Part shown: piece by piece, positions 1 through 64,000 of the stretch
Layout of the letters: each line of letters starts with the position of its first letter
Position numbering within the stretch: position 1 is the first letter of the stretch
NCBI RefSeq assembly: GCF_004331645.1
Contig: NZ_SJSK01000002.1
Location: 558,001-622,000, forward strand
Direction of reading: 5' to 3'
Source: Pedobacter frigiditerrae
GTDB taxonomy: Bacteria > Bacteroidota > Bacteroidia > Sphingobacteriales > Sphingobacteriaceae
DNA length: 64,000 bases
Program-made: the position numbers and the translations under genes
The notes under the pieces: generated by a model
What the model was told of the DNA's origin: nothing
Database searches by the model: none
The model's input: only the letters and a program-made list of their open reading frames with translations

Positions 1-269
1 TTAATTATAACACGCCTATTAGACTGTTCATCTTTATAAATGCGTTTTATATTATCATTCAGCTTTCTTAAAATGAGAATGTCTACAAGATTACCCGTAT
101 AAAAAATCAATCCATTTTTATGGATGCTAAAATCAAAATTACCTTCGGTAATTGCCTTACTAGCAATTTCCAGCTTGGCTACCAAATCCTCTTTAGTAAT
201 TTTATGTTCCTTTAAATCGGCAAGCCTCAGATATCGAAGTAATTCTTTTGCAGAGAAATTTTGGTTCAT
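1..269 (-). CDS. Partial protein, possible N-terminus of a reverse transcriptase (defence type)
   Basis: The frame is open from an ATG at 269 to the left edge and gives 89 residues; the rest lies outside the window. The visible part is charged and helical. Its last third contains LILRKLNDNIKRIY followed by a DEQSNRR segment. This resembles, from memory, the stretch just before the catalytic DIK.FY block in defence-associated reverse transcriptases (DRT3-like). No catalytic motif is inside the window, so this is inference. A short upstream frame (LIRNANLK) ends across the start codon, but I see no gene there. The gene lies downstream of the HEPN gene on the same strand, with about 150 bp between them that hold nothing recognisable. 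Confidence 0.4.
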   Translation of the reverse strand, partial: MNQNFSAKELLRYLRLADLKEHKITKEDLVAKLEIASKAITEGNFDFSIHKNGLIFYTGNLVDILILRKLNDNIKRIYKDEQSNRRVII

Positions 270-420
270 TTAAGGTTGGCATTTCTTATCAATTCCTCGT
301 TGATTGATTTCGCAGTTTCATGGGTTTTTACCCAACACTATACTTGCCTTGTCGACCTTGAGCTGATTAATTTATCTAAAGCTAGTTATATTTTTGCAAT
401 ATCGGTACTCGACGACTTCT

Positions 421-1230
421 TTACCTAATTTTATGTGCTTTATCCAACTTGCGATGACAAAGTGATGCTATAGTCATAATTTCTAATGCGTCCTGTTCAG
501 TCATTATCCAATTGGTTTTGGGCACATGAGCGGTAGTATTTCTAAACATCCCGAAAAATCCAATCAAGAGATTTGAAAAACCTTTATGTTCACTAATATC
601 TGTTTCATCCGTGAAGTTATTGATTATAAGAATTGGTTCTTTTGAGGAAAATGCCTCAGAAACTAGTGCCGCACCATCAATTTTTAAATCTGACAAGTAT
701 CTTAGCCTATCAGCAACTCCCTTTGTGGTTTCAAATACCGCATGAAAATAATTGTCCATTAAAAGCTCAGGCTTGCAATATTTGAAAATGTCTGTGTGTA
801 CATTGCGTTGTTCAAGCTTATGCATCAAAGTATTTGCCCTAGTTTGCGCATCACTTATTGTTTTTGATGCAGTTTTATTTCTAAATACTCCATCTATTCC
901 ATATTCAAGACCTATAAAAGAAAGTGGTTCATTAATCGAGGCTACAATTGAAGAAAAGTAGTTATCTCCATAAATTACGAAACGAGCTGGATGGATAGCT
1001 GTCTGGATAAATTTCAGAATGTCGTTCGAGTTTTTGGCATAAAATTGTTTTTGATCTAACGCATTCACCAGACGTTTCCATTTGGTTATATCTGGTGTAG
1101 GGTTATCAATTTTACAATCATTGAGATATTTATTAATGTCGGTCCCAGATAAGCCTTCGCTTATATTCCCTATTGCCCTACATACAGCCTCCAATACATT
1201 TGGAGGAATTTTATCAAACGCTTTTCCCAT
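421..1230 (-). CDS. TIGR02391/Ymh-type HEPN protein with AbiJ-like N-terminus
   Basis: The protein has 269 residues from the ATG at 1230; the in-frame GTG at 1257 is a weaker start. The C-terminal half carries GFFGMFRNTTAH followed by the TEQDALEIMTIASLCHRKLD segment, which matches the TIGR02391 (Hypoth_Ymh) family as I know it. Within it, R230-N-T-T-A-H235 is a textbook R-x4-H HEPN ribonuclease motif. The N-terminal part (IPP..L..V, GLSGTDI, KW.RL.NAL) resembles AbiJ-type N-terminal domains. Known HEPN proteins of this kind are RNases in abortive infection or toxin-antitoxin systems. The likely role here is phage or plasmid defence carried as cargo. No antitoxin gene is evident beside it. 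The family call is firm; the defence role is inferred. Confidence 0.75.
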   Translation of the reverse strand: MGKAFDKIPPNVLEAVCRAIGNISEGLSGTDINKYLNDCKIDNPTPDITKWKRLVNALDQKQFYAKNSNDILKFIQTAIHPARFVIYGDNYFSSIVASINEPLSFIGLEYGIDGVFRNKTASKTISDAQTRANTLMHKLEQRNVHTDIFKYCKPELLMDNYFHAVFETTKGVADRLRYLSDLKIDGAALVSEAFSSKEPILIINNFTDETDISEHKGFSNLLIGFFGMFRNTTAHVPKTNWIMTEQDALEIMTIASLCHRKLDKAHKIR

Positions 1231-1312
1231 TAATTTTATAAGTGTTATTAATTTCACCTAATATATCACAAAACAAACTTATTAGAACATTAAAAGCACT
1301 TAAGGCGCTGAC

Positions 1313-1349
1313 AAAAAAATGCCCTCTCCATTGACTATGAAGTGGGCAT
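1313..1349 (-). terminator. Rho-independent terminator after the DUF932 operon
   Basis: An imperfect 12-bp stem (1319-1330 with 1338-1349, two mismatches, GGGCAT/ATGCCC core) is followed on the minus strand by seven T. It sits 18 bp past the DUF932 stop, so it ends the leftward operon before the HEPN gene. Confidence 0.75.
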
Positions 1350-1366
1350 TTTTATTTAGGATTTAC

Positions 1367-2431
1367 TCAATTAAGCGCCTCTACGCCAGTTTTAGCAAAA
1401 TTACTGCACAAATCAAATGCGGTCTGGCTTCTCTGCAAACCTGCTCCGTACATAATAGATTTAAACTTGCTTTCTTCATCCTTGTAATTACGCACATTCT
1501 GGAAGTAACCCGTGACCGCATTATATGCCCCAAACAAAGTGCCTTTAGTTGTGGCTTCCTGTTGGGTAGGATTTGTTAAAGCATATTCCATTACGCTACT
1601 TACCATGTTATTGTAGGCACTTGAAAATTCATCCTGTTTACCAATTTTTAGATTAGCTAACGTTTCCTTGTTAGGTGCCACTGAGAGCTGAACCAAACGT
1701 TTTACCGCCCTATCGGTAATCTTAACCTTAGACCATTGGTTAAAAACCTCCTCCAATTCATTTGCTAATTGGTTGGTAATCCCCAAAAGTTTATTTGCCT
1801 GTTTTAACCTTTCCTGTGCGGTTGCGGTGTGGCGTATCTTAATGCAATTAGTATGGTTTTTCAATGCTGCATTTAAGGTATTTTGGCAACAAACACGAAC
1901 AGGCGTGAAAGATGCCATAATGCTCCCAAAACCATCGTGTGAAGATGTAAGAAAAAGATATTTCTCAATACAATCGTTTCTGCCAACACGGATAAAATCG
2001 GGCAGTTTTGCAGTAATAAAAATCCGTTCTCCCAATCCCAATGCCCCTGCGGTTTCGTATAAAATCCCATCTTTTCCACCTACAATACTATCAAAAAATG
2101 CAAATGCGTCTACATTCTGAACAATATTGTAATCTTTGCCAACGACCCCCAAAACCTCGTCCGTATCAGTTCTAACATTTGCATAATGGTTGGGTACATC
2201 AACACGCCATTCCATTACAATATCGTTGTCCTCTGTTTCGGGCGTTGTATCATCGCCATAGGTAAACAGGTTTCGTTTTTCTACGGTATAGTCTAAACCT
2301 GCGTGCTTGATTGCTTCGGCACTGGTCGGGTAATCGGTTATAATCTGCCCCAATCCGTGCCAAGCTTTTTCCTTTACGCTGAAAAAGCTGTGCTTTTCCG
2401 TTTTTTCGTTATAATTTAGGTTGTGTGCCAT
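1367..2431 (-). CDS. DUF932 (TIGR03299-type) phage/plasmid-like protein
   Basis: The 354-residue protein has the layout of the DUF932 family: an N-terminal KEKAWHGLGQII segment, a central block with VGKDY.IVQN and the FxDSIVGG segment, and a helical C-terminal tail ending in a short NPTQQEATTKGTLFGAYNAV-like region. Such proteins occur on Bacteroidota conjugative elements, plasmids and phages. Their biochemical function is not established. It is the last gene of a leftward operon: the small gene upstream overlaps its start by 23 bp, and a terminator follows it. It is intact and of usual length, so it supports reading this region as a mobile element. Confidence 0.88.
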   Translation of the reverse strand: MAHNLNYNEKTEKHSFFSVKEKAWHGLGQIITDYPTSAEAIKHAGLDYTVEKRNLFTYGDDTTPETEDNDIVMEWRVDVPNHYANVRTDTDEVLGVVGKDYNIVQNVDAFAFFDSIVGGKDGILYETAGALGLGERIFITAKLPDFIRVGRNDCIEKYLFLTSSHDGFGSIMASFTPVRVCCQNTLNAALKNHTNCIKIRHTATAQERLKQANKLLGITNQLANELEEVFNQWSKVKITDRAVKRLVQLSVAPNKETLANLKIGKQDEFSSAYNNMVSSVMEYALTNPTQQEATTKGTLFGAYNAVTGYFQNVRNYKDEESKFKSIMYGAGLQRSQTAFDLCSNFAKTGVEALN

Positions 2432-2615
2432 GATTGATGTTTTTAATGTTCCTTACCTTAGATACTAAAATTTCTGTTTCCAAAATGTTGACGTTTGCCA
2501 TATCGGATAACGTTAATTTTGACTGGGTTTCTATCTCGTGTACGATATCCCCCAAATTGGTATGGTCAGCATGAACTGCAACCCGAGCCATAATAAATAT
2601 TGTTTCGTATTTCAT
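2409..2615 (-). CDS. Small conserved-type protein upstream of DUF932
   Basis: The 68-residue protein starts at the ATG at 2615; a longer reading to 2654 would run into the hairpin at 2639-2667. It begins MKYETIFIMARVAVHADH, followed by an acidic helix (LGDIVHEIETQSKLTLSD). Its end overlaps the DUF932 start by 23 bp, which suggests translational coupling. I recognise no domain. Genes of this size next to DUF932 are common on Bacteroidota elements, so it is probably real and co-expressed. Confidence 0.6.
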   Translation of the reverse strand: MKYETIFIMARVAVHADHTNLGDIVHEIETQSKLTLSDMANVNILETEILVSKVRNIKNINHGTQPKL

Positions 2616-2638
2616 CTTTTTGATTTTTGGTAAATGAA

Positions 2639-2667
2639 TAAACGCCCCTTGCAACCTGCAAAGGGCG
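2639..2667 (-). other. Intercistronic hairpin
   Basis: A 13-bp stem with one mismatch (2639-2651 with 2655-2667) and a 3-nt loop lies between the 191-aa gene and the small gene of the DUF932 operon. No T-run follows on the minus strand, so it looks more like an attenuator or mRNA-processing/stability hairpin than a simple terminator. Confidence 0.5.
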
Positions 2668-2676
2668 TTGCTTTAA

Positions 2677-3252
2677 TTAGGCAGGAATAAAAATCTCTCC
2701 CTCAATTTCCGCTAACTTGTCAACGCACAAAGTATTAACCCTATTTACTACCTCACGGATAATGAAAGGGTTTTTTGTGGTAAACTCCCTGCCCTTATCA
2801 TCTTCAAGGGTGAGGGTACAACCTTGGAAAAAATTATTGTCCGTTTCTTCGGCATCATCCTGTTGCGCCACTTCAAAGGCTTCCAATGTGCTGATAGTTT
2901 CCAATAACTTGCCCCTTTGATTGATACGACGGTTTAAATCCAACGCCAATTTTATGGTTTTTTCCAAATTGAACGCTGGTTTTTCCTCTTTCAACTGTTC
3001 CTTGATTTCAATTTTGGTCGGGTCTGCTTTTGGTGCATCCTGTTTCGGGGTGTCTGCTTGTGGCTTTACCTGTTCTGCAGATTTTTCATTTGCAGGTGCT
3101 TCAATTTTTTTAACCTCTTCCTGTTTAGAATCCTCCTTGTTAGTTACCGAACCATTGCCAATTGGCGAGAGGGTTTTTACATCTGACTTTCCGTTTAACT
3201 GAGGGTTTGTTTTTCCATTTACGGTTGAACCGTTTAATTGTACTGTTTTCAT
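2677..3252 (-). CDS. Mobile-element protein with low-complexity N-terminus
   Basis: The 191-residue protein starts at the ATG at 3252 (MKTVQLNGSTVNGKTN). A longer in-frame reading to 3387 gives an arginine/proline-rich leader unlike the rest, so I reject it. Residues 1-95 are a disordered Lys/Glu/Pro/Ala-rich linker with repeated KQ.. and AP.. units. Residues about 100-190 form a folded domain (LEKTIKLALDLNRRINQRGKLLETI, then CTLTLEDDKGREF and NPFIIREVVNRVN). I know this arrangement from Bacteroidota conjugative elements next to DUF932 but cannot name a function. It is the first gene of the leftward operon ending at 1367. Confidence 0.7.
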   Translation of the reverse strand: MKTVQLNGSTVNGKTNPQLNGKSDVKTLSPIGNGSVTNKEDSKQEEVKKIEAPANEKSAEQVKPQADTPKQDAPKADPTKIEIKEQLKEEKPAFNLEKTIKLALDLNRRINQRGKLLETISTLEAFEVAQQDDAEETDNNFFQGCTLTLEDDKGREFTTKNPFIIREVVNRVNTLCVDKLAEIEGEIFIPA

Positions 3253-3454
3253 GATTTCTAATTTTAAATTTCTATTAATGATTATTTGAATAATTTCCCC
3301 AATCGGGGCGGTTTTCCTTAGTCGGTAGCTCTTTGGCGTACCGCATTGGCGTTTGGTGGGTGGGCTTCTGTCTTTTAGTGTTACCATATCTTTTGTTTTT
3401 TAAGTCCAGTCGGCAGAGCCTCCTGGCTTTTTGATAAACCCCCGCACCTGAACG

Positions 3455-3564
3455 CAATCCCCTAGCAAGGCAAGGCTTTGCGAAAAAAAACCTCGTGAGC
3501 GTAGCGAGCAGGGAAGATTTTTTCAGCAAACCCGTAGGGTTTAGCCTTGACGGCTAGGGGATTG
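3455..3564. repeat. Long nested palindrome in a 408-bp gene-free region
   Basis: The 3253-3660 interval has no convincing gene. Its core is a large imperfect palindrome. A perfect 12-bp outer arm (3455-3466 with 3553-3564) is followed inward by a 7-bp arm (3471-3477 with 3543-3549). Next comes an 11-12-bp arm with one bulge (3477-3488 with 3518-3530) around a small CTCG/CGAG stem. A separate perfect 6-bp hairpin (AAACCC GTA GGGTTT, 3528-3542) overlaps the inner arm, so two alternative folds are possible. It is visibly richer in GC than its flanks. Candidate roles are an oriT or other conjugation cis-site, a structured RNA, or a leader for the leftward operon. The sequence alone does not decide among these. 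Confidence 0.7.
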
Positions 3565-3660
3565 TTCAGAAATTTGTTCACAAAAAGCCTAGGTGAGAAT
3601 TTTACCTCACATTGGAAATCATAAATATTATTGTATAATAGCGAGTAAAGAATTGGCTCT

Positions 3661-4422
3661 ATGGAAAATATCAAAACACAAATACTAGGCTATATAAGTC
3701 TTGAAAAAAAGCAAGCGGTTGAATCCTTAGTCGATAAGGTGATTTCATTCTATAAAGAAAATATCGAACTTGAACTGACAGAAAGTAGTATAAGCTATTT
3801 CGAAAGAGCGAAAGAACGAGTAAATGCCGAGCAGGCTACACCGAAAGGAAAAATCACATTATCTAGTACTATGAATACAGAAGAGGCATTGGTTCATGAG
3901 CTTTTGCACTTGTATATGCCCATCCATCATGGAATTTATACCCTTGGGTTTGATATCAAAGACAAGGGTACTTATGACCTTTCGGCAATCACACAAAATC
4001 TAATTGAACATGATATATTTCTAAAGGATTACTTGAATTTTGGTTACTCTATAGATAGATTTCTTACGCCAGACAACAAAAGAGATGATTATGAAACCAA
4101 AATTAGATCAGGCATCGCTAATGACCTATTTTGGATGCATGAGTATTTTCGAATTTTTATTACGAAAAGGCATGTTCCAAAACATAAAATTGCTGAATGG
4201 GATAAACGGATGAATATTATGAGAGTACATGCATTAAAAATGTATCCAAATATTACTGATAAGTTCAGCCTGATTAGAAATTGGATTAAGTCGGAGGATT
4301 TCCATAAATCGGACAGTCTTTTCAAAGAAATAAAATCATTATTTAAAATATTTGGAATATATCCGCCAACACAAATACTTACGCACGACAAAAATTACCT
4401 TTTAAATATTGTGAGACCTTAA
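3661..4422 (+). CDS. Unknown cargo protein with a HELLH metallopeptidase-like motif
   Basis: The 253-residue protein faces opposite to its neighbours. Residues 75-90 read EALVHELLHLYMPIHH, so H79-E80-x-x-H83 fits the zincin HExxH consensus; E116 or H117 (NLIEHD) could supply the third ligand, about 33 residues later. The spacing is similar to that of some gluzincin or IrrE-like peptidases, but the rest matches no family I can name. There is no signal peptide, so it is probably cytoplasmic. The C-terminal part is helical and basic. It could also be a non-peptidase with a chance motif. It lies between the palindrome and two other cargo genes of unrelated type. Confidence 0.6.
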   Translation: MENIKTQILGYISLEKKQAVESLVDKVISFYKENIELELTESSISYFERAKERVNAEQATPKGKITLSSTMNTEEALVHELLHLYMPIHHGIYTLGFDIKDKGTYDLSAITQNLIEHDIFLKDYLNFGYSIDRFLTPDNKRDDYETKIRSGIANDLFWMHEYFRIFITKRHVPKHKIAEWDKRMNIMRVHALKMYPNITDKFSLIRNWIKSEDFHKSDSLFKEIKSLFKIFGIYPPTQILTHDKNYLLNIVRP

Positions 4423-4439
4423 AGCATTTATTTTGAAAA

Positions 4440-4991
4440 TTAATGTTTGAATCTTTTAAACAGAGGTAACCATATGAACATAAATCGATATTGCCTTTTA
4501 CTTAATAGATAACAGCTTCTGTTGGTTCTTTTAATTCTTTCATTATTACCTATTTCTGTGCTGTCAAAAGAAAACTGTTGCCTATACTTATTTTGATATT
4601 TATCTTCATATTCAAAATATAACACATCCATCTTGAAATCATTGTTATCGATAACCAAAAATTCTTCCTCTTTAAATAACGGAAAGAAAGAGGCTCGTTC
4701 TAGAGTTGATGAAAGAACAGTTTTTCGGTTTTCAAAAGAAGCAATAGCGGTAGATGGATATTTAACCACAAAGACAGCTCTTTCGGAATTGCTAACCTTT
4801 AAATTGTACATATTTGACCTTAAACAGACAAGATATGGTTCAACCTCATTTCCAAAATCTGTCTTATAGTTGAAACTACAATATTCTCTTTTTTTAAATG
4901 TTCTGATGAAACCGATAATTCCTAAAACCGACCCGACAAGGTATAAGATGTCTTTGGAGAAATTCATTAGCTGTTGTTGATTGTCAATCAT
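4440..4991 (-). CDS. Unknown membrane-anchored cargo protein
   Basis: The 183-residue protein has one membrane segment near the N-terminus (about residues 13-29, ILYLVGSVLGIIGFI). A soluble domain rich in aromatic and charged residues follows, and a short basic, aromatic C-terminus (FIWLPLFKRFKH) could dip into the membrane. I recognise no family. It converges with the HELLH gene with 17 bp between the stops, and follows the HNH gene on the same strand by 15 bp, so it is probably co-transcribed with that gene. AT-rich codon use fits horizontally acquired cargo. Confidence 0.5.
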   Translation of the reverse strand: MIDNQQQLMNFSKDILYLVGSVLGIIGFIRTFKKREYCSFNYKTDFGNEVEPYLVCLRSNMYNLKVSNSERAVFVVKYPSTAIASFENRKTVLSSTLERASFFPLFKEEEFLVIDNNDFKMDVLYFEYEDKYQNKYRQQFSFDSTEIGNNERIKRTNRSCYLLSKRQYRFMFIWLPLFKRFKH

Positions 4992-5006
4992 ATAAATTCA
5001 ATTTAG

Positions 5007-5738
5007 TTAATCTACTGGCACATTATCGTAATGTCCAAGTGCTAGATTTGACACTTTTAATCTGGCAATTGTCAAGTTGACAGCACATAAATAATCGTAG
5101 GGTTTTTTGCTGAAATCTGTTATGTCTACCATAAATTCATTTGGAGGGGGAGAATCATGGGTGAGAAAATACCCAAATGGCTTAAAATTTATTTCAGACC
5201 ATTTATATATGCCGCCGATTCTCATGTCAGAGGCATAGCTGTAACCAATCATTCTTTTGGTAGAGCAAGCATTAGAATAAATATGAATATTGATTTTTTC
5301 TGGAAAAACTGTGCTATTCTTATCCAATAGGTAGTCTTTAACTCCCTTGTGATTATTTAAAGTGCCTGTAGAATCTGTGCAAACAAACATCAATAAAATT
5401 TGCTTGATTACATTTAAAGGTTTAATGGTATAACTACCACTAGATAGATGCGGATCTGTTGTTTGCTCTAAAATCTTCAGTCCTTGTTGAGTGAAAGCGC
5501 AAAAATCCTTTGCATACCAATTTCCAGTTGAGTTGTTGCACGAAGCACAAAGACAGTGCTTCCCAAAGCCCCTATTACTTAAACTCTTTTTGCCAAATAG
5601 ATAATTTTTTTCATCTATTAAATGATCATGGCCCTGTATATAAATCGATTTATTGTTAAAGGCGCATTGCGGTGGGATATGTTCAAAAGTAAGATTTCCG
5701 ACTTTGCCACATAAAAAGCAACTATTTTTCTTTTGCAT
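5007..5738 (-). CDS. HNH-type endonuclease-like protein
   Basis: The start at 5738 gives 243 residues. An upstream ATG at 5816 would require translating through the terminator at 5782-5812, so I reject it. Residues 7-10 (CFLC) and 64-67 (CASC) make a four-cysteine zinc site around LTFEHIPP (E19-H20) and CNN (67-69), the pattern of HNH/McrA-like nucleases annotated in many restriction and defence genes. Residues 80-243 are a specific domain I do not recognise. The likely role is nucleic-acid cleavage, perhaps with the downstream membrane protein. Substrate and partner are unknown. Confidence 0.65.
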   Translation of the reverse strand: MQKKNSCFLCGKVGNLTFEHIPPQCAFNNKSIYIQGHDHLIDEKNYLFGKKSLSNRGFGKHCLCASCNNSTGNWYAKDFCAFTQQGLKILEQTTDPHLSSGSYTIKPLNVIKQILLMFVCTDSTGTLNNHKGVKDYLLDKNSTVFPEKINIHIYSNACSTKRMIGYSYASDMRIGGIYKWSEINFKPFGYFLTHDSPPPNEFMVDITDFSKKPYDYLCAVNLTIARLKVSNLALGHYDNVPVD

Positions 5739-5781
5739 AATTCGGATTGATTTTGTACATTTTTTACAAAAGTTAAAGTAC

Positions 5782-5812
5782 AAAAAAACCTGACCATAAA
5801 TGATCAGGTTTT
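5782..5812 (-). terminator. Terminator of the conjugation operon
   Basis: A 9-bp perfect stem (5786-5794 with 5804-5812, AAAACCTGA/TCAGGTTTT) ends in a T-run on the minus strand. It lies 10 bp past the stop of the 334-aa gene, so transcription of the traI'-M block ends here. Confidence 0.85.
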
Positions 5813-5821
5813 GCATTATTA

Positions 5822-6826
5822 TTATACTCTCATCCCTTGCCTTTGCTCAACTTCCTGCTCTTTACCCTTGTCTTTCGATTGGGTTGCAGACATTGATGGC
5901 TCTTTTAAGAACTGCTCCCTTTTTTCAGGTTTGCCATTTTCAGCATACATATTGATTTGACTGTAGCGTGGTACGGCCTCGATAAATAACTTTATAGGTT
6001 GACCATCTTTTTCCGTAGTCACAAAAGGACGGTTACCATTTTTAAGCGAATCTTCCAACAGCACTTTTTTAGCAGGGTCTTCCAATTCCTTGATATTGAA
6101 CCTTTCCAGTACCTTGTTAAGGTCAAAGCCATATTGTGGGTCGTGGAACTGGTTGGTACTGTAATTCTGGAAACGGTCTTTGCCCTTTTCAAAATCCAGT
6201 TTAACCCAAGCTTTGTAAGGCTCTCCCGAAAGGTTCATCATATCATCACGATAAACAGAACGACCTTGTATCAAATTTATAGCCTGCTCTGCTTTAAATC
6301 CTCTGCCTTTTTCTATCCAGAATGTCTGTGAAATCGGGTTGGCATAATAGGTACGCTGAAACTCTTTGTTCACATAGTTTACCTTTCCATTTTCCATATT
6401 GGCAACCATATTTTTACTAGCAACCAAATCTTTATTATTATCTCCTTTTCCAATGGCAAGTTCGCTATTGCCTGTTTGTTTTTTGAAGAAATTAATGGCT
6501 TCCTCGGTATTCAGGAATGATTTGATAAGGTTCTGTTTGCCGGCTTCTTCTGGTTGCGTTATCACTACATACTTTTGTCCTTCCTGCAAGGTTTTACCTT
6601 GGTTATGCGATACTTCGAACTTATTGAAGTAATAGAACTCCGATTGTCCAGACTGTTTGAAATGCAGGGTTAAATCTACCTGCCCTTTTGTTGCCTTAGC
6701 AATATCGTGCAACCTAAAATCGGGAACATTGTCCTTCATGTATTCTTCCATTTCACCAATGAGCTTATCCTTAAAGCCCAATCTTTTCATTTCATCTTTC
6801 AGGTCTTCTAAATTATTCAAATTCAT
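5822..6826 (-). CDS. DUF3945/DUF4099-like mobile-element protein
   Basis: The 334-residue protein begins with a helical domain (LKDEMKRLGFKDKLIGEMEEYM) and a beta-rich middle part. From about residue 190 it has the repeat-like segment LIQGRSVYR...GEPYKAWVKLDFEK, followed by FDLNKVLERFNIKEL, DSLKNGNRPFVT and a KLFIEAVPRYSQINMY strand. This segment order is that of Bacteroidota mobile-element proteins annotated DUF3945/DUF4099. The C-terminal 30 residues are charged and disordered. It follows traM by 15 bp in the same operon, where traN would be expected. Its function is unknown; the domain call rests on recall of the family pattern. Confidence 0.65.
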   Translation of the reverse strand: MNLNNLEDLKDEMKRLGFKDKLIGEMEEYMKDNVPDFRLHDIAKATKGQVDLTLHFKQSGQSEFYYFNKFEVSHNQGKTLQEGQKYVVITQPEEAGKQNLIKSFLNTEEAINFFKKQTGNSELAIGKGDNNKDLVASKNMVANMENGKVNYVNKEFQRTYYANPISQTFWIEKGRGFKAEQAINLIQGRSVYRDDMMNLSGEPYKAWVKLDFEKGKDRFQNYSTNQFHDPQYGFDLNKVLERFNIKELEDPAKKVLLEDSLKNGNRPFVTTEKDGQPIKLFIEAVPRYSQINMYAENGKPEKREQFLKEPSMSATQSKDKGKEQEVEQRQGMRV

Positions 6827-6841
6827 AATGCTATTTTTAAG

Positions 6842-7891
6842 TTAACGAATGGATTGATTTGGTTTGTTGTTGCGGAGCAGAACTGGATATTTTGCCTTCA
6901 ACTTGACTTTTATGCGCTTTACTTTTTTAGAGAAAAGGTTTTTCGTGGCTTCGATACCTGCACCTGCAATCTGTGCGCCCATTGACTGGTCTAATCCCAT
7001 TAGCTGTATATTCCTAACGGCATCATCCGAACCACCATTGATAGCATCGGTAAGTAATGCCTCTGGCGCCTCAATGCCACGGATACCGTCCAAACTGTAG
7101 ACCGAGAGGTCAACAGGTACAATGCGATTTCCCAAACGAATGGTCTTTATATCGAGCAACAATCGTTGGTTGGCAATATTGCAAATACCATAGATGAACT
7201 GCCCTTTTGGGATAACCTGTCCGTTGAGTGTTACGCTATCGAGCAGGCGCAATTTTATTGTAGCTCCCTGTAGCACTTTTTGGTTATCGACAATTACTGC
7301 GGGAATTGCCTTGAACAAACTGTCTGGACTATCTGCAACCTGATTGATGTATTTTTGCCTTACACGCTCTGGATGCTGTATATCCATTATACTCTGTAGC
7401 ATAGAGTTCATTTGCTCCATTTCGGGGTCTGAACCTTTGCCCGACTGCATAGAATTCATCAGCATTTCCAATCGGTCTACATCGTTTTTCATTCCGTTTG
7501 GCTGTTGCCTAACTGAAGTTGACGATGTGTTTGGTCTAGGAGTTGGTTTTGTAATTTCCTTATTTAACGCTTCCAGTTTCTGGTTGATCTGTTCGGTCTG
7601 TATATCTTCCTTTGCATTAAATCCCAATCGGTCGACAACATTTTTAATTCCGTTTTCATTTGCATTGCTGTCTTTTGCAGTGAGATTGTAGATGCCCATT
7701 TTATCTTTTGGGTCTTCGGTTTTAAATGAGGCGTCGGGAAGCGAGGTGTTTATTCCCTTACTATCCAGATGCCCTGACAGTTGATTTGCTTTTCCACCGC
7801 CCATTGCGTAAAATGCAAGTGCCATAAAGGGCAGTACCAATAGCGGTAACATCAATAGCACCTTTCTTTTGTCCTTTTGTTTTGTTTCCAT
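6842..7891 (-). CDS. traM: Conjugative transposon protein TraM
   Basis: The 349-residue protein has an N-terminal membrane anchor (about residues 10-28, LLMLPLLVLPFMALAFYAMG). A Pro/Gln/Asn-rich linker with two DRLGF/DRLEM patches follows, and then a conserved C-terminal domain (about 195-325: AIPAVIVDNQKVLQGATIKLRLLD, GQFIYGICNIANQRLLLDI, VPVDLSVYSLDGIRGIEAPEA). This is the layout of Bacteroidota TraM, a VirB10-like scaffold component of the type IV secretion channel. It is full length. Gene order J-K-L-M is the standard one, with 25 bp to the traL-like gene. Confidence 0.92.
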   Translation of the reverse strand: METKQKDKRKVLLMLPLLVLPFMALAFYAMGGGKANQLSGHLDSKGINTSLPDASFKTEDPKDKMGIYNLTAKDSNANENGIKNVVDRLGFNAKEDIQTEQINQKLEALNKEITKPTPRPNTSSTSVRQQPNGMKNDVDRLEMLMNSMQSGKGSDPEMEQMNSMLQSIMDIQHPERVRQKYINQVADSPDSLFKAIPAVIVDNQKVLQGATIKLRLLDSVTLNGQVIPKGQFIYGICNIANQRLLLDIKTIRLGNRIVPVDLSVYSLDGIRGIEAPEALLTDAINGGSDDAVRNIQLMGLDQSMGAQIAGAGIEATKNLFSKKVKRIKVKLKAKYPVLLRNNKPNQSIR

Positions 7892-7916
7892 GTTAAATTA
7901 TTTGAGTGATAAATGA

Positions 7917-8135
7917 TTAATTGAGTATCGAATTGTAGAGCAAATAGATGCAATAAGCCCCGAATGCAACGCAGAAACCGAACAGTGCAGAAGCCAAAAA
8001 TTTTTTCGGTACGCCACTGATTTTATGGTTCAAGTAATCTGCCAACTGCCGTTGTCTTCGAGTAATGTTGCCTGCGATTTTCTCGGCGGCTGCATCGCTA
8101 GATACGGTTGCCTGTTTTCGTTTAAAAAGCTTCAT
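7917..8135 (-). CDS. Small TraL-like conjugation membrane protein
   Basis: The 72-residue protein has a basic N-terminus and one C-terminal membrane segment (about 46-66, FLASALFGFCVAFGAYCIYLLY). It sits where traL lies in Bacteroidota elements, 4 bp after traK and 25 bp before traM. Sequence similarity among TraL proteins is weak, so the name rests mainly on position, size and topology. It is probably an inner-membrane part of the mating-pair apparatus. Confidence 0.7.
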   Translation of the reverse strand: MKLFKRKQATVSSDAAAEKIAGNITRRQRQLADYLNHKISGVPKKFLASALFGFCVAFGAYCIYLLYNSILN

Positions 8136-8139
8136 TATA

Positions 8140-8754
8140 TTAGGGGTTAAGAGGCTCGTCCTTATTTTCCAAGGTTTCCCATCGCTGAATCAAAAAGCCG
8201 TGCGGATTGTTATCGCTTCGGCTTACATTTCTAATATAGCCTTGTGTAACAAGCTTTCTTGTTGTTGCCGATGTTGACCTAATCAACCGTTGTGTTGCGT
8301 AACATTTGAAATAAAATGGATATTGGTTAATATCAAGTGAAGTACTGTCGATTGTAATTTCCTGTGAAATATTGGCAGAAATTAGGTTATTGAAATATCC
8401 CCGTTCACGCAGGTTATCATAAGCCTTTTTTGCGCTTTCATCTGCCAAATTCAGCGAATTTGAAACATTCGTTTGTATAACCTTATCATCTGGGTCTAGT
8501 GTAAAGAACAGGTGATGAAAGGTTTTGATATGATCCCTTAGCTCAACGGGGAGATTGTCCTTTCGCTCGGTACTAAACGCTTCGATTGCCTTGCCATTGG
8601 CAAGGATATATACCTTTGCCTGAACGGCATTTACCATATCAAAGCTTTTATAGATCGCAAAGCAGGAGATAAGCAGACAGGCTAATATCAAAAAGATGCT
8701 GAACCTTTTGATGTGGCTGAAAGCGGTATCGATATTTTTGAATTGTGTAAACAT
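8140..8754 (-). CDS. traK: Conjugative transposon protein TraK
   Basis: The 204-residue protein has an N-terminal FKNIDTAFSHIKRFS block, one membrane segment (about 19-38) and the conserved ANGKAIEAFSTERKDNLPVE and HIKTFHHLFFTLDPDD segments. These identify Bacteroidota TraK, a VirB8-like inner-membrane component of the conjugation channel. Length is normal. It begins 20 bp after traJ and ends 4 bp before the traL-like gene, consistent with one operon. Confidence 0.95.
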   Translation of the reverse strand: MFTQFKNIDTAFSHIKRFSIFLILACLLISCFAIYKSFDMVNAVQAKVYILANGKAIEAFSTERKDNLPVELRDHIKTFHHLFFTLDPDDKVIQTNVSNSLNLADESAKKAYDNLRERGYFNNLISANISQEITIDSTSLDINQYPFYFKCYATQRLIRSTSATTRKLVTQGYIRNVSRSDNNPHGFLIQRWETLENKDEPLNP

Positions 8755-8773
8755 AATGATGTGTTTTAATTAT

Positions 8774-9976
8774 CTATTTACCTGAGAGTTTGTCGTGCTG
8801 ATGGTTTGAGGCATCTTTAAGTGGGAAATAATCCGAATAACTTGCTGCAGCGTAGCCTTGGCTCATGTTACGGTTTCCATCACCCAACATATCTACCGCC
8901 ATTCCTGCACCTGCCGAACCTGCACGCATTCCTGCGCTACTTGTATTACTGATAATGGAGTTTACCTTTTGGAGAATGGCATTTCCGCCACCTGCGTGAA
9001 CCACATAGTTGGCAACGTTTGGAACCGAAAAATAGCCAACAATGCCAATGATGAGGAAAATTAAATATGCAACATCGGTACTTGAAAAGAAGGTATCTCC
9101 CTGTGCATCGATTTGTGAAATATCCAAACGGAGCATGTTTTCTTGAATTTTCCCAAGGATGCTACCAAAGATATTTGCAATTGGCAACCATAAAAATATA
9201 TTGACATATCTGGCGAGCCAAACCGTTAGCGTATTCTGGAAACCATCGAACACTGCAAAGCCAAATACCAAGGGACCCAGGATTGCTAGCACGATGAGAA
9301 AGAAAGTCCTAATGGTATTTATACATAGGCTTGCCGCAGCATAAAGAACTTCCAATACTTCGCTCATCCATTGCTTGATGGAGTTTCTAAAGTTGTAGGA
9401 CTGCTTTTCCATAAAGAACTTGATATCATTTCCAATGCCCTCGAACATTCCCTCATCTTCTCGGTCGGGGTCTTTTGGATGGGTATATTTATACCATTTA
9501 TCAGCATTGCCACGGCCATCCTCGCCAACATACATCTCATAATATTTGCTTTTTTTAATGGCCTGTTCCTTGCGTTTCAACAGCACCTTTATCGCCTTGT
9601 TGGAATCCTTAACCATTGAGCCAGTGGCAGAAACGGTCGGTTGCAGAATACCATTCATAACCGCTATGACAAGTGGGAACATCAGTATCGCCATACCAAG
9701 GGCGAAAGGTCGGAGCAATGGATAGAAATCTATGGGTTCGGCGGATGCCATTTGGCGCCAAACCCGACTGGCAATATACCAGAGCGCACCGAAACCCGCT
9801 ATGCCTCGGGCAACGCCAATCAGCCGACTGCAAAGTGGGAGCATATCGTCGTACACCCTGTCTAGCACGGGTTGCATTCCAGTCAACGTTTCCGCCATAC
9901 CCTGTGCGCTGGCAAATTGGGGCAAAGCAGTGGCTGATACCACAATTAATGCGGTTAAAAAAATTTTTGTTGTCAT
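8774..9976 (-). CDS. traJ: Conjugative transposon protein TraJ
   Basis: The 400-residue protein has a signal peptide (about 1-24, ending in FASAQ) and several membrane segments between about residues 55 and 320. The conserved GALWYIASRVWRQMASAEPID and ARYVNIFLWLPIANIFGSIL segments mark Bacteroidota TraJ, a VirB6-like polytopic channel component. The C-terminus is glycine-rich and soluble. Its start lies 5 bp after the stop of the traI remnant. It appears intact and of near-normal length, although upstream conjugation genes are missing. Confidence 0.93.
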   Translation of the reverse strand: MTTKIFLTALIVVSATALPQFASAQGMAETLTGMQPVLDRVYDDMLPLCSRLIGVARGIAGFGALWYIASRVWRQMASAEPIDFYPLLRPFALGMAILMFPLVIAVMNGILQPTVSATGSMVKDSNKAIKVLLKRKEQAIKKSKYYEMYVGEDGRGNADKWYKYTHPKDPDREDEGMFEGIGNDIKFFMEKQSYNFRNSIKQWMSEVLEVLYAAASLCINTIRTFFLIVLAILGPLVFGFAVFDGFQNTLTVWLARYVNIFLWLPIANIFGSILGKIQENMLRLDISQIDAQGDTFFSSTDVAYLIFLIIGIVGYFSVPNVANYVVHAGGGNAILQKVNSIISNTSSAGMRAGSAGAGMAVDMLGDGNRNMSQGYAAASYSDYFPLKDASNHQHDKLSGK

Positions 9977-9981
9977 ACGTT

Positions 9982-10224
9982 CTAGTTTATCCCAAATAAT
10001 CCTTGGGTAGTTTTCAGATTTGACTTTTCCCGTTGCCTTTGAAGATTGAGAATGCTGGCTTCCTTGTTGAAACTTCGCAGGAACATCAGCTTGTTTTCGG
10101 TATCTGCAAAAATTCGGTCTATGGCCTGTAACCTTTCATCATCGCTCTTTGCTAAGTCCACGCGGACTACAACACTGACCTGCCGAAAGTGGTGCTGAAC
10201 TTTGGGTTGTGGTTTAAAATTGTT
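9982..10224 (-). pseudogene. traI: traI remnant (C-terminal fragment)
   Basis: An 80-codon open stretch ends in TAG at 9982-9984 and is bounded upstream by TGA at 10225-10227. The last 55 residues (LAKSDDERLQAIDRIFADTE, LMFLRSFN, LNLQRQ, GLFGIN at the end) match the tail of Bacteroidota TraI (DUF4141-type), normally about 200 residues. No start codon or signal peptide is present. Sequence upstream of about 10190 no longer looks like TraI, so a deletion or recombination junction probably removed the N-terminal two thirds. Without TraI and the genes before it, the element should be unable to transfer by itself. Confidence 0.8.
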
Positions 10225-10354
10225 TCATCAAAGATGTGGGTATAGAAGATTACCGTTACGACAGTAAAGCGGTAGGTACGAGAAATAGCTGTTAGGAACT
10301 ATTGTGTTGATTTAGTAAATGATACCGTAATTTTATTGTAAATGGGTTAAATTT

Positions 10355-11665
10355 ATGGACTTATCTGGCTACGACCTTAACGGTCTTCATCTTCTGCATA
10401 AAAGCATTTCTGAATTATCAGCATCAACAGAAAGTGAAATGCACATAGAAGAAGATTTGCATTCTGCAAACTTTAAGGAGCTATCTGAAAAACTGTTTTA
10501 TTATTCCGCACTACTTGAAATGGTAATAATAGAAATAAGAAAAAGACAGAAAGATAAACTTCTATTTTCTGTGGAAGATATGTTTCGGATGGTGGGTCAA
10601 TTCGATAAATATGTTATTATATATTTCTACCATACAAGCGATTCTTACATAAATTATGGAGAGGAAGTGCATGGGCATATAATCTATGGTCGGAAATCAA
10701 GAAGTTATTTAACAGAAACTATAGTAGACGATAATCATACTAGATCAGATGGAAAAATCCTCTTGGATACCATTAATATTGATGAAGAAAAAATTAAAAA
10801 ATTAAAAACAGATGGATTTCTAGCAAGTGAAATTTATAAAATAGAAACCTTCAATCATGATCCTGAAGAAGTCGCCTATAAAAAACAGGGTTTAAAGACA
10901 ATACCTAACACTATAGAAATACCTTTTGAATCTGCGGGTTTTGATTTAGCCAGAGTAGAAAATCACATTATATCGATGAAGATTAGTGACGGTTATAAAA
11001 TTTTGGCTCATGAGATGTTAAGATACTATGTTAATGAACTTATTATTGGAAATAATGTGCCAGAGGAGTTGTTAAATAAATATGTTATAGAGGACAATGG
11101 AGTTTTTAAAGAGCAAGCCTTGGTTCAAATGAATTCTTATGCCCTGCATCATGATGTACTTGATGAGATCCAAAAGTCTTATTTTAATATTATTTTAGGG
11201 ATTAGGGCAGAAAGACGTATTGAACTCTTAAAAAAGGATCTTGGTATAACCAATGATGTTTTTGAGAAGTTCAAAATTAATCACCCATCTGAGTATAGGA
11301 ATACAAGAATGATGCTTATGTCTTTCCGAGAAGAAACATTAACCAATACATGGCCTCAATATCCTATTTATTGGGATGAAGAGAGGTTCATTCATATATA
11401 TGGTAGGCACTATGTTGATTACTTCATTAATTTTTCTACTTATAATGGTACCCACTTTCAGTACACCTATAAGGATATCCGTCGACTTATCTGCTTAGTG
11501 TTAGATAGTTTAAGAGAAGATATTGAGTCTTCACTTTCAAATGGAAAGAGATATGATAAATACGGGGATCAAGGATACTATTTTAACGGTGATTATTACA
11601 CTTTGAGAATTGATGAAACTGGAAGGTTAATGACATTTTTTCCAATGGGGAAACCTAAGGCTTAG
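10355..11665 (+). CDS. Unknown 436-aa cargo protein, possible nuclease-like C-terminus
   Basis: The soluble protein has a helical N-terminal part (residues 1-75), a mixed middle part, and a C-terminal domain from about residue 335. That domain has HIYGRH (347-352), an I..L..LVLDSL helix, and closes with a YYTLRIDETGRLMTFFPMGK strand pair. A terminal G.L.TF.P strand after a RH motif recalls BECR-fold (Barnase-EndoU-ColicinE5/D-RelE) RNase domains. This is inference from a pattern, and no active site is proven. AT-rich codon use differs from the tra genes next to it. It begins right after the traI deletion junction, which suggests it arrived with that rearrangement. Confidence 0.5.
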   Translation: MDLSGYDLNGLHLLHKSISELSASTESEMHIEEDLHSANFKELSEKLFYYSALLEMVIIEIRKRQKDKLLFSVEDMFRMVGQFDKYVIIYFYHTSDSYINYGEEVHGHIIYGRKSRSYLTETIVDDNHTRSDGKILLDTINIDEEKIKKLKTDGFLASEIYKIETFNHDPEEVAYKKQGLKTIPNTIEIPFESAGFDLARVENHIISMKISDGYKILAHEMLRYYVNELIIGNNVPEELLNKYVIEDNGVFKEQALVQMNSYALHHDVLDEIQKSYFNIILGIRAERRIELLKKDLGITNDVFEKFKINHPSEYRNTRMMLMSFREETLTNTWPQYPIYWDEERFIHIYGRHYVDYFINFSTYNGTHFQYTYKDIRRLICLVLDSLREDIESSLSNGKRYDKYGDQGYYFNGDYYTLRIDETGRLMTFFPMGKPKA

Positions 11666-11674
11666 AAGTGATCT

Positions 11675-11926
11675 TTATCTGATTTCTTCTATTCTTTCCT
11701 TGATTTTTTTTACTTCTATTTTGAAATTATCAATAATTATATTTTTGGAATAAGGATCTTTAGTAACTAAACTAATTGCCTTTTCAAAGCCCTCAATATC
11801 AGCTTTTCTATTGTTAATTAATGATGTGGTATTAGCTGAACTAGGTTCTTCACGTAATTCAATAGCTTGTTCTTTTTGCTTTAAAGCTTCTTTTAATTCT
11901 TCTAAAAGTAATTCTAACTCTTTCAT
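11675..11926 (-). CDS. Small coiled-coil protein of unknown function
   Basis: The 83-residue protein is almost entirely charged helix: residues 1-30 (LELLLEELKEALKQKEQAIE) and 68-83 (IEVKKIKERIEEIR) have heptad-like leucine/isoleucine spacing. It has no membrane segment. It converges on the 436-aa gene with 9 bp between stops. Codon use looks coding, but no homologous family comes to mind. It could be a small regulator or an antitoxin-like partner. Confidence 0.45.
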   Translation of the reverse strand: MKELELLLEELKEALKQKEQAIELREEPSSANTTSLINNRKADIEGFEKAISLVTKDPYSKNIIIDNFKIEVKKIKERIEEIR

Positions 11927-12039
11927 CTTAATAATTTTATCAAATATACAGTTACATAAAATAACATCAAAAATTACAAGTACCTACCGTGTATATAGCG
12001 ATTAATTAATTTTAAGAGATCGGAGATTTACTTTTCAAA

Positions 12040-12231
12040 ATGGAAGGTATGGGCGCAGAAATAAATGATAAAAATACATTAGAGGATTATATTGAAAATG
12101 ATATAACAGAGGAACAATTCATTGATAAAATCGATAAAGAATTACCTTCAATTTATGCGGGAAGTGAAGATAAAATGCTAAATTTAGTAGTAGAAATCAT
12201 TGTTAAAATCATAATAAAGGAGGTTTTATGA
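12040..12231 (+). CDS. Small acidic protein coupled to the recombinase
   Basis: The 63-residue protein is acidic in the first two thirds (LEDYIENDITEEQFIDKIDKE) and ends in a hydrophobic helix (LVVEIIVKIIIKEVL). Its TGA overlaps the recombinase start in an ATGA arrangement, and the recombinase ribosome-binding site lies inside its last codons. This predicts coupled translation. It may regulate the recombinase or serve as a directionality or accessory factor, but nothing in the sequence proves that. Confidence 0.5.
   Translation: MEGMGAEINDKNTLEDYIENDITEEQFIDKIDKELPSIYAGSEDKMLNLVVEIIVKIIIKEVL
12217..12224 (+). promoter_or_regulatory. Strong Shine-Dalgarno before the recombinase
   Basis: AAGGAGGT lies 3 bp before the ATG at 12228. 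Such a full anti-16S match is unusual in this window, where starts are generally AT-rich and lack it. It fixes the recombinase start and may point to an origin outside Bacteroidota. Confidence 0.75.
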
Positions 12232-13784
12232 ATGCTATTGGCTATATACGATTAAGCATAAAAGATCAATCACAATATTCATTAGAGTATCAAGAAAAAA
12301 GCATACGAGACTACTGTTTGCGAAATGATGTTAATGTACTAGAAATTTTCCAAGATAATGGAAAGAGTAGTTACACTTTTGACAGACCGAACTACATAGC
12401 GTTAGAGAATTTTATAAAAAAACATAAAGGGGTCGTAAGGTATCTTGTAGTAATGGATCATGATAGGTTTAGCAGAAACCTATCTGAGGTACTCACCAAA
12501 ATTGATGTTCTTGAGAAAAAATATGGCATTAAAGTGCTTGCAACTAATGAACCCCTAGATTTAGATACCACAGACCCATCGGTTTTTATGCAAAGAGCCT
12601 TTAAGTATTTGGTAGCAAATGAAGAGTTGTTCAGAATAAGAAAACGTGTCAAAATGGGAGTTAGACATGCTATTGAAAGCGGTAGATTCATAAATTTTGC
12701 ACCTTTTGGATACGTGAATGCCCGTGATGAAAGTGGCAAGGGAATAATTGTTATTGACGAAATTAAAGCAGAGATTATCAAGAAGATTTTTGCTGACTAT
12801 CTTGACGGCAAACAAGCTTTCGTCATCCATAATGAAGTTAAGGAACTTGGGTTTACCACTAAGGGAAACAGTGCAATTGTTCGCGTGTTAAGTAATTGCG
12901 TATATGCTGGCTTAATTAAAGTTCCTGCATACAAAAATTCCCCTGAAAGATATGTAAAAGGAAAACATACTAGAATTGTAAGTGAAATGGATTTTTGGTT
13001 AGCACAGGAAATGCTAGGAAACAAACGTCCGTCCAAATCCCGTGCAAAAGATGAAGTTCCGCTTCGAGGAATATTAAAATGTCCCTGTGGATTAAGTATG
13101 ACTTCTGGTTGGAGCAAAGGGAAAAAGAAGTATTACTTATATTATCGTTGTACCAAACATAGAGGTATCAATATTTCTGCACCAGATTTACACAAAGATT
13201 GGAATGAAATATTGTCGCTGCTTAGTTTTAGTCCTAATCAAGTACAAAAAATTCAAACAGAAAGTAAAAAAGCTATTGAGATTGCTTTATTAGGTGTTGC
13301 CGAACAACTAAGTGTCAAAAGAAAAGAATTGTCTGAACTTGAAATTAAAATTGATCGTTTGGAAGAGAAAATGATGAATGATGAGATTGAACCATATACT
13401 TATAAAAAATGGTTCAGTAAATACTCGGGACAGAAGGCTTACCTTGATAGTGAAATTCAAAATCTAAGTGCAGATCAAAAGGGCAAGTGGAAGAAGTCTA
13501 TGGAACTTTTGGACAACTTATTGGATATACCATCTATTTTCAAGCAGGCCGAAATTTTAGACCAACATTCTCTAATTAAAGAGGTGTTCAAACATGGTAT
13601 CACATATTCAAAAGGCAAGTGTCGAACACCTTCGGTAAATCCTGGATTTTCTCATAACTCATTGAAGCTAAAACAAATAGGGTTGCTCGATAACGAACAA
13701 CCCTATGAGAATTTGGGAATAAATCCCATCCGTACTCGGAGCGGGAATCGAACCCGCACGCCTGTTGAGGGCACAGGATTTTAA
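12228..13784 (+). CDS. Large serine recombinase (element integrase)
   Basis: The 518-residue protein has a resolvase domain (1-145) with catalytic S10 in GYIRLS and the DHDRFSRN motif (77-84). A recombinase domain follows (about 150-265), then a zinc ribbon (CPCG at 285-288, C308, with H311 or nearby as fourth ligand) and a coiled coil (about 345-440). This is the large serine integrase layout. It probably cuts and joins the element at tRNA-Leu. The C-terminal LKQIGLLDNEQP stretch still looks native, but the last 17 codons are antisense to tRNA-Leu, so the final residues depend on the integration site. Confidence 0.92.
   Translation: MNAIGYIRLSIKDQSQYSLEYQEKSIRDYCLRNDVNVLEIFQDNGKSSYTFDRPNYIALENFIKKHKGVVRYLVVMDHDRFSRNLSEVLTKIDVLEKKYGIKVLATNEPLDLDTTDPSVFMQRAFKYLVANEELFRIRKRVKMGVRHAIESGRFINFAPFGYVNARDESGKGIIVIDEIKAEIIKKIFADYLDGKQAFVIHNEVKELGFTTKGNSAIVRVLSNCVYAGLIKVPAYKNSPERYVKGKHTRIVSEMDFWLAQEMLGNKRPSKSRAKDEVPLRGILKCPCGLSMTSGWSKGKKKYYLYYRCTKHRGINISAPDLHKDWNEILSLLSFSPNQVQKIQTESKKAIEIALLGVAEQLSVKRKELSELEIKIDRLEEKMMNDEIEPYTYKKWFSKYSGQKAYLDSEIQNLSADQKGKWKKSMELLDNLLDIPSIFKQAEILDQHSLIKEVFKHGITYSKGKCRTPSVNPGFSHNSLKLKQIGLLDNEQPYENLGINPIRTRSGNRTRTPVEGTGF
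13677..13706 (-). terminator. Terminator downstream of tRNA-Leu, inside the recombinase 3' end
   Basis: A perfect 9-bp stem (13677-13685 with 13698-13706) with a short inner TCG/CGA stem is followed on the minus strand by TTTGTTTT. It can end the tRNA transcript. On the plus strand the same bases encode IGLLDNEQPY of the recombinase. Confidence 0.7.
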
Positions 13785-13817
13785 GTCCTGCGTGTCTACC
13801 AGTTCCACCATCCGAGC
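13733..13817 (-). tRNA. tRNA-Leu (UAA)
   Basis: The 85-nt gene on the minus strand has a 7-bp acceptor stem (13811-13817 with 13734-13740, one G-U), discriminator A at 13733, a long variable arm, and the loop CTTAAAA with anticodon TAA. The T-arm GCGGGTTCGATTCCCGC is perfect. CCA is not encoded. It overlaps the recombinase 3' end antisense by 52 bp and is the probable attachment site of the element. Confidence 0.97.
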
Positions 13818-13842
13818 TTAAAAGCATAAAGCTTTTAAAATT

Positions 13843-13868
13843 AAATGCCTCCTGGTAGGAAGGCATTT
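13843..13868 (-). terminator. Hairpin between tRNA-Gly and tRNA-Leu
   Basis: A perfect 8-bp stem (13843-13850 with 13861-13868, AAATGCCT/AGGCATTT) follows tRNA-Gly on the minus strand and precedes an AATTTTAAAA run. A second perfect 8-bp inverted repeat (13818-13825 with 13831-13838) directly precedes tRNA-Leu. They may separate or process the two tRNAs. Confidence 0.55.
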
Positions 13869-13870
13869 AG

Positions 13871-13943
<73 letters not shown>

Positions 13944-14067
13944 ATTTGCAACATCATCCGATGTTATCCCTTTTTGATTGCGACTTTTAATGTGTCTCTC
14001 TCCGTTTGGGAATGCAAATATAAGCAGATTTATATTTCTGTCAAGAAATATTTCATAATAAATTTCA

Positions 14068-14559
14068 CTATTCTGTTAAGTTATTGGCTTTCAGTACATC
14101 AAAAATTAAATCTTTTTCAAAACCCTTGCTTTGAAGGTACGTAATGAGCTTATATTTTCTTTTTAAGGAATCTTTTTCGCTTAAAACCTTCGATTTTTTT
14201 TCGGCAGTTGCTAATAAATTTGCCAAATATTTATCGCCATCAATACTATTTAGTGCTTTTTGAATCAACTTATCTGGAACTTTTTTTAGTTTTAACCCTT
14301 GTTTAATTTTTATTTTACCCCATTTTTTGATGTTCACCTTTCCCGAAACATAAGCCATTGCAAACCTTTCTTCATTTAAAAAGTTGGTGGTAATCAATTC
14401 TGATATCAAATCTTCAACCTCATTTTGGTGCAAACCATATTCATAAAGTTTGTTACGAACCTCTTGTTGCGAACGTTCTTGATAAGCACACCAACTCTCT
14501 GCTTTTAACAACGCAGTTTTTTTATCTAGAATTTGTGGCTGTTTTTTTGGAGCTTCCAT
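14068..14559 (-). CDS. recX: RecX family regulatory protein
   Basis: The 163-residue, all-helical basic protein has three RecX-type tandem repeats: AESWCAYQERSQQEVRNKL in the first, LISELITTNFLNEERFAMAYV in the second, and the WGKIKIKQGLKLKKVPDKLI and LITYLQSKGFEKDLIFDVL segments in the third. RecX binds RecA filaments and limits their activity. Length is normal and the gene stands alone, reading towards the two tRNA genes. Confidence 0.92.
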   Translation of the reverse strand: MEAPKKQPQILDKKTALLKAESWCAYQERSQQEVRNKLYEYGLHQNEVEDLISELITTNFLNEERFAMAYVSGKVNIKKWGKIKIKQGLKLKKVPDKLIQKALNSIDGDKYLANLLATAEKKSKVLSEKDSLKRKYKLITYLQSKGFEKDLIFDVLKANNLTE

Positions 14560-14716
14560 ATTATTGTTGAAAGTCGTAAAAATTATTGTTGTTGACCTTA
14601 TCCTTACCTCAAAATATTATAACAAACTATTTAAACAATTAACTGTTAGTTAAATATCCCTGCTTGTACTAAGCGCTCGCATAGTTTTTTATTTCATATA
14701 AATTCACATTACCGTT

Positions 14717-15400
14717 ATGAAATTAGTAACCGTTCCCTTATTATGCATTATGCTTTTTATCGGCATAGATTCAAATGCGCAGATAGATAGTTCAGCTAAA
14801 GTATTTAAAAACCAAAAATCTATTCAGCTTAATTTAGGCACCCAAGGCATTGGAGCAGAATTCCTTTATGGAGTATTACCTAAATTAGCACTAAGAGGAG
14901 GTGTAAATGCAATCCCCTTAAAGGCGAATGATATTTTTAAGATTGAAGATTTCAATTCTACAACTCATGCGTCTGCAGATTTTTACAATATCCATGTACT
15001 TGCAGATTATACGCCTTTTCAAAAAGCAAGTTGGTTACGTATCGTTGGGGGCCTTGCCTATTTTTTTAAGGCAGATGGAAAAGTAAGAATCACTCCATCT
15101 GATGATTATACTTATGGTGATTTAGTACTCAGTGAGGAACAAATTGGTTATGTAGATTTAAATGTAGACTGGAAAGGAGTAGCGCCTTATTTGGGTTTTG
15201 CTTTCGCGAATACATTTCCTCGTAAAAAATTTAATGTTAATTTTGATTTAGGAGCTTATTACTTGAGCAAACCGAAAGCAGATATCATTGGAACAGGGTT
15301 ATTAGAAGGGAACTCTTCACAAACACCTCAATTTCAATCTAACATTAAAAATTACAGGTGGTTACCAATCGTACAAGTAAATTTCAATTATAAATTTTAA
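14717..15400 (+). CDS. Outer-membrane beta-barrel protein, unknown function
   Basis: The 227-residue protein has a signal peptide (about 1-22, ending SNAQ). Alternating hydrophobic/polar strands follow (SIQLNLGTQGIGAEFLYGV, LALRGGVNAI, KFNVNFDLGAYYL), and the end is YRWLPIVQVNFNYKF, with a terminal aromatic residue typical of outer-membrane barrels. Similar short barrels in Bacteroidota are of unknown function. The lipoprotein gene follows after 11 bp, so the two probably act together at the outer membrane. Confidence 0.7.
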   Translation: MKLVTVPLLCIMLFIGIDSNAQIDSSAKVFKNQKSIQLNLGTQGIGAEFLYGVLPKLALRGGVNAIPLKANDIFKIEDFNSTTHASADFYNIHVLADYTPFQKASWLRIVGGLAYFFKADGKVRITPSDDYTYGDLVLSEEQIGYVDLNVDWKGVAPYLGFAFANTFPRKKFNVNFDLGAYYLSKPKADIIGTGLLEGNSSQTPQFQSNIKNYRWLPIVQVNFNYKF

Positions 15401-15411
15401 AATTTAATGTC

Positions 15412-16143
15412 ATGTCTACAGAAAAAATAATAGGTTTTACCTTAGTGATGCTCACATTATCAGCTTGTAAAAAACCTACGGAAAACATCAAAATTATTTT
15501 AGATACCGATGTGATCAAAAACACAGCAATGATTAATGTAACAGATGCTCAAACTGGCAATTCGGCTCCTAATGATGCCACCATTACTATTTCTGGAACA
15601 CAAGCTACCGACGTTTATGAATTATCGGGCAAAAAGGACATCAAATTAAGTGCTGGTATGGTTACTATTGGTTTACGCCCGGATATTATACCCACAGCTG
15701 ATAAACCCATAAGTATTATTGTGGAAATTAATGCTACCGGTTATAATAAACAAGCAAAACAGGTTACTTTTACTGCAGCGCAAAAGCAACAAGTTGTTAA
15801 TATATCCATTACTAAAACTGGCACAACGGCTCCTCCAATCGTAATACCTCCCCCGCCTGTTTATAATAATACGACTTTAACTTTTGTAGGCAAATGTCCA
15901 AACAGGACAGATTTAGAAATAAGACCAAGTGTATATGTTTATTTCAAAAAAACAAGCTCAACTGGCGCATTTCAATATTTAGGCTATATGGAAAAGGGGA
16001 ACATAACCACTAATTTATTAGCCTTAAATGAAACGTATGATTTTCAGATTGTTTATGGCGGAGAGACTTATAGAACAAGTCAAAAAATAGAGCAAACTAG
16101 TTACAATTTAACTATTGAAATGCCGGCGGCTTGCAAATTTTAA
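15412..16143 (+). CDS. Lipoprotein with Ig-like/carboxypeptidase-regulatory-like domain
   Basis: The 243-residue protein has a lipobox (LTLSACKK, Cys about residue 19). A beta-rich domain follows (about 30-140) with NATITISG-like and VTIGLRPDIIPTADKPISIIVE strands, then a proline linker (PPIVIPPPPVY) and a second small domain beginning TLTFVGKCPN and ending in CKF. The first domain resembles carboxypeptidase-regulatory or Ig-like folds in outer-surface lipoproteins. Co-transcription with the upstream barrel gene is likely. Function is unknown. Confidence 0.6.
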   Translation: MSTEKIIGFTLVMLTLSACKKPTENIKIILDTDVIKNTAMINVTDAQTGNSAPNDATITISGTQATDVYELSGKKDIKLSAGMVTIGLRPDIIPTADKPISIIVEINATGYNKQAKQVTFTAAQKQQVVNISITKTGTTAPPIVIPPPPVYNNTTLTFVGKCPNRTDLEIRPSVYVYFKKTSSTGAFQYLGYMEKGNITTNLLALNETYDFQIVYGGETYRTSQKIEQTSYNLTIEMPAACKF

Positions 16144-16234
16144 ATTATTGTTAACAGCATTAATTTACCAATCATATCAAATAACTATTTAAAGATTTGA
16201 CATAAATTTTTAACTTTATCAAAAATTAAACACT

Positions 16235-16363
16235 ATGGGACCTCAATCGCCAGAAGGCTTACAGACCTTACTTATTCTAGCATCAGTTTGCATTATCATT
16301 TTAATCACTGCGTTTTCTTTAACTTTTTTTAGAAAAGCAGATACTAGTGATAAAAAACACTAG
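16235..16363 (+). CDS. 42-residue single-pass membrane protein
   Basis: The short gene begins MGPQSPEGLQ and has one membrane segment (about residues 11-32, TLLILASVCIIILITAFSLTFF). A positively charged end, RKADTSDKKH, follows, which fits an N-out or N-in single-pass topology. The strong terminator at 16389-16416 follows 26 bp after its stop. Coding status is inferred from the clean membrane helix and the terminator. No family is recognised. Confidence 0.6.
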   Translation: MGPQSPEGLQTLLILASVCIIILITAFSLTFFRKADTSDKKH

Positions 16364-16388
16364 AATTTCTCAAAACGATAGAAAATAA

Positions 16389-16416
16389 AAAAGGTTGGCT
16401 TTAACACCAACCTTTT
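16389..16416. terminator. Bidirectional terminator
   Basis: A perfect 10-bp stem (16389-16398 with 16407-16416, AAAAGGTTGG/CCAACCTTTT) has a loop of 8 nt. The A/T runs on both sides let it serve both the small membrane protein gene (+) and the M15-like gene (-). Confidence 0.85.
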
Positions 16417-16439
16417 GAGAGACATTATTTAGGTAGTAT

Positions 16440-17099
16440 TTAAAATATTGCTAATAACTTTAAGTTCTGCATTTTTCTTCTGCTCAACTCTTCTTTTACC
16501 TCTTCCTCATTCATCCTTATAGACCAAGCTGGTACAATTTCAAATTTTGGGAAGCTGTTAAACACCCTGCTATTTTGATCGTAAGTAAGACCAATAAACT
16601 CGCCTAGCTTAGCCACTTGTGCATAATTAGGAGATTTATCTACATATACGAGCTCTCCTTTTTTGTTCTTCTCAAAAATTCCAACATAAAATGATAATCC
16701 GAAGTTAGAATCGATTGTTTTGTCTATAATGCGGATATGGATACCTTTTCTTGCAGATAAATAGATTAATTCTTTGGCAAATGGTCTAGCTTCAGGACTC
16801 ATCATCGCAAGCATTTTTTCATTCTCAGGATCGCTAAAATTTGCGAAATCATCAGCACAACTTTCAACTATCAATAGCTTGTACAAAACATCCCAAGTTT
16901 TAGTCCAGGGATAACCGTCTGCTCTTACATTAATCTTTTGTTGTATAACTTTAATAATAGAATCTACATTGATATCATAGGGCACTGAAGAAAATAGAAG
17001 ATAATAAATATGAAGCCAAGTTTTTGATGAGGCTACTCCATCTGCCTCAATGCCTGCTTTTTGCTGTAATGCTTTAATTTTATCGGTGTATTCCATCAT
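16440..17099 (-). CDS. Catalytically degenerate M15-like protein with two PG-binding-like repeats
   Basis: The 219-residue protein starts with two repeats of the peptidoglycan-binding type (about 6-28 KIKALQQKAGIEADGVASSK; 47-69 IIKVIQQKINVRADGYPWTK). The rest (about 95-195) follows M15 L-Ala-D-Glu/D-Ala-D-Ala peptidases: GIHIRII, then NFGLSFYVGIFE, then AKLGEFIGL, then FPKFE. In active members the motif is H-N-F-G-L-A-F-D and ends near H-F-E. Here the three zinc ligands are S131, Y138 and K185, and the loop between strands 1 and 2 is about 30 residues shorter than usual. It therefore probably binds cell wall without cutting. There is no signal peptide, so it may act in the cytoplasm or leave by another route. 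Confidence 0.7.
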   Translation of the reverse strand: MMEYTDKIKALQQKAGIEADGVASSKTWLHIYYLLFSSVPYDINVDSIIKVIQQKINVRADGYPWTKTWDVLYKLLIVESCADDFANFSDPENEKMLAMMSPEARPFAKELIYLSARKGIHIRIIDKTIDSNFGLSFYVGIFEKNKKGELVYVDKSPNYAQVAKLGEFIGLTYDQNSRVFNSFPKFEIVPAWSIRMNEEEVKEELSRRKMQNLKLLAIF

Positions 17100-17269
17100 T
17101 TTGGTTTTAATAAACGGGGGTACTTATTAATACTATTGAACAAGCTTTAATAGCTTATTGGTTTAGCGTAAGCTAAATGACAGTTTTTTACTAGAAATTT
17201 TGAGCGTAGTTTTGCGTGAAGTAATGATTGCGTATTTAAACTTGACGAAACAGGTAAAAATACCTGGTC

Positions 17270-17938
17270 TTAATTAGTGAGTAGGTCTAAATCAAATATT
17301 TTGTGCTTCAATGCGTACAAAACCAGTCCAGCGGTATTTCTACTGCCAGTTTTTAACAGCAAATTATTCCTATGCCCCTCTACTGTTCTTGCACTTAAAA
17401 ATAATTTTTCGGCAATTTCATTGCTATTTAATTGTTTACAGATAAGTTGTAGCACTTCTTTTTCTCTTGGAGTGAGGTTATCTTCCTCTTCTAGATTGAT
17501 TGTATTGTGTTTTTTGACCAAACCTTTTCGCATAACTTGTAGCATAGGCAAGGTAAAATAGAAATCGTTCTTAAAAACTTCTCTAATTGCAAGCTCTACC
17601 TCTTCAGGTTCAGCATTTTTAGCTAAATAGCCATTTGCTCCGGCTTGAATAGTGGCCAATATAAAGCTTTCGGCTTCGTGACTTGTTAATACAATAACCT
17701 TAACTGCAGGGTGTTCTTCTTTCAATATCTTTAGCGCATCTAGTCCGTTCATTTCAGGCATAGAAAGATCGAGCAAGATAATGTCTGGCTTTACTTCAGC
17801 ATTTTTATACAGCTCTAGTAATTCTTTTCCATTTTCAGCCTCAAAAACCATCTGCATAAGCTCAAAGGAGCTAATAAGTGCAAGCATACCTTTCCTGAAA
17901 AGTTTTTGGTCGTCGGCTATTGCAATGTTAATATTCAT
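17270..17938 (-). CDS. NarL/LuxR-family response regulator
   Basis: The 222-residue protein has a receiver domain (1-120) with acidic pocket D9-D10, phospho-acceptor D57 in ILLDLSMPEMNG and the LTSHEAES switch region. A LuxR-type helix-turn-helix (about 152-215, LTPREKEVLQLICKQLNSNE) follows. Receivers of this type are usually phosphorylated by HisKA_3 kinases. The nearest one is encoded divergently at 19080-19871, so the two probably form one system. The 102-bp gap between the divergent genes should hold the shared promoters. Confidence 0.93.
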   Translation of the reverse strand: MNINIAIADDQKLFRKGMLALISSFELMQMVFEAENGKELLELYKNAEVKPDIILLDLSMPEMNGLDALKILKEEHPAVKVIVLTSHEAESFILATIQAGANGYLAKNAEPEEVELAIREVFKNDFYFTLPMLQVMRKGLVKKHNTINLEEEDNLTPREKEVLQLICKQLNSNEIAEKLFLSARTVEGHRNNLLLKTGSRNTAGLVLYALKHKIFDLDLLTN

Positions 17939-18040
17939 TAAGGATGATTTGAAATTTGAAAGTAGAAAAAATGTGCGTTATAACGTTATAATGTTCATTT
18001 TTTTTTAGATTAGAAGAAAAATTATCTCAATTATCCCTCA

Positions 18041-18451
18041 ATGAAAAAATCACTTAACATCCCAACAGTTTCAATTCCAGATGCAAAAGCAAGAGTTGAA
18101 AGATTTAGAAGACAGCTAAGTGGCTCAATGCCAGAAAGCAACATCCCTAGAGCTATTTTAATTCCAATAGCTGATATTTTACAGATTATAGATAAGTATC
18201 AATACGTTGATGAAGAGGGCGTAACAAGGAATGAGTTACGAGGTGTTCGTGCTTATTTTGCAGTTAAACAAGGCGACCAAGATTTACCCGATGATGTTAC
18301 TGCTTTAATTGTTCCTGTAGATTTAAAAGGGAATGACATTGTAAAAGATCCAGAAATTGGTTTAGGAGAAGGAGATAAAACTGAAATATACGATTTCACT
18401 AAACCTTGCCCTGACATGTGTGACCCAGAAAGCCCGTTGTACGTACCTTAA
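18041..18451 (+). CDS. Unknown 136-aa protein with a conserved cysteine tail
   Basis: The soluble protein has a basic helical N-terminus (ARVERFRRQLSGSMPESN), a strand-rich centre (LILIPIADILQIIDKYQY-like, AYFAVKQGDQD) and a C-terminal CPDMCDPESPLY tail with a C-x3-C pair. I remember CP..CD..S tails on small proteins in Bacteroidota gene neighbourhoods, but no function. The next gene starts 6 bp later, so it belongs to a three-gene unit ending in a kinase. It might carry or sense the signal. Confidence 0.6.
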   Translation: MKKSLNIPTVSIPDAKARVERFRRQLSGSMPESNIPRAILIPIADILQIIDKYQYVDEEGVTRNELRGVRAYFAVKQGDQDLPDDVTALIVPVDLKGNDIVKDPEIGLGEGDKTEIYDFTKPCPDMCDPESPLYVP

Positions 18452-18457
18452 TCTACT

Positions 18458-19087
18458 ATGTTCGTAACCTATATCGTTCCCTTAAGTATATTAATTCCTA
18501 TACTTTTGGGAATACTAATTTTTAAAAATGCTAAAACAGGCCCAAGGCTTCTATTATATTATTTGATAGCTTCTGGACTAATCAATCTAGCTGCCATAAT
18601 ACTAGTTTTTAACAAGATGAAGAATTTGCCTTTACTCCATTTGTATACAATTGTAGAGGCGGTTCTCATCCTTAGCTATTTTAGAACCTTATTTGTTGAT
18701 CCTTTGATAAAGAAAGTCTTACTTTTTATCACGATTATATTCCCATTATTTTGCATTATAAATTTCACTTTCATACAAAGCATATTTACATTTAATACTT
18801 ACACAAGGCCCTTAGAGGCTATTTTAATTACCTTTTTCTGTTTATTATACTTTTACAAAAGTGGTTTTACAGAAAACTTCATCAACAAACCTACAAGTTG
18901 GTTTAACATTGGCATTTTAATGTATTTCCCAGTAGTTTGCATTATTTTCATTTTATCGAACTATATGGTTTTTGTAACCAAAAACAAGGCTATGAACTCA
19001 ATTGTTTGGCATTTTCATGCAGGAATGTCTATGGTAATGTACTTGGCTTGGGCAAAAGGTTTTAGTCTAATTAAAAAAGATGGATAA
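18458..19087 (+). CDS. Polytopic membrane protein of unknown function
   Basis: The 209-residue protein shows six predicted membrane segments: about 4-22, 29-50, 59-77, 85-108, 115-130 and 142-165, with a seventh possible near 178-200. It contains no enzyme motif I recognise. It lies between the small cysteine-tailed gene (6 bp) and the kinase gene (8-bp overlap), so tight co-translation with the kinase is likely. A sensory input role for a kinase with only one membrane helix is plausible but unproven. Confidence 0.65.
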   Translation: MFVTYIVPLSILIPILLGILIFKNAKTGPRLLLYYLIASGLINLAAIILVFNKMKNLPLLHLYTIVEAVLILSYFRTLFVDPLIKKVLLFITIIFPLFCIINFTFIQSIFTFNTYTRPLEAILITFFCLLYFYKSGFTENFINKPTSWFNIGILMYFPVVCIIFILSNYMVFVTKNKAMNSIVWHFHAGMSMVMYLAWAKGFSLIKKDG

Positions 19088-19871
19088 TATTTATCTACTC
19101 ATTTTTTACAGCGTATTAGCCGTTTTTATATTGGTTACCTTTTTCTTGGTGCTATATATTAAAAACCAAAATATGTTGTGGCAACAAAAGAAACTCTTTC
19201 AAGAAACTGAGATACAGCAACAAAAGGAGCTTTTAAATGCAGTAATCGAATCTCAAGAAATTGAACGCAAACGCATTGGCCAAGACTTACATGATGAAAT
19301 AGGAGGCACCTTATCTGCTATTAAACTGATGTTAAATGCTGCAAAAAATCAGGATGGTGCCAGTAATGGCAACATTATTGAAGCTAAAAAATTAATAGAT
19401 AAAATGATGGTTGATGTGCGTAACCTTTCTCATGATTTATCGCCGCCTGGCTTAGCAATGTTTGGTCTTTATACTTCAATTGATGCTTTTGTAGATTTGA
19501 TCAATAACACTGAAGAAATTGAAATTTTAATTACTCACGAACCTTTAATAGAAGAAAGATTATTGAATGAAAAGTCAGAGTTGGCTTTATTTAGAGTAAT
19601 CACTCAACTAATTTCCAACACACTAAAACACGCCAATGCCACTAAAATTAAAATCAGTTTTAAACCTAAGGAACAAAGGTTAGAAATAGATTATGCGGAT
19701 AATGGAAAGGGCTTTGACCTTTCAGTTTTAAACACTAAAAAAGGCATTGGAATGCAAAATATTCAAAGTAGATTACAAATGGCTAATGCAACTTATGTTA
19801 TAGATACTAAACCAAATGGGGGCTTTAAGATGAGTATCATCTGCCCTATTGAAAAAAATCAAGCTAACTGA
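19080..19871 (+). CDS. HisKA_3-type sensor histidine kinase
   Basis: The 263-residue protein has one N-terminal membrane helix (about 4-26), a coiled-coil linker (about 35-62) and a HisKA_3 dimerisation motif with H71 in RKRIGQDLHDEIGG. A GHKL ATPase follows, with TLKHANATKIKI (N box) and DYADNGKGFD (G1). No extracellular sensing domain exists; input probably comes from the upstream membrane protein. Its partner is probably the NarL-type regulator encoded divergently at 17270-17938. Confidence 0.92.
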   Translation: MDNIYLLIFYSVLAVFILVTFFLVLYIKNQNMLWQQKKLFQETEIQQQKELLNAVIESQEIERKRIGQDLHDEIGGTLSAIKLMLNAAKNQDGASNGNIIEAKKLIDKMMVDVRNLSHDLSPPGLAMFGLYTSIDAFVDLINNTEEIEILITHEPLIEERLLNEKSELALFRVITQLISNTLKHANATKIKISFKPKEQRLEIDYADNGKGFDLSVLNTKKGIGMQNIQSRLQMANATYVIDTKPNGGFKMSIICPIEKNQAN

Positions 19872-19876
19872 ATCCT

Positions 19877-20752
19877 TTAAACTTTTTGAACTGCCAACAG
19901 TAGATCTCCAAATTTAGCAACATTATCAGCTATAACATCTGCTCCTACCTCAGATGCTGCAACATCCTCCATGGTTGCCTCTCCAGAAAGCACTAACACT
20001 CCTAATGCATTTGCATTAAGTGCCATTTTTACATCTGTATATAACCTATCGCCAACCATGGCAATTTCTTCTGGTTGCAAACCTTGACGATGTAAAATTC
20101 CATCGAGCATTCTTGGATCTGGCTTACCTAAAACAATATCAGGCAATCTTTTGGTTGCTCCTTCTATACAGGCGCAAATCGCACCACAATCTACCAATAT
20201 TACAGGTTGGTCTGTGGGGCAAACCCAATCTGGATTTGTAGCCACGTAAGGTAATTGCTGGCTAACCCACCAAGCTGCTCTACATAAACGGGAGTAAACT
20301 AACGTACTGTCAAATCCCACAACAACTGCATCCGGTTTATCATTTGCATCATCAGCGGTAGAAATGAAGCCATTGGCTTCAAACTCCCCTATCATACTTG
20401 GTGTACCTAAAATAAATAATCGCTTAACCAAAGGGTGGTAACTTTTCAAATAATCTATTGTAGCTAGTGCAGAAGTGTACATTTCCTCAGCAACTGCTGG
20501 GATACCCATTTTTTCTAAATGCTTGAGGTAATCTCCAATTCCCTTTGAAGGGTTGTTAGTTAAAAATGAATAGCTAATACCTGCACTTTTTAAGCTTTGT
20601 AAAAAACCAGGTGTATAAGGGAAAAGTGTACTTCCATTATAAATAGTTCCATCCATATCAAGCGCTACGTGTTTGATTTTTTTTAAGCGCTCTATTAATT
20701 CTGGAGAAACATCACTTATTATTCCTTCGTATGATTTATTTTCTTCTTGCAT
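19877..20752 (-). CDS. HAD-IIA family phosphatase (NagD/PGP-like)
   Basis: The 291-residue protein has the HAD motif I D32-M-D34 in VALDMDGTIYNG, motif II SFLTNNPSKG (T at about 84), motif III with K in VLGKPDPRM (about 212) and motif IV MVGDRLYTD. The large C2a cap between motifs II and III is intact and identifies subfamily IIA (NagD, glycerol-phosphate or phosphoglycolate phosphatases). It begins 5 bp after the MFS transporter gene and shares an operon with the glycerol-1-phosphate dehydrogenase gene, so a glycerol-phosphate-type substrate is likely. The substrate is not provable from sequence. Confidence 0.9.
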   Translation of the reverse strand: MQEENKSYEGIISDVSPELIERLKKIKHVALDMDGTIYNGSTLFPYTPGFLQSLKSAGISYSFLTNNPSKGIGDYLKHLEKMGIPAVAEEMYTSALATIDYLKSYHPLVKRLFILGTPSMIGEFEANGFISTADDANDKPDAVVVGFDSTLVYSRLCRAAWWVSQQLPYVATNPDWVCPTDQPVILVDCGAICACIEGATKRLPDIVLGKPDPRMLDGILHRQGLQPEEIAMVGDRLYTDVKMALNANALGVLVLSGEATMEDVAASEVGADVIADNVAKFGDLLLAVQKV

Positions 20753-20757
20753 TTAAA

Positions 20758-22251
20758 TTAGTTTTCTAGTTCATCGTACCCATGTGCTTTGGCTTTCCAC
20801 ATTAAAGCAAAAACAAATACGCCAATTAAAGCCATTCCTATCATCATCATGAATACATAATCCCAAGCCTTCCCTGGATTAACTTTGCTGATGGAATCTA
20901 CCATAAAACCTACGCCAACACCAGAAACCAAACCACTAGCATAACCAAACATCCCTGTTAAACCATTTGCAGTTGCTGCAGCCCTATTGGTTGCTTGATT
21001 TGCTGCCGCGATTCCGATAAGTGCCTGTGGGCCGTAAATGAAAAACCCAGACATTGCCAAAACGAATATCATTACCCATTGCGGACTATCACTTGGCATA
21101 TATAAAAAAATCGTCATGAATACAGCTACTCCAATCATACAGTACAAAGAAGTACGATGTGCTTTTCCAGCCAAGTATTTATCAGTAACCCATCCAGCTG
21201 CTAACATACCTAAAATACCAAAAATTTCAAACACAGCAACTGTCCAACCAGCATTAGAAAGTGTCATTCCACGTGCTTCTTTTAAAAATGTTGGTCCCCA
21301 ATCTAAAACAGCAAAACGAACAACATAAACAAAGAAATTTGCTATTCCTAAAATCCAAATCCATCTATTACGATAAACAGATTTACGCACAAATGCTTTA
21401 AATTCGGCAGAAGATTCTTTTCCTTTTTTATATGTTTTATGCAACTCTGGCAATCCAACCGACGAAGGTGTGTCTCTTAAGCTGATGAATAATCCAATAG
21501 AACCAATTAATGCGATTGCGGCAGGTATCCAAAAGCACCATTTCCAAGCGCCATAATGTGAAGCAGATTCGATAACACTCTTCATCTTTTCGACGTTATT
21601 TACATCAACTTTCAAATTAGCTGCAATTGAAGCAATAACCTCTGGGTCAGCACTCAAATTAGTACCTAAAGAACTCATGATATAGCCTGAAAGAATTGCT
21701 ATTAACGCTGCGCCAATTGAATGAGAGGTATTCCAGATTGACATTTTTGTAGCTAGCTCATGCTGAGGAATCCAATGCGTTAATAATCTAGCTACTGGAG
21801 GAAAACCACTCCCCTGCACAAGATTATTTAAAATTAGAAATGCACCAAAAATAAAAACCATGGTATTGGTAAACATTGGCCCACCAGTTTCACCTGTAAA
21901 TAATGTACTTAAATCAGCCCCCCAACCAAATGCAAAATTTGCTAGGGCACATAAAAACAAACCAATTGACATTTGATAACGAGCATTTACCCTATCGGCA
22001 AGTATACCATTCAAAAATCTTGACACACCATAAATAATGGTTATCAAGGTCATTATTATTCCGAAACTTGTTTTTGTAATACCGTATTCGGCGGTTAAAC
22101 CAGGAATGGCAAATGAGAAGTTTTTACGAACGAAATAAAACACAGCGTAACCAATCATGGTGATGATGATGGTTTTAATTTGCCAATATTTAAACTTCTT
22201 TTTCGCCGCTGTGTCCATAGACGCATATTCTTGGTTACCGTTATTGTCCAT
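20758..22251 (-). CDS. MFS transporter, organophosphate (GlpT/UhpT-like) type
   Basis: The 497-residue protein has about twelve membrane helices. An early IKTIIITMIGYAVFYFVRKN region (R about 44) is typical of the OPA family. A NNLVQGSGFPPVARLLTHW segment (about 141-160) and a HELATKMSIWNTSHSIGAAL segment follow. A loop of about 40 residues between helices 5 and 6 is longer than usual. It sits between the dehydrogenase and phosphatase genes, 44 bp after the former, which suggests import or export of a glycerol phosphate or a related sugar phosphate by antiport with phosphate. Confidence 0.85.
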   Translation of the reverse strand: MDNNGNQEYASMDTAAKKKFKYWQIKTIIITMIGYAVFYFVRKNFSFAIPGLTAEYGITKTSFGIIMTLITIIYGVSRFLNGILADRVNARYQMSIGLFLCALANFAFGWGADLSTLFTGETGGPMFTNTMVFIFGAFLILNNLVQGSGFPPVARLLTHWIPQHELATKMSIWNTSHSIGAALIAILSGYIMSSLGTNLSADPEVIASIAANLKVDVNNVEKMKSVIESASHYGAWKWCFWIPAAIALIGSIGLFISLRDTPSSVGLPELHKTYKKGKESSAEFKAFVRKSVYRNRWIWILGIANFFVYVVRFAVLDWGPTFLKEARGMTLSNAGWTVAVFEIFGILGMLAAGWVTDKYLAGKAHRTSLYCMIGVAVFMTIFLYMPSDSPQWVMIFVLAMSGFFIYGPQALIGIAAANQATNRAAATANGLTGMFGYASGLVSGVGVGFMVDSISKVNPGKAWDYVFMMMIGMALIGVFVFALMWKAKAHGYDELEN

Positions 22252-22295
22252 TGTTTATTTTTGGTTAGGTCTTTTGAATTAGAAATTACTGGAGC

Positions 22296-23630
22296 TTAAA
22301 TTTTCCAAATTCCGTCTTTGCCAAATAAATTATCCAGCCATTGAGTTAAGTAACCAGTACGCAAAGCCACATCTAAAATGGTAAACCTTCTACGGATATA
22401 TTGAGCCCTTATAAATGTTTCTCTTAAGCGTTCGCGAGTAATTGATATTTGTTCTGGCGCTGTTGGTGCGCCAACTAATTTTAATCTTCTTATTGCTTCC
22501 TGATAAGGTACTATTTGTTTCTCTAACTTAGCTTTTATGGCTGGCCAATTGTTTTTAAGCATGTTCAGTTGCTTTTCAAGCTCTTCAGCATTGCTATATT
22601 TCGCCTTAGTTTCTTGCAGTCCTATTTCTGGAAAATCTGTACCAACGAAAATGGCTAATGCTTCAGCATCAGATTTTTCAGTAGATGGCCAATCGGCTAA
22701 AGCCTTTTCCACATCTAAATTATTAACATCAGTTTTTAAAAACTCTCCATAAAGTGCTGTAATGGCAATAGTGCCTATGCTTACTTGAAAACCATGGGAA
22801 ATATGTTCTCCATCATGCAAATGATTTTCCATGTTCCATAAATGACTAAATTGATGTTCGGCACCAGAAGCTGGGCGACTAGACTTAGACCATTGCATAG
22901 CGAAACCACCTAACATTAACCCTTCTACCAATTTTGTAATGGCAAAGGGATCGCCATTGTGAACACCTTCAGGATCTGAAAGTGCATCGTGTAGACCATC
23001 CTGAACTATAGACCAGGCTTTTTCATCAATTGGCTCTACATTCAAACTGCCTGCCAAAATCCAGTCTGCACCTGCAGTAATTTTAGCAAATAAATCTGCA
23101 TAACCAGCTGCTGTCATTTCACTAGGTGCATTACAAATGATATCGATATCTGCTAAACAAGCTTGAGGCGCCGGGCAATTGAAAGTCTGTTTAGCACCAT
23201 CTGCAGTAATTGAAGCACCAAAAGCAGTATAACCATCCATAGAAGCTGCTGTTGCAACACACATATACTGGCGTTCAGTTAAATGTGAAGCCAACTTCGT
23301 TAAATCATTAATAGTTCCTGAGCCTACAGCAATTGGAATAGCATTATTCGTTTTTAGGAAATCAACTAGTTCATCAACAAAAGCGTATTCTGCATATAAA
23401 TCTGGATGATTATAAACGTATGGATTCAGTTGAGGAATATTTGCTTTTTGTAATTCGTCATATACTTTATCTCCTGCAATTTTATAGGTCGTTGTATCAG
23501 CTATGATAACAGCTGTTTGATTAGGGAACTGTTCTGAAAACAAATCGGCTACTTGACTTAGCAATCCTTTTCCAATTCTTAAGGCTTTTGTTTCACTTGC
23601 GGCTGCTAATGCATCTTCTACTTTAGACAT
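22296..23630 (-). CDS. egsA: sn-Glycerol-1-phosphate dehydrogenase (AraM/EgsA-like)
   Basis: The 444-residue protein belongs to the iron-containing alcohol dehydrogenase fold. It has an N-terminal NAD-binding part with AVGSGTINDLTKLASH (about 101-116), the ATAASMDGYTAFGASIT segment (about 127-143), a PADLFAKITAGADW-type region and the metal-binding histidines in HQFSHLWNMENHLHDGEHISH (about 265-285). These mark the AraM/EgsA branch, which reduces dihydroxyacetone phosphate to sn-glycerol 1-phosphate with NAD(P)H. The C-terminus is about 60 residues longer than in archaeal enzymes. It is the first gene of a three-gene operon. The symbol is by family, since bacterial araM and egsA names overlap. 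Confidence 0.85.
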   Translation of the reverse strand: MSKVEDALAAASETKALRIGKGLLSQVADLFSEQFPNQTAVIIADTTTYKIAGDKVYDELQKANIPQLNPYVYNHPDLYAEYAFVDELVDFLKTNNAIPIAVGSGTINDLTKLASHLTERQYMCVATAASMDGYTAFGASITADGAKQTFNCPAPQACLADIDIICNAPSEMTAAGYADLFAKITAGADWILAGSLNVEPIDEKAWSIVQDGLHDALSDPEGVHNGDPFAITKLVEGLMLGGFAMQWSKSSRPASGAEHQFSHLWNMENHLHDGEHISHGFQVSIGTIAITALYGEFLKTDVNNLDVEKALADWPSTEKSDAEALAIFVGTDFPEIGLQETKAKYSNAEELEKQLNMLKNNWPAIKAKLEKQIVPYQEAIRRLKLVGAPTAPEQISITRERLRETFIRAQYIRRRFTILDVALRTGYLTQWLDNLFGKDGIWKI

Positions 23631-23799
23631 ATAATAATTCTATTGAGGTATGACGTTTCGTTTTGTATCGTTATGATTTTGATTTACTTTCAAATAAATA
23701 AAATTAAAGCAAATAAAACAAATCGAAAGTAATTTAAATACCAAAAACTTGTTAACAATTGATAAAGTTCAAATTTGTTACCGTTATAATTGATATTCC

Positions 23800-23830
23800 T
23801 TTGTCAAATCTGATTATTGAAGTATAATTG
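23800..23830 (+). promoter_or_regulatory. Candidate Bacteroidota promoter for the GH97 gene
   Basis: TTTG at 23800-23803 and TATAATTG at 23823-23830 are 19 bp apart. They approximate the Bacteroidota -33 TTTG and -7 TAnnTTTG consensus and lie 68 bp before the ATG. Confidence 0.4.
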
Positions 23831-23868
23831 CTATTGAATTTAAGACCGATTAATGCTTTCAAACGTAA

Positions 23869-26013
<2,145 letters not shown>

Positions 26014-26017
26014 GAGT

Positions 26018-26096
26018 TTAACCACAGATGCACACAGATTAACACAGATATAATTATTTCTAAATACCTGTGGCTATCCTTTTCATCTGTGGTTAA
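26018..26096. repeat. Interspersed Bacteroidota-type inverted repeat
   Basis: TTAACCACAGATG at 26018-26030 is repeated inverted at 26084-26096, with direct ACACAGAT units between. This motif is familiar as a dispersed intergenic repeat in Bacteroidota genomes. No protein is encoded. Confidence 0.7.
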
Positions 26097-26188
26097 TATT
26101 TTCAAAAGCCCTTTAAATTGTCGCGTTTGACCATAGTTTTTCAGAATTAGTTGGGCTATCTTTATATTATAATCAAATATTTAAAAAA

Positions 26189-26611
26189 ATGGCTACTGAA
26201 AAACTATCATCAATAACTGTAGAAACAACTGTAAATAAACCTGTTGCACAAGTTTGGGAGTTCTGGACAAATCCAGAAGAAATTGTACAGTGGTGCTTTG
26301 CATCACCAGACTGGCATTGCCCCTACGCAGAAAACGACATCCAAACTGGAGGTAAATTCAAATCTACCATGGCCGCAAAAGATGGAAGTTTCAGTTTTGA
26401 TTTTGAAGGTGTTTACTCAAACGTAGAAGCAGAAAAACTAATTGAATACAGCATTGCCGATGGCAGAAAAGTTAAAATCACTTTTGAATCTCTTGGAGCT
26501 CAAACTAAAGTCATAGAAACTTTCGACCCAGAAAGTCAAAACCCTATTGAAATGCAGAAAGGTGGTTGGCAAGCCATCTTAAATAATTTTAAAGCTCACG
26601 CGGAGAGTTAG
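26189..26611 (+). CDS. SRPBCC family (AHSA1/START-like) protein
   Basis: The 140-residue single-domain protein begins with TVNKPVAQVWEFWTNPEEIVQWCFASPDW, typical of the AHSA1/SRPBCC helix-grip fold. GGKFKSTMAAKDG and the closing helix MQKGGWQAILNNFKAHAES support this. It binds a hydrophobic ligand in a cavity; the ligand is not known. There are no neighbours in an obvious operon, and dispersed repeats flank it on both sides. Confidence 0.9.
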   Translation: MATEKLSSITVETTVNKPVAQVWEFWTNPEEIVQWCFASPDWHCPYAENDIQTGGKFKSTMAAKDGSFSFDFEGVYSNVEAEKLIEYSIADGRKVKITFESLGAQTKVIETFDPESQNPIEMQKGGWQAILNNFKAHAES

Positions 26612-26629
26612 TTTATAAAAAAAGCGTCA

Positions 26630-26692
26630 TTTCGAAACGGAATGCTGTATAGCGAGAAATCTCATCCAGAAGCAATCTGTCAGAGATTTCTC
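26630..26692. repeat. Interspersed hairpin repeat
   Basis: GAGAAATCTC at 26654-26663 is inverted at 26683-26692, preceded by GCGTCATTTCGAAACGGAATG. This is a second dispersed Bacteroidota repeat type, in the gap before the M1 peptidase fusion gene. Confidence 0.65.
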
Positions 26693-26721
26693 CTCCTTCT
26701 TCGTTCAAAATAATGATTAAC

Positions 26722-29700
26722 TTATTTTATTTCCTGCATATTATCTTTCTGATTCGCATCCAATAAATAGCCATAAGGGTCTACCGCAAGAATTTTCGGT
26801 TTTTCATTTACAATCAAACTCAACTTTGTTACCAACTGATTAATGTGGTGTTTTCTTAAATAAATGGGTTTCGTATTTCTATCCCAAGTACCTTCCAATT
26901 GATTAAAAACCGCAACATCAACATCCATATTTGGAACCAATAATTTATGAATGCCTTGTTTATTTTTAGAAGCATTAATTTTAACTTCCAAAGCGAACTG
27001 ACCATTAGAAATAGGCTTGCAGGACAAAAGCTCTATACTTAAATTATAATCTACAACTTCATTAAAACTTTCGTTAATAAATGGTTGTTGTTGGGGTTGG
27101 GCTTTTCTGTTTAATTCATTAACCAAGTCATTAGGTTTTGCTTTTAAGTTAGGATAACGATGTTTTACTATCAAGTCACTTAATATTCCATTCAATCCTT
27201 TTTCTCCTAAAGCTTCTTTAGCTGCATACATTATCAGTGCACCTTTTTGATAGTGAACGTGATTTTGTTCGTATGTTTTTGCCAAAGGAATTTCTTTATT
27301 GTCATTCTCTTTCAAAACAAAATAAAGCTGATTGTCATCCTTTAAATAGTTGCGTAAATACATTTTTCCATAAGTTTTTTCTAACACCATATTTTCTGTG
27401 TATTTCGCCAATGTTTCTGTAAGCATAGCATCACCCGGCCCATAAGCTGGTGTTAAGAGGTTTGCCCACCATTGATGCGCTACTTCGTGAACTGTAATGG
27501 CAAAAGATTGGTCAACCTTATTTAAATCGCTGTAATCTGATAAATAATTAATTCTTTCTGCATTAAAGACCACGCCAGGATAAGCAGTTGCAGCACCCTT
27601 ATACTGCGGAACTTCTGCCAACGTAAAATGTCTCAATGGATATATCGCAAAATTCTGGTTCCCATAATCCATTGTTGCTTTTACAGCATTAAGCATTGAT
27701 TTTATATTATAATCCTGACCTTTTAAATAAAAGAGATTTACGGTTAATCCTTTGTAGGCTTCCTTCAAATGCTCATATTTTGCAGAGCTTAAGGCAAACA
27801 TAAAATTAATGGGAGCTTCTGTTTTATAGTTGAAATAACTTCTGTTATTTGCTTGCCAAGTTTTTTGCAATACCCCAACAGTAACTACTTTTTGGTCTAT
27901 GGAAGTAGAAATTATAGTTTCAAAATCAATCAGGTTATAATTAAGCTCTTGATAATTTGTATCAATTTTTAGTGGCGCCAAGTCAGCTTGTTTTCTGGTT
28001 CTCTCATCATTAATTTCTAAACTATTATTATAACCAAAATGAGGAACAAACTTTTCTAATTCGATATAGCTTCCATTTTTTACAACTGAATTTTCGCTAT
28101 CAAAATCGACAAATCCACTTCTAAAAACTTCAAAAGAAAAGTTCATCATCAGCTCTGCTCCAACTGGCAAAGGTTTTTCTAAATCGACAAATTGTTGATT
28201 AAACACCTCATCCTTAACTTGTTTTTTTGAATTATGAATAGAGATTTCAAAGTGATTGACAGCATTATTAAAGCTAATCCACAATTTAGTTATAGGCTGA
28301 TTGCTTTGATTTTCTAATCGATAATTCCCTTTTACGACGTATTTATTTTCGTTAGGATATAAATCTACTTGAGTTTTAACTGCTTTAATAATGGGCTGTG
28401 GTAAATCGGCCAACTTTTTATACTTTTTCTCGTAATTGATACGCCATGCTGACCTTGCATTTTTGTTTTTGTATTTGCCAATAACATTTGTTTGCTGATA
28501 GATAAATGCACCACAACCAAGCCATAAAATGATGGAAATTACCAATATTAATTTTGATTTTTTTAATGTTCTTGGTATTGATTTTAAACGTTCAAAAAAA
28601 GTTTGTTGATGGCGACTTTGCCACATTGCTATGGTTAAAATTGCTAACAGTATCGACAAACCAGACCAGTATAAAATGTACCAGTTAAGAGCTGAAGCGT
28701 AATGCCCAAATCCATTAAAATAAGAGAACTGCAAATCGGGCATTGCAGCAAAACGTAAAAGATAATGCTCTAATCCGAGTTGAGATGCAAACATAAAAAT
28801 GAACGCAATTATCATACTCAACAACATCCCTACATATTTATTTACAGCCAGATTTTGAACAAAAACAATTAAAACAACAAATAAGAAAAGTGGAAAAGCA
28901 CAGTAATAATACAATTGAAGATAGGTTTCTAATTCTAAATTCGTATAACCATTAGCCAGTTGTAAACCGATACCAATACCAATATTTGCAGTAACCAAAA
29001 CGAGTATCAACACAAATAAGCTTAAACATTTGGCTAAATACAAAACATTGTATTTAATCGGTGTACTGTAAATTAAGCCCTGAATATTTGCTGTTTTTTC
29101 CCTACCAATTAGTTCGGCAACATAAAACAAAACCAATATTAATGCAAATTTAATGGAACGTAATTCTTCTACAATTGCTCCAGTTGTTGGATAAGTTTTA
29201 ATGCGATATGGCCCATTTAAAAATGTATCTTTCAATTCTACCGAAAAAAGAAATATCCACAATAAAAGCAATACCATAAAAGGAATATGCTTAAACAAGG
29301 AAATCAATTCTATTTTAAACTGAGATTTAAAGCTTAACCAATTATAATTAAAACCAGCAGGCTTATTTTGATAGTGTTTAAATGGAACAGCTTTAATTGC
29401 TTTAGATACCTTTTGTTTTGCCTTTCTAGAGGTTTGGTTTTGCAACCTAAAATTGAAGAACTTATAACTTACTAAAATAATCAAACCACTAAATCCCAAC
29501 CAAAATAAACGATTAGCCAAAAACAATCCCTTAATCGGAAACAACAATTGGTTTCTTTGTACATCAGTCCAAGGTTTGGTTTCGCTAAAAAAAGACGATA
29601 AGCCAAAAGGGTCAATTAAAAAAGGTAAAACTCCGGGATCATTTACGTTTAAAGCAGAAGTAGCTAACAACGGCGAATTACCAAGAATAGAGGCAACCAT

Positions 29701-30249
29701 ATATAAAATATAAAGCAAAACTCCAGTTGCATATATTGCCCTTACATTTTTGGTTAACAATGCTGTACAAAGTATTAAGCTGGTGCAAAATAGCACATTA
29801 GGCAATCCAAAAATTAAAAGCGGATGTAGAAAATAGACAAAGTTAAAAGGACCTAATTGGTCAGCGTCCACAAAGAAACTCCCAATAAATAAGCCTAAAA
29901 GCAACAAGACCAAAAGAGAAAATACCGAGATTATTAAACCCAAAAAACGGACAAAGAAATAAGATAATTTACTGATGGAAGTGGTAAATATGACCGAATC
30001 CATTTTATAAATGTTATCTCTTAGAACAACATTTGCTGTAAATAACGTGGCAGAAAAAATAGAAAATAAAGAAAGCAACGCAACAATGTTTGCAATAACA
30101 TAAGGTCCATTTCGGTGTACTTCCGGACCTCCAAAACCTCCTTTTGAAGCTAACATAAAACCAAAACCAAGAAAAATAAAAGCGCCTATTTTATAAGAGA
30201 CTTGACTAAAATGATAGCGAAGCTCAAACTTAATCATTGAGCCCATCAT
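26722..30249 (-). CDS. ABC-2 permease fused to M1-type aminopeptidase
   Basis: The 1175-residue protein contains two blocks of ABC-2-type membrane helices (about 20-265 and 320-580). A periplasmic beta-domain (about 615-800) and a gluzincin domain with HEVAHQWWANLL (about 917-928) and a downstream ETLAKYTENM (third ligand Glu) follow. The peptidase part is M1 (leukotriene A4 hydrolase/aminopeptidase N-like), but the usual GAMEN exopeptidase motif is replaced by an AYPGVVFNAE segment. Such fusions are known in Bacteroidota. The ATPase for the permease is encoded directly upstream with a 4-bp overlap. The transported substrate is unknown. Confidence 0.9.
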   Translation of the reverse strand: MMGSMIKFELRYHFSQVSYKIGAFIFLGFGFMLASKGGFGGPEVHRNGPYVIANIVALLSLFSIFSATLFTANVVLRDNIYKMDSVIFTTSISKLSYFFVRFLGLIISVFSLLVLLLLGLFIGSFFVDADQLGPFNFVYFLHPLLIFGLPNVLFCTSLILCTALLTKNVRAIYATGVLLYILYMVASILGNSPLLATSALNVNDPGVLPFLIDPFGLSSFFSETKPWTDVQRNQLLFPIKGLFLANRLFWLGFSGLIILVSYKFFNFRLQNQTSRKAKQKVSKAIKAVPFKHYQNKPAGFNYNWLSFKSQFKIELISLFKHIPFMVLLLLWIFLFSVELKDTFLNGPYRIKTYPTTGAIVEELRSIKFALILVLFYVAELIGREKTANIQGLIYSTPIKYNVLYLAKCLSLFVLILVLVTANIGIGIGLQLANGYTNLELETYLQLYYYCAFPLFLFVVLIVFVQNLAVNKYVGMLLSMIIAFIFMFASQLGLEHYLLRFAAMPDLQFSYFNGFGHYASALNWYILYWSGLSILLAILTIAMWQSRHQQTFFERLKSIPRTLKKSKLILVISIILWLGCGAFIYQQTNVIGKYKNKNARSAWRINYEKKYKKLADLPQPIIKAVKTQVDLYPNENKYVVKGNYRLENQSNQPITKLWISFNNAVNHFEISIHNSKKQVKDEVFNQQFVDLEKPLPVGAELMMNFSFEVFRSGFVDFDSENSVVKNGSYIELEKFVPHFGYNNSLEINDERTRKQADLAPLKIDTNYQELNYNLIDFETIISTSIDQKVVTVGVLQKTWQANNRSYFNYKTEAPINFMFALSSAKYEHLKEAYKGLTVNLFYLKGQDYNIKSMLNAVKATMDYGNQNFAIYPLRHFTLAEVPQYKGAATAYPGVVFNAERINYLSDYSDLNKVDQSFAITVHEVAHQWWANLLTPAYGPGDAMLTETLAKYTENMVLEKTYGKMYLRNYLKDDNQLYFVLKENDNKEIPLAKTYEQNHVHYQKGALIMYAAKEALGEKGLNGILSDLIVKHRYPNLKAKPNDLVNELNRKAQPQQQPFINESFNEVVDYNLSIELLSCKPISNGQFALEVKINASKNKQGIHKLLVPNMDVDVAVFNQLEGTWDRNTKPIYLRKHHINQLVTKLSLIVNEKPKILAVDPYGYLLDANQKDNMQEIK

Positions 30250-31142
30250 AAAATTACCTCCTTAGCTTTTTGAACACCAAACAAAGCAGAAAAATAAATT
30301 TCTTCTAAACCTGGATAAAACGGTTCAAAACCTTTTGCTGGTAGCTCATTACTTAAAACATAAACGTGAATTTTACCAGCAACAATTCGTGTAGAAATAA
30401 CAGCAAAGTTGGTTAAATAATATTGCAAATCAGTTTTATCAATTACCTTAAGCCAAACTTGTCCGTTTAATTTTGAAGTTAAGTCTGCTGGTTTGCCTTT
30501 TAAAATCAAATTACCATTAGCCAAAACTGCCATTTCTGGACAAAGGTCATATACATCTTCTACAATGTGGGTTGAGAGCATAACAACCCTTTCTTCGCCA
30601 ATTTCAATTAATAAATTATGAAAACGGTTACGTTCTAAAGGGTCTAAGCCTGCAGTTGGTTCATCAACAATAATTAACTGAGGATTACCCAACAATGCTT
30701 GTGCAATACCAAAACGTTGACGCATACCACCAGAGAAAGAACTTACGGCCCTATTTCTAACTTCATAAAGATTAGTTTGTTGGAGTAATGCGATTACTTG
30801 CTCTTTACGCTCATTTTTATTTTGCAAACCTTTTAAAACAGCTATGTGATTTAATAAATGGATTGCTGAAATTTTAGGATACACCCCAAAATCTTGTGGC
30901 AAATAACCAAGGTTTTTTCGCATTTCTTGAGGGTTTTTAAGCACATCATTTCCATCAAAAAACACCTCGCCACTATCTGGCAATTGTAAAGTAGCTAGTG
31001 TCCTCATCAGCGATGATTTCCCTGCCCCATTTGGCCCAAGTAGTCCAAACATCCCATTTGATATGGATAAGGAAACATTATCTAATGCTTTTACACCATT
31101 GCCATAAACTTTTTTAAGGTTTTGTATTTTAAGTCTTTCCAT
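30246..31142 (-). CDS. ABC transporter ATP-binding protein
   Basis: The 298-residue ABC ATPase has Walker A GPNGAGKSS (about 37-45), the LPQDFG Q-loop, signature SGGMRQ (about 141), Walker B LIIVDEP and the switch H in LSTHIVED. A C-terminal domain follows the ATPase core, as in exporters of the ABC-2 class. It is the partner of the downstream permease/peptidase fusion, with start and stop overlapping by 4 bp. It couples ATP hydrolysis to export. Confidence 0.95.
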   Translation of the reverse strand: MERLKIQNLKKVYGNGVKALDNVSLSISNGMFGLLGPNGAGKSSLMRTLATLQLPDSGEVFFDGNDVLKNPQEMRKNLGYLPQDFGVYPKISAIHLLNHIAVLKGLQNKNERKEQVIALLQQTNLYEVRNRAVSSFSGGMRQRFGIAQALLGNPQLIIVDEPTAGLDPLERNRFHNLLIEIGEERVVMLSTHIVEDVYDLCPEMAVLANGNLILKGKPADLTSKLNGQVWLKVIDKTDLQYYLTNFAVISTRIVAGKIHVYVLSNELPAKGFEPFYPGLEEIYFSALFGVQKAKEVIL

Positions 31143-31338
31143 AAAATTTCAATAATACAGTTGCAAATTAGATAGACAATTGAAACTGAATAAACTTATG
31201 TGACGAAAGCAAGGAAAACAGTGACGAAAGTCTAAAATTGGATGATTTTGAAGATTTTTTCCCTTCATCATTAAAAAATAGCCTTTTGTCATTTAGATTT
31301 GAGCAGCTCGACTATTTAGCGTTTTTTTATATATAATT

Positions 31339-32838
31339 ATGATAACCAGTTCTAGCAAATACAGTACTCTATTCAAGTATCAAGATTTTTTGATTTTTAT
31401 TGGCTTGTTACTTTGGGTTTCCATCTTGAATGTGGCAGGAATAAAGGCTGATATTTGGTCGAGCTTCTTCTCTTCGGTTTTATACTTGGGCATTTGCCTA
31501 TTACCTGTTCTTATTTTTAGCTTTTACAAGGAACAGCTCAAAACATCCTTAACTCAAAAACAATATTGGTTTTATTGGATAAGTTGTTTCGTTATTTTAT
31601 TGCCGCTATTTACCATTGGCACTGTTTATTTAGACTTAGGAAATTTAGAAAACACAGATTTTATTTATCTCGCCAGTGCTGCTTTTGGGTTAGAATTATT
31701 GTTAAATCTTAACAGTTATTACCATAAAAAAATACAACACATCAAGTGGATAAAAAAAATCGGGCTAGAGAACGCTGTTTTCATTACCATTGTTTTGATT
31801 GCTGTTACCATCTCTGCGATGGCTACTTCTAGCTTAAACAACCCCATTTATCATACAAAAGAGCGTTTATTGGTTGGCTTTGAATTTGATTTCATTAAAA
31901 TTCTACAAAACTTCGGAAGCTTTTTAAGCTTTTTCGTCCAATTTTTATTGATGTATTTATGCGGTTATTTACTTTTCATCATTAACAGTAGAGTTTTGGT
32001 TTCCAAAGTTTTAAAACACAAAGGACTGATCATTTACATTCTAAGCTTATTAACCACAATAGCAATTCTTTATCCAATCTTAGCTCAACTCCTCATTTCC
32101 CTTCCATTAAATACCATTTTTGGTAGAGACATTTTCCTTACCAATCCATTTGACCTAGAGAATGCTTTTGGTGCTATTGGCATTATGGTTATCAGTTTGC
32201 CTTTCGTGCTAGCTTTGCAATGGGGCAAGCAAAATCATCAGATTTTATCATTAGAAAAAGAGAAATCAGAAACTGAATTAAGTTTATTGCGACAACAACT
32301 TAATCCACATTTCTTTTTCAATACCTTAAATAATCTTTATGCGTTGAGTCTGCAAAAGTCAGATAAAACTTCTGAAAGTATTCTGCAGTTAGCAGAGCTG
32401 ATGCGCTACACCATTTATAAAGGGCAAGAGCAAAGCGTAACTATTGCACAGGAATTAAAGTACATTGAAGATTATATAGATTTACAACAGATTAGGTTAA
32501 AAAAGGAATTAAATTTTAATTTTAATAAGGAAATAGCTAATGAAAGCTTAAACATTGCTCCTTTATTGTTAATTGTTTTAATAGAAAACGCCTTTAAACA
32601 CGGAATAGAACCTGCTGAAAATGCTGCTTTTTTAAACGTGTCGATTAAGTCTGATAAGAAAGAACTTACTTTTATTTGCGAGAATTCTTTTGAACTGGAG
32701 AATACCCTTAACAAACCTGGCATTGGACTAGAGAATTTGAAAAAACGATTGGCTTTGTTATATCCAAATCAATACGAACTGGAAATTAGCAATGAAAACT
32801 CTATTTTTAAAGTAACGCTTAATTTAAAACTGAAATGA
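31339..32838 (+). CDS. LytS-type sensor histidine kinase (His_kinase family)
   Basis: The 499-residue protein has eight predicted membrane helices in residues 15-300. A short coiled coil leads to the kinase core (about 318-430) with NPHFFFNTLNNL (His about 327), which identifies the His_kinase (LytS/YehU) family. An ATP-binding region with VLIENAFKHGIEP and GIGLENLKKRL follows. It begins a two-gene unit with the LytTR regulator (4-bp overlap) and is divergent from the ABC exporter operon, whose expression it may control. Confidence 0.92.
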   Translation: MITSSSKYSTLFKYQDFLIFIGLLLWVSILNVAGIKADIWSSFFSSVLYLGICLLPVLIFSFYKEQLKTSLTQKQYWFYWISCFVILLPLFTIGTVYLDLGNLENTDFIYLASAAFGLELLLNLNSYYHKKIQHIKWIKKIGLENAVFITIVLIAVTISAMATSSLNNPIYHTKERLLVGFEFDFIKILQNFGSFLSFFVQFLLMYLCGYLLFIINSRVLVSKVLKHKGLIIYILSLLTTIAILYPILAQLLISLPLNTIFGRDIFLTNPFDLENAFGAIGIMVISLPFVLALQWGKQNHQILSLEKEKSETELSLLRQQLNPHFFFNTLNNLYALSLQKSDKTSESILQLAELMRYTIYKGQEQSVTIAQELKYIEDYIDLQQIRLKKELNFNFNKEIANESLNIAPLLLIVLIENAFKHGIEPAENAAFLNVSIKSDKKELTFICENSFELENTLNKPGIGLENLKKRLALLYPNQYELEISNENSIFKVTLNLKLK

Positions 32839-33557
32839 GTTTACGTTGCTTAATCATAGATGACGAACCTTTAGCACATGATATCATTTTATCATACATT
32901 AAGGATATTCCTTTTCTAGAAACCAAAGGACAATGTTACAGAGCAACGGATGCGCTGGAGTTTTTAAACAAGAATGAAATTGACCTCATTTTTTTGGACA
33001 TCAGAATGCCAAAATTAAGTGGTTTAGATTTTATCAGAACTTTAAAACATAAGCCATTTATCATTATTACTTCGGCTTACGAAGAGTATGCCTTAGAAAG
33101 CTTCGACTTAGAGGTTTGCGATTATTTACACAAGCCATTTCGCTTCGACCGTATCTTAAAAGCTGCAAATAGGGCTTTAGAGATTTATAATCTAAAAGCA
33201 ACTGCCGGAAAGCGTATCGAAAATAAAAACCCTAGTTCAAATCAACAGATTTCTATAAAAAGCGATAAAAAGAGTATTTTAATTGATGTGGATGATATCC
33301 AATATTTAGAAAGTTTAGGCAATTATGTAAAAGTCTATCGAGATTTAAAATTCCTTCTTACTGCAAGGACTTTAAGCAGTTTTGAAGAACAATTACCAGC
33401 TGAAAATTTTATCCGTATCCATAAATCTTACTTGCTCAATAAGAAGTTTGTGCATTACGCAGAAGGCAATTGTATTTATTTAAAAAATGGCACTGAATTA
33501 CCAATTGGCAAAAACTTTAGGCAAATAGTTAAAGATTGGATTGGGAATATTGATTAA
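32835..33557 (+). CDS. LytTR-family response regulator
   Basis: The 240-residue protein has a receiver domain (1-120) with acidic D9-D10, phospho-acceptor D55 in LIFLDIRMP, T in ITSAYEEY and K in YLHKPF. A LytTR DNA-binding domain (about 138-238) follows, with DIQYLESLGNYVKVY, FIRIHKSYLLNKKFV and LPIGKNFR. It pairs with the upstream LytS-type kinase through a start/stop overlap of 4 bp. Its stop overlaps the convergent oxygenase gene by 4 bp. Confidence 0.94.
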   Translation: MSLRCLIIDDEPLAHDIILSYIKDIPFLETKGQCYRATDALEFLNKNEIDLIFLDIRMPKLSGLDFIRTLKHKPFIIITSAYEEYALESFDLEVCDYLHKPFRFDRILKAANRALEIYNLKATAGKRIENKNPSSNQQISIKSDKKSILIDVDDIQYLESLGNYVKVYRDLKFLLTARTLSSFEEQLPAENFIRIHKSYLLNKKFVHYAEGNCIYLKNGTELPIGKNFRQIVKDWIGNID

Positions 33558-34165
33558 ACCTTCAACCAACCTGTAATACTCATTCTTGGCTCGTTAGTTA
33601 CCAAAACCTCGTGAGCCAGTTCGCTACTTTTAAAAAAGACAGACTTACCATTTAATGGCGATATATTTTGTTCGCTATCTTGATGATGAATTCGCAATTC
33701 GCCCCCATCATTCTGCTTCCAATCTGCATTTAAATACATCACCATAGAATAAGCCCTACTCCCATTTTGTTGAAACTGATCGATGTGTTTTTTATAGAAG
33801 CTTCCTTTTTCGTAAAGCGTATAATGAAATTCATAACCTGTGATTCCAGTATAACAAGTCGAATTAAGATGTAATACAAAAGCATCTATCAAATCGAAAA
33901 AATCGTTTTCGTATTGATTGTTGTGGCTTCTATCCAACCAATAAATCACATCGCTTCTCACTAATTTATCGTGATTAACAACTTTTTCATTTCCTGTTCC
34001 AGCAGAAAGCATCAATTGATTTGTATATAACTTAGCTAAATTCTCTTTTAAATGTTGGGCTAAACTTGTGCTTAAAAAGCCATCGGCTATGCCTACTTTA
34101 TCTGCAATAAAACTATCAATTAGGGTATCAAAGATTTTTTCCAATAAAATGGATTTAATCGGCAA
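33554..34165 (-). CDS. 2OG-Fe(II) oxygenase (prolyl 4-hydroxylase-like)
   Basis: The 203-residue protein has the Fe/2-oxoglutarate facial triad: HID (about 128-130), distal H in SSELAHEVL (about 185) and R in RMSITGWLKV (about 195). This is the short bacterial prolyl-4-hydroxylase-like type. The substrate is unknown. The start is a TTG at 34165, and I see no ATG before the conserved region. The phosphotransferase gene ends 45 bp upstream. Confidence 0.88.
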   Translation of the reverse strand: MPIKSILLEKIFDTLIDSFIADKVGIADGFLSTSLAQHLKENLAKLYTNQLMLSAGTGNEKVVNHDKLVRSDVIYWLDRSHNNQYENDFFDLIDAFVLHLNSTCYTGITGYEFHYTLYEKGSFYKKHIDQFQQNGSRAYSMVMYLNADWKQNDGGELRIHHQDSEQNISPLNGKSVFFKSSELAHEVLVTNEPRMSITGWLKV

Positions 34166-34209
34166 ATCACCGATTGGTAAGGTAGTCTTTAATAAATGGT
34201 TAAAACTAT

Positions 34210-35205
34210 TTATTTAATATACCACTCTTTCCATTTTTTAATAAGAGCAGTGCGATGTTTCAAATAATTTGAATTAAAAAAGATGCAAGACCAATCATCG
34301 AAATTTTCATATTGAAAGCCTAGATAGAATATCCAAAATGCAAAGCCGAAATAAGGAATTGCTGCAAGTTCATCATCACTTAAATTTCTAACCTTTCTAT
34401 AATTTTCTACAAAAACAGCGAAGCATTTATCGGCTTCTTCTTGTGTTATTTTTCCGCCATAAACCTCTAAAAAGTAATGGATATAAAATGAAGCGATATC
34501 ATTAATCAAATGTCCTTGTCCAGCAAAATCAAAGTCGAAAAAAGTTAGTTTCCCATCTTCTGCAAAGTGAAAGTTTTTAGGCAAAAAATCATACTGACAA
34601 TAGCCATAACTAAAATTATGCAAGTCGAACGTTTCTATTTTTTTTGCTATTTTAATTACACTTTCTTTTAAAAAAGAATATTCTTCCGGCAATTCTTTGA
34701 ATGCAGGTTTAAAAACTTCGAGAGGTTTTAAAAGCATAGTTTCAATTGAATACTCCTTCCTAGTATTCCTCAGCGTAATAGCAGATGTGATGTTATGCAA
34801 TTTTGCCATTTCCCTGCCAAGCGTTGCTAATTGTTCATTGCTCATATCAGGCACAACTTTCCCTAAAGCATAAGTAAACAACACACCATACCGAGTTCCT
34901 TCTACCGCATTAAAAGATTGTATTTCTTCCCCATTTACGTCTTTTATAGGATGAGCAACTGAACCTCCTTGTTTATGTATCAAATTTAATAACTCAACTT
35001 CAGCCTTAATTTCTGCTAGCTTACGATGCTTATCTCTATAAATTTTGAAAATGTATTTACTTGAAGCACCCTCTAAAATATAAGTATCACTTACATTGTG
35101 AATGAGCAAACGGCAACTTGGGTTTTTTAGATCATATTGACTAGCTAAAAAAACACCTATCGCTTTTGAAGATAATGTGGAATATTGGGCAGGGAAAATA
35201 TCCAT
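34210..35205 (-). CDS. SrkA-like/APH-family phosphotransferase
   Basis: The 331-residue kinase-like protein starts at the ATG at 35205. The catalytic loop (QYDFLPKNFHF; D about 201) and metal-binding DFDFAG (about 216) fit the aminoglycoside phosphotransferase/choline kinase fold, as in SrkA or homoserine-kinase-type enzymes. An N-terminal DTYILEGASSKYIFKIYR lobe carries the nucleotide-binding lysine. The substrate is unknown. The oxygenase gene lies 44 bp downstream, so the two may form an operon. Confidence 0.85.
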   Translation of the reverse strand: MDIFPAQYSTLSSKAIGVFLASQYDLKNPSCRLLIHNVSDTYILEGASSKYIFKIYRDKHRKLAEIKAEVELLNLIHKQGGSVAHPIKDVNGEEIQSFNAVEGTRYGVLFTYALGKVVPDMSNEQLATLGREMAKLHNITSAITLRNTRKEYSIETMLLKPLEVFKPAFKELPEEYSFLKESVIKIAKKIETFDLHNFSYGYCQYDFLPKNFHFAEDGKLTFFDFDFAGQGHLINDIASFYIHYFLEVYGGKITQEEADKCFAVFVENYRKVRNLSDDELAAIPYFGFAFWIFYLGFQYENFDDWSCIFFNSNYLKHRTALIKKWKEWYIK

Positions 35206-35264
35206 TTGGCAAATATAACAACATAACAATTATCAGAATCCTATTTCTTAAATTCAACTAAACA

Positions 35265-35289
35265 AAAAAGGCTCGTATTGCTACGAACC
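35265..35289 (-). terminator. Terminator after the RND efflux operon
   Basis: An 8-bp stem with one mismatch (35270-35277 with 35282-35289, loop TTGC) is followed on the minus strand by six T. It is 30 bp past the stop of the outer-membrane factor gene. Confidence 0.8.
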
Positions 35290-35318
35290 TCTCAAATTAA
35301 TCAAAACTTAAACGCTCT

Positions 35319-36725
35319 TTATCTCCAACCACCACCTAAAGCACGGTATAAATTAACCACTGCTTGTAGTTTTTGTAATTTATCGTTTACGCCATTTAAT
35401 TGAGCAGTTAATAAGCTCTGCTCAGATGTTAAAACATCGGTATAGTTAGTTGTCGAAGTATATCTTAATAATTCTTGGGTAAAGTCTACCGCTTTTGTTA
35501 ATGAAGCAATTTGTTTAGCCCTTGTTTCTTCTTTTTGAGCTGCCGTTTGGTAAGCAAATAAAGCATTAGAAACTTCCTGTCCACTGGTTAAAAGTGTTTG
35601 TTGAAAGGCATAAAATGCAATTTGTTGTTGGGCTTTGGCAGTTGTTAAACGAGCTCTATTTTGTCCTCTAGCAAAGATCGGTTGTGTTATTCCGCCAACC
35701 AAATTATAGAACACAGCATTGCTGAAGAAATCCTTTAATTGCAAAGTAGATAATCCGCCAGATGCGGTTAAAGTTAAAGCAGGATAAAAGTAAGTTTTAG
35801 CCACATTTGTATTCTCGAACGCGGCTCTAAAAGAAAACTCTGCCGCTTGTACATCTGGCCTGTTTTGTAAGAGTTGTGCAGAAACACCTGTTTTTAAATC
35901 GTTATATGGTGTTTGGCTGTCTAAAGAAGTACGAGTAATACTTCCAGGAGAACCAGCAATTAAAATACTTAAAGCATTTTCTGTTTCTCTAATGCTTCTT
36001 TTTAAATCTGGCAAGGTAACTTCAGCGGCATATAAATTAGCTTCACTTTGTACTACCGCAGCACCGTTTACCACAGCGCCTTCTTTTAAAGCCTTAATCG
36101 TTTCTACGCCTTTTGTTCTGCTTTTTATGGTTTGCTCTGTTATGGCCAATTGTTTATCCAATGCTAATAAATTATAATAAGCATTGGCAATATTAGCAAT
36201 CAACTGTGTTTGAACGGCTCTTTTGGCGGCGTCAGTTTGTAATAAACTAGCATAGGCAGAACGTTTAGCACTGCTTAATTTACCCCAAATGTCGGCTTCC
36301 CAACTTGTACTTAATTGAGCTCTGTAAGTCTGAGTTTCTAGATTAATGTTTACACCAGCTGGAAAGTTTAATGCAGCTTTAGATTGTTTGGCATCGGTTA
36401 CCGAAACATCGCCCTGCAAACTTGGCAACATCGCCATGCGATTTTGATATAAAGTTGCCTCAGCTATTTTGATGCGTTCTATGGCTTGCTTTAAATCTAA
36501 GTTTTCTTTAATGCCTTGTTCAATTAACGTTTGTAAAGCGGCATCGCCGAAAATATCTCGCCAAGGTAAGGTTGCAATTGTTGCACTATCTGTTGTCTTA
36601 CTGTTTCGGTATAAATTGTCACTTCTTACCTCAGGGCGATTGTATTTTGTAGTCACACAAGCACTTAAAGTAAGTATAGCAAAGCCGATGAAGAATATAG
36701 AATATCTATTATTATTGAGTTTCAT
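35319..36725 (-). CDS. RND efflux outer-membrane lipoprotein (NodT/TolC family)
   Basis: The 468-residue protein has a lipobox (LTLSACVTT, Cys about 23), then two TolC-like repeats with QGIKENLDLKQAIERIKIAEATL and PDVQAAEFSFRAAFENTNVAKTYFYPAL. It forms the trimeric outer-membrane exit duct of a tripartite pump. It is the last gene of adaptor-permease-duct, 10 bp after the permease stop. Confidence 0.95.
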   Translation of the reverse strand: MKLNNNRYSIFFIGFAILTLSACVTTKYNRPEVRSDNLYRNSKTTDSATIATLPWRDIFGDAALQTLIEQGIKENLDLKQAIERIKIAEATLYQNRMAMLPSLQGDVSVTDAKQSKAALNFPAGVNINLETQTYRAQLSTSWEADIWGKLSSAKRSAYASLLQTDAAKRAVQTQLIANIANAYYNLLALDKQLAITEQTIKSRTKGVETIKALKEGAVVNGAAVVQSEANLYAAEVTLPDLKRSIRETENALSILIAGSPGSITRTSLDSQTPYNDLKTGVSAQLLQNRPDVQAAEFSFRAAFENTNVAKTYFYPALTLTASGGLSTLQLKDFFSNAVFYNLVGGITQPIFARGQNRARLTTAKAQQQIAFYAFQQTLLTSGQEVSNALFAYQTAAQKEETRAKQIASLTKAVDFTQELLRYTSTTNYTDVLTSEQSLLTAQLNGVNDKLQKLQAVVNLYRALGGGWR

Positions 36726-36735
36726 ATATTAAAGA

Positions 36736-39700
36736 TTAATGTTCGCGACTATCTACTGCCGGAAATTCAAGTTCTGATTGTTCGTTATGCACATCTTCAT
36801 CAAATGGAGATTTACTGCTTACCTTTTCTTGTAGCGTTTGGAAAATGATAAACAAAGCCGGAATTACAAATATCCCGAAGATGGTTCCAATTAACATTCC
36901 GCCAACTGCACCTGTACCAATAGAAGTATTACCAGCGGCACCAACTCCAGATGAAAGCATTAATGGCAATAAACCTAAAATAAATGCAAATGAGGTCATC
37001 AAAATTGGACGTAAACGAGCAGTTGCACCTTCAATTGCTGCATTAACAATACTCATTCCTTTTCTCCTTCTATCAACTGCATATTCTACAATTAAGATGG
37101 CATTTTTAGCTAATAAACCAACCAGCATAATTAAAGTAATCTGTGTATAGATGTTATTATCAACACCAAAAATCTTATCGAAAATAAATACACCTGCTAA
37201 TCCAATAGGTAGAGAAATTAAAACTGCCAATGGTAAAATATAACTTTCATACTGTGCAGCTAAAAGGAAGTACACAAATACAACGCAAAGCAAGAAGATA
37301 AATATAGTCTGATTACCACCTGCCATTTCCTCACGGGATAAGCCCGAAAATTCGTATCCATAGCCTGCAGGTAAGTGAATAGCTGCTTCTTCTTGCACAG
37401 CTTTAAGTGCATCACCTGAACTAAAACCAGCTTTTGGCGCACCAGTTACCGCAATTGATGTATACAAGTTAAAACGAGAAATGGCTTGCGGTCCGTAAAC
37501 TTTAGTAAGTGTGATAAACTCAGTTATTGGAGCCATGGCACCAGTTGAATTTCTCACATAAATACTGTTTAAGGTTTGTTGGTTAGCACGGTAAGCCGCA
37601 TCTGCTTGGTACATTACCCTATACTGTTTACCAAATTTATTAAAGTTTGAAGCATAAACTCCGCCATAATAGCCTTGTAAAACGCCTAAAACATCTGTTA
37701 CTGCTAAACCAGCTTGTTTAATTTTGGCCACATTAACATCAACTTGATATTGAGGGAAATTTGGGTTAAATGAGGTATAAGCATTCAATATTTCGGGCCT
37801 TTTACTTAATGCCGCTAAAAATGCGTTACCAATTTCATTAAATTTCCTAATGTCGCCACCTGTTTTATCTTGTAACTGAAATTCGAAACCACCACTTGTA
37901 CCAAAACCTTGAATGGTTGGAGGGGCAAAGAAAATAATTTTAGCGCCTTTAATTTTTGCTGTTTTAGCAAATAATTCGCCGATGATTGCTTTAACATCAC
38001 GCTTTCTTTCATCCCACGGCACCAAACGAGATATTACCATTCCGTATGAACTTCCAGTACCACTAATCATACTTCTACCCACAATCCTCAAAGAGTTTTT
38101 AATCTCAGGAATGGTATGTACTATATCATCAATTTGCTTAATTACAACTTCTGTTTGTTCGTTTGAAGTTCCGGCTGGTAATGAAATATCAGACATGATG
38201 GTTCCCAAATCTTCATTTGGCACAAAACCCTTCGGCGTAGTATTCATTGTCCATACCAAAACAACCACGAAACCTAAAATACCTGCAATGGCCACCCATT
38301 TTTTGCGAGACAGAAAGCTAACAGATTTTTTATAACGGTTGGTCATTAAATCAAACGAAGTATTAAAACCTACATAAAAACGCTGTAAAAAGTTTTTCGG
38401 TTTTTCGTGATCATCTGCATGAGGCTTTAAGAAAATGGCACACAAAGCAGGACTTAATGTTAAAGCGTTAACAGCTGATAAAATAATCGCTATAGCTAAG
38501 GTTAAGCCGAATTGTTTGTAAAATACCCCCGATGAACCTTGAATAAAACTTACCGGGATAAATACCGCAGCCATTACCAAAGTAATAGATATAATTGCAC
38601 CGCTAATATCATCCATTGCATCTACAGTAGCTTTTTTAGCAGATTTATAACCGTGGTCTAGTTTGGCGTGTACCGCCTCAACTACCACAATTGCATCATC
38701 TACCACAATACCAATGGCTAATACCAATGCAAAAAGCGTTAACAAATTAATGGTAAAACCGAATAAACTCAGGAAGAAAAACGTACCAATAATTGCCACT
38801 GGAACAGAAATAGCCGGAATTAATGTAGAACGGAAATCTTGCAGGAAGATAAACACCACTAAAAACACTAAAATAAATGCTTCAATCAGAGTGTGTATTA
38901 CTTTTTCAATAGAGGCATCCAAGAAATCGTTAACGTTAATCAAGGTAGTATAATGAACACCTTTTGGAAACGATTTTTGAGCTTCGTCTAAAGCTTTTAG
39001 AGAATTTTCAATTACCTCTTTTGCATTTGAGCCTGCGGTTTGATTAATTGCAATACCTAATGCAGGCTTACCATTAAATCTTACTGAACTGGTATAACTT
39101 TGTGCCCCTAGTTCTATTCTAGCAATGTCTTTTAGCCTTAATACTTGTCCGTTAGCACCAGTTCTAATGATAATGTTGCTAAATTGTGTTTCATCTTTTA
39201 AGCGGCCAGAATATTTTAAAGTGTATTGAAAAGATTGATCGCCTTGCTCTCCAAATTGACCTGGAGCTGCTTCTATATTCTGTTCTGCCAAGGCTACACT
39301 AATATCATTTGGTACTAAACCATAAGTTGCCATTACATCTGGTTTTAGCCAAATACGCATGGTATAGTCCATTAAACCAAATGCACTTGCATCACCTACT
39401 CCATTTATACGTTTAATCTGAGGAATGATGTTAATATTGGCATAATTCTGCAAAAATTTCTGATCATAAGAAGGATCATCACTATAAATAGCAAATATTA
39501 GTACGTTACTAGCTTGTCTTTTAGCGGTAACTACACCAGAACGTGTAACCTCAGCAGGTAATAAACTGCTTGCTCTAGCCACACGATTTTGTACGTTTAC
39601 TGCCGCTAGGTCTGGGTTTGTACCCAATTTAAAGTTTACAGTAATTGTTGCCGTACCATCATTACTGGCAGAAGAAGTCATATAGGTCATGTTCTCTACC

Positions 39701-39912
39701 CCATTTATTTGCTCTTCTAATGGAATAACCACACTACTCATGACCACATCGGCATTTGCACCCTGGTATGATGCTGATACCTGAACTGTTGGCGGTGCAA
39801 TTTCTGGATATTGTGAAACTGGTAAGGTAACTAAACCTAATATGCCTAGAATTACAATGATAATGGAGATTACCGTTGATAATACTGGTCTTTCTATAAA
39901 TTTCTTAAACAT
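36736..39912 (-). CDS. RND multidrug efflux permease (HAE-1, AcrB-like)
   Basis: The 1058-residue protein is a full-length HAE-1 transporter. It has the N-terminal helix FIERPVLSTVISIIIVILGIL, the TM4 motif GIVVDDAIVVVEAV with the proton-relay Asp pair (about 405), and the GxSGVFYKQF segment. A second half repeats the 6-helix plan (ISLPIGLAGVF, LVGLLAKNAILIVEYA). It pumps hydrophobic compounds or drugs with proton antiport. It sits between adaptor (39 bp) and duct (10 bp) genes. The 39 bp before it contain short direct repeats of TACGATTG. Confidence 0.97.
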   Translation of the reverse strand: MFKKFIERPVLSTVISIIIVILGILGLVTLPVSQYPEIAPPTVQVSASYQGANADVVMSSVVIPLEEQINGVENMTYMTSSASNDGTATITVNFKLGTNPDLAAVNVQNRVARASSLLPAEVTRSGVVTAKRQASNVLIFAIYSDDPSYDQKFLQNYANINIIPQIKRINGVGDASAFGLMDYTMRIWLKPDVMATYGLVPNDISVALAEQNIEAAPGQFGEQGDQSFQYTLKYSGRLKDETQFSNIIIRTGANGQVLRLKDIARIELGAQSYTSSVRFNGKPALGIAINQTAGSNAKEVIENSLKALDEAQKSFPKGVHYTTLINVNDFLDASIEKVIHTLIEAFILVFLVVFIFLQDFRSTLIPAISVPVAIIGTFFFLSLFGFTINLLTLFALVLAIGIVVDDAIVVVEAVHAKLDHGYKSAKKATVDAMDDISGAIISITLVMAAVFIPVSFIQGSSGVFYKQFGLTLAIAIILSAVNALTLSPALCAIFLKPHADDHEKPKNFLQRFYVGFNTSFDLMTNRYKKSVSFLSRKKWVAIAGILGFVVVLVWTMNTTPKGFVPNEDLGTIMSDISLPAGTSNEQTEVVIKQIDDIVHTIPEIKNSLRIVGRSMISGTGSSYGMVISRLVPWDERKRDVKAIIGELFAKTAKIKGAKIIFFAPPTIQGFGTSGGFEFQLQDKTGGDIRKFNEIGNAFLAALSKRPEILNAYTSFNPNFPQYQVDVNVAKIKQAGLAVTDVLGVLQGYYGGVYASNFNKFGKQYRVMYQADAAYRANQQTLNSIYVRNSTGAMAPITEFITLTKVYGPQAISRFNLYTSIAVTGAPKAGFSSGDALKAVQEEAAIHLPAGYGYEFSGLSREEMAGGNQTIFIFLLCVVFVYFLLAAQYESYILPLAVLISLPIGLAGVFIFDKIFGVDNNIYTQITLIMLVGLLAKNAILIVEYAVDRRRKGMSIVNAAIEGATARLRPILMTSFAFILGLLPLMLSSGVGAAGNTSIGTGAVGGMLIGTIFGIFVIPALFIIFQTLQEKVSSKSPFDEDVHNEQSELEFPAVDSREH

Positions 39913-39951
39913 AAAATTTAATTACGATTGTTGAATGACGATTTACGATTG

Positions 39952-41124
39952 CTATTTTTTGATTTCAGCAAACACCGAATCCCTGTTTAATGCTACAGGT
40001 TTAATTTTTGTTCCGTCTTTTAAAGATTGGAAACCTTCAAAAACAATTTTATCGCCAGTTTTTAAACCGCTAGTAACTACATAAAAATTACCTTTAGTTA
40101 TTTCCTTAATTTTGATTTCTGTATTTACAACTTTAGCAGAATCGCCTAAAACGTAAACAAATTTCTTTCCTTGTAAGTCTACTGTAGATTTTTGTGGGAT
40201 TAAAATCACATCATCAAAATGCTGAGGAATACGAACCGAAGCACTCGAACCACTTTTTAATAATGATGTTGGATTAGGGAAAGTTGCCCTTAAACTAGCT
40301 GAACCTGTAGCTGTATTAATTTGTCCGTTTATCGATTCTATTTTACCGTTTTGGGCATAAATAGTTCCATCTGCCAATACTAAACTTACCGCAGGAATAT
40401 TTTTCATTTGCTCGGCTAAGGTTTTTCCTTTATAAGTGGTTGAAAAATCTAACAGTTGTTTTTCATTTAAAGAGAAGTAAGCATAAACTTTAGCAATGTT
40501 AGATACAGTTGTTAAAGGTTGAGCACTACTACCACTTACTAAACTTCCGGTTTTAAAAGGAATACTACCTACAATACCATCAACCGGACTTGTAATAGAA
40601 GTATAACCTAAGTTTACACGAGCATTAGAAAGTTCTGCTTTTGCTTGTGCTAAAGCTGCTCTTCTGCTTTGTAAAGTCAACAAAGCTGCATCCAATTCAT
40701 ATTTACTAATGATGTCTTTTTCTACTAAAGGTTTTGTTTTATTTACTTGAAGTTGCGCTGCACTTACATTTGCTTCGGCACTGCTAATTGCTGCTGCAGC
40801 AGTTCTAACTTGCTGCTCGTATTGTGGGGCATTTATTTTAAAAAGTAGTTGACCTTTTTTCACAACAGCACCTTCATCAACATAAATTCTTTCTATAAAA
40901 CCATCAACCTTCGGTCTAATATCAACATCCTGAATCCCTTCAATTGTAGCTGGGTAATCTGAGTTTAAAGTAGTTGATTGTGTGCTGATATCAAAAACCG
41001 AATACGGTTGTGGCATTGCCGCCGCCGCAGCGGCTTGTTTTGCCTTTTCTTCCTTGTCGCCATTACAAGAAGCCAAAACAGCACCTATTATTAACAGGAA
41101 TGATAATTTAATTGTTGCTTTCAT
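39952..41124 (-). CDS. RND efflux periplasmic adaptor lipoprotein
   Basis: The 390-residue protein starts at the ATG at 41124 with signal peptide and lipobox GAVLASCNGD. The membrane-fusion layout is complete: a lipoyl half-motif (IEGIQDVDIRPKVDGFIERI), a helical hairpin (about 105-180), the second lipoyl half (LGYTSITSPVDGIVGSI), a beta-barrel, and a C-terminal domain with LKTGDKIVFEGFQSLKDG. It joins the permease to the outer-membrane duct. It follows the TetR gene by 36 bp in the same direction. Confidence 0.95.
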   Translation of the reverse strand: MKATIKLSFLLIIGAVLASCNGDKEEKAKQAAAAAAMPQPYSVFDISTQSTTLNSDYPATIEGIQDVDIRPKVDGFIERIYVDEGAVVKKGQLLFKINAPQYEQQVRTAAAAISSAEANVSAAQLQVNKTKPLVEKDIISKYELDAALLTLQSRRAALAQAKAELSNARVNLGYTSITSPVDGIVGSIPFKTGSLVSGSSAQPLTTVSNIAKVYAYFSLNEKQLLDFSTTYKGKTLAEQMKNIPAVSLVLADGTIYAQNGKIESINGQINTATGSASLRATFPNPTSLLKSGSSASVRIPQHFDDVILIPQKSTVDLQGKKFVYVLGDSAKVVNTEIKIKEITKGNFYVVTSGLKTGDKIVFEGFQSLKDGTKIKPVALNRDSVFAEIKK

Positions 41125-41160
41125 ATTTATGTTGGGGTTGCTTTTGTGTTTCATTTTTAT

Positions 41161-41745
41161 TTATTGGTATATCATTTCGAAGATTAACTTCTTTCTATCT
41201 TTCATCAATTTCAAATATTCTGCATCATTAACATTATATAATGATTTATTAAGGCAAGTTGTAATTAATGGGTAAGCCATCAAGGCGAATAAGTTGATGC
41301 AGAATTGCTTTGGATCCATCTTTCTAATTTTCCCCTTATCCATTTCAGCACTAATTTCTTTTAGAAATCTTTTTACAATGGTTTTCTTCTCTTCTGGAAT
41401 AACTCTTGATGTCCTGTTAAATTCAGTCACCACGTACATTTCCCGATAAGGAAATTTCATAGCCTGATCCATAAAAACCGTGATTAATTTTTCTAATTTT
41501 TCTTTAAATTCTAATTCAGCTTCGAAAACCGGGTCTAACACTGCCGACATTTCTTGCCGGGCTTCTGTAGCAACTTGCTCAAAAAGAATATCTCTAGACC
41601 TGAAATAATAATTTAATAATGTCCTGTTTACACCTGCCGCATCGGCGATGTCTTGTGTTGTAGCGTGTAATTTCCCCTCCGAAAAAAAGATACGTTTTGC
41701 TGTATCTTTTATCAGTTGCTCCGTGCCCTTATCTTTTACTGCCAT
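41161..41745 (-). CDS. TetR-family regulator of the RND operon
   Basis: The 194-residue protein has a TetR N-terminal HTH (about 8-55, IKDTAKRIFFSEGKLHATTQ with GVNRTLLNYYFRSRDILFE) and an all-helical ligand domain. It is the first gene of the operon with adaptor, permease and duct, and an inverted repeat at 41755-41799 lies just upstream. This suggests autoregulation and drug-responsive repression of the pump. The ligand is not predictable. Confidence 0.92.
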   Translation of the reverse strand: MAVKDKGTEQLIKDTAKRIFFSEGKLHATTQDIADAAGVNRTLLNYYFRSRDILFEQVATEARQEMSAVLDPVFEAELEFKEKLEKLITVFMDQAMKFPYREMYVVTEFNRTSRVIPEEKKTIVKRFLKEISAEMDKGKIRKMDPKQFCINLFALMAYPLITTCLNKSLYNVNDAEYLKLMKDRKKLIFEMIYQ

Positions 41746-41754
41746 TTACAATTA

Positions 41755-41799
41755 TGTTTAACATTTTTGTTAAACAACAAATTTAACTATATGTTTAAC
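41755..41799. promoter_or_regulatory. Candidate TetR operator
   Basis: TGTTTAAC at 41755-41762 is inverted as GTTAAACA at 41769-41776 (6-bp spacer), and a third half-site, TGTTTAAC, lies at 41792-41799. They sit 10-54 bp before the TetR start. Confidence 0.55.
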
Positions 41800-41870
41800 C
41801 ATACAAAGTTTCTATCAAAAATGTAGCTGATTTATGACAAAGGATTGATAAACTATAAATTCTATAAAAC

Positions 41871-41907
41871 AAAAAACTGCAACGATTAAACATCGTTGCA
41901 GTTTTTT
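41871..41907. terminator. Perfect-stem terminator after the peroxiredoxin gene
   Basis: A 16-bp perfect stem (41871-41886 with 41892-41907), loop TAAAC, has A- and T-runs at its ends. It ends the leftward ECF operon 18 bp past the peroxiredoxin-like stop and also insulates the TetR gene. Confidence 0.92.
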
Positions 41908-41924
41908 GTTAAATGTCATTAAAT

Positions 41925-42509
41925 TTACAGATTTGCATCTAAAACACTTACCGAAGGGCGTTTTTTGTAATCTTTATCAAAAAATACAAACTTAATTTTT
42001 CCGGCTTTGTCTATGATATAAGTTGCCGGTACAGGCAATACGTAATCAGTTTGTCCGTTTGCCATCGCAACATCTAGTCCTCCTTTCTTGTAACGTTCTG
42101 CCAAACCTGGCTCCATTACATAACTAACTTTATATGCTTTCATTATATTATAGTTTCTATCACTAATAATACTAAATGAAGCTTTTGTTTTTGCAATTGT
42201 CTTATCAATACCAGCAGCGGTTTCTGGCGAAATACCAATTACATAAGCACCTTTAGCTGTTAATACTTGCAGGCTATCTTGCAGGTTTTTGATGTGTTTA
42301 TTACAAAACGGGCACCATTGACCTCGATAAAAGAATAGCACTACAGATTTATGCCCTTTCAAAACACTCTTCAAGTCAATAAGCTTTCCATTGTTATCTT
42401 TTAGACTAAACAAAGGGGCTTTGTCTCCAATTTTTAAAGGTTCTTGTGCAAATAATTTAGTTGTTGTAAATAAAACAAGTGCAATTAATAAGATTTTTTT
42501 CATTTTCAT
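41925..42509 (-). CDS. Secreted peroxiredoxin-like (AhpC/TSA) protein
   Basis: The 194-residue protein has a signal peptide (about 1-21, ending LFAQ). The redoxin fold has FYRGQWCPFCNKH (C-P-F-C, about 66-69) and a closing VPATYIIDKAGKIKFVFF. It belongs to the peroxiredoxin-like branch with a CxxC pair. It is probably periplasmic and repairs or reduces thiols or peroxides. Start and stop overlap the anti-sigma gene by 4 bp, which places it under the ECF factor. Confidence 0.9.
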   Translation of the reverse strand: MKMKKILLIALVLFTTTKLFAQEPLKIGDKAPLFSLKDNNGKLIDLKSVLKGHKSVVLFFYRGQWCPFCNKHIKNLQDSLQVLTAKGAYVIGISPETAAGIDKTIAKTKASFSIISDRNYNIMKAYKVSYVMEPGLAERYKKGGLDVAMANGQTDYVLPVPATYIIDKAGKIKFVFFDKDYKKRPSVSVLDANL

Positions 42510-42772
42510 TTATTTAATTTTTCTTTGATTAATGATTGTAAATTGTTTTTAAAATCATCAGTCAGTTTTTCTCTCTTCGGCTGATTAAAAAGATTACCGA
42601 CCATAGTTTCAATATATTTACTTTGGCGCTGATAAGTTTTACACCAAGAACAACTGAACAGATGCAGCTTTAGCTTTATTTTTTCATCTGGATGTAATTG
42701 CGTGTGCATCCCTTTCTCTATTAAAAAGGTGGCTTTTTTACAATCCCTATTATTATTTTCCATCCATCCCAT
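42506..42772 (-). CDS. Putative anti-sigma factor with zinc-finger motif
   Basis: The 88-residue protein starts at the ATG at 42772, directly after the sigma stop. It contains HLFSCSWCKTYQRQ (H-x3-C-x2-C), the ZAS-type zinc-binding pattern of small anti-sigma factors, with an upstream His/Cys possibly completing it. There is no clear membrane helix, so it is a soluble redox- or zinc-responsive type. It sits between the ECF sigma gene and the peroxiredoxin-like gene. Confidence 0.75.
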   Translation of the reverse strand: MGWMENNNRDCKKATFLIEKGMHTQLHPDEKIKLKLHLFSCSWCKTYQRQSKYIETMVGNLFNQPKREKLTDDFKNNLQSLIKEKLNK

Positions 42773-42774
42773 AT

Positions 42775-43317
42775 TTACAACCAATGTTTTTGTAAACAAG
42801 CTCTCAAGCTCAGCTTACTTCGATGTACAATTACCCAATAATTTGCAGCAGTTATGCTTAACGATGAACAAATCAATTCGGTAGAACTATCATCAACATA
42901 CTTTAAACTAAAAACGGTTAACCAAAGTGCTGGTAATTTTTTCATACATTCCTCTAGTACCTTGCCTAGTTCCTTATTCTCTAAAGGATTACTTTCGTTT
43001 ATACCAATTTCTAAGGGTTGACTCTTCCAATGTCCATCATGTTCAAAAAAAACATCATCAGTTAATTGCTCAATCGGAAGCTTCTTTTTCTTATAACTAT
43101 CTATGATCTTATTTTTTAAAATGGCAGTTAACCAAGTGAGCTCAGTACTTTCTCCTTTAAAACTTTGCATTCCTTGTAATGCTGCCAAAAATGTCTCTTG
43201 CACTAAATCTTTTGCTAATTCCTCAGAAAAAACCTTTTTTAGAGCAAAACGATACAGTTTATCTGCATAAAGCGCTACCCATAAATTTGGATCTGTTTTA
43301 AGATTTTTATCAGCCAT
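42775..43317 (-). CDS. ECF sigma factor
   Basis: The 180-residue protein starts at the ATG at 43317; a longer reading adds an unrelated leader. It has sigma-2 (LYRFALKKVFSEELAKDLVQETFLAA) with LTWLTAILKNKIID, and sigma-4 (LPALWLTVFSLKYVDDSSTE with LSITAANYWVIVHRSKLSLR). The LSITAANYWVIVHRSK type groups it with a Bacteroidota ECF branch next to small zinc anti-sigmas. It likely drives its own operon and a thiol-stress response. Confidence 0.92.
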   Translation of the reverse strand: MADKNLKTDPNLWVALYADKLYRFALKKVFSEELAKDLVQETFLAALQGMQSFKGESTELTWLTAILKNKIIDSYKKKKLPIEQLTDDVFFEHDGHWKSQPLEIGINESNPLENKELGKVLEECMKKLPALWLTVFSLKYVDDSSTELICSSLSITAANYWVIVHRSKLSLRACLQKHWL

Positions 43318-43508
43318 TAAATAAATATAACTTTTGCAAGTTCTTTGTAATGGTAGTCTGAAGAATAACCAATTCCTTACAAATGATGAAGAAAAAATTA
43401 TTAATGGTTTATATAAGTAAATCAAATACCTATAAATCGATAAATAAATGTATCACAAAATTTTAAGTAAAGAGATTACTTCTTGTCTGCAATGACGAAG
43501 AAGAAAAT

Positions 43509-44522
43509 CTACCAAATCAATTGATAGATATTTCCTTTATTTCCAGTCAATAAAACCAAACTGCCTTTTTTGGCTTTTTGTAAAGCATTAAAGTTTTGAG
43601 TGGAGATGTTAATCCAAGTATTGCCACCATCTAAAGAATAATCTGTACCAGAAGAACCTGTTGCAAAGCAAATTTTATTATTAAAGTACTCAACTGCTGA
43701 GCGATAGCCAAGAACTGGCCTTAATGGTTTTTCCCAAGTTTTACCACCATTTTTTGTTACAACAACATTATTAGTGTTTTCTTTATCCTTTAAATAGTTT
43801 CCACCAACGGCGATACCATTTCTTGCGTCATAAAAAGCAATTGAAAATGGACCTGTACTACTTTCACCTTGTATAATTGGGCAATCGTACACCTTCCATT
43901 TATAACCATAATTGTTAGAGAAGTAGATTTTTGATTTAGAGCCGCCACTTGCAACCCATACCCTACCGCCTTGTCCGGTTCTAATAGTTGTGCCGCTAGC
44001 TGCAAAACCAGCCTCGCCAACACTTAATTCTTGCTTAAGATTTGCAGAAATATCTTGCCAAGTTAAACCACCATCGGTAGTTTTTAGCAATTGCATTTTA
44101 TTTTTAATTGGGTCACCAAATATAATGCCTTGTTGCGCATCCCAAAAATCCATTCCATCTAAAAATATAGCCGAATCAGTGTTTTTATAAGCTTCTCTCC
44201 AAGTCTTGCCACCATCAATTGTTGATAGAATATAGGCTGGGGAACCTGCATTTACCACGATTGCCTTTAGGTTATCAAAAGCCTGAATATCTCTAAAATC
44301 TAATTTTTCATATCCTTTAGGCTGCATCCATTCCCATGTTTTCCCACCGTTTAATGTTTTACCAACATAACCACCACTTCCACTTATCCAAGCAATAGAA
44401 TCAGATAAAACAGATAAACCTCGCATACTGGTATTTGTGCCCGAAGCCAGTTTTTTTAAACTGTAATTTTGGGCAAAGGCAATGCTTGGAAGTAATAACA
44501 ATAAATAGATAATTCTTTTCAT
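43509..44522 (-). CDS. Secreted Ycf48/BNR-repeat beta-propeller protein
   Basis: The 337-residue protein has a signal peptide (about 1-18, ending AFAQ). At least five propeller blades carry the BNR-like motif DGGKTW (TLNGGKTWEW, STIDGGKTWREA, KTTDGGLTWQD, VTKNGGKTWEK, SLDGGNTWIN). The family is the Ycf48/HCF136-like or sialidase-like propellers, often annotated as an oxidoreductase without proof. It is exported. Function is unknown. Confidence 0.85.
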   Translation of the reverse strand: MKRIIYLLLLLPSIAFAQNYSLKKLASGTNTSMRGLSVLSDSIAWISGSGGYVGKTLNGGKTWEWMQPKGYEKLDFRDIQAFDNLKAIVVNAGSPAYILSTIDGGKTWREAYKNTDSAIFLDGMDFWDAQQGIIFGDPIKNKMQLLKTTDGGLTWQDISANLKQELSVGEAGFAASGTTIRTGQGGRVWVASGGSKSKIYFSNNYGYKWKVYDCPIIQGESSTGPFSIAFYDARNGIAVGGNYLKDKENTNNVVVTKNGGKTWEKPLRPVLGYRSAVEYFNNKICFATGSSGTDYSLDGGNTWINISTQNFNALQKAKKGSLVLLTGNKGNIYQLIW

Positions 44523-44551
44523 AGGGTGCCAGATGATATTTTATATTGAGA

Positions 44552-44986
44552 TTATTTAACTTTTTTCCAAACTTCTGTTCTTCCAATAAGAGATATGCCA
44601 ATGTAACCTCTCATTTTCAATTTATTTACACCTTCCAAACTCATATTGCCACTATAAGATTTGCCAGTTTTAGGGTCATAAACTTTTCCTTCAGTCCATT
44701 CATTATCTTCATAAACAAAGTCTTTTACAATTTCTAGCCCCAAAATTGGTTTTGTTCTCAAGCTAGTATTCGGATTCTTGACATCCGTTCTAGGTTTACC
44801 ATTTTCGTCATTTGGGTCTTTTATCCAAACTAATTTGCCAAAGTATTTTTCGCCTTTTTTAAAGATTTCAATTTGCCCTTCGCCTGATGAATTAAGCCAT
44901 TTACCTAAAATATCATCTTTTTTTTGGGCAAAAACAGACAATGTTGAGGCGAACAATATAAATAGGACTGCTAATTTTTTAAACAT
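44552..44986 (-). CDS. DUF2147 domain secreted protein
   Basis: The 144-residue protein has a signal peptide (about 1-20, ending VFAQ). The rest is a DUF2147 domain: ILGKWLNSSGEGQIEIFKKGEKYFGKLVW, then GLEIVKDFVYEDNEWTEGKVYDP, then SYSGNMSLEGVNKLKMRGYIG. It is predicted to be periplasmic. The role of DUF2147 is unknown. It lies 29 bp upstream of the BNR propeller gene in the same direction. Confidence 0.92.
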   Translation of the reverse strand: MFKKLAVLFILFASTLSVFAQKKDDILGKWLNSSGEGQIEIFKKGEKYFGKLVWIKDPNDENGKPRTDVKNPNTSLRTKPILGLEIVKDFVYEDNEWTEGKVYDPKTGKSYSGNMSLEGVNKLKMRGYIGISLIGRTEVWKKVK

Positions 44987-45040
44987 CTGGATAGGTTTAA
45001 TCTGTTTATAAAGTTAGCGAATAGGAATTGAAAATAAAAT

Positions 45041-45310
45041 CTAGCTAGGTAGGCTGGAGAAAATACTGACACTTGGCTGAAAATCATCTTCCAAAATTTC
45101 GGCATAAAATCCATTTTGCTCTAAAATTGAAATGATAGCTTCTGGTATTATTGAACTATTAAGAGATTGAACACGAAGAATTAAGTCACAATCTTCCAAA
45201 TCAAAATTGGCTTTATAGTCAGTAAATTTTAGATGAATCTGCTCAATTAGTCTTTGAGCATCATCACATCTTGAAACATCTGTTTTAAAAACTTCAACCA
45301 TATTACTCAT
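45041..45310 (-). CDS. Small ferredoxin-fold-like protein of unknown function
   Basis: The 89-residue protein (or 86 from the inner ATG at 45301) has alternating strand/helix content: VEVFKTDVSRCDDAQRLIEQ, then FDLEDCDLILRVQ, then IIPEAIISILEQNGFYAEIL. This beta-alpha-beta-beta-alpha-beta pattern recalls heavy-metal-associated (HMA) folds, but there is no CxxC. Function is unknown. Confidence 0.65.
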   Translation of the reverse strand: MSNMVEVFKTDVSRCDDAQRLIEQIHLKFTDYKANFDLEDCDLILRVQSLNSSIIPEAIISILEQNGFYAEILEDDFQPSVSIFSSLPS

Positions 45311-45399
45311 TGTTTATTTTTTATCAACTGCCTAAATAACCTTGATTGTTTAGACAGCTGACAGACTTAATCGTTACAGATTACGCTGTAATTAACATA

Positions 45400-45858
45400 T
45401 CATGCTTTATCGTTTTTACCGTCATTTGCAGGATTAAAACTAATCATCCATTGCACTGCATATTTATCGGTTAGCATGCCATAATAATCGCCCCAAAACA
45501 TATCTTGTAAAGGCATTTGTGCTTTACCGCCTTCAGCTAATCCTGCAAAAATTCGGTCCGCATCTGCCCTACTATCAACACTTATGCAAAGCGATAGATT
45601 TGTACCAGATTTAACTTGCTCCATATTAGAAGGCACGTCTGTTCCCATTAACATAGTTGAGCCAATGTTTAGGGAAATGTGCATGATCTTGTTGCCTTCG
45701 GCGTCAGGCACTTCGTCAACACAGCCTTCTGTATTATCCTCTTTTGGAATATCTTTGTAACGTTGCAAAAAAGCAAACTCACCACCAAAAATTGATTTAT
45801 AAAAGTTAAAAACTTCTTCGGTATTACCATTAAAGTTTACATACGGATTTACCACCAT
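45400..45858 (-). CDS. VOC family protein (PhnB-like)
   Basis: The 152-residue protein has the paired beta-alpha-beta-beta-beta units of the vicinal oxygen chelate fold. It starts VNPYVNFNGNTEEVFNFYKSIFGG, contains MHISLNIGSTMLMGTDV and ends with MFWGDYYGMLTDKYAVQWMI. This is the PhnB-like (3-demethylubiquinone-9 methyltransferase-type) subgroup. The substrate is unknown. It heads a gene group with an SRPBCC and two DinB proteins, a mixture typical of Bacteroidota small-enzyme clusters. Confidence 0.93.
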   Translation of the reverse strand: MVVNPYVNFNGNTEEVFNFYKSIFGGEFAFLQRYKDIPKEDNTEGCVDEVPDAEGNKIMHISLNIGSTMLMGTDVPSNMEQVKSGTNLSLCISVDSRADADRIFAGLAEGGKAQMPLQDMFWGDYYGMLTDKYAVQWMISFNPANDGKNDKA

Positions 45859-45916
45859 GACATTAATTTTTATTGATTTACTAATTATTATTTTTCTTGT
45901 TTTATTTTATTTGTCA

Positions 45917-45932
45917 CCCGATAGCTATCGGG
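45917..45932. repeat. Perfect 16-bp palindrome of a dispersed repeat
   Basis: CCCGATAGCTATCGGG is a perfect palindrome, followed by TCTGAGCGTAGTCGAAGAC. This unit is familiar as an intergenic repeat of Bacteroidota. It sits in the gap before the SRPBCC gene. Confidence 0.75.
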
Positions 45933-45954
45933 TCTGAGCGTAGTCGAAGACTTA

Positions 45955-46488
45955 TTAATTACGTTCTAAAATTTGTTTAACATTCTCTAAACTTTTAGCT
46001 AAATCTTTACCTAAAAGTCCATCAATAATTATGTTCATCAAATTCATTGGAAATTTATTTTTCCCTATCATTTGCCATTTCAAATTGGTTTGGTTTGCAC
46101 CAACAGCTTTTGTGAATAGATAAGTTTGTGAAGTGCTTTCAAATGGTTTTTCAAACCTTAATTCGATGTTTAAACTGTTTCCATCTTCAATTTTTTTAAA
46201 CTCTTGCTCACCTTTTCCTGCTTGTTTGTTTCCTTCCCAAGCACAGGTAAAACCTTCAGTTCCATCCGTTCCTGTGTAAACCAGTTTAACATTCGGGTCT
46301 TTCATTACCCAAACATTATACATCTCTTGGTTTCTCATTATCTTAATATAATCGAACACCTCCTCCTTTGGTTTATTGATTGTAATATCTCTTTCAATTG
46401 AATATTCTTTTTTAATAATCAATGCTAAGAATAAAAAGAAGCCAATTAATACGGCCAAGAATAAGAGGATAGAAAATAAAATGGTCAT
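45955..46488 (-). CDS. Membrane-anchored SRPBCC family protein
   Basis: The 177-residue protein has one N-terminal membrane helix (about 4-25, LFSILLFLAVLIGFFLFLAL) and a SRPBCC domain from about residue 35: ITINKPKEEVFDYIKIMRNQ, then YTGTDGTEGFTCAWEG, then ELRFEKPFESTSQTYLF. This is the membrane-tethered START-like type common in Bacteroidota. The ligand is unknown. It follows the DinB gene by 11 bp in the same direction. Confidence 0.9.
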   Translation of the reverse strand: MTILFSILLFLAVLIGFFLFLALIIKKEYSIERDITINKPKEEVFDYIKIMRNQEMYNVWVMKDPNVKLVYTGTDGTEGFTCAWEGNKQAGKGEQEFKKIEDGNSLNIELRFEKPFESTSQTYLFTKAVGANQTNLKWQMIGKNKFPMNLMNIIIDGLLGKDLAKSLENVKQILERN

Positions 46489-46499
46489 GGTATTTTAGG

Positions 46500-47012
46500 T
46501 TAAGCCGATTTTTGAAAACGATGAATTTCTTTGAGTTGATGAATATGTCTTTCTGTATGATAAGTAACAAAATAGATTGCCTCCAATCTTGTTAAATGCC
46601 CCATACCCGGCAATTCAAATGACAGACAAGTTTTCCCTAGGTCTAAATCATTAATTGCCTTTGCAATTCCTTCTTGGATAATCGCAATTTTGGCAAGATG
46701 TCTTTCCTTATCATATTCCTTTAGGTCAGGAAGAATAAAATCTGGCGACTTCATTTTAGTTCCATAATCTAAAAAAATAGCTTTGATTTGAGATTTTTTC
46801 TCATCAATTGCCGTTTCTGCATCTTTTACTTCAGCATTTAAAACCTTAACAAATCCTTCACTCGCTAAAATAATGTGTTGTGTTACTTGTGCAGGTGTCC
46901 AACTTCCATCAAAAGGAATTTGATTATAACTCATGTAATCGAACCCTTCAACCGTTGTTATTAAATCAGAAAAAACCTTGTTAAAATCTGAAATTATAAT
47001 ATCTTTTTCCAT
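46500..47012 (-). CDS. DinB-family protein
   Basis: The 170-residue four-helix bundle has the DinB signature: SWTPAQVTQHIILASEGF (first His about 41), a middle helix and YFVTYHTERHIHQLKEI, with paired histidines near the end that can bind a metal. DinB/YfiT proteins act in thiol transfer or stress response. The substrate is unknown. It is 8 bp from the second DinB-like gene. Confidence 0.88.
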   Translation of the reverse strand: MEKDIIISDFNKVFSDLITTVEGFDYMSYNQIPFDGSWTPAQVTQHIILASEGFVKVLNAEVKDAETAIDEKKSQIKAIFLDYGTKMKSPDFILPDLKEYDKERHLAKIAIIQEGIAKAINDLDLGKTCLSFELPGMGHLTRLEAIYFVTYHTERHIHQLKEIHRFQKSA

Positions 47013-47020
47013 CTTTTAAA

Positions 47021-47518
47021 TTACATGTAATTAATACCTGGGTAATTTAATAATCTACGCCATAGGGCAATTTGACCAATGCAGTTTGCCTCACGATAAG
47101 CATCAAATGAAACCATCTCGTAAACTGAGAAACTCATTCCAGGAAATTCTAAAACCTTCTCCAATTTTTCATCTGTTGCATTAATTAATTCTTCTCTTAA
47201 AATTGGGCTTATCTTATCCCAATCTTTTTTGTAAGCATCTAAAGTAGGGTAAATAGCATCATCCTGAATACCTTTATGATCCTTAAAAAGTTCATCAGCA
47301 TCAGATATTAAATCCTGCCCAAAAATCTTTGCCAACTCATATCTTTCTTGAATTAAGCTACCTGCCAACCACTTGATATGATTTGCCTTAGTATTTAATC
47401 TTTCGGTTGCATCATCATCAGAAATCCCTTCTAATGCTTGATGAAAGTATTTGGTATGCATATCAAACAATGTCATAATTGCATACATTCTGTTACTTAC
47501 TGTTTTTGGTTCCATCAT
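47021..47518 (-). CDS. DinB-like protein
   Basis: The 165-residue helical-bundle protein starts with MYAIMTLFDMHTKYFHQALE, continues ANHIKWLAGSLIQERYELAK and ends in a SFDAYREANCIGQIALWRRL helix. These resemble DinB-type bundles, but only one of the usual metal histidines is obvious, so it may not bind metal. It forms a unit with the DinB gene downstream. It is divergent from the GlxA-type regulator, which may control the cluster. Confidence 0.75.
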   Translation of the reverse strand: MMEPKTVSNRMYAIMTLFDMHTKYFHQALEGISDDDATERLNTKANHIKWLAGSLIQERYELAKIFGQDLISDADELFKDHKGIQDDAIYPTLDAYKKDWDKISPILREELINATDEKLEKVLEFPGMSFSVYEMVSFDAYREANCIGQIALWRRLLNYPGINYM

Positions 47519-47638
47519 TTTATTTTTTGGTTACACTAAGTTAAAACATATTAAAGCATAAAATGATTGCCGTAAAAGTCAACATTAGGGGGCATTTAAG
47601 ACAAAATTTATATCTTAGTATTTCAATTATTGATTTTT

Positions 47639-48607
47639 ATGAAGCAAATAGGAGTTTTATTAAGCAAGAATTATAAATTATTAAGTGTTGCAGCAATTTT
47701 AGAGGTATTTGAAACCGTAAATAAATTTTACGCAACTGCTGGAGATGAATTACCATTTGAATTGAATTTATTAGCATCTCATGAAACTATTGAAAACCAG
47801 AAGGAATCATTTGGCTATCAGTTACAATCTATAAAAGATGTGAAGCAGTTAGATTTAATATTAATTCCAGCTTTTACATCAGACAATATGCATGAAACCT
47901 TGCAAGCCAACAGGCTTTGTGTTCCTCATCTCATTAGTCAATATAATAATGGTGCAAGCATTGGCACATTTTGCACCGGCGCATTTTTATTAGGTGCAAG
48001 TGGTTTATTAAATGGAAAAATAGCAACCACGCATGTTGATGCCAGTGACGGCTTTGCCATTGCTTTTCCGGAGGTAAATCTAAAAGCCGATAGAACAGTT
48101 ACCCAAGATGGTAGACTATATACTAGTGGTGGAGCAACTTCATCATTTCACTTATTATTACATTTAGTGCAAGAGTTTTGCGGAAATGAAATGGCCATCA
48201 AAATTGCTAAGGTTTTTGCCATTGACATGGACAGGGATAAACAGTCTTATTTCAGCACCTTTCAACCATCACGTAACCATAATGATGAATTAGTAGCTTC
48301 TGCACAACAAAAAATTGAAAGTAATTACCATGATGTTACCACCATTGAAGAGTTAATAAAAGATATTCCTTCTAGCAGAAGAAACATTGTTAGGCGATTT
48401 AAGCAAGTAACCGGAATCACTCCAATAGAATATTTACAACAAACTAGAATTGCCGCAGCTAAAAAACTATTGGAAAGAACAGGTCAACAAATGACTGAAA
48501 TTATTTTTAACTCGGGTTATAGCGATCCAAAAGCTTTCAGGAAAGTATTTAAAAAAAGTGTGGGAATGACGCCCTCACAGTACAGGGAAAAATTTCAGGT
48601 GAGATAA
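47639..48607 (+). CDS. GlxA-type transcriptional regulator (DJ-1/PfpI + AraC)
   Basis: The 322-residue protein starts at the ATG at 47639; an in-frame TTG at 47630 is unlikely. Residues 1-185 form a DJ-1/PfpI domain with the elbow Cys in GTFCTGAFLLGASG (about 111). Residues about 215-320 are an AraC-type HTH pair (TIEELIKDIPSSRRNIVRRF and FNSGYSDPKAFRKVFKKSVG). It is divergent from the DinB/SRPBCC/VOC cluster and is probably its activator. The effector is unknown. Confidence 0.93.
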   Translation: MKQIGVLLSKNYKLLSVAAILEVFETVNKFYATAGDELPFELNLLASHETIENQKESFGYQLQSIKDVKQLDLILIPAFTSDNMHETLQANRLCVPHLISQYNNGASIGTFCTGAFLLGASGLLNGKIATTHVDASDGFAIAFPEVNLKADRTVTQDGRLYTSGGATSSFHLLLHLVQEFCGNEMAIKIAKVFAIDMDRDKQSYFSTFQPSRNHNDELVASAQQKIESNYHDVTTIEELIKDIPSSRRNIVRRFKQVTGITPIEYLQQTRIAAAKKLLERTGQQMTEIIFNSGYSDPKAFRKVFKKSVGMTPSQYREKFQVR

Positions 48608-48611
48608 CAAA

Positions 48612-48635
48612 AAAGCCACTTAGTTAAGTGGCTTT
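48612..48635. terminator. Convergent terminator
   Basis: An 11-bp stem (48612-48622 with 48625-48635, AAAGCCACTTA) has a tiny loop, 4 bp past the GlxA-type stop and 11 bp before the facing phosphotransferase stop. It serves both directions. Confidence 0.85.
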
Positions 48636-48646
48636 AATCGTTGGCA

Positions 48647-49708
48647 TCAAATTGTGTGTAAATTATTTTGAAAAACCTTCTCAAAAACATGCTCTAAAGA
48701 AGAATATGATTTAAGCAGCTGAAGTTGATTTTTTGCTCTTACCAAATTATGAGAGGGATATGTTGTATGGTAATAAACATCATTGTTTAAGAAATCTGTT
48801 AGAAACCTCAAGGTCTGCATGTAAATCATAAACTGACCACTAAAAACAAAGGCTGCTTTTTCTGATGTTGATAATACATCACCCATTTCTTCCATGTAAC
48901 CGCGGTAAATGGCAAAAAACATTTCTTCTCTTACCACAACTTTAGATAGGTCTTTCTCTTCCTCATTTGCTTCAGACAAGTAGGTTCTCATCATATCGCC
49001 AATGTCACTAATATAATAACCTGGCATTACAGTGTCTAAGTCTATTACACAAAGTCCCTCCCCTGTTTCCTGGTGAAGCAAAACATTACTGATTTTAGTA
49101 TCGTGATGAACAACTCGCTTTTTTAGGCTACCATTATCAATTAGCTCTTGATATTTTGTGGCTATATCTTCGAGTTTAATCAATTCATTGATTTCAGTTG
49201 CGGCCTCAAGCAAACGTTCTACGCTAGCACTTTGTATAGCCAACTTAAACTGCGTTACCCTAAGAGGAAGGTTATGAAAATCCACAAGTGTATACTTCAG
49301 TTTTTTAGTATTAAATCCATCAAGCTCTTTTGCAAACTCGCCAAATTGTTTTGCGGCTTGGTATGCTTCTTCAGGAGTTTTTACAAAATCTAATGAAGTA
49401 GAATTCTTGATAAAAGGGAATATTCTATAATACTCTCCATTAAAAACAAAAAGTGTCTCATTTTTAAGGTTGGGTAAAGGCGATACGAATAAATAATCTG
49501 GTGCATATTTATCTAAAAACTTCCTTAACTCAAGCAGGTTCTCATCTATTCGTGTTGGCTCCTTAAAAACATTAACGTTTATTTTTTGTAATAGGTAGTT
49601 GTTTTCACCTGAAATTTTCCAAGTGTAGTTAATAAGTCCAGAGCCGTAAGGTTCTATTTTAAAATCGTCGAATTGCAAACCATAGCTAGCTAAGATTTCC
49701 TGAAACAT
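48647..49708 (-). CDS. APH/choline-kinase-like phosphotransferase
   Basis: The 353-residue protein starts at the ATG at 49708; an upstream in-frame TTG at 49738 is less likely. It has a kinase-like fold with the catalytic loop HHDTKISNVLL (about 205) and CVIDLDTVMPGYYISDIGDMMR (metal-binding D-L-D). The N-terminal lobe carries LINYTWKISGENNYLLQKIN. It is probably an N-acetylhexosamine or choline/ethanolamine-type kinase, but the substrate is not readable. Confidence 0.85.
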   Translation of the reverse strand: MFQEILASYGLQFDDFKIEPYGSGLINYTWKISGENNYLLQKINVNVFKEPTRIDENLLELRKFLDKYAPDYLFVSPLPNLKNETLFVFNGEYYRIFPFIKNSTSLDFVKTPEEAYQAAKQFGEFAKELDGFNTKKLKYTLVDFHNLPLRVTQFKLAIQSASVERLLEAATEINELIKLEDIATKYQELIDNGSLKKRVVHHDTKISNVLLHQETGEGLCVIDLDTVMPGYYISDIGDMMRTYLSEANEEEKDLSKVVVREEMFFAIYRGYMEEMGDVLSTSEKAAFVFSGQFMIYMQTLRFLTDFLNNDVYYHTTYPSHNLVRAKNQLQLLKSYSSLEHVFEKVFQNNLHTI

Positions 49709-49728
49709 ATATTGTGTATTAAGTGTGC

Positions 49729-49744
49729 GACTGTTCAAACAGTC
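49729..49744. promoter_or_regulatory. Candidate operator upstream of the phosphotransferase
   Basis: GACTGTT at 49729-49735 is inverted as AACAGTC at 49738-49744 (spacer CA). It lies 20 bp before the ATG at 49708, in the likely promoter region. Confidence 0.4.
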
Positions 49745-50149
49745 ATTAATTATGTGTGTTTTAAACCTAATGAGAACGTTAGACTAGCAAACCCCTCGCC
49801 ACCAAAATGGCGAAGGGAATAAGCAATCAATCAAACTATTATTTTAAAACTCAATTAAATATTCTAAGCTAACTATATTCTAATACCAGCAAGATTTAAC
49901 ATTAAAAGTCAAATCAACATTACTGTTAAGGTTATCGCAAGTTATGTAATAAACGAACTTTAATTTTATTAACCTTCACGCAACCGTTTGATTTAAAAAG
50001 TTAACATTCTATTTCTCTGATGCATCAAATTAACATGTGAGCACCAAAAAATCTTAATTCTAACTAACCTTCCTCTTTCATAAACCAATTTAAACGCAAA
50101 CGCTTGTTTAATGATAAAACATCCAGTTGATGTTACAACTTATAGCTTA
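49745..50149. other. Gene-free spacer between the core genes and the PUL operon
   Basis: This 405-bp stretch holds no convincing gene. It has one hairpin (about 49793-49801 with 49808-49817, CCCTCGCCA/TGGCGAAGGG, one mismatch) that is a possible weak terminator. The remainder is AT-rich. It is the 3' end region of the long leftward operon that starts beyond the right edge. Confidence 0.6.
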
Positions 50150-51838
50150 TTATTTTAAAAACTCTATTTCAAATTGGTTCAAGAAAGGATTACCATCAAT
50201 ACCAAATTCTGGCAAAATCTTAACATTCATCCAATAAAGCATAGTAGCAGATACTGAAGCTGGTGTTAGAATAATAGATTTACCACTTGCATTTGGATCA
50301 GGAGTTACACTAGCAGGAACATCAGCACCCATAGATTTCCAAGTATATGCACCACTTAACACCATATCATAACCTCCAGGAGCTTTGTTACCTACAGTAC
50401 CTTCAGCTCCTTCATCAATTGGCCAATAACCTATTAAATTTGCATAATTAGGATGTTTAGTGATATCCTTTAAACCCTTGTTTGCTAAAATTGTAGCTGC
50501 ATCTAACGCAGTATTAAAATAGCATAAATCAGCTGCTTGAAAAGATAATCCTGTACCACCGTTGTCTACATTTTTATAGCCAATGGTTAGTTTTTCTGTG
50601 GTGCTTAGGTTTCTTTTCGACTGAATATTTGCAGTGGTTACTTGTACCCCATCTAGGTATGTTGTTAAAGTTCTGGTTGTTACATTAACCATTTTCACAG
50701 ATAAGGTTATGGTATGCCAGCTAAAATCTGCTGCATTACCTCCACCATATTCAGTCTTTCCTCCACCTCCATTTAAAGTACCACCAACAGCGGCTGAAAC
50801 ACCTGCATTACCTTGCCTAAACATCCACCCTGTAATGGCAGAACCAATCATTGATGTACCTTTGGAAATAAATCCTGGGTATTGAGTTTGTACATTAAAT
50901 TTCACCTGCATTTGAACTGTAAAATCTTTGGTTTCTCCTGGATCGTACAAACCATTATCGTTTGGTACTGAGGCAAGAATATTAGCTCCTGTAAACAAAA
51001 TCGTATTAAAACCCGATTTTTTAACTTCTTGCTCCTTTAGATTTTTATTGGATGCGATTAAAAATCCTTCTTTAGGGTTAGTGTCGCTTCCGCCATGGTT
51101 GGTCGTTACAATAACCAACCAATCTTCATTGGCGTAATTTTTTCTTGTTTTTAAAGCGGTTATGATGTTGCCAACGTATTCATCTGCCTTAACTATAGCA
51201 TTTTTATAATTAACGTTAGTAGCCACAAAACCTCCATTGTAACCAGCAGTTTCAACATCTCTAAAATTCACCATTACAGCACCGATATTATCTTGCTTAG
51301 TAATGATATTGATGGTGCTATCCTTAACTGCGATATCTGTACTAACTACAGGTGTAAAATCTCCATTGATTAAGTATTTACGCAGGTTATCCCAGGGTGT
51401 AATTATTGCAGTTTTTGTAGCCTTATATTGGGTAATGTAATCCAAAACATTTCTGTAAGATTTAGTCTCACCATGTTGATTAGCGTTAGGATCAATTATT
51501 TTCTCAAAATTAGCTGTACCAATTGAATGTTTGGCATGTCCAACTCCAGTTGCCATGGTTACCCATGATGAGACATCATTACCTAAACCACTTCTTATCA
51601 CATTAAAAGAGTACTTCGATGTTTTTTGTAATTCAGTAATATTTGTTGGTGCAATGGTTTTAAGCTCACTGCCAGTAACCCCATCAATACTAATTACAAG
51701 CACCTTCCTTTGTACATTACTAATTAGCTTTAAATCTTCATAAACTGGTGGTGGATTATCATATTTTTTACACCCTGTGATAGCCAGTATTGAAAATACC
51801 ATACTTGCTAAAATTATATAGTTGTGCTTTTTCATCAT
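50150..51838 (-). CDS. DUF4983-type lipoprotein: phosphodiesterase-like domain + LamG
   Basis: The 562-residue protein has a lipobox (LAITGCKKY, Cys about 23). The first half follows the alkaline-phosphatase/phosphodiesterase fold (VLVISIDGVTGSE with D52; SWVTMATGVGHAKHSIG), but the usual DHGG metal motif is TNHGG (about 245-249), with the Asp changed to Asn. Then come a LamG-like concanavalin domain (about 305-450) and a DUF4983-type tail. It is probably surface-exposed and binds glycan. It is the last gene of the PUL operon and a paralogue of the 579-aa gene, with the M60 gene between them. Confidence 0.8.
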   Translation of the reverse strand: MMKKHNYIILASMVFSILAITGCKKYDNPPPVYEDLKLISNVQRKVLVISIDGVTGSELKTIAPTNITELQKTSKYSFNVIRSGLGNDVSSWVTMATGVGHAKHSIGTANFEKIIDPNANQHGETKSYRNVLDYITQYKATKTAIITPWDNLRKYLINGDFTPVVSTDIAVKDSTINIITKQDNIGAVMVNFRDVETAGYNGGFVATNVNYKNAIVKADEYVGNIITALKTRKNYANEDWLVIVTTNHGGSDTNPKEGFLIASNKNLKEQEVKKSGFNTILFTGANILASVPNDNGLYDPGETKDFTVQMQVKFNVQTQYPGFISKGTSMIGSAITGWMFRQGNAGVSAAVGGTLNGGGGKTEYGGGNAADFSWHTITLSVKMVNVTTRTLTTYLDGVQVTTANIQSKRNLSTTEKLTIGYKNVDNGGTGLSFQAADLCYFNTALDAATILANKGLKDITKHPNYANLIGYWPIDEGAEGTVGNKAPGGYDMVLSGAYTWKSMGADVPASVTPDPNASGKSIILTPASVSATMLYWMNVKILPEFGIDGNPFLNQFEIEFLK

Positions 51839-51844
51839 TTTAAT

Positions 51845-53782
51845 TTAAGGTTTAATGATATTACATTCTGAAAGGTTTGCATAGCTAGCATTTACCCCAC
51901 TCTTAATCACTACTCTTATAAACCTGGCATTAACTACTCCTCCAGGAAATGTATAATCGTATTTGGCAATATTTTGCGGTAGTGTAGTGGTACCTACAGA
52001 AGTATAGTTTACATTATCTGAACTTGTAAAAATCTCTACATCTTTTACATACCCACCACTGTTGTTCTGTCGTTGGGCAAACGTCATTCCTTTAATTGGA
52101 ATAGGCAATAACGCGGCTCTAATAATAATATTTATTGGATAGCCTAGGGTATTTGTTGGAGTTGCCGTGCCATAGTTAGAATGCCAATACGAGGCATTTG
52201 AAATTACACCATCTACTAGGAATCTCGAATCCCCATCACCTGCAGCATTTGAGCTTACGCTTACGACATTAGGATAAACAATTGGAATGATAGTACCTGT
52301 CCCACCAGTTTTAGTTAGTGGATTATAAGTCCAAACTTGCTTATCTAAAGGTGAATACTTAGCCGCAACCTTATCTCTTACTGTCTGACTGGTTAAAATC
52401 CCCCAAGCATCAAAGAATGTTCCTAAATCTATTTGAGTATAGTCAGACAATTTTTCGTACACAAAATTATGCATGGTAATATCACTATTGTTCAGTCTTT
52501 CGGCATGACGGGCTTCAGTATACAAATAGGTCATTGCTCCATAACCATATTTTTCAAAGATCTGTACAAATGGAGTCATTCGCTTAAATGGATCATTCAT
52601 TGCCGCATCCGTATCAAAGTTTTTTGCCCCTGCTGTGGCTGCATAAGTAACGGCCAAAGGGAAACCACTAGTAACTGCAGGATGTAAAATACTATAGTTG
52701 GTACCGCGTCTATTTGCAACTTTAAAATTAAATAAGTTATTAGTCGTTTCTCCTAAAGTACTCCAACTCCAAACTCTTCCTTGCTGCATATTGTGTCCAA
52801 ACTCATGATAAGTTCCCCAAGCGCCATCAGTGTTTAAGGATGTCATGGCTCCAAACCATTCGCTATCATTCAAACCCACAAAAGGAAAGCCACTGTGTCC
52901 ATATCCTAAACTTAACTGGATATCTAAAATTCCTCGCCAAGCTCCTTGTGGGCTCCTATCCCTTACATCAATCGCATTATCAGATAGGCCCATCCAACCG
53001 TTATAATCTAAGTCAAAAACTGTATTCCAGTTTTCCATTACGGCCTTTGGATTATTAAATGGTTTAGCTGTTGACAAAGAAGCGATTATTTTATCTCTAG
53101 GAATTAAAAAAATCACTCGTTTACTTCTCAATTCTAACCAAGGCACTCTTGAAGCCTTAACTTGATCAATCCAAGCGGCATCATTAGTTGTGTTTAAAAT
53201 ATAATCTGGCGAAACCACAGCATTAGTAATGGTAAATTCTACTGGATTTGGATAAGCATGACTAGCACGAATATAAATGGTACCACCATATAAATTACGT
53301 ACAAAGTTATTACCAGCATAAAGCTGTTGGCGCATATAAACGATAGGATCTCTTAGTAAAGGTGTTTTGCCATTAAGATTATCTGTATGCCCACCAATTT
53401 GAACAACCAAACCTTCTATACCTTGTGGTACTACAATCTTTACCAATTCTCCTGGTGCGGCATAATATCCTGTGCTGAATTGTGGCTCAGGCGCTACAGA
53501 AATACGCAAAATATCTGCAGTTTGATCACTATAATTTAAATCTAGGGTAAATTTGGCATCTTTTACGCGAGGTTCTGATTGATCTACCAAACCAGGAAAA
53601 ACCTTTGCCTGGGCATACTTTGATTTATCAATAACCTTCAAGTTGGTATCAATTGTACCTGTAGCTATATTGCCAGAATTGTCAGGATAGCCATCTGGAA
53701 TATTGTAACCATACTTTTTACAAGCAGTAACACTTAAAAGCAAGGTTACAGCACATAATATTGTGAAATGATTGAGTTTCAT
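51845..53782 (-). CDS. M60 family metallopeptidase with discoidin-like C-terminus
   Basis: The 645-residue protein has a lipobox (SVTACKKYG, Cys about 21), a beta-rich N-terminal domain and an M60 core with zinc motif HEFGHNMQQGRVWSW (H about 326). The ligand E follows in the GETTNNLF segment. A C-terminal F5/8C-like domain (about 505-645) has SNASYWHSNYG and ARFIRVVIKSG. M60 members cut O-glycosylated (mucin-type) proteins in gut Bacteroidota. It is surface-located. Its place between two DUF4983 paralogues suggests a cooperative function. Confidence 0.9.
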   Translation of the reverse strand: MKLNHFTILCAVTLLLSVTACKKYGYNIPDGYPDNSGNIATGTIDTNLKVIDKSKYAQAKVFPGLVDQSEPRVKDAKFTLDLNYSDQTADILRISVAPEPQFSTGYYAAPGELVKIVVPQGIEGLVVQIGGHTDNLNGKTPLLRDPIVYMRQQLYAGNNFVRNLYGGTIYIRASHAYPNPVEFTITNAVVSPDYILNTTNDAAWIDQVKASRVPWLELRSKRVIFLIPRDKIIASLSTAKPFNNPKAVMENWNTVFDLDYNGWMGLSDNAIDVRDRSPQGAWRGILDIQLSLGYGHSGFPFVGLNDSEWFGAMTSLNTDGAWGTYHEFGHNMQQGRVWSWSTLGETTNNLFNFKVANRRGTNYSILHPAVTSGFPLAVTYAATAGAKNFDTDAAMNDPFKRMTPFVQIFEKYGYGAMTYLYTEARHAERLNNSDITMHNFVYEKLSDYTQIDLGTFFDAWGILTSQTVRDKVAAKYSPLDKQVWTYNPLTKTGGTGTIIPIVYPNVVSVSSNAAGDGDSRFLVDGVISNASYWHSNYGTATPTNTLGYPINIIIRAALLPIPIKGMTFAQRQNNSGGYVKDVEIFTSSDNVNYTSVGTTTLPQNIAKYDYTFPGGVVNARFIRVVIKSGVNASYANLSECNIIKP

Positions 53783-53797
53783 ATTTCTAATATTTAA

Positions 53798-55537
53798 TTA
53801 GTTGATAGGTAAATTAACTTTCGGACTATACAATTTACCTGTTAAGCCCCATTGACTAGGAACAGCGATATTCATCCAATAATATATCATAACCGGAATA
53901 TCGATACCATTTGGGACAGTACCATAAGCTTCTTGACTAATATTACCTCCTACAAATGGTGAAGCTTCGTTAAATGTTAGCCAACTTGTTGCTGCATTTA
54001 TTGTAAAATTATTTTTAGCAGCTGATATGTCTTTTAGCACAGTTCCGCTACCTTCATTTGCTGGCCAGCAACCTAACAATTTATCTGCATTAGGAACAAC
54101 AAGTGATATTTCTTTTTTCATGTTCACTATAAGGTCATCATCCGTTAGCGCATAATTATAAATAGCTACATCTCTAAAAGATATAGATGCACCATCACTT
54201 GTAGATGTAGCTTTCCCAGGACCAAGATGCAATGCAGCAGGATTGGTGAAATCTTTTCCAGTAATATCTGCAGTTATAACTTTTTTTCCATCCTGAAATA
54301 AAGCGACATAACGCGTAGCTCCACTATTAAATAATTTAAACGCAAGTGTATGCCATTTACCGTCTCTAATATTAACGCCAACGTTTATAGCATAAGCTCC
54401 ACCGAAACTAAAATAGTATGAGTCTCCCCATGTCATATAATCCCATCCAGTTGCGTTTAGTCCTTCCCTTGCCGTATAGTTACTCATATTACCACAAAAA
54501 TGGGCGTAGTTACTAGCAGTACCGCCATCACTTCTTACTTTCATCTGAAATGTATATTCGCCACTTGTCCCAAAATCGCCTACACTTGCATTTGAAAGTA
54601 AAGCCTGCCCATTAGTAGTTACATTTGAAACCATACGAACTGCCTGTCCTAAAAATGGATAGCTATTATCGTCTGGTTTATTTATTAAAAAAGAAGAAAA
54701 CCTTGGGTTATAAAATGCCACATAAGTATTTCTTGACATATCACCATAGATATTCGACCCAACAGCTCCACCTGATACACCGCCACCTTTATTTGATGCC
54801 AATACAACAAGCCAATTTTCTCCTGAAAAACCTTTTCTGGCCTTTAGTGCTGTTAAAATTTCTCCAATATAGGTATCAATGGTTTTTATGGCATTCGCAT
54901 AGGCTGGCGTGCTAGCTGTGTAACCATTTGCGGCACCTGCAGTTTCAGCCCCATGGAATTGTGCTACAACCATACTAGGGTTATTTGTTGATAATTCGCT
55001 TAACACTGCAGTTTTAACCGCAGCGTCGTCTGTTAGGTTTTGCTTTACGGTCGCATCTCCAGCTAATTTATCATTGAAAGCAGCAGTTGAAGCAATTGAA
55101 ACCATTCTAGCGTTACTGATAGTTGATTTAATCCTGGTAAAAATAGTTGGAATGGGTTGTAAATTCAGATCCGAAAAATCTTCCGTAGTTACATTGTGCG
55201 TGGTATATTCTGCACCAGTTAACATGGTTGTCCAAGCCGCAGCATTTGTCATTACATTTAAGTTATCATCTGTTAAACCGTCAAATGTATAGGTAGCTTT
55301 TTCGTTAATGAGTGTTATATTTTGGGGAGCCAAAGCTTTAATTGACGCACCCGTTACTCCATCTAAAATAATATATAACACTTTCTTAGAGCCATCGCCT
55401 AAACTAGCTACATTGTCTTTATAGGATTTTGGCAATGTATTTTCAAAATCTTTGTTGCAACCAAAATTTAGCCCAACTAAGCACATGATCATAATTGCGA
55501 TTAGGTGCTTAAAATTCAAATTCATAATTCTTTTCAT
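53798..55537 (-). CDS. DUF4983-type lipoprotein paralogue with degenerate phosphodiesterase domain
   Basis: The 579-residue protein has a lipobox (GLNFGCNKD, Cys about 27). The phosphodiesterase-like part (VLYIILDGVTGAS; AWTTMLTGAEY) keeps the first Asp but has SNKGGG (about 247) where DHGG would be, so both metal-ligand positions are lost. It continues with a LamG-like domain (about 320-460) and a DUF4983-type tail ending in YSPKVNLPIN. It is probably a binding protein, not an enzyme. It lies 15 bp before the M60 gene in the operon. Confidence 0.8.
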   Translation of the reverse strand: MKRIMNLNFKHLIAIMIMCLVGLNFGCNKDFENTLPKSYKDNVASLGDGSKKVLYIILDGVTGASIKALAPQNITLINEKATYTFDGLTDDNLNVMTNAAAWTTMLTGAEYTTHNVTTEDFSDLNLQPIPTIFTRIKSTISNARMVSIASTAAFNDKLAGDATVKQNLTDDAAVKTAVLSELSTNNPSMVVAQFHGAETAGAANGYTASTPAYANAIKTIDTYIGEILTALKARKGFSGENWLVVLASNKGGGVSGGAVGSNIYGDMSRNTYVAFYNPRFSSFLINKPDDNSYPFLGQAVRMVSNVTTNGQALLSNASVGDFGTSGEYTFQMKVRSDGGTASNYAHFCGNMSNYTAREGLNATGWDYMTWGDSYYFSFGGAYAINVGVNIRDGKWHTLAFKLFNSGATRYVALFQDGKKVITADITGKDFTNPAALHLGPGKATSTSDGASISFRDVAIYNYALTDDDLIVNMKKEISLVVPNADKLLGCWPANEGSGTVLKDISAAKNNFTINAATSWLTFNEASPFVGGNISQEAYGTVPNGIDIPVMIYYWMNIAVPSQWGLTGKLYSPKVNLPIN

Positions 55538-55564
55538 ATTATATGTCCCTTCCTTTAAAATCTA

Positions 55565-57244
55565 TTAGTTAGCTATAATTAATCGTAGTACATTATGAGG
55601 GATGATTGAGTTAAACCTTGCAATATTACCAACCAAAATAACGCTGGTACCATTTGCTATTGATTTCTCATACATGTCATAAACCCTTCCTTGAAAACCG
55701 CCTATATTGTTGTAACCTATTGCTAAGCTACCATTTGCTTCTAGTATGGTAAATCCTTGTCTCATATAGGAGCCATACTTATTAAAAGAACCAGCTACTA
55801 TTATTTTACCGTTAGCTAACTGTCCAGCGAAAGAGGCAAGACCTCCTGAAAAGCCTAAACTCGTAAATGTATTCACATTAGATCCGTCTGCATTTAATAA
55901 ATTTAAACCATCTACAGTTTTTCCGTTAAAAGTTTTAAATAAACCTGCTACTACAATTTTATTGGTGGTTGCATTGTGACGAATAGAATAAATGTCTCCA
56001 TCGGATCCAGTACCTACGTTAAATGTATTATCTACACTCCCATTCAAATTTAACCTAACAATATGATTAGCAGTTGTACCATTAAATGTGGTAAAATTAC
56101 CTACCAAAATTAATTTGCCATCTGCTTGCATAATGGCATCGGTAATACCACCATTAGCACCTATTGCACTTTGCTTGGTTACTTTATTATAATGGAAAGT
56201 CGAGTCCATTGAACCATCATTGTTTACCCTTACCATTTGACGCATTTTAGTCACATCGTAAACTTTTGCATCATAGCTAGAATTAGGCACATACATTCTC
56301 TTAAAGTTTTGAAAATTACCTATCATGTAAACTTGTTCGCCGAAAACAAAGGTTTTTTTGATTGTCCCATCAACACCTGCATTAAATGAGGAAATGGTGT
56401 CTCTATTTTTATAGATTTCTTCTGGTTTGGGATTAATTACGTCAACAATCACACTATCCAAGGTGCCATTAGCATTTAACCGGGTAATATTGTTAAGTGT
56501 TTGTCTATTTCCACGAGTAGAATTATAAGCAGTAAAACTTCCCGCTACTATAAATTTGCCTGCATGTGTACCTGTGTTAATCAGGTTAATAGCATAGATA
56601 CTTTGATTACCACCTACAGCGCCTTTTCCAAAATTAAAACTGTTGGCAGTAGAGTAAGCTCCATCACCATCTATCTGAACAATACCTCCATTAGGTAATT
56701 TTTCGGTACCCTTTAGTTCAAAATTGCTAAAAGCTCCACCTAGTAAAAAATTCCCAGTAGCTAATACTTGCATTGCGTAAACATCAGTACTTCCAGTACC
56801 TGTTACCGTTCCAGCACCATTTACAATCTTAAACGCATTGTCTACACTTACCTTACCACCCACTTTTACCACTGGACCAAAGAATAATTGGCCATTCAGT
56901 TCAACCCACATGCTACCAGTACTAGCATCCAATGGTACATTAAAAGTTATGGTACTATCTGTCCTTGCTGTTAAAGGAGCTTCAATCTCATTTACAAATA
57001 TCTTAAAATCGGTATCTTTATATTTTGCCGTTGTTAAACCGCTTACCTTAATGGTTAAGCTGGCACCAGCTGTTATAATATCAGGCGATGTATTTTTAGA
57101 AAGAATACTAATGGGCAATGCACCTTTACCTCCGGCATAAGGATCTTCTGCAATTCCTTTCTCTTTTTCACAAGCAACAATTACAGTCATGGCAAGCAGC
57201 GCTAGACCGATTAGCTTAAATTGATATATTTTATTTTTAAACAT
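55565..57244 (-). CDS. PUL lipoprotein with TIG-like domain and delta-60 repeats
   Basis: The 559-residue protein starts at the ATG at 57244; a TTG at 57253 is less likely. It has a lipobox (MTVIVACEKE, Cys about 25), a TIG/IPT-like domain (about 40-130, SPDIITAGASLTIKVSGL) and DUF5008-type delta-60 repeats forming a beta-propeller (AGSFTAYN, VGNFTTFNG, AGLFKTFNGK, AGSFNKYG, VGNIARFNS). It is probably surface-exposed and substrate-binding. It is the fifth gene of the PUL operon. Confidence 0.85.
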   Translation of the reverse strand: MFKNKIYQFKLIGLALLAMTVIVACEKEKGIAEDPYAGGKGALPISILSKNTSPDIITAGASLTIKVSGLTTAKYKDTDFKIFVNEIEAPLTARTDSTITFNVPLDASTGSMWVELNGQLFFGPVVKVGGKVSVDNAFKIVNGAGTVTGTGSTDVYAMQVLATGNFLLGGAFSNFELKGTEKLPNGGIVQIDGDGAYSTANSFNFGKGAVGGNQSIYAINLINTGTHAGKFIVAGSFTAYNSTRGNRQTLNNITRLNANGTLDSVIVDVINPKPEEIYKNRDTISSFNAGVDGTIKKTFVFGEQVYMIGNFQNFKRMYVPNSSYDAKVYDVTKMRQMVRVNNDGSMDSTFHYNKVTKQSAIGANGGITDAIMQADGKLILVGNFTTFNGTTANHIVRLNLNGSVDNTFNVGTGSDGDIYSIRHNATTNKIVVAGLFKTFNGKTVDGLNLLNADGSNVNTFTSLGFSGGLASFAGQLANGKIIVAGSFNKYGSYMRQGFTILEANGSLAIGYNNIGGFQGRVYDMYEKSIANGTSVILVGNIARFNSIIPHNVLRLIIAN

Positions 57245-57276
57245 CTTATTCAATTTTATAGGTAATTATTTAACAA

Positions 57277-57996
57277 TTAAGGTGTTGGAGGTGAAATACC
57301 CGCTGAAACAACCTGTTCTATAAACGTATCTGTATTGAACCCAAAGTTGAGTTTTGTCTTATTGAGTACATGAACCACACCATTGTTAGGCTGAATATCT
57401 GAACTAGCTACGGGGATGTTAACCAATGATACCTGTGGGTTAGATAAATCCGGTATATAAGCCAAATACAATTGGCGATATCCAGCATAAATCACACCCC
57501 CCGCATCGTTAAATACAACGCCAACATTCATAATTCTACCAGCGTAAGAGGTATAATTTTGACCAGGATAAGCTAGGTAAGATGCAGTGTCTCTTTGAGG
57601 GTAATCTTTTAATAAATTTTTTCCCTTGAAAATATATTGAGACAAGGCATTTTTCCAAACCGACTGCTTAATTTGCGACAATTGAGAAACCGTATCCTTG
57701 CCGTTAAATTTTAAATATTGGTTTAAACGTTTAATTGATTTATAAATAGAACCACTTGGTGGAGCAAAAAATGTGATTTGCTCCTTGTCAACTACGTCCG
57801 TCATCCCAGCTAATTCTATTACCCTTAAGGTACTATCGAAAAATGCTGGCTTCGATTTTAAGTACTGTAAAATTGTACCGTCAAATTTAGCCTCATGTAC
57901 ACCACTATCGAAATAATATTTTTTGCAGCCAGCAAACAACACTAATACACCGGCCAGCATTAAAAAAACAATTTTATTTTTATGTTTCATTTTCAT
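57277..57996 (-). CDS. Fasciclin-domain lipoprotein
   Basis: The 239-residue protein starts at the ATG at 57996, just after the SusD stop. It has a lipobox (VLFAGCKKY, Cys about 24) and a fasciclin-type FAS1 domain (about 35-225): ILQYLKSKPAFFDSTLRVIEL, ITFFAPPSGSIYKSI, LSQYIFKGKNLLKDY, and closing NNGVVHVLNKTKL. FAS1 proteins near SusCD act in adhesion or glycan binding. The role here is not proven. Confidence 0.88.
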   Translation of the reverse strand: MKMKHKNKIVFLMLAGVLVLFAGCKKYYFDSGVHEAKFDGTILQYLKSKPAFFDSTLRVIELAGMTDVVDKEQITFFAPPSGSIYKSIKRLNQYLKFNGKDTVSQLSQIKQSVWKNALSQYIFKGKNLLKDYPQRDTASYLAYPGQNYTSYAGRIMNVGVVFNDAGGVIYAGYRQLYLAYIPDLSNPQVSLVNIPVASSDIQPNNGVVHVLNKTKLNFGFNTDTFIEQVVSAGISPPTP

Positions 57997-58001
57997 ATGT
58001 A

Positions 58002-59516
58002 TTAATTCCAAAAATTATTTCCAACCAATTTAGGATTAGCCAAACGCTCTGCAGAAGAAATAGCTAATGGCCATGTCCATGCACCAGCATTGAAATCTGT
58101 TACAGTAATTGGGTTACTTGAATAATCTGCATCTAAAATTCTTTTGGTACGCACCGCATCAAAAAAGAATTGCCCTTCTCCTATTAGTTCACGGCACCTC
58201 TCAAAATAGAGGTCTTTTTTTAATTCTTCGCCGCTAGTAATCAGCAAAGGTGCGCCAGCCATTAACCTTACTTGATTAGCAAAATCTCTTGCTTGACTAT
58301 CGTTATCTAATTCTGCGGCAGCTTGGGCAGCCAACAAGATCATATCTGGCAATCTAAAAATGATAGCACTATCATCGCTATTCACGGTTAAAGTTGAGCC
58401 CGAACCTGTAGCATAAATATTCATGTACTTTTTAAATTGAAAACTATTTGTACCCGAATCATAATTCTCGAACCAAGTAGCTAACCTGGCATCTGCTACA
58501 CCTGCAGGAAAAAGCTTAATGATATAATCTTTCTTATAAGTCATTCTACTAGTAGCTGTAGTAACACCACCATATAATGGGAAATGTGCAAAGAAATAAC
58601 CATACAAAGCTTGTTGGCTAAAAGATTCACCGTAGTTAAAATCTTGTAAAATAGAGAACAAATTCTCAGGCGAACGACCTTTAAATATCCTTCTAGTGTT
58701 TTCTGCATTAATAGGTAATAGCTGATAATTAGTATAAGTAGCCAACTCATTAGCCAGAGAAATAGTAGCAGTATAATAAGGTTTTTTATCGGTGTTATCC
58801 CAAGCTGCAGCCCACATGTTTAAATGCATTAATAAGGCAATTGCACTTCCCCTAGTAGGCCTTAAACCAGCTTTAGATGGATCAGCGTTAACTACTGGCA
58901 AATCATTCTTTACAGCATCCATATCTGCAATACAATTTTTCATCACCGTTACTTGACCTGTTCTAGCTAAAGACTGACTATGGTAAGCATCAGTGTAGTA
59001 AATGGCATCACCGAAAAGTTTGCAGATGAACATATAACTCAGGTTACGCAAAAATACAGCCTCAGCTTTATAGTTTTTTCTTTCTGTATCAGACAACTCA
59101 CTACTTGATACTCGATCTATTTCTTTGTACAAGATATTGGAAGCAGCAATAACATCATACCAAGCTTTCCAGTTTTGCATATTATTAAATGAGGTGCTAG
59201 AAACTTGCTTTAAGTTGTTGGCAATTAAATTATTGTAATTGGTATTACCCGCAGCATCATTAGAACTGGTGCCCCCATTACCCGAAACAAAATTACCCCT
59301 CATCTCTAAAGCTGGTAAAAAAGGGCCATCACCAACTTTATCTCTCAATCGGGTATAAATTCCATTGGTAAAACCTTCAACATCAGTTTTGGTTTTCCAA
59401 AAATTGTTACCAGATAGGGCATCAATTGGCGTTACGTTTAGGAACTTTTTACAACCTGGTATTATAAAAAATAAGACCACTACTAACAGTAAATATTTTA
59501 TATTCTTCATTTTCAT
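58002..59516 (-). CDS. RagB/SusD family starch-binding-like lipoprotein
   Basis: The 504-residue protein has a lipobox (FFIIPGCKKFL, Cys about 22) and SusD signatures: LNVTPIDALSGNNFWKTKTDVEG, the TPR-like helices (about 90-210) with KAEAVFLRNLSYMFICKLFGDA, and a RELIGEGQFFFDAVR C-terminal helix. It forms the surface lid of the SusC channel and binds the target glycan. It follows SusC by 11 bp, and the fasciclin gene starts 5 bp after it. Confidence 0.96.
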   Translation of the reverse strand: MKMKNIKYLLLVVVLFFIIPGCKKFLNVTPIDALSGNNFWKTKTDVEGFTNGIYTRLRDKVGDGPFLPALEMRGNFVSGNGGTSSNDAAGNTNYNNLIANNLKQVSSTSFNNMQNWKAWYDVIAASNILYKEIDRVSSSELSDTERKNYKAEAVFLRNLSYMFICKLFGDAIYYTDAYHSQSLARTGQVTVMKNCIADMDAVKNDLPVVNADPSKAGLRPTRGSAIALLMHLNMWAAAWDNTDKKPYYTATISLANELATYTNYQLLPINAENTRRIFKGRSPENLFSILQDFNYGESFSQQALYGYFFAHFPLYGGVTTATSRMTYKKDYIIKLFPAGVADARLATWFENYDSGTNSFQFKKYMNIYATGSGSTLTVNSDDSAIIFRLPDMILLAAQAAAELDNDSQARDFANQVRLMAGAPLLITSGEELKKDLYFERCRELIGEGQFFFDAVRTKRILDADYSSNPITVTDFNAGAWTWPLAISSAERLANPKLVGNNFWN

Positions 59517-59527
59517 CGTTTAAAAAA

Positions 59528-62500
59528 TTAAAATTCTATGTTTAAACCAAATGCAAACTGTTTAGCTAAAGGGTATCCACCTGGATAATCCCTACCTAAA
59601 GTTGTTACGTTTTCTGGGTTAGGCCCAGAATAATTGGTAATAAAACCTAAGTTAGAGGCCGTTGCATTTACACTTACCCTATTCATCCCATATTTGCTGG
59701 TAAAATTCTGTGGCAAAGTATAATAAACCTTTACCGAATTTAATTTAAGGTAAGAACCATCCTCTTGAAACAAGGTTTGAGAATACCTAAAAGGATTAAT
59801 GATCGATGCTCTAATAAAATCTAGAGGATTACCATAAGCAGCTACATCACCTGGTTTAGCCCATACGTTATATTGAGATAATGGTACTAAATTGCCCATT
59901 GAAGTAGGGTTACCAAAGTTGGCAAATTGCGAAGCCAAACTGTTGTTTAAGATATCACGTTGCAGGGTAAATGAGGTGTTGATCTCTAAGCTCCAGCTTT
60001 TGTACTGTAGTAAGGTGTTAAAACCGCCCGTTATTTGTGGTTGTGAGTTACCTGCAATTACTTTATCGTTTTCATCTAGTACATAGTTACCATCTAAATC
60101 GGTAAAAATAGGATCGCCAGCTCTGAAGTAATTTAATATGTTCTTAGCCCCTACACGATAAGGTAAACCTGTTAATGGATCTACTGGCACTTGTCTGTTG
60201 GTGGCATATACACCTTTGGTATTATACAAATAATTAGATAATGAATTTAAGCCAAGGCGATAATAAGTATCTTGATCTTGAGCTGCGATATCATCATAAA
60301 TCCTTTCACGTAAACCATCGGGTAACTGCGCCAAAACCTCTCTGTTAATTGCCAAAGTACCCGTTAAACTTAATTTAAAAGGACTAGATGAATTTAAGGG
60401 ACGACCAGTAACCATAAACTCCCATCCATAATTTACGTTACTAATTTGTGTATCAGAAATGCCACCAAAAGAGGTTGTGGCCGACAAATCTTTATTCTTT
60501 AAAATGTTATCCGTTTGTTTGTAATAAGTATCAAATGCTAATGAGAATCTGTTATTAAATAAACCAAGGTCAAAACCGGCATTATAGGTTGTCGCTTTGG
60601 TAGGCTCCAAACTTAAATTAGGTAATAAAGAGGTATCTAAAATAACTGACTTACTGTTATTGTAATTTTCACCACCGTAGTATTTGCCATAAGCATCGTA
60701 AATACCACCATTTGGCGTAATGTTAGAACCATAACTTAAACGGAAATCTCCATAATCAAGCCACTTAAGTTTTGATAAGAACTGCTCTTTGTTAAAATTC
60801 CATTTTACCGAAATTGCAGGATTTTTCTTGTAGCCTGAATTAGGTCCGCTACTAGATAATCCATCTATACGATAGTTAAAATCAACTACATATTTTTGCT
60901 TATAGTTATATGAAAAAGCACCAGCAAAAGCAATTGTTCTCAAATCTGTATAGCCTACAGTTCCACCTAATGAGCTTATATAACTAGTCACATTGGTTAG
61001 TGGGCCTCTTAACTGATCATTTACTCCTTGTTGGTTTAAAATGGCATCTGCTTTAAAGAATGAAGACCTTAACTCAGAGAAAGCAAATAGAGAGAAATTG
61101 TGTGCATCCTCACCTTTTTCCTTAAGCGAATAAAAATAAGATAATTGGTTACGATTGTACAAGGTTGTTGATCTATCGTTATAGGTATAATATTGCGACT
61201 GATTTTCATTTAAAGCTGCTGGAGAAAAATTATCTTTAACACTAGATACCCCCGTATAACTTAAATAAGAACCAATTTTAAAATTCTTTAACACCTCGTA
61301 ATCGGCATTTACTGTAGCTGTTGTATTTAAAACCTTACTGTCATTATCTGTGGTTAATGCCCCTAAAACAGAGTTTACAGAAGAATATAATGACGGTGCG
61401 GGTAATAACGACGACGAACTACCACCGGTTGCTACACCTTCATTCTGCAAACCGTTTCCACTACCGGTTTGTTGTTTCTGTATAGAGTTATATAATGATC
61501 CGACTAATTTGAATTTATCACTTGGCTGATAACCCATGTTCATGTTCAAATTATAACGTGTATACCCTGTATTTTGCTGAATACCACTTTGATCAATAAC
61601 ACCCAATGCCACCTTATAATTAAATCTCATATCTCCCCCTGAAATATTTACGTTATGGGTTTGATTTACGGTAGGTCGGTAAAAATACGACTGCCAATCT
61701 GTCGAATTGTTATAATAAGCATTTAAACTATCTGAAAGAAATGGCGTATTATTAACCTTATCTATTGCATTGTACGCACTTGTATCGTTACCTAAAATCT
61801 GCGCTATTCTTAATAAGCGCTCGTCCTTTCCTCCAATTACTGAACGTAATTGAGGCACTGTAGACAAAAATGCACTTCCGCTATAACGTATTACTGGTAC
61901 TTTAGAGTTACCACGTTTAGTAGTAATTAAGATAACTCCATAAGCACCCCTCGATCCGTAAAGGGCAGTTGCTGCTGCATCTTTCAAAACGGTAATATCC
62001 TCAATCTCTTCAGGTGGAATTTGAGATGCCGGAGAAACGCCTGGCCCTGCTGGTTGAAAACCATACGAATAGTCTGCATTATCATCAACTGGTACCCCAT
62101 CAATTACATACAAAGGTGATGTTGGCGTAAGAAAGCTAGAATTACCTTCACCACTAACATTAATGTTAGAGATACCACGAATGGTAACTGAGCCCCTAAA
62201 ACCAGGTGCACCAGTATTATTTTGGATGTTCAGGCCCGGAACCTTACCCTGTAACAGAGAGATCACATCGCCAGCAGGTTGCCCCTGTAACTCTTTACCG
62301 GAAATAGTTACCGCAGAACTTGTATTTAATGTTTTAGTTTTGGTTTGATAACCGGAAGTAATTGTTACTTCTTTTAGTTTAGTATCACTTGATTCAGTTA
62401 AAGTAACATTGATAACAGTTCTGTTATTTACCTTTTCTCTTACGGGTTGAAAACCGATATAACTGAAAGTTAATACCGCATCGCTATTTACAGTCACCCT

Positions 62501-62689
62501 GTAACTACCTTCGCTACCTGTTTGTGCAACCACCTTACCGTCTACCAATACTGTAGCCCCTGGTAAAGTTTGCTTTGATTTTGTTGAGCCATCATATACA
62601 ACTCCAGTAACCGTAATTTTTTGCTGTGCAAAGGTTTTGCTCTGGCAACCCAAAATCAATAAAAATGCTATGGTGTAAAAATACTTCAT
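59528..62689 (-). CDS. SusC/RagA TonB-linked outer-membrane receptor
   Basis: The 1053-residue protein starts at the ATG at 62689; an ATG at 62725 adds 12 residues. The signal peptide ends LGCQSKTFAQ. A CarboxypepD_reg-like domain (about 23-110, VVYDGSTKSKQTLPGATVLV) is followed by a plug (about 120-240) with VLKDAAATALYGSRGAYGVI and the 22-strand barrel with final aromatic residue. It imports glycan or peptide fragments with TonB energy. It is paired with SusD downstream. Confidence 0.97.
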   Translation of the reverse strand: MKYFYTIAFLLILGCQSKTFAQQKITVTGVVYDGSTKSKQTLPGATVLVDGKVVAQTGSEGSYRVTVNSDAVLTFSYIGFQPVREKVNNRTVINVTLTESSDTKLKEVTITSGYQTKTKTLNTSSAVTISGKELQGQPAGDVISLLQGKVPGLNIQNNTGAPGFRGSVTIRGISNINVSGEGNSSFLTPTSPLYVIDGVPVDDNADYSYGFQPAGPGVSPASQIPPEEIEDITVLKDAAATALYGSRGAYGVILITTKRGNSKVPVIRYSGSAFLSTVPQLRSVIGGKDERLLRIAQILGNDTSAYNAIDKVNNTPFLSDSLNAYYNNSTDWQSYFYRPTVNQTHNVNISGGDMRFNYKVALGVIDQSGIQQNTGYTRYNLNMNMGYQPSDKFKLVGSLYNSIQKQQTGSGNGLQNEGVATGGSSSSLLPAPSLYSSVNSVLGALTTDNDSKVLNTTATVNADYEVLKNFKIGSYLSYTGVSSVKDNFSPAALNENQSQYYTYNDRSTTLYNRNQLSYFYSLKEKGEDAHNFSLFAFSELRSSFFKADAILNQQGVNDQLRGPLTNVTSYISSLGGTVGYTDLRTIAFAGAFSYNYKQKYVVDFNYRIDGLSSSGPNSGYKKNPAISVKWNFNKEQFLSKLKWLDYGDFRLSYGSNITPNGGIYDAYGKYYGGENYNNSKSVILDTSLLPNLSLEPTKATTYNAGFDLGLFNNRFSLAFDTYYKQTDNILKNKDLSATTSFGGISDTQISNVNYGWEFMVTGRPLNSSSPFKLSLTGTLAINREVLAQLPDGLRERIYDDIAAQDQDTYYRLGLNSLSNYLYNTKGVYATNRQVPVDPLTGLPYRVGAKNILNYFRAGDPIFTDLDGNYVLDENDKVIAGNSQPQITGGFNTLLQYKSWSLEINTSFTLQRDILNNSLASQFANFGNPTSMGNLVPLSQYNVWAKPGDVAAYGNPLDFIRASIINPFRYSQTLFQEDGSYLKLNSVKVYYTLPQNFTSKYGMNRVSVNATASNLGFITNYSGPNPENVTTLGRDYPGGYPLAKQFAFGLNIEF

Positions 62690-62724
62690 GGGAAATACGT
62701 TTTGTTTAAATCTATTTGTTTCCA

Positions 62725-63747
62725 TTAATCATTATCAAATTTTGGTTTATCCCTTAAAAACTGGAAGGTAATTTCCCAATCGCCTTGTTGGTAAATGTTA
62801 AAGTTCAATGCCACAAAACATTGCTGTAACACATTTCCGAAAGCTTGTCTGTTAAACCTAAACACCACCCTAGCTTGACTACCAGATAAAGTTGTGTATT
62901 TTGTTGGGTATGTACTTAACGGAATTGGATAAGCGGCATCGAATTTTACATATTTATCTGTCTTAACCATGTTAAACCCATGCACCAAATTTGCCCAATC
63001 TGTAGCCGCAAACTTGTTAGGATCTATAGGATTAGATAAAGTATCTGAAAATTTAAAAGTAAGGCTATTGCCATTTCCATTCCTTTTAAACACTACACGT
63101 ACATCAGTACCAGCGTTTAAAGGTTGTCCTCGCTCGCCTGTAATATTTACACCACTTGGCGACACAGATACATTAGGACCCTGACCAATAATTGGGTCTA
63201 AATTTGATGGCTCATATGGACGTTCTTTAAAAGGTAACAATCTCAAGTTTTGATAGTATTTTCTACCTCCAGAATTAGACATCTCCACATCGAAAACATA
63301 ACCAGAATCTGGTTGTGCTTTTATTTGATTTGAATTGGCAGCGGCCCACATCAAAAACTCTCCAGAATGTGGCCTAATCTCAAATAACTGATGATTTTCC
63401 AAGGCTCTTTTAGCATCAATTTCAGCAATTGATTTTTCTGTACCATCATAAGCTTGTTTCCAAACCATTACAGGGTAAAAAGCAGTTAATTCTGGTGCAG
63501 GCTCGCCTGTAAATGTCCTCATGTTTACGATCTTAAAATCTAAGGGACGGCTAGAGCTTCCGAATTGAAAATTGTTACTGAATAAAGTATTTCTTCCCAA
63601 CACTGGTTTGTAAACGTATTGCGTAAACTGCGAATCGTTACCAATGGAAAGTCGAGCATCTGGCAAGTTCTTTTTACATGACGAGAACAGACCAACACTG
63701 CCAAGCAGTGCCAATCCTATTTGTAAAGTATATTTAATATTTTTCAT
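62725..63747 (-). CDS. DUF5007 lipoprotein of the PUL
   Basis: The 340-residue protein has a lipobox (GLFSSCKKN, Cys about 24). DUF5007-type segments follow: NTLFSNNFQFGSSSRPLDFKI, ENHQLFEIRPHSGEFLMWAA and a closing YQQGDWEITFQFLRDKP. Such proteins precede SusC in Bacteroidota PULs and are presumed surface glycan-binding lipoproteins. The stop overlaps the alternative SusC ATG at 62725. Confidence 0.85.
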   Translation of the reverse strand: MKNIKYTLQIGLALLGSVGLFSSCKKNLPDARLSIGNDSQFTQYVYKPVLGRNTLFSNNFQFGSSSRPLDFKIVNMRTFTGEPAPELTAFYPVMVWKQAYDGTEKSIAEIDAKRALENHQLFEIRPHSGEFLMWAAANSNQIKAQPDSGYVFDVEMSNSGGRKYYQNLRLLPFKERPYEPSNLDPIIGQGPNVSVSPSGVNITGERGQPLNAGTDVRVVFKRNGNGNSLTFKFSDTLSNPIDPNKFAATDWANLVHGFNMVKTDKYVKFDAAYPIPLSTYPTKYTTLSGSQARVVFRFNRQAFGNVLQQCFVALNFNIYQQGDWEITFQFLRDKPKFDND

Positions 63748-63848
63748 TAGAATATATTTGTTTTTAATGGTAATGAAGCTATCATGGGCAAATATTTCTT
63801 GCTGTTGAACAGCTTGTCCATAATGGTTTCATCATTTTTTTCCTAGCG

Positions 63849-64000
63849 CTAATTATCTAATCTTACAGTAAACTCATCAAAGCCAAATTGATGCGACGAG
63901 GTAAGGATGTTAATGGTTCCATTATTGGTTTTAATGTTAACTGCATCGGTTGTGGTATTAACCCAATATTTAGTAAAAATAACACCTCTTGGATCGCTAA
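63849..64000 (-). CDS. Partial C-terminus of an upstream PUL gene
   Basis: The frame is open from the right edge to TAG at 63849-63851, giving 49 codons of C-terminus, including SDPRGVIFTKYWVNTTT and a final GFDEFTVRLDN. The beta-rich tail suggests another surface lipoprotein of the same operon, 101 bp before the DUF5007 gene, but no family can be assigned from this piece. Confidence 0.5.
   Translation of the reverse strand, partial: SDPRGVIFTKYWVNTTTDAVNIKTNNGTINILTSSHQFGFDEFTVRLDN

Follow-up and report, generated by a model that had tools for sequence, protein, structure and literature searches.

Single-strand promoters have been described for plasmid F. There, the Frpo stem-loop rebuilds promoter boxes, and recipients require it to express ssb and ygeA early; its shut-off upon conversion to double-stranded DNA has been proposed, and two such elements, Frpo1 and Frpo2, lie ~5 kb apart (PMC9849209). 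A survey of such elements used five known Frpo/ssi sequences as queries and TTGACA with TATAAT to find new ones; it places the relaxase usually in the last-entering region and leading anti-defence genes on one strand, and its main text contains no word beginning with ‘Bacteroid’ (PMC11541004). Elements built on a Bacteroidota box would be missed by this survey, as far as its described procedure goes, because it used TTGACA/TATAAT and known sequences. The single-strand promoters that we found in the parts of the published literature drawn on here have E. coli-type boxes, and a search of the open-licence PMC literature, with preprints outside its scope, found no paper on single-strand promoters in Bacteroidota among the texts available there. 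The primary sigma factor of this phylum recognizes a –7 box, TAnnTTTG, together with a TTTG around –33 that was not found in Flavobacterium johnsoniae (PMC7366714); the –7 box extends from –12 to –5 (PMC9723704).

Here we describe a hairpin of ~165 nt on the + strand of the window, a 64,000-nt stretch of the Pedobacter frigiditerrae genome. We consider it likely to be a Frpo-like single-strand promoter of leading-region genes, active when the operon template (+) strand is single-stranded. Its parts and the neighbouring genes are listed in Table 1. The initial annotation had described a 110-bp nested palindrome with two alternative folds at 3455–3564, and its elements are present as described. 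A perfect 12-bp outer arm (3455–3466 pairing with 3553–3564) encloses inner arms (3471–3476 with 3544–3549, and 3477–3488 with 3518–3530, with one bulged base), and a competing 6-bp hairpin, AAACCC/GGGTTT (3528–3533 and 3537–3542), has its AAA in common with the inner arm. Folding energies of these 110 bases were equalled by none of 200 dinucleotide shuffles, either as RNA (–48.5 kcal/mol, z –5.6) or as DNA (–29.3 kcal/mol, z –6.5). The borders of the palindrome, on the other hand, had been drawn too narrowly: it forms the inner part of the longer hairpin (3425–3589), which is extended by a basal stem and by an outer helix (3425–3433 with 3581–3589) seen when longer stretches of relatives were folded. 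The outer helix swaps its pair of arms among copies, being GGCTTTTTG/CAAAAAGCC in some and GCCTTTTTG/CAAAAAGG in others. At the gathering threshold, Rfam gave no family at the hairpin and reported two tRNAs only.

Table 1. Parts of the hairpin and adjoining genes, in window coordinates.
Feature	Position	Strand	Basis
Complete hairpin, proposed to be a single-strand promoter; the operon template lies on the + strand	3425..3589	+	covariance model R1 match; covariation
Outer helix 5′ arm, GGCTTTTTG, would-be downstream duplex	3425..3433	+	pairs with 3581–3589; pair swaps in relatives
Interior loop 5′ side, would-be template side of the bubble	3434..3447	+	faces the –7 box and is largely unpaired when folded as DNA
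Basal stem 5′ arm, including the 12-bp arm	3448..3466	+	pairs with 3553–3569
Upper stem 5′ arm with A8 tract	3471..3490	+	pairs with 3544–3549 and 3518–3530
Small side hairpin AAACCC-GTA-GGGTTT	3528..3542	+	sequence; helix 6 in the covariation analysis
CTTG, candidate –33 element, 19 nt upstream of the –7 box	3546..3549	+	spacing in relatives, weak
Basal stem 3′ arm	3553..3569	+	pairs with 3448–3466
–7 box GAAATTTG (relatives GAnnTTTG / TAnnTTTG)	3569..3576	+	box counts; loop position
Outer helix 3′ arm, CAAAAAGCC	3581..3589	+	pairs with 3425–3433
Leader ORF start, MVTLKDRSPP; runs in frame into F0 in the window	3358..3387	-	
F0, first operon gene; no Pfam family	2677..3252	-	profile search; gene-side search
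Conserved ORF of 68 aa lying between F0 and DUF932	2409..2615	-	protein family F9
DUF932 gene	1367..2431	-	PF06067

The host genome holds three copies of the hairpin. A DNA search returned matches in 12 of 59 genomes, its own included, all of the same genus as the window. A covariance model (R1) was built on 16 full-length copies after leaving out a 31-base match judged spurious (L016) and a copy with the 3′ arm broken off (L034). At E up to 0.01, R1 matched 139 of 399 genomes and 15 of 25 genera in the family, and 12 of 395 genomes (including its own) and 7 of 170 genera, belonging to six families, across the phylum; strict filters make these genome counts lower bounds, and the weakest matches are individually unchecked. 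When plasmids were searched by blastn, the window hairpin gave no match and neither did 523 bp beside the hairpin of an ssb-type locus (L155); the L155 hairpin itself gave 12 records, of which 8 were fetched. These plasmids come from Bacteroides, Phocaeicola, Parabacteroides and Prevotella and include pMMCAT of Parabacteroides distasonis.

The structure is conserved among these relatives. Over alignment A3 (78 distinct rows, 45 pairs), whose fitting to R1 favours the modelled structure, 91.1% of cells were paired versus 74.0% after shuffling, and changes on both sides were seen in 38 of 45 pairs, among them every one of the 24 that make up the outer helix and basal stem. The covariation score, for which all 80 rows (78 distinct) were taken, was 0.397, compared with 0.127 for shuffled alignments and 0.081 or less for slid structures. 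The initial annotation had proposed a covariance check in Bacteroidota, naming loss of stem pairing in relatives as grounds for giving up its reading; compensatory changes keep the pairing, and the structure that it pointed out beside conjugation genes is a conserved one. As in elements of the Frpo kind, an intergenic strand forms a stable hairpin with conserved structure.

A fold of the mRNA (minus strand) would tolerate G.U wobbles, which read as A.C on the + strand. When both arms were scored symmetrically, isolated mismatches between paired positions in 68 non-redundant elements comprised 58 G.T, 21 A.C and 149 others (p 4e-5 for the G.T versus A.C asymmetry), 28 elements being richer in G.T and 7 in A.C. 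A model-based wobble count, which could favour the modelled strand and was repeated with the symmetric scoring, agrees (G.T 128 versus A.C 49; 46 versus 7 elements). Because G.T mismatches outnumber A.C, selection is on the + strand: the folding strand under selection is the operon template, opposite to the mRNA. Two reverse-strand A3 matches (L092 -, L093 +) were omitted from the strand, box, loop-position and leader counts.

The 3′ arm of the folding strand carries a box of the Bacteroidota type. The pattern [TG]AnnTTTG is found there in 51 of 68 non-redundant elements (mean 3.7 and maximum 11 in shuffles) and missing from 17; on the 5′ arm, in operon sense, it occurs in none of the 68. Strict TAnnTTTG is present in 17 of the 68, versus 1.2 in shuffles (maximum 5). 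The window box, GAAATTTG, belongs to the main class, in which G stands in place of the consensus T (33 of 56 boxed elements). Among the 15 phylum-level rows, 10 are boxed, nine with TAnnTTTG and one with GAnnTTTG, and all eight fetched plasmid copies (of 12 found), some of them nearly identical, have a perfect TAnnTTTG. The two middle bases vary across the 56 boxed elements (AA 29, CC 11, AC 5, TT 3, others). The box sits in the interior loop: across 61 boxed elements of 80, the mean unpaired probabilities of A and the two following bases are 0.81, 0.79 and 0.78, while the ends are more paired (0.33 for the first base, 0.12 for the last G). As modelled, the loop resembles an open promoter complex: melting begins at –11, and duplex resumes downstream.

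Evidence for a –33 element is weak and not convincing. In raw counts, YTTG lies 19–23 nt upstream of the box in 37 of 56 boxed elements and 15–18 or 25 nt upstream in 12, and is absent at 15–25 nt in the other 7. A run of five or more T stands upstream in 47 of 56, likewise a raw count, and resembles the UP element named for Frpo (PMC11541004). In double-stranded DNA the box is directed away from the operon. Read in the direction of the operon, TAnnTTTG is present in 0 of 54 leaders (2.3 expected) and in 1 of 78 upstream stretches (6.6 expected).

The initial annotation had suggested a leader for the DUF932 operon, and the position is right: in operon sense the hairpin is followed by F0, often by a small ORF, and then by DUF932. 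Automated assignment placed F0 first or second after the hairpin in 58 of 78 loci. In some of the other 20 the first gene is ssb (L123, L124, L125), DUF932 (L020) or radC (L069, the copy at 6772); among the first-gene proteins of L123, L124, L125, L020 and L069, Pfam confirmed SSB for two and RadC for one. Roughly a dozen of the 78 loci adjoin genes without a known transfer role. In five phylum rows (L149, L151, L152, L154, L155) the hairpin precedes genes that are ssb-like and then DUF932-like, by resemblance only, and PRTRC genes follow further on in ssb-type loci (PF19556 and PF14454 confirmed for one copy). It stands before ArdA in L146 and L156 (PF07275 at the same places) and before a JAB-domain gene and ArdA on a Bacteroides ovatus plasmid. 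The hairpin is thus found directly before the leading-region genes ssb, ardA, radC and DUF932 in relatives, and before F0-DUF932 in the window.

Starting from the gene side, a search with F0 found the hairpin upstream in 66 of 72 loci, some of them contigs used to build R1, and in each case the hairpin lay on the other strand from F0. Six F0 loci lack it: two (L216, L241) are cut by a contig end and four (L229, L245, L247, L249) are not. Named loci bearing F0 belong mostly to Pedobacter and Mucilaginibacter. The corresponding ArdA search covered 390 genomes across the phylum and gave 13 loci in 12 of them. Three loci, all of one family and one of them missed by R1, have the hairpin, each time with a perfect box; the other ten have no such hairpin.

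F0 itself was modelled with low confidence (mean pLDDT 66.5) as a disordered N-terminal half and a helix-strand-strand-helix (alpha-beta-beta-alpha) core, and at E up to 0.001 the model matched nothing in the PDB. In one locus, L145, the two hairpins (at 4458 and 9337, 4.9 kb apart) precede large genes with no Pfam family in the stretch tested; an N6 DNA methylase lies within one of the two operons, and the large genes are candidate anti-restriction genes.

Compared with Frpo1 and Frpo2, the element is similarly a stem-loop of one strand that would rebuild a promoter box of its host (PMC9849209, PMC11541004). It shares with Frpo an A/T-rich part above the boxes and a position upstream of ssb and other leading genes, and with the Frpo1/Frpo2 pair the presence of copies ~5 kb apart in one orientation (tandem hairpins 5.4 kb apart in L069, 4.9 kb in L145). 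The leading region of plasmid F resembles the hairpin loci in having ssb, an antirestriction gene and a DUF932 gene, the latter probably being ygeB, behind Frpo1. Unlike Frpo, our element has, in place of TATAAT, the box read by the primary sigma factor of Bacteroidota, and it mostly stands before F0-DUF932 instead of ssb. Direct comparison of four hairpins with the plasmid F leading region revealed no significant likeness (one 13-base match, E 0.088), and when the stretches of plasmid F ahead of ssb and ahead of the gene preceding DUF932 were folded, they gave strong hairpins with no TTGACA or TATAAT match. The DUF932 proteins of plasmid F and of the window are weakly alike (E 0.004 over 70 aa). 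The integrative and conjugative element ICEBs1 likewise carries a single-strand element, sso1, likened here by description only; sso1 differs in being an origin of complementary-strand synthesis in a Gram-positive element (PMC4595007).

We propose that the + strand would be the one transferred, and that on entering the recipient in single-stranded form it would form the hairpin. The basal stem and the upper stem, which contains the A/T tract, would then serve as the upstream duplex and the outer helix as the downstream duplex, with the interior loop leaving AnnTTT of the –7 box unpaired and the 3′ arm acting as the non-template strand. RNA polymerase with the primary Bacteroidota sigma factor could load on this pre-opened promoter and, using the 5′ arm as template, transcribe on into F0-DUF932, or in relatives into ssb, ardA or radC. 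Synthesis of the complementary strand would abolish the fold, and the same box in double-stranded DNA would fire away from the operon.

The positions of relaxase genes bear on the direction of transfer. Relaxases of at least 400 aa, a cut chosen after the PF03432 results for the host genome, lie within 60 kb of 14 of 50 hairpin places (25 genomes), at distances of 14–55 kb, and are encoded on the operon strand in 13 of these 14 cases and in 17 of 19 within 90 kb; for relaxases of at least 200 aa within 60 kb the figure is 13 of 17. Given where the survey places relaxases and leading genes (PMC11541004), this agreement is as expected, and it is not proof that the + strand is transferred. The initial annotation had noted that no relaxase is encoded nearby, and a PF03432 search extends this to the whole host genome, where none was found. 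Since, in addition, the identified tra genes of the window (the rest of which was scanned in part) end with traJ, the window copy of the element may be a remnant.

Several other explanations of the hairpin were weighed. A structured mRNA leader of F0-DUF932, such as a riboswitch, attenuator or thermometer folded in the minus-strand transcript, would account for an element that stands between the operon and its upstream region and is followed by a leader ORF, and the minus strand does fold too. Such a leader, also raised by the initial annotation, is nevertheless unlikely: the asymmetry of mismatches, mostly G.T on the + strand and hence A.C in mRNA, puts the fold on the opposite strand, an operon-sense TAnnTTTG is rarer upstream than expected, and the downstream genes differ (F0, ssb, ardA, radC). 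We give about the same small chance, perhaps slightly more, to an RNA-polymerase-dependent single-strand origin (sso/ssi) that mainly primes the complementary strand, with expression incidental. It would need the same fold and box, and Frpo is named for both uses; the title of Masai and Arai 1997 reportedly names it as promoter and origin alike. The tight link to the operon in one orientation (66 of 72 F0 loci) and the tandem copies before separate operons, however, suit a promoter better.

Two further readings seem to us highly improbable. One is a transfer origin, which the initial annotation had considered, or a relaxosome binding site. Inverted repeats within a conjugative element, with no other obvious oriT in view, speak for it, but the relaxases found within 60 kb are distant in all 14 cases, some elements have tandem copies, and a promoter box is under selection. 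An ordinary double-stranded promoter with dyad symmetry, making + strand RNA rightward, fits the direction of the –7 box in duplex DNA; it has very little to recommend it otherwise, as what lies to the right varies while the left-hand operon is conserved, and an ordinary promoter needs no covarying hairpin of 165 nt. A terminator of the tra operon was rejected as a candidate, the element being present also without adjoining tra genes.

If the hairpin is indeed a single-strand promoter, protective genes would be switched on as a conjugating element enters a new cell, and a phylum abundant in gut and soil would follow the same entry strategy with a different promoter, pMMCAT and other gut plasmids included. 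Leading regions, and hence candidate anti-defence genes, could then be recognized by the hairpin, and early expression on arrival would be directly testable.

Mostly 30–60 nt after the hairpin, there is a short ORF of the form M-x(n)-R[S/A/G]PP. The motif is present in 74 of 135 distinct leaders (RSPP 52, RAPP 11, KAPP 6, RGPP 5) and in 59 of 111 non-redundant leaders, versus 0.5 in shuffles (maximum 2), and it is encoded by different synonymous codons; no such ORF was found in the ssb and ardA types examined. As in arrest-peptide leaders with RAPP/RGPP, a short ORF with R-[A/G/S]-P-P lies upstream of a gene; in contrast to those leaders, the motif here is mostly RSPP and lies close to the N-terminus of a tiny ORF. 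Arrest is supported by RAPP and RGPP, whereas RSPP, which bacterial proteomes contain less often than expected, is partially permissive (PMC12992588); the A132S variant of ApdP is listed as non-stalling (PMC10951233). That the leader ORF might stall ribosomes is our guess. A broader possibility, which we hold only tentatively, is that mobile elements of Bacteroidota have their own class of single-strand promoters based on the –7 box, and that in the Pedobacter/Mucilaginibacter branch these promoters are coupled to an R[S/A/G]PP arrest-type leader, forming a two-step entry switch in which transcription of the first leading genes would be gated by single-stranded DNA and their translation by stalling. 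In many of the leaders between hairpin and F0 there is also a conserved GCCC-GGGC hairpin before the F0 start codon (alignment A9, columns ~148–163).

Two further observations concern the elements themselves. One contig, represented by L067 and L068, bears three hairpins of a distant class (at 7392, 17595 and 14730), within 27 kb and in one orientation, the first two of which are not followed by known leading genes. In the window, a large serine recombinase gene (12228–13784) overlaps a tRNA gene on the opposite strand and a second tRNA gene adjoins, so that 12228–13943 is a probable integration site.
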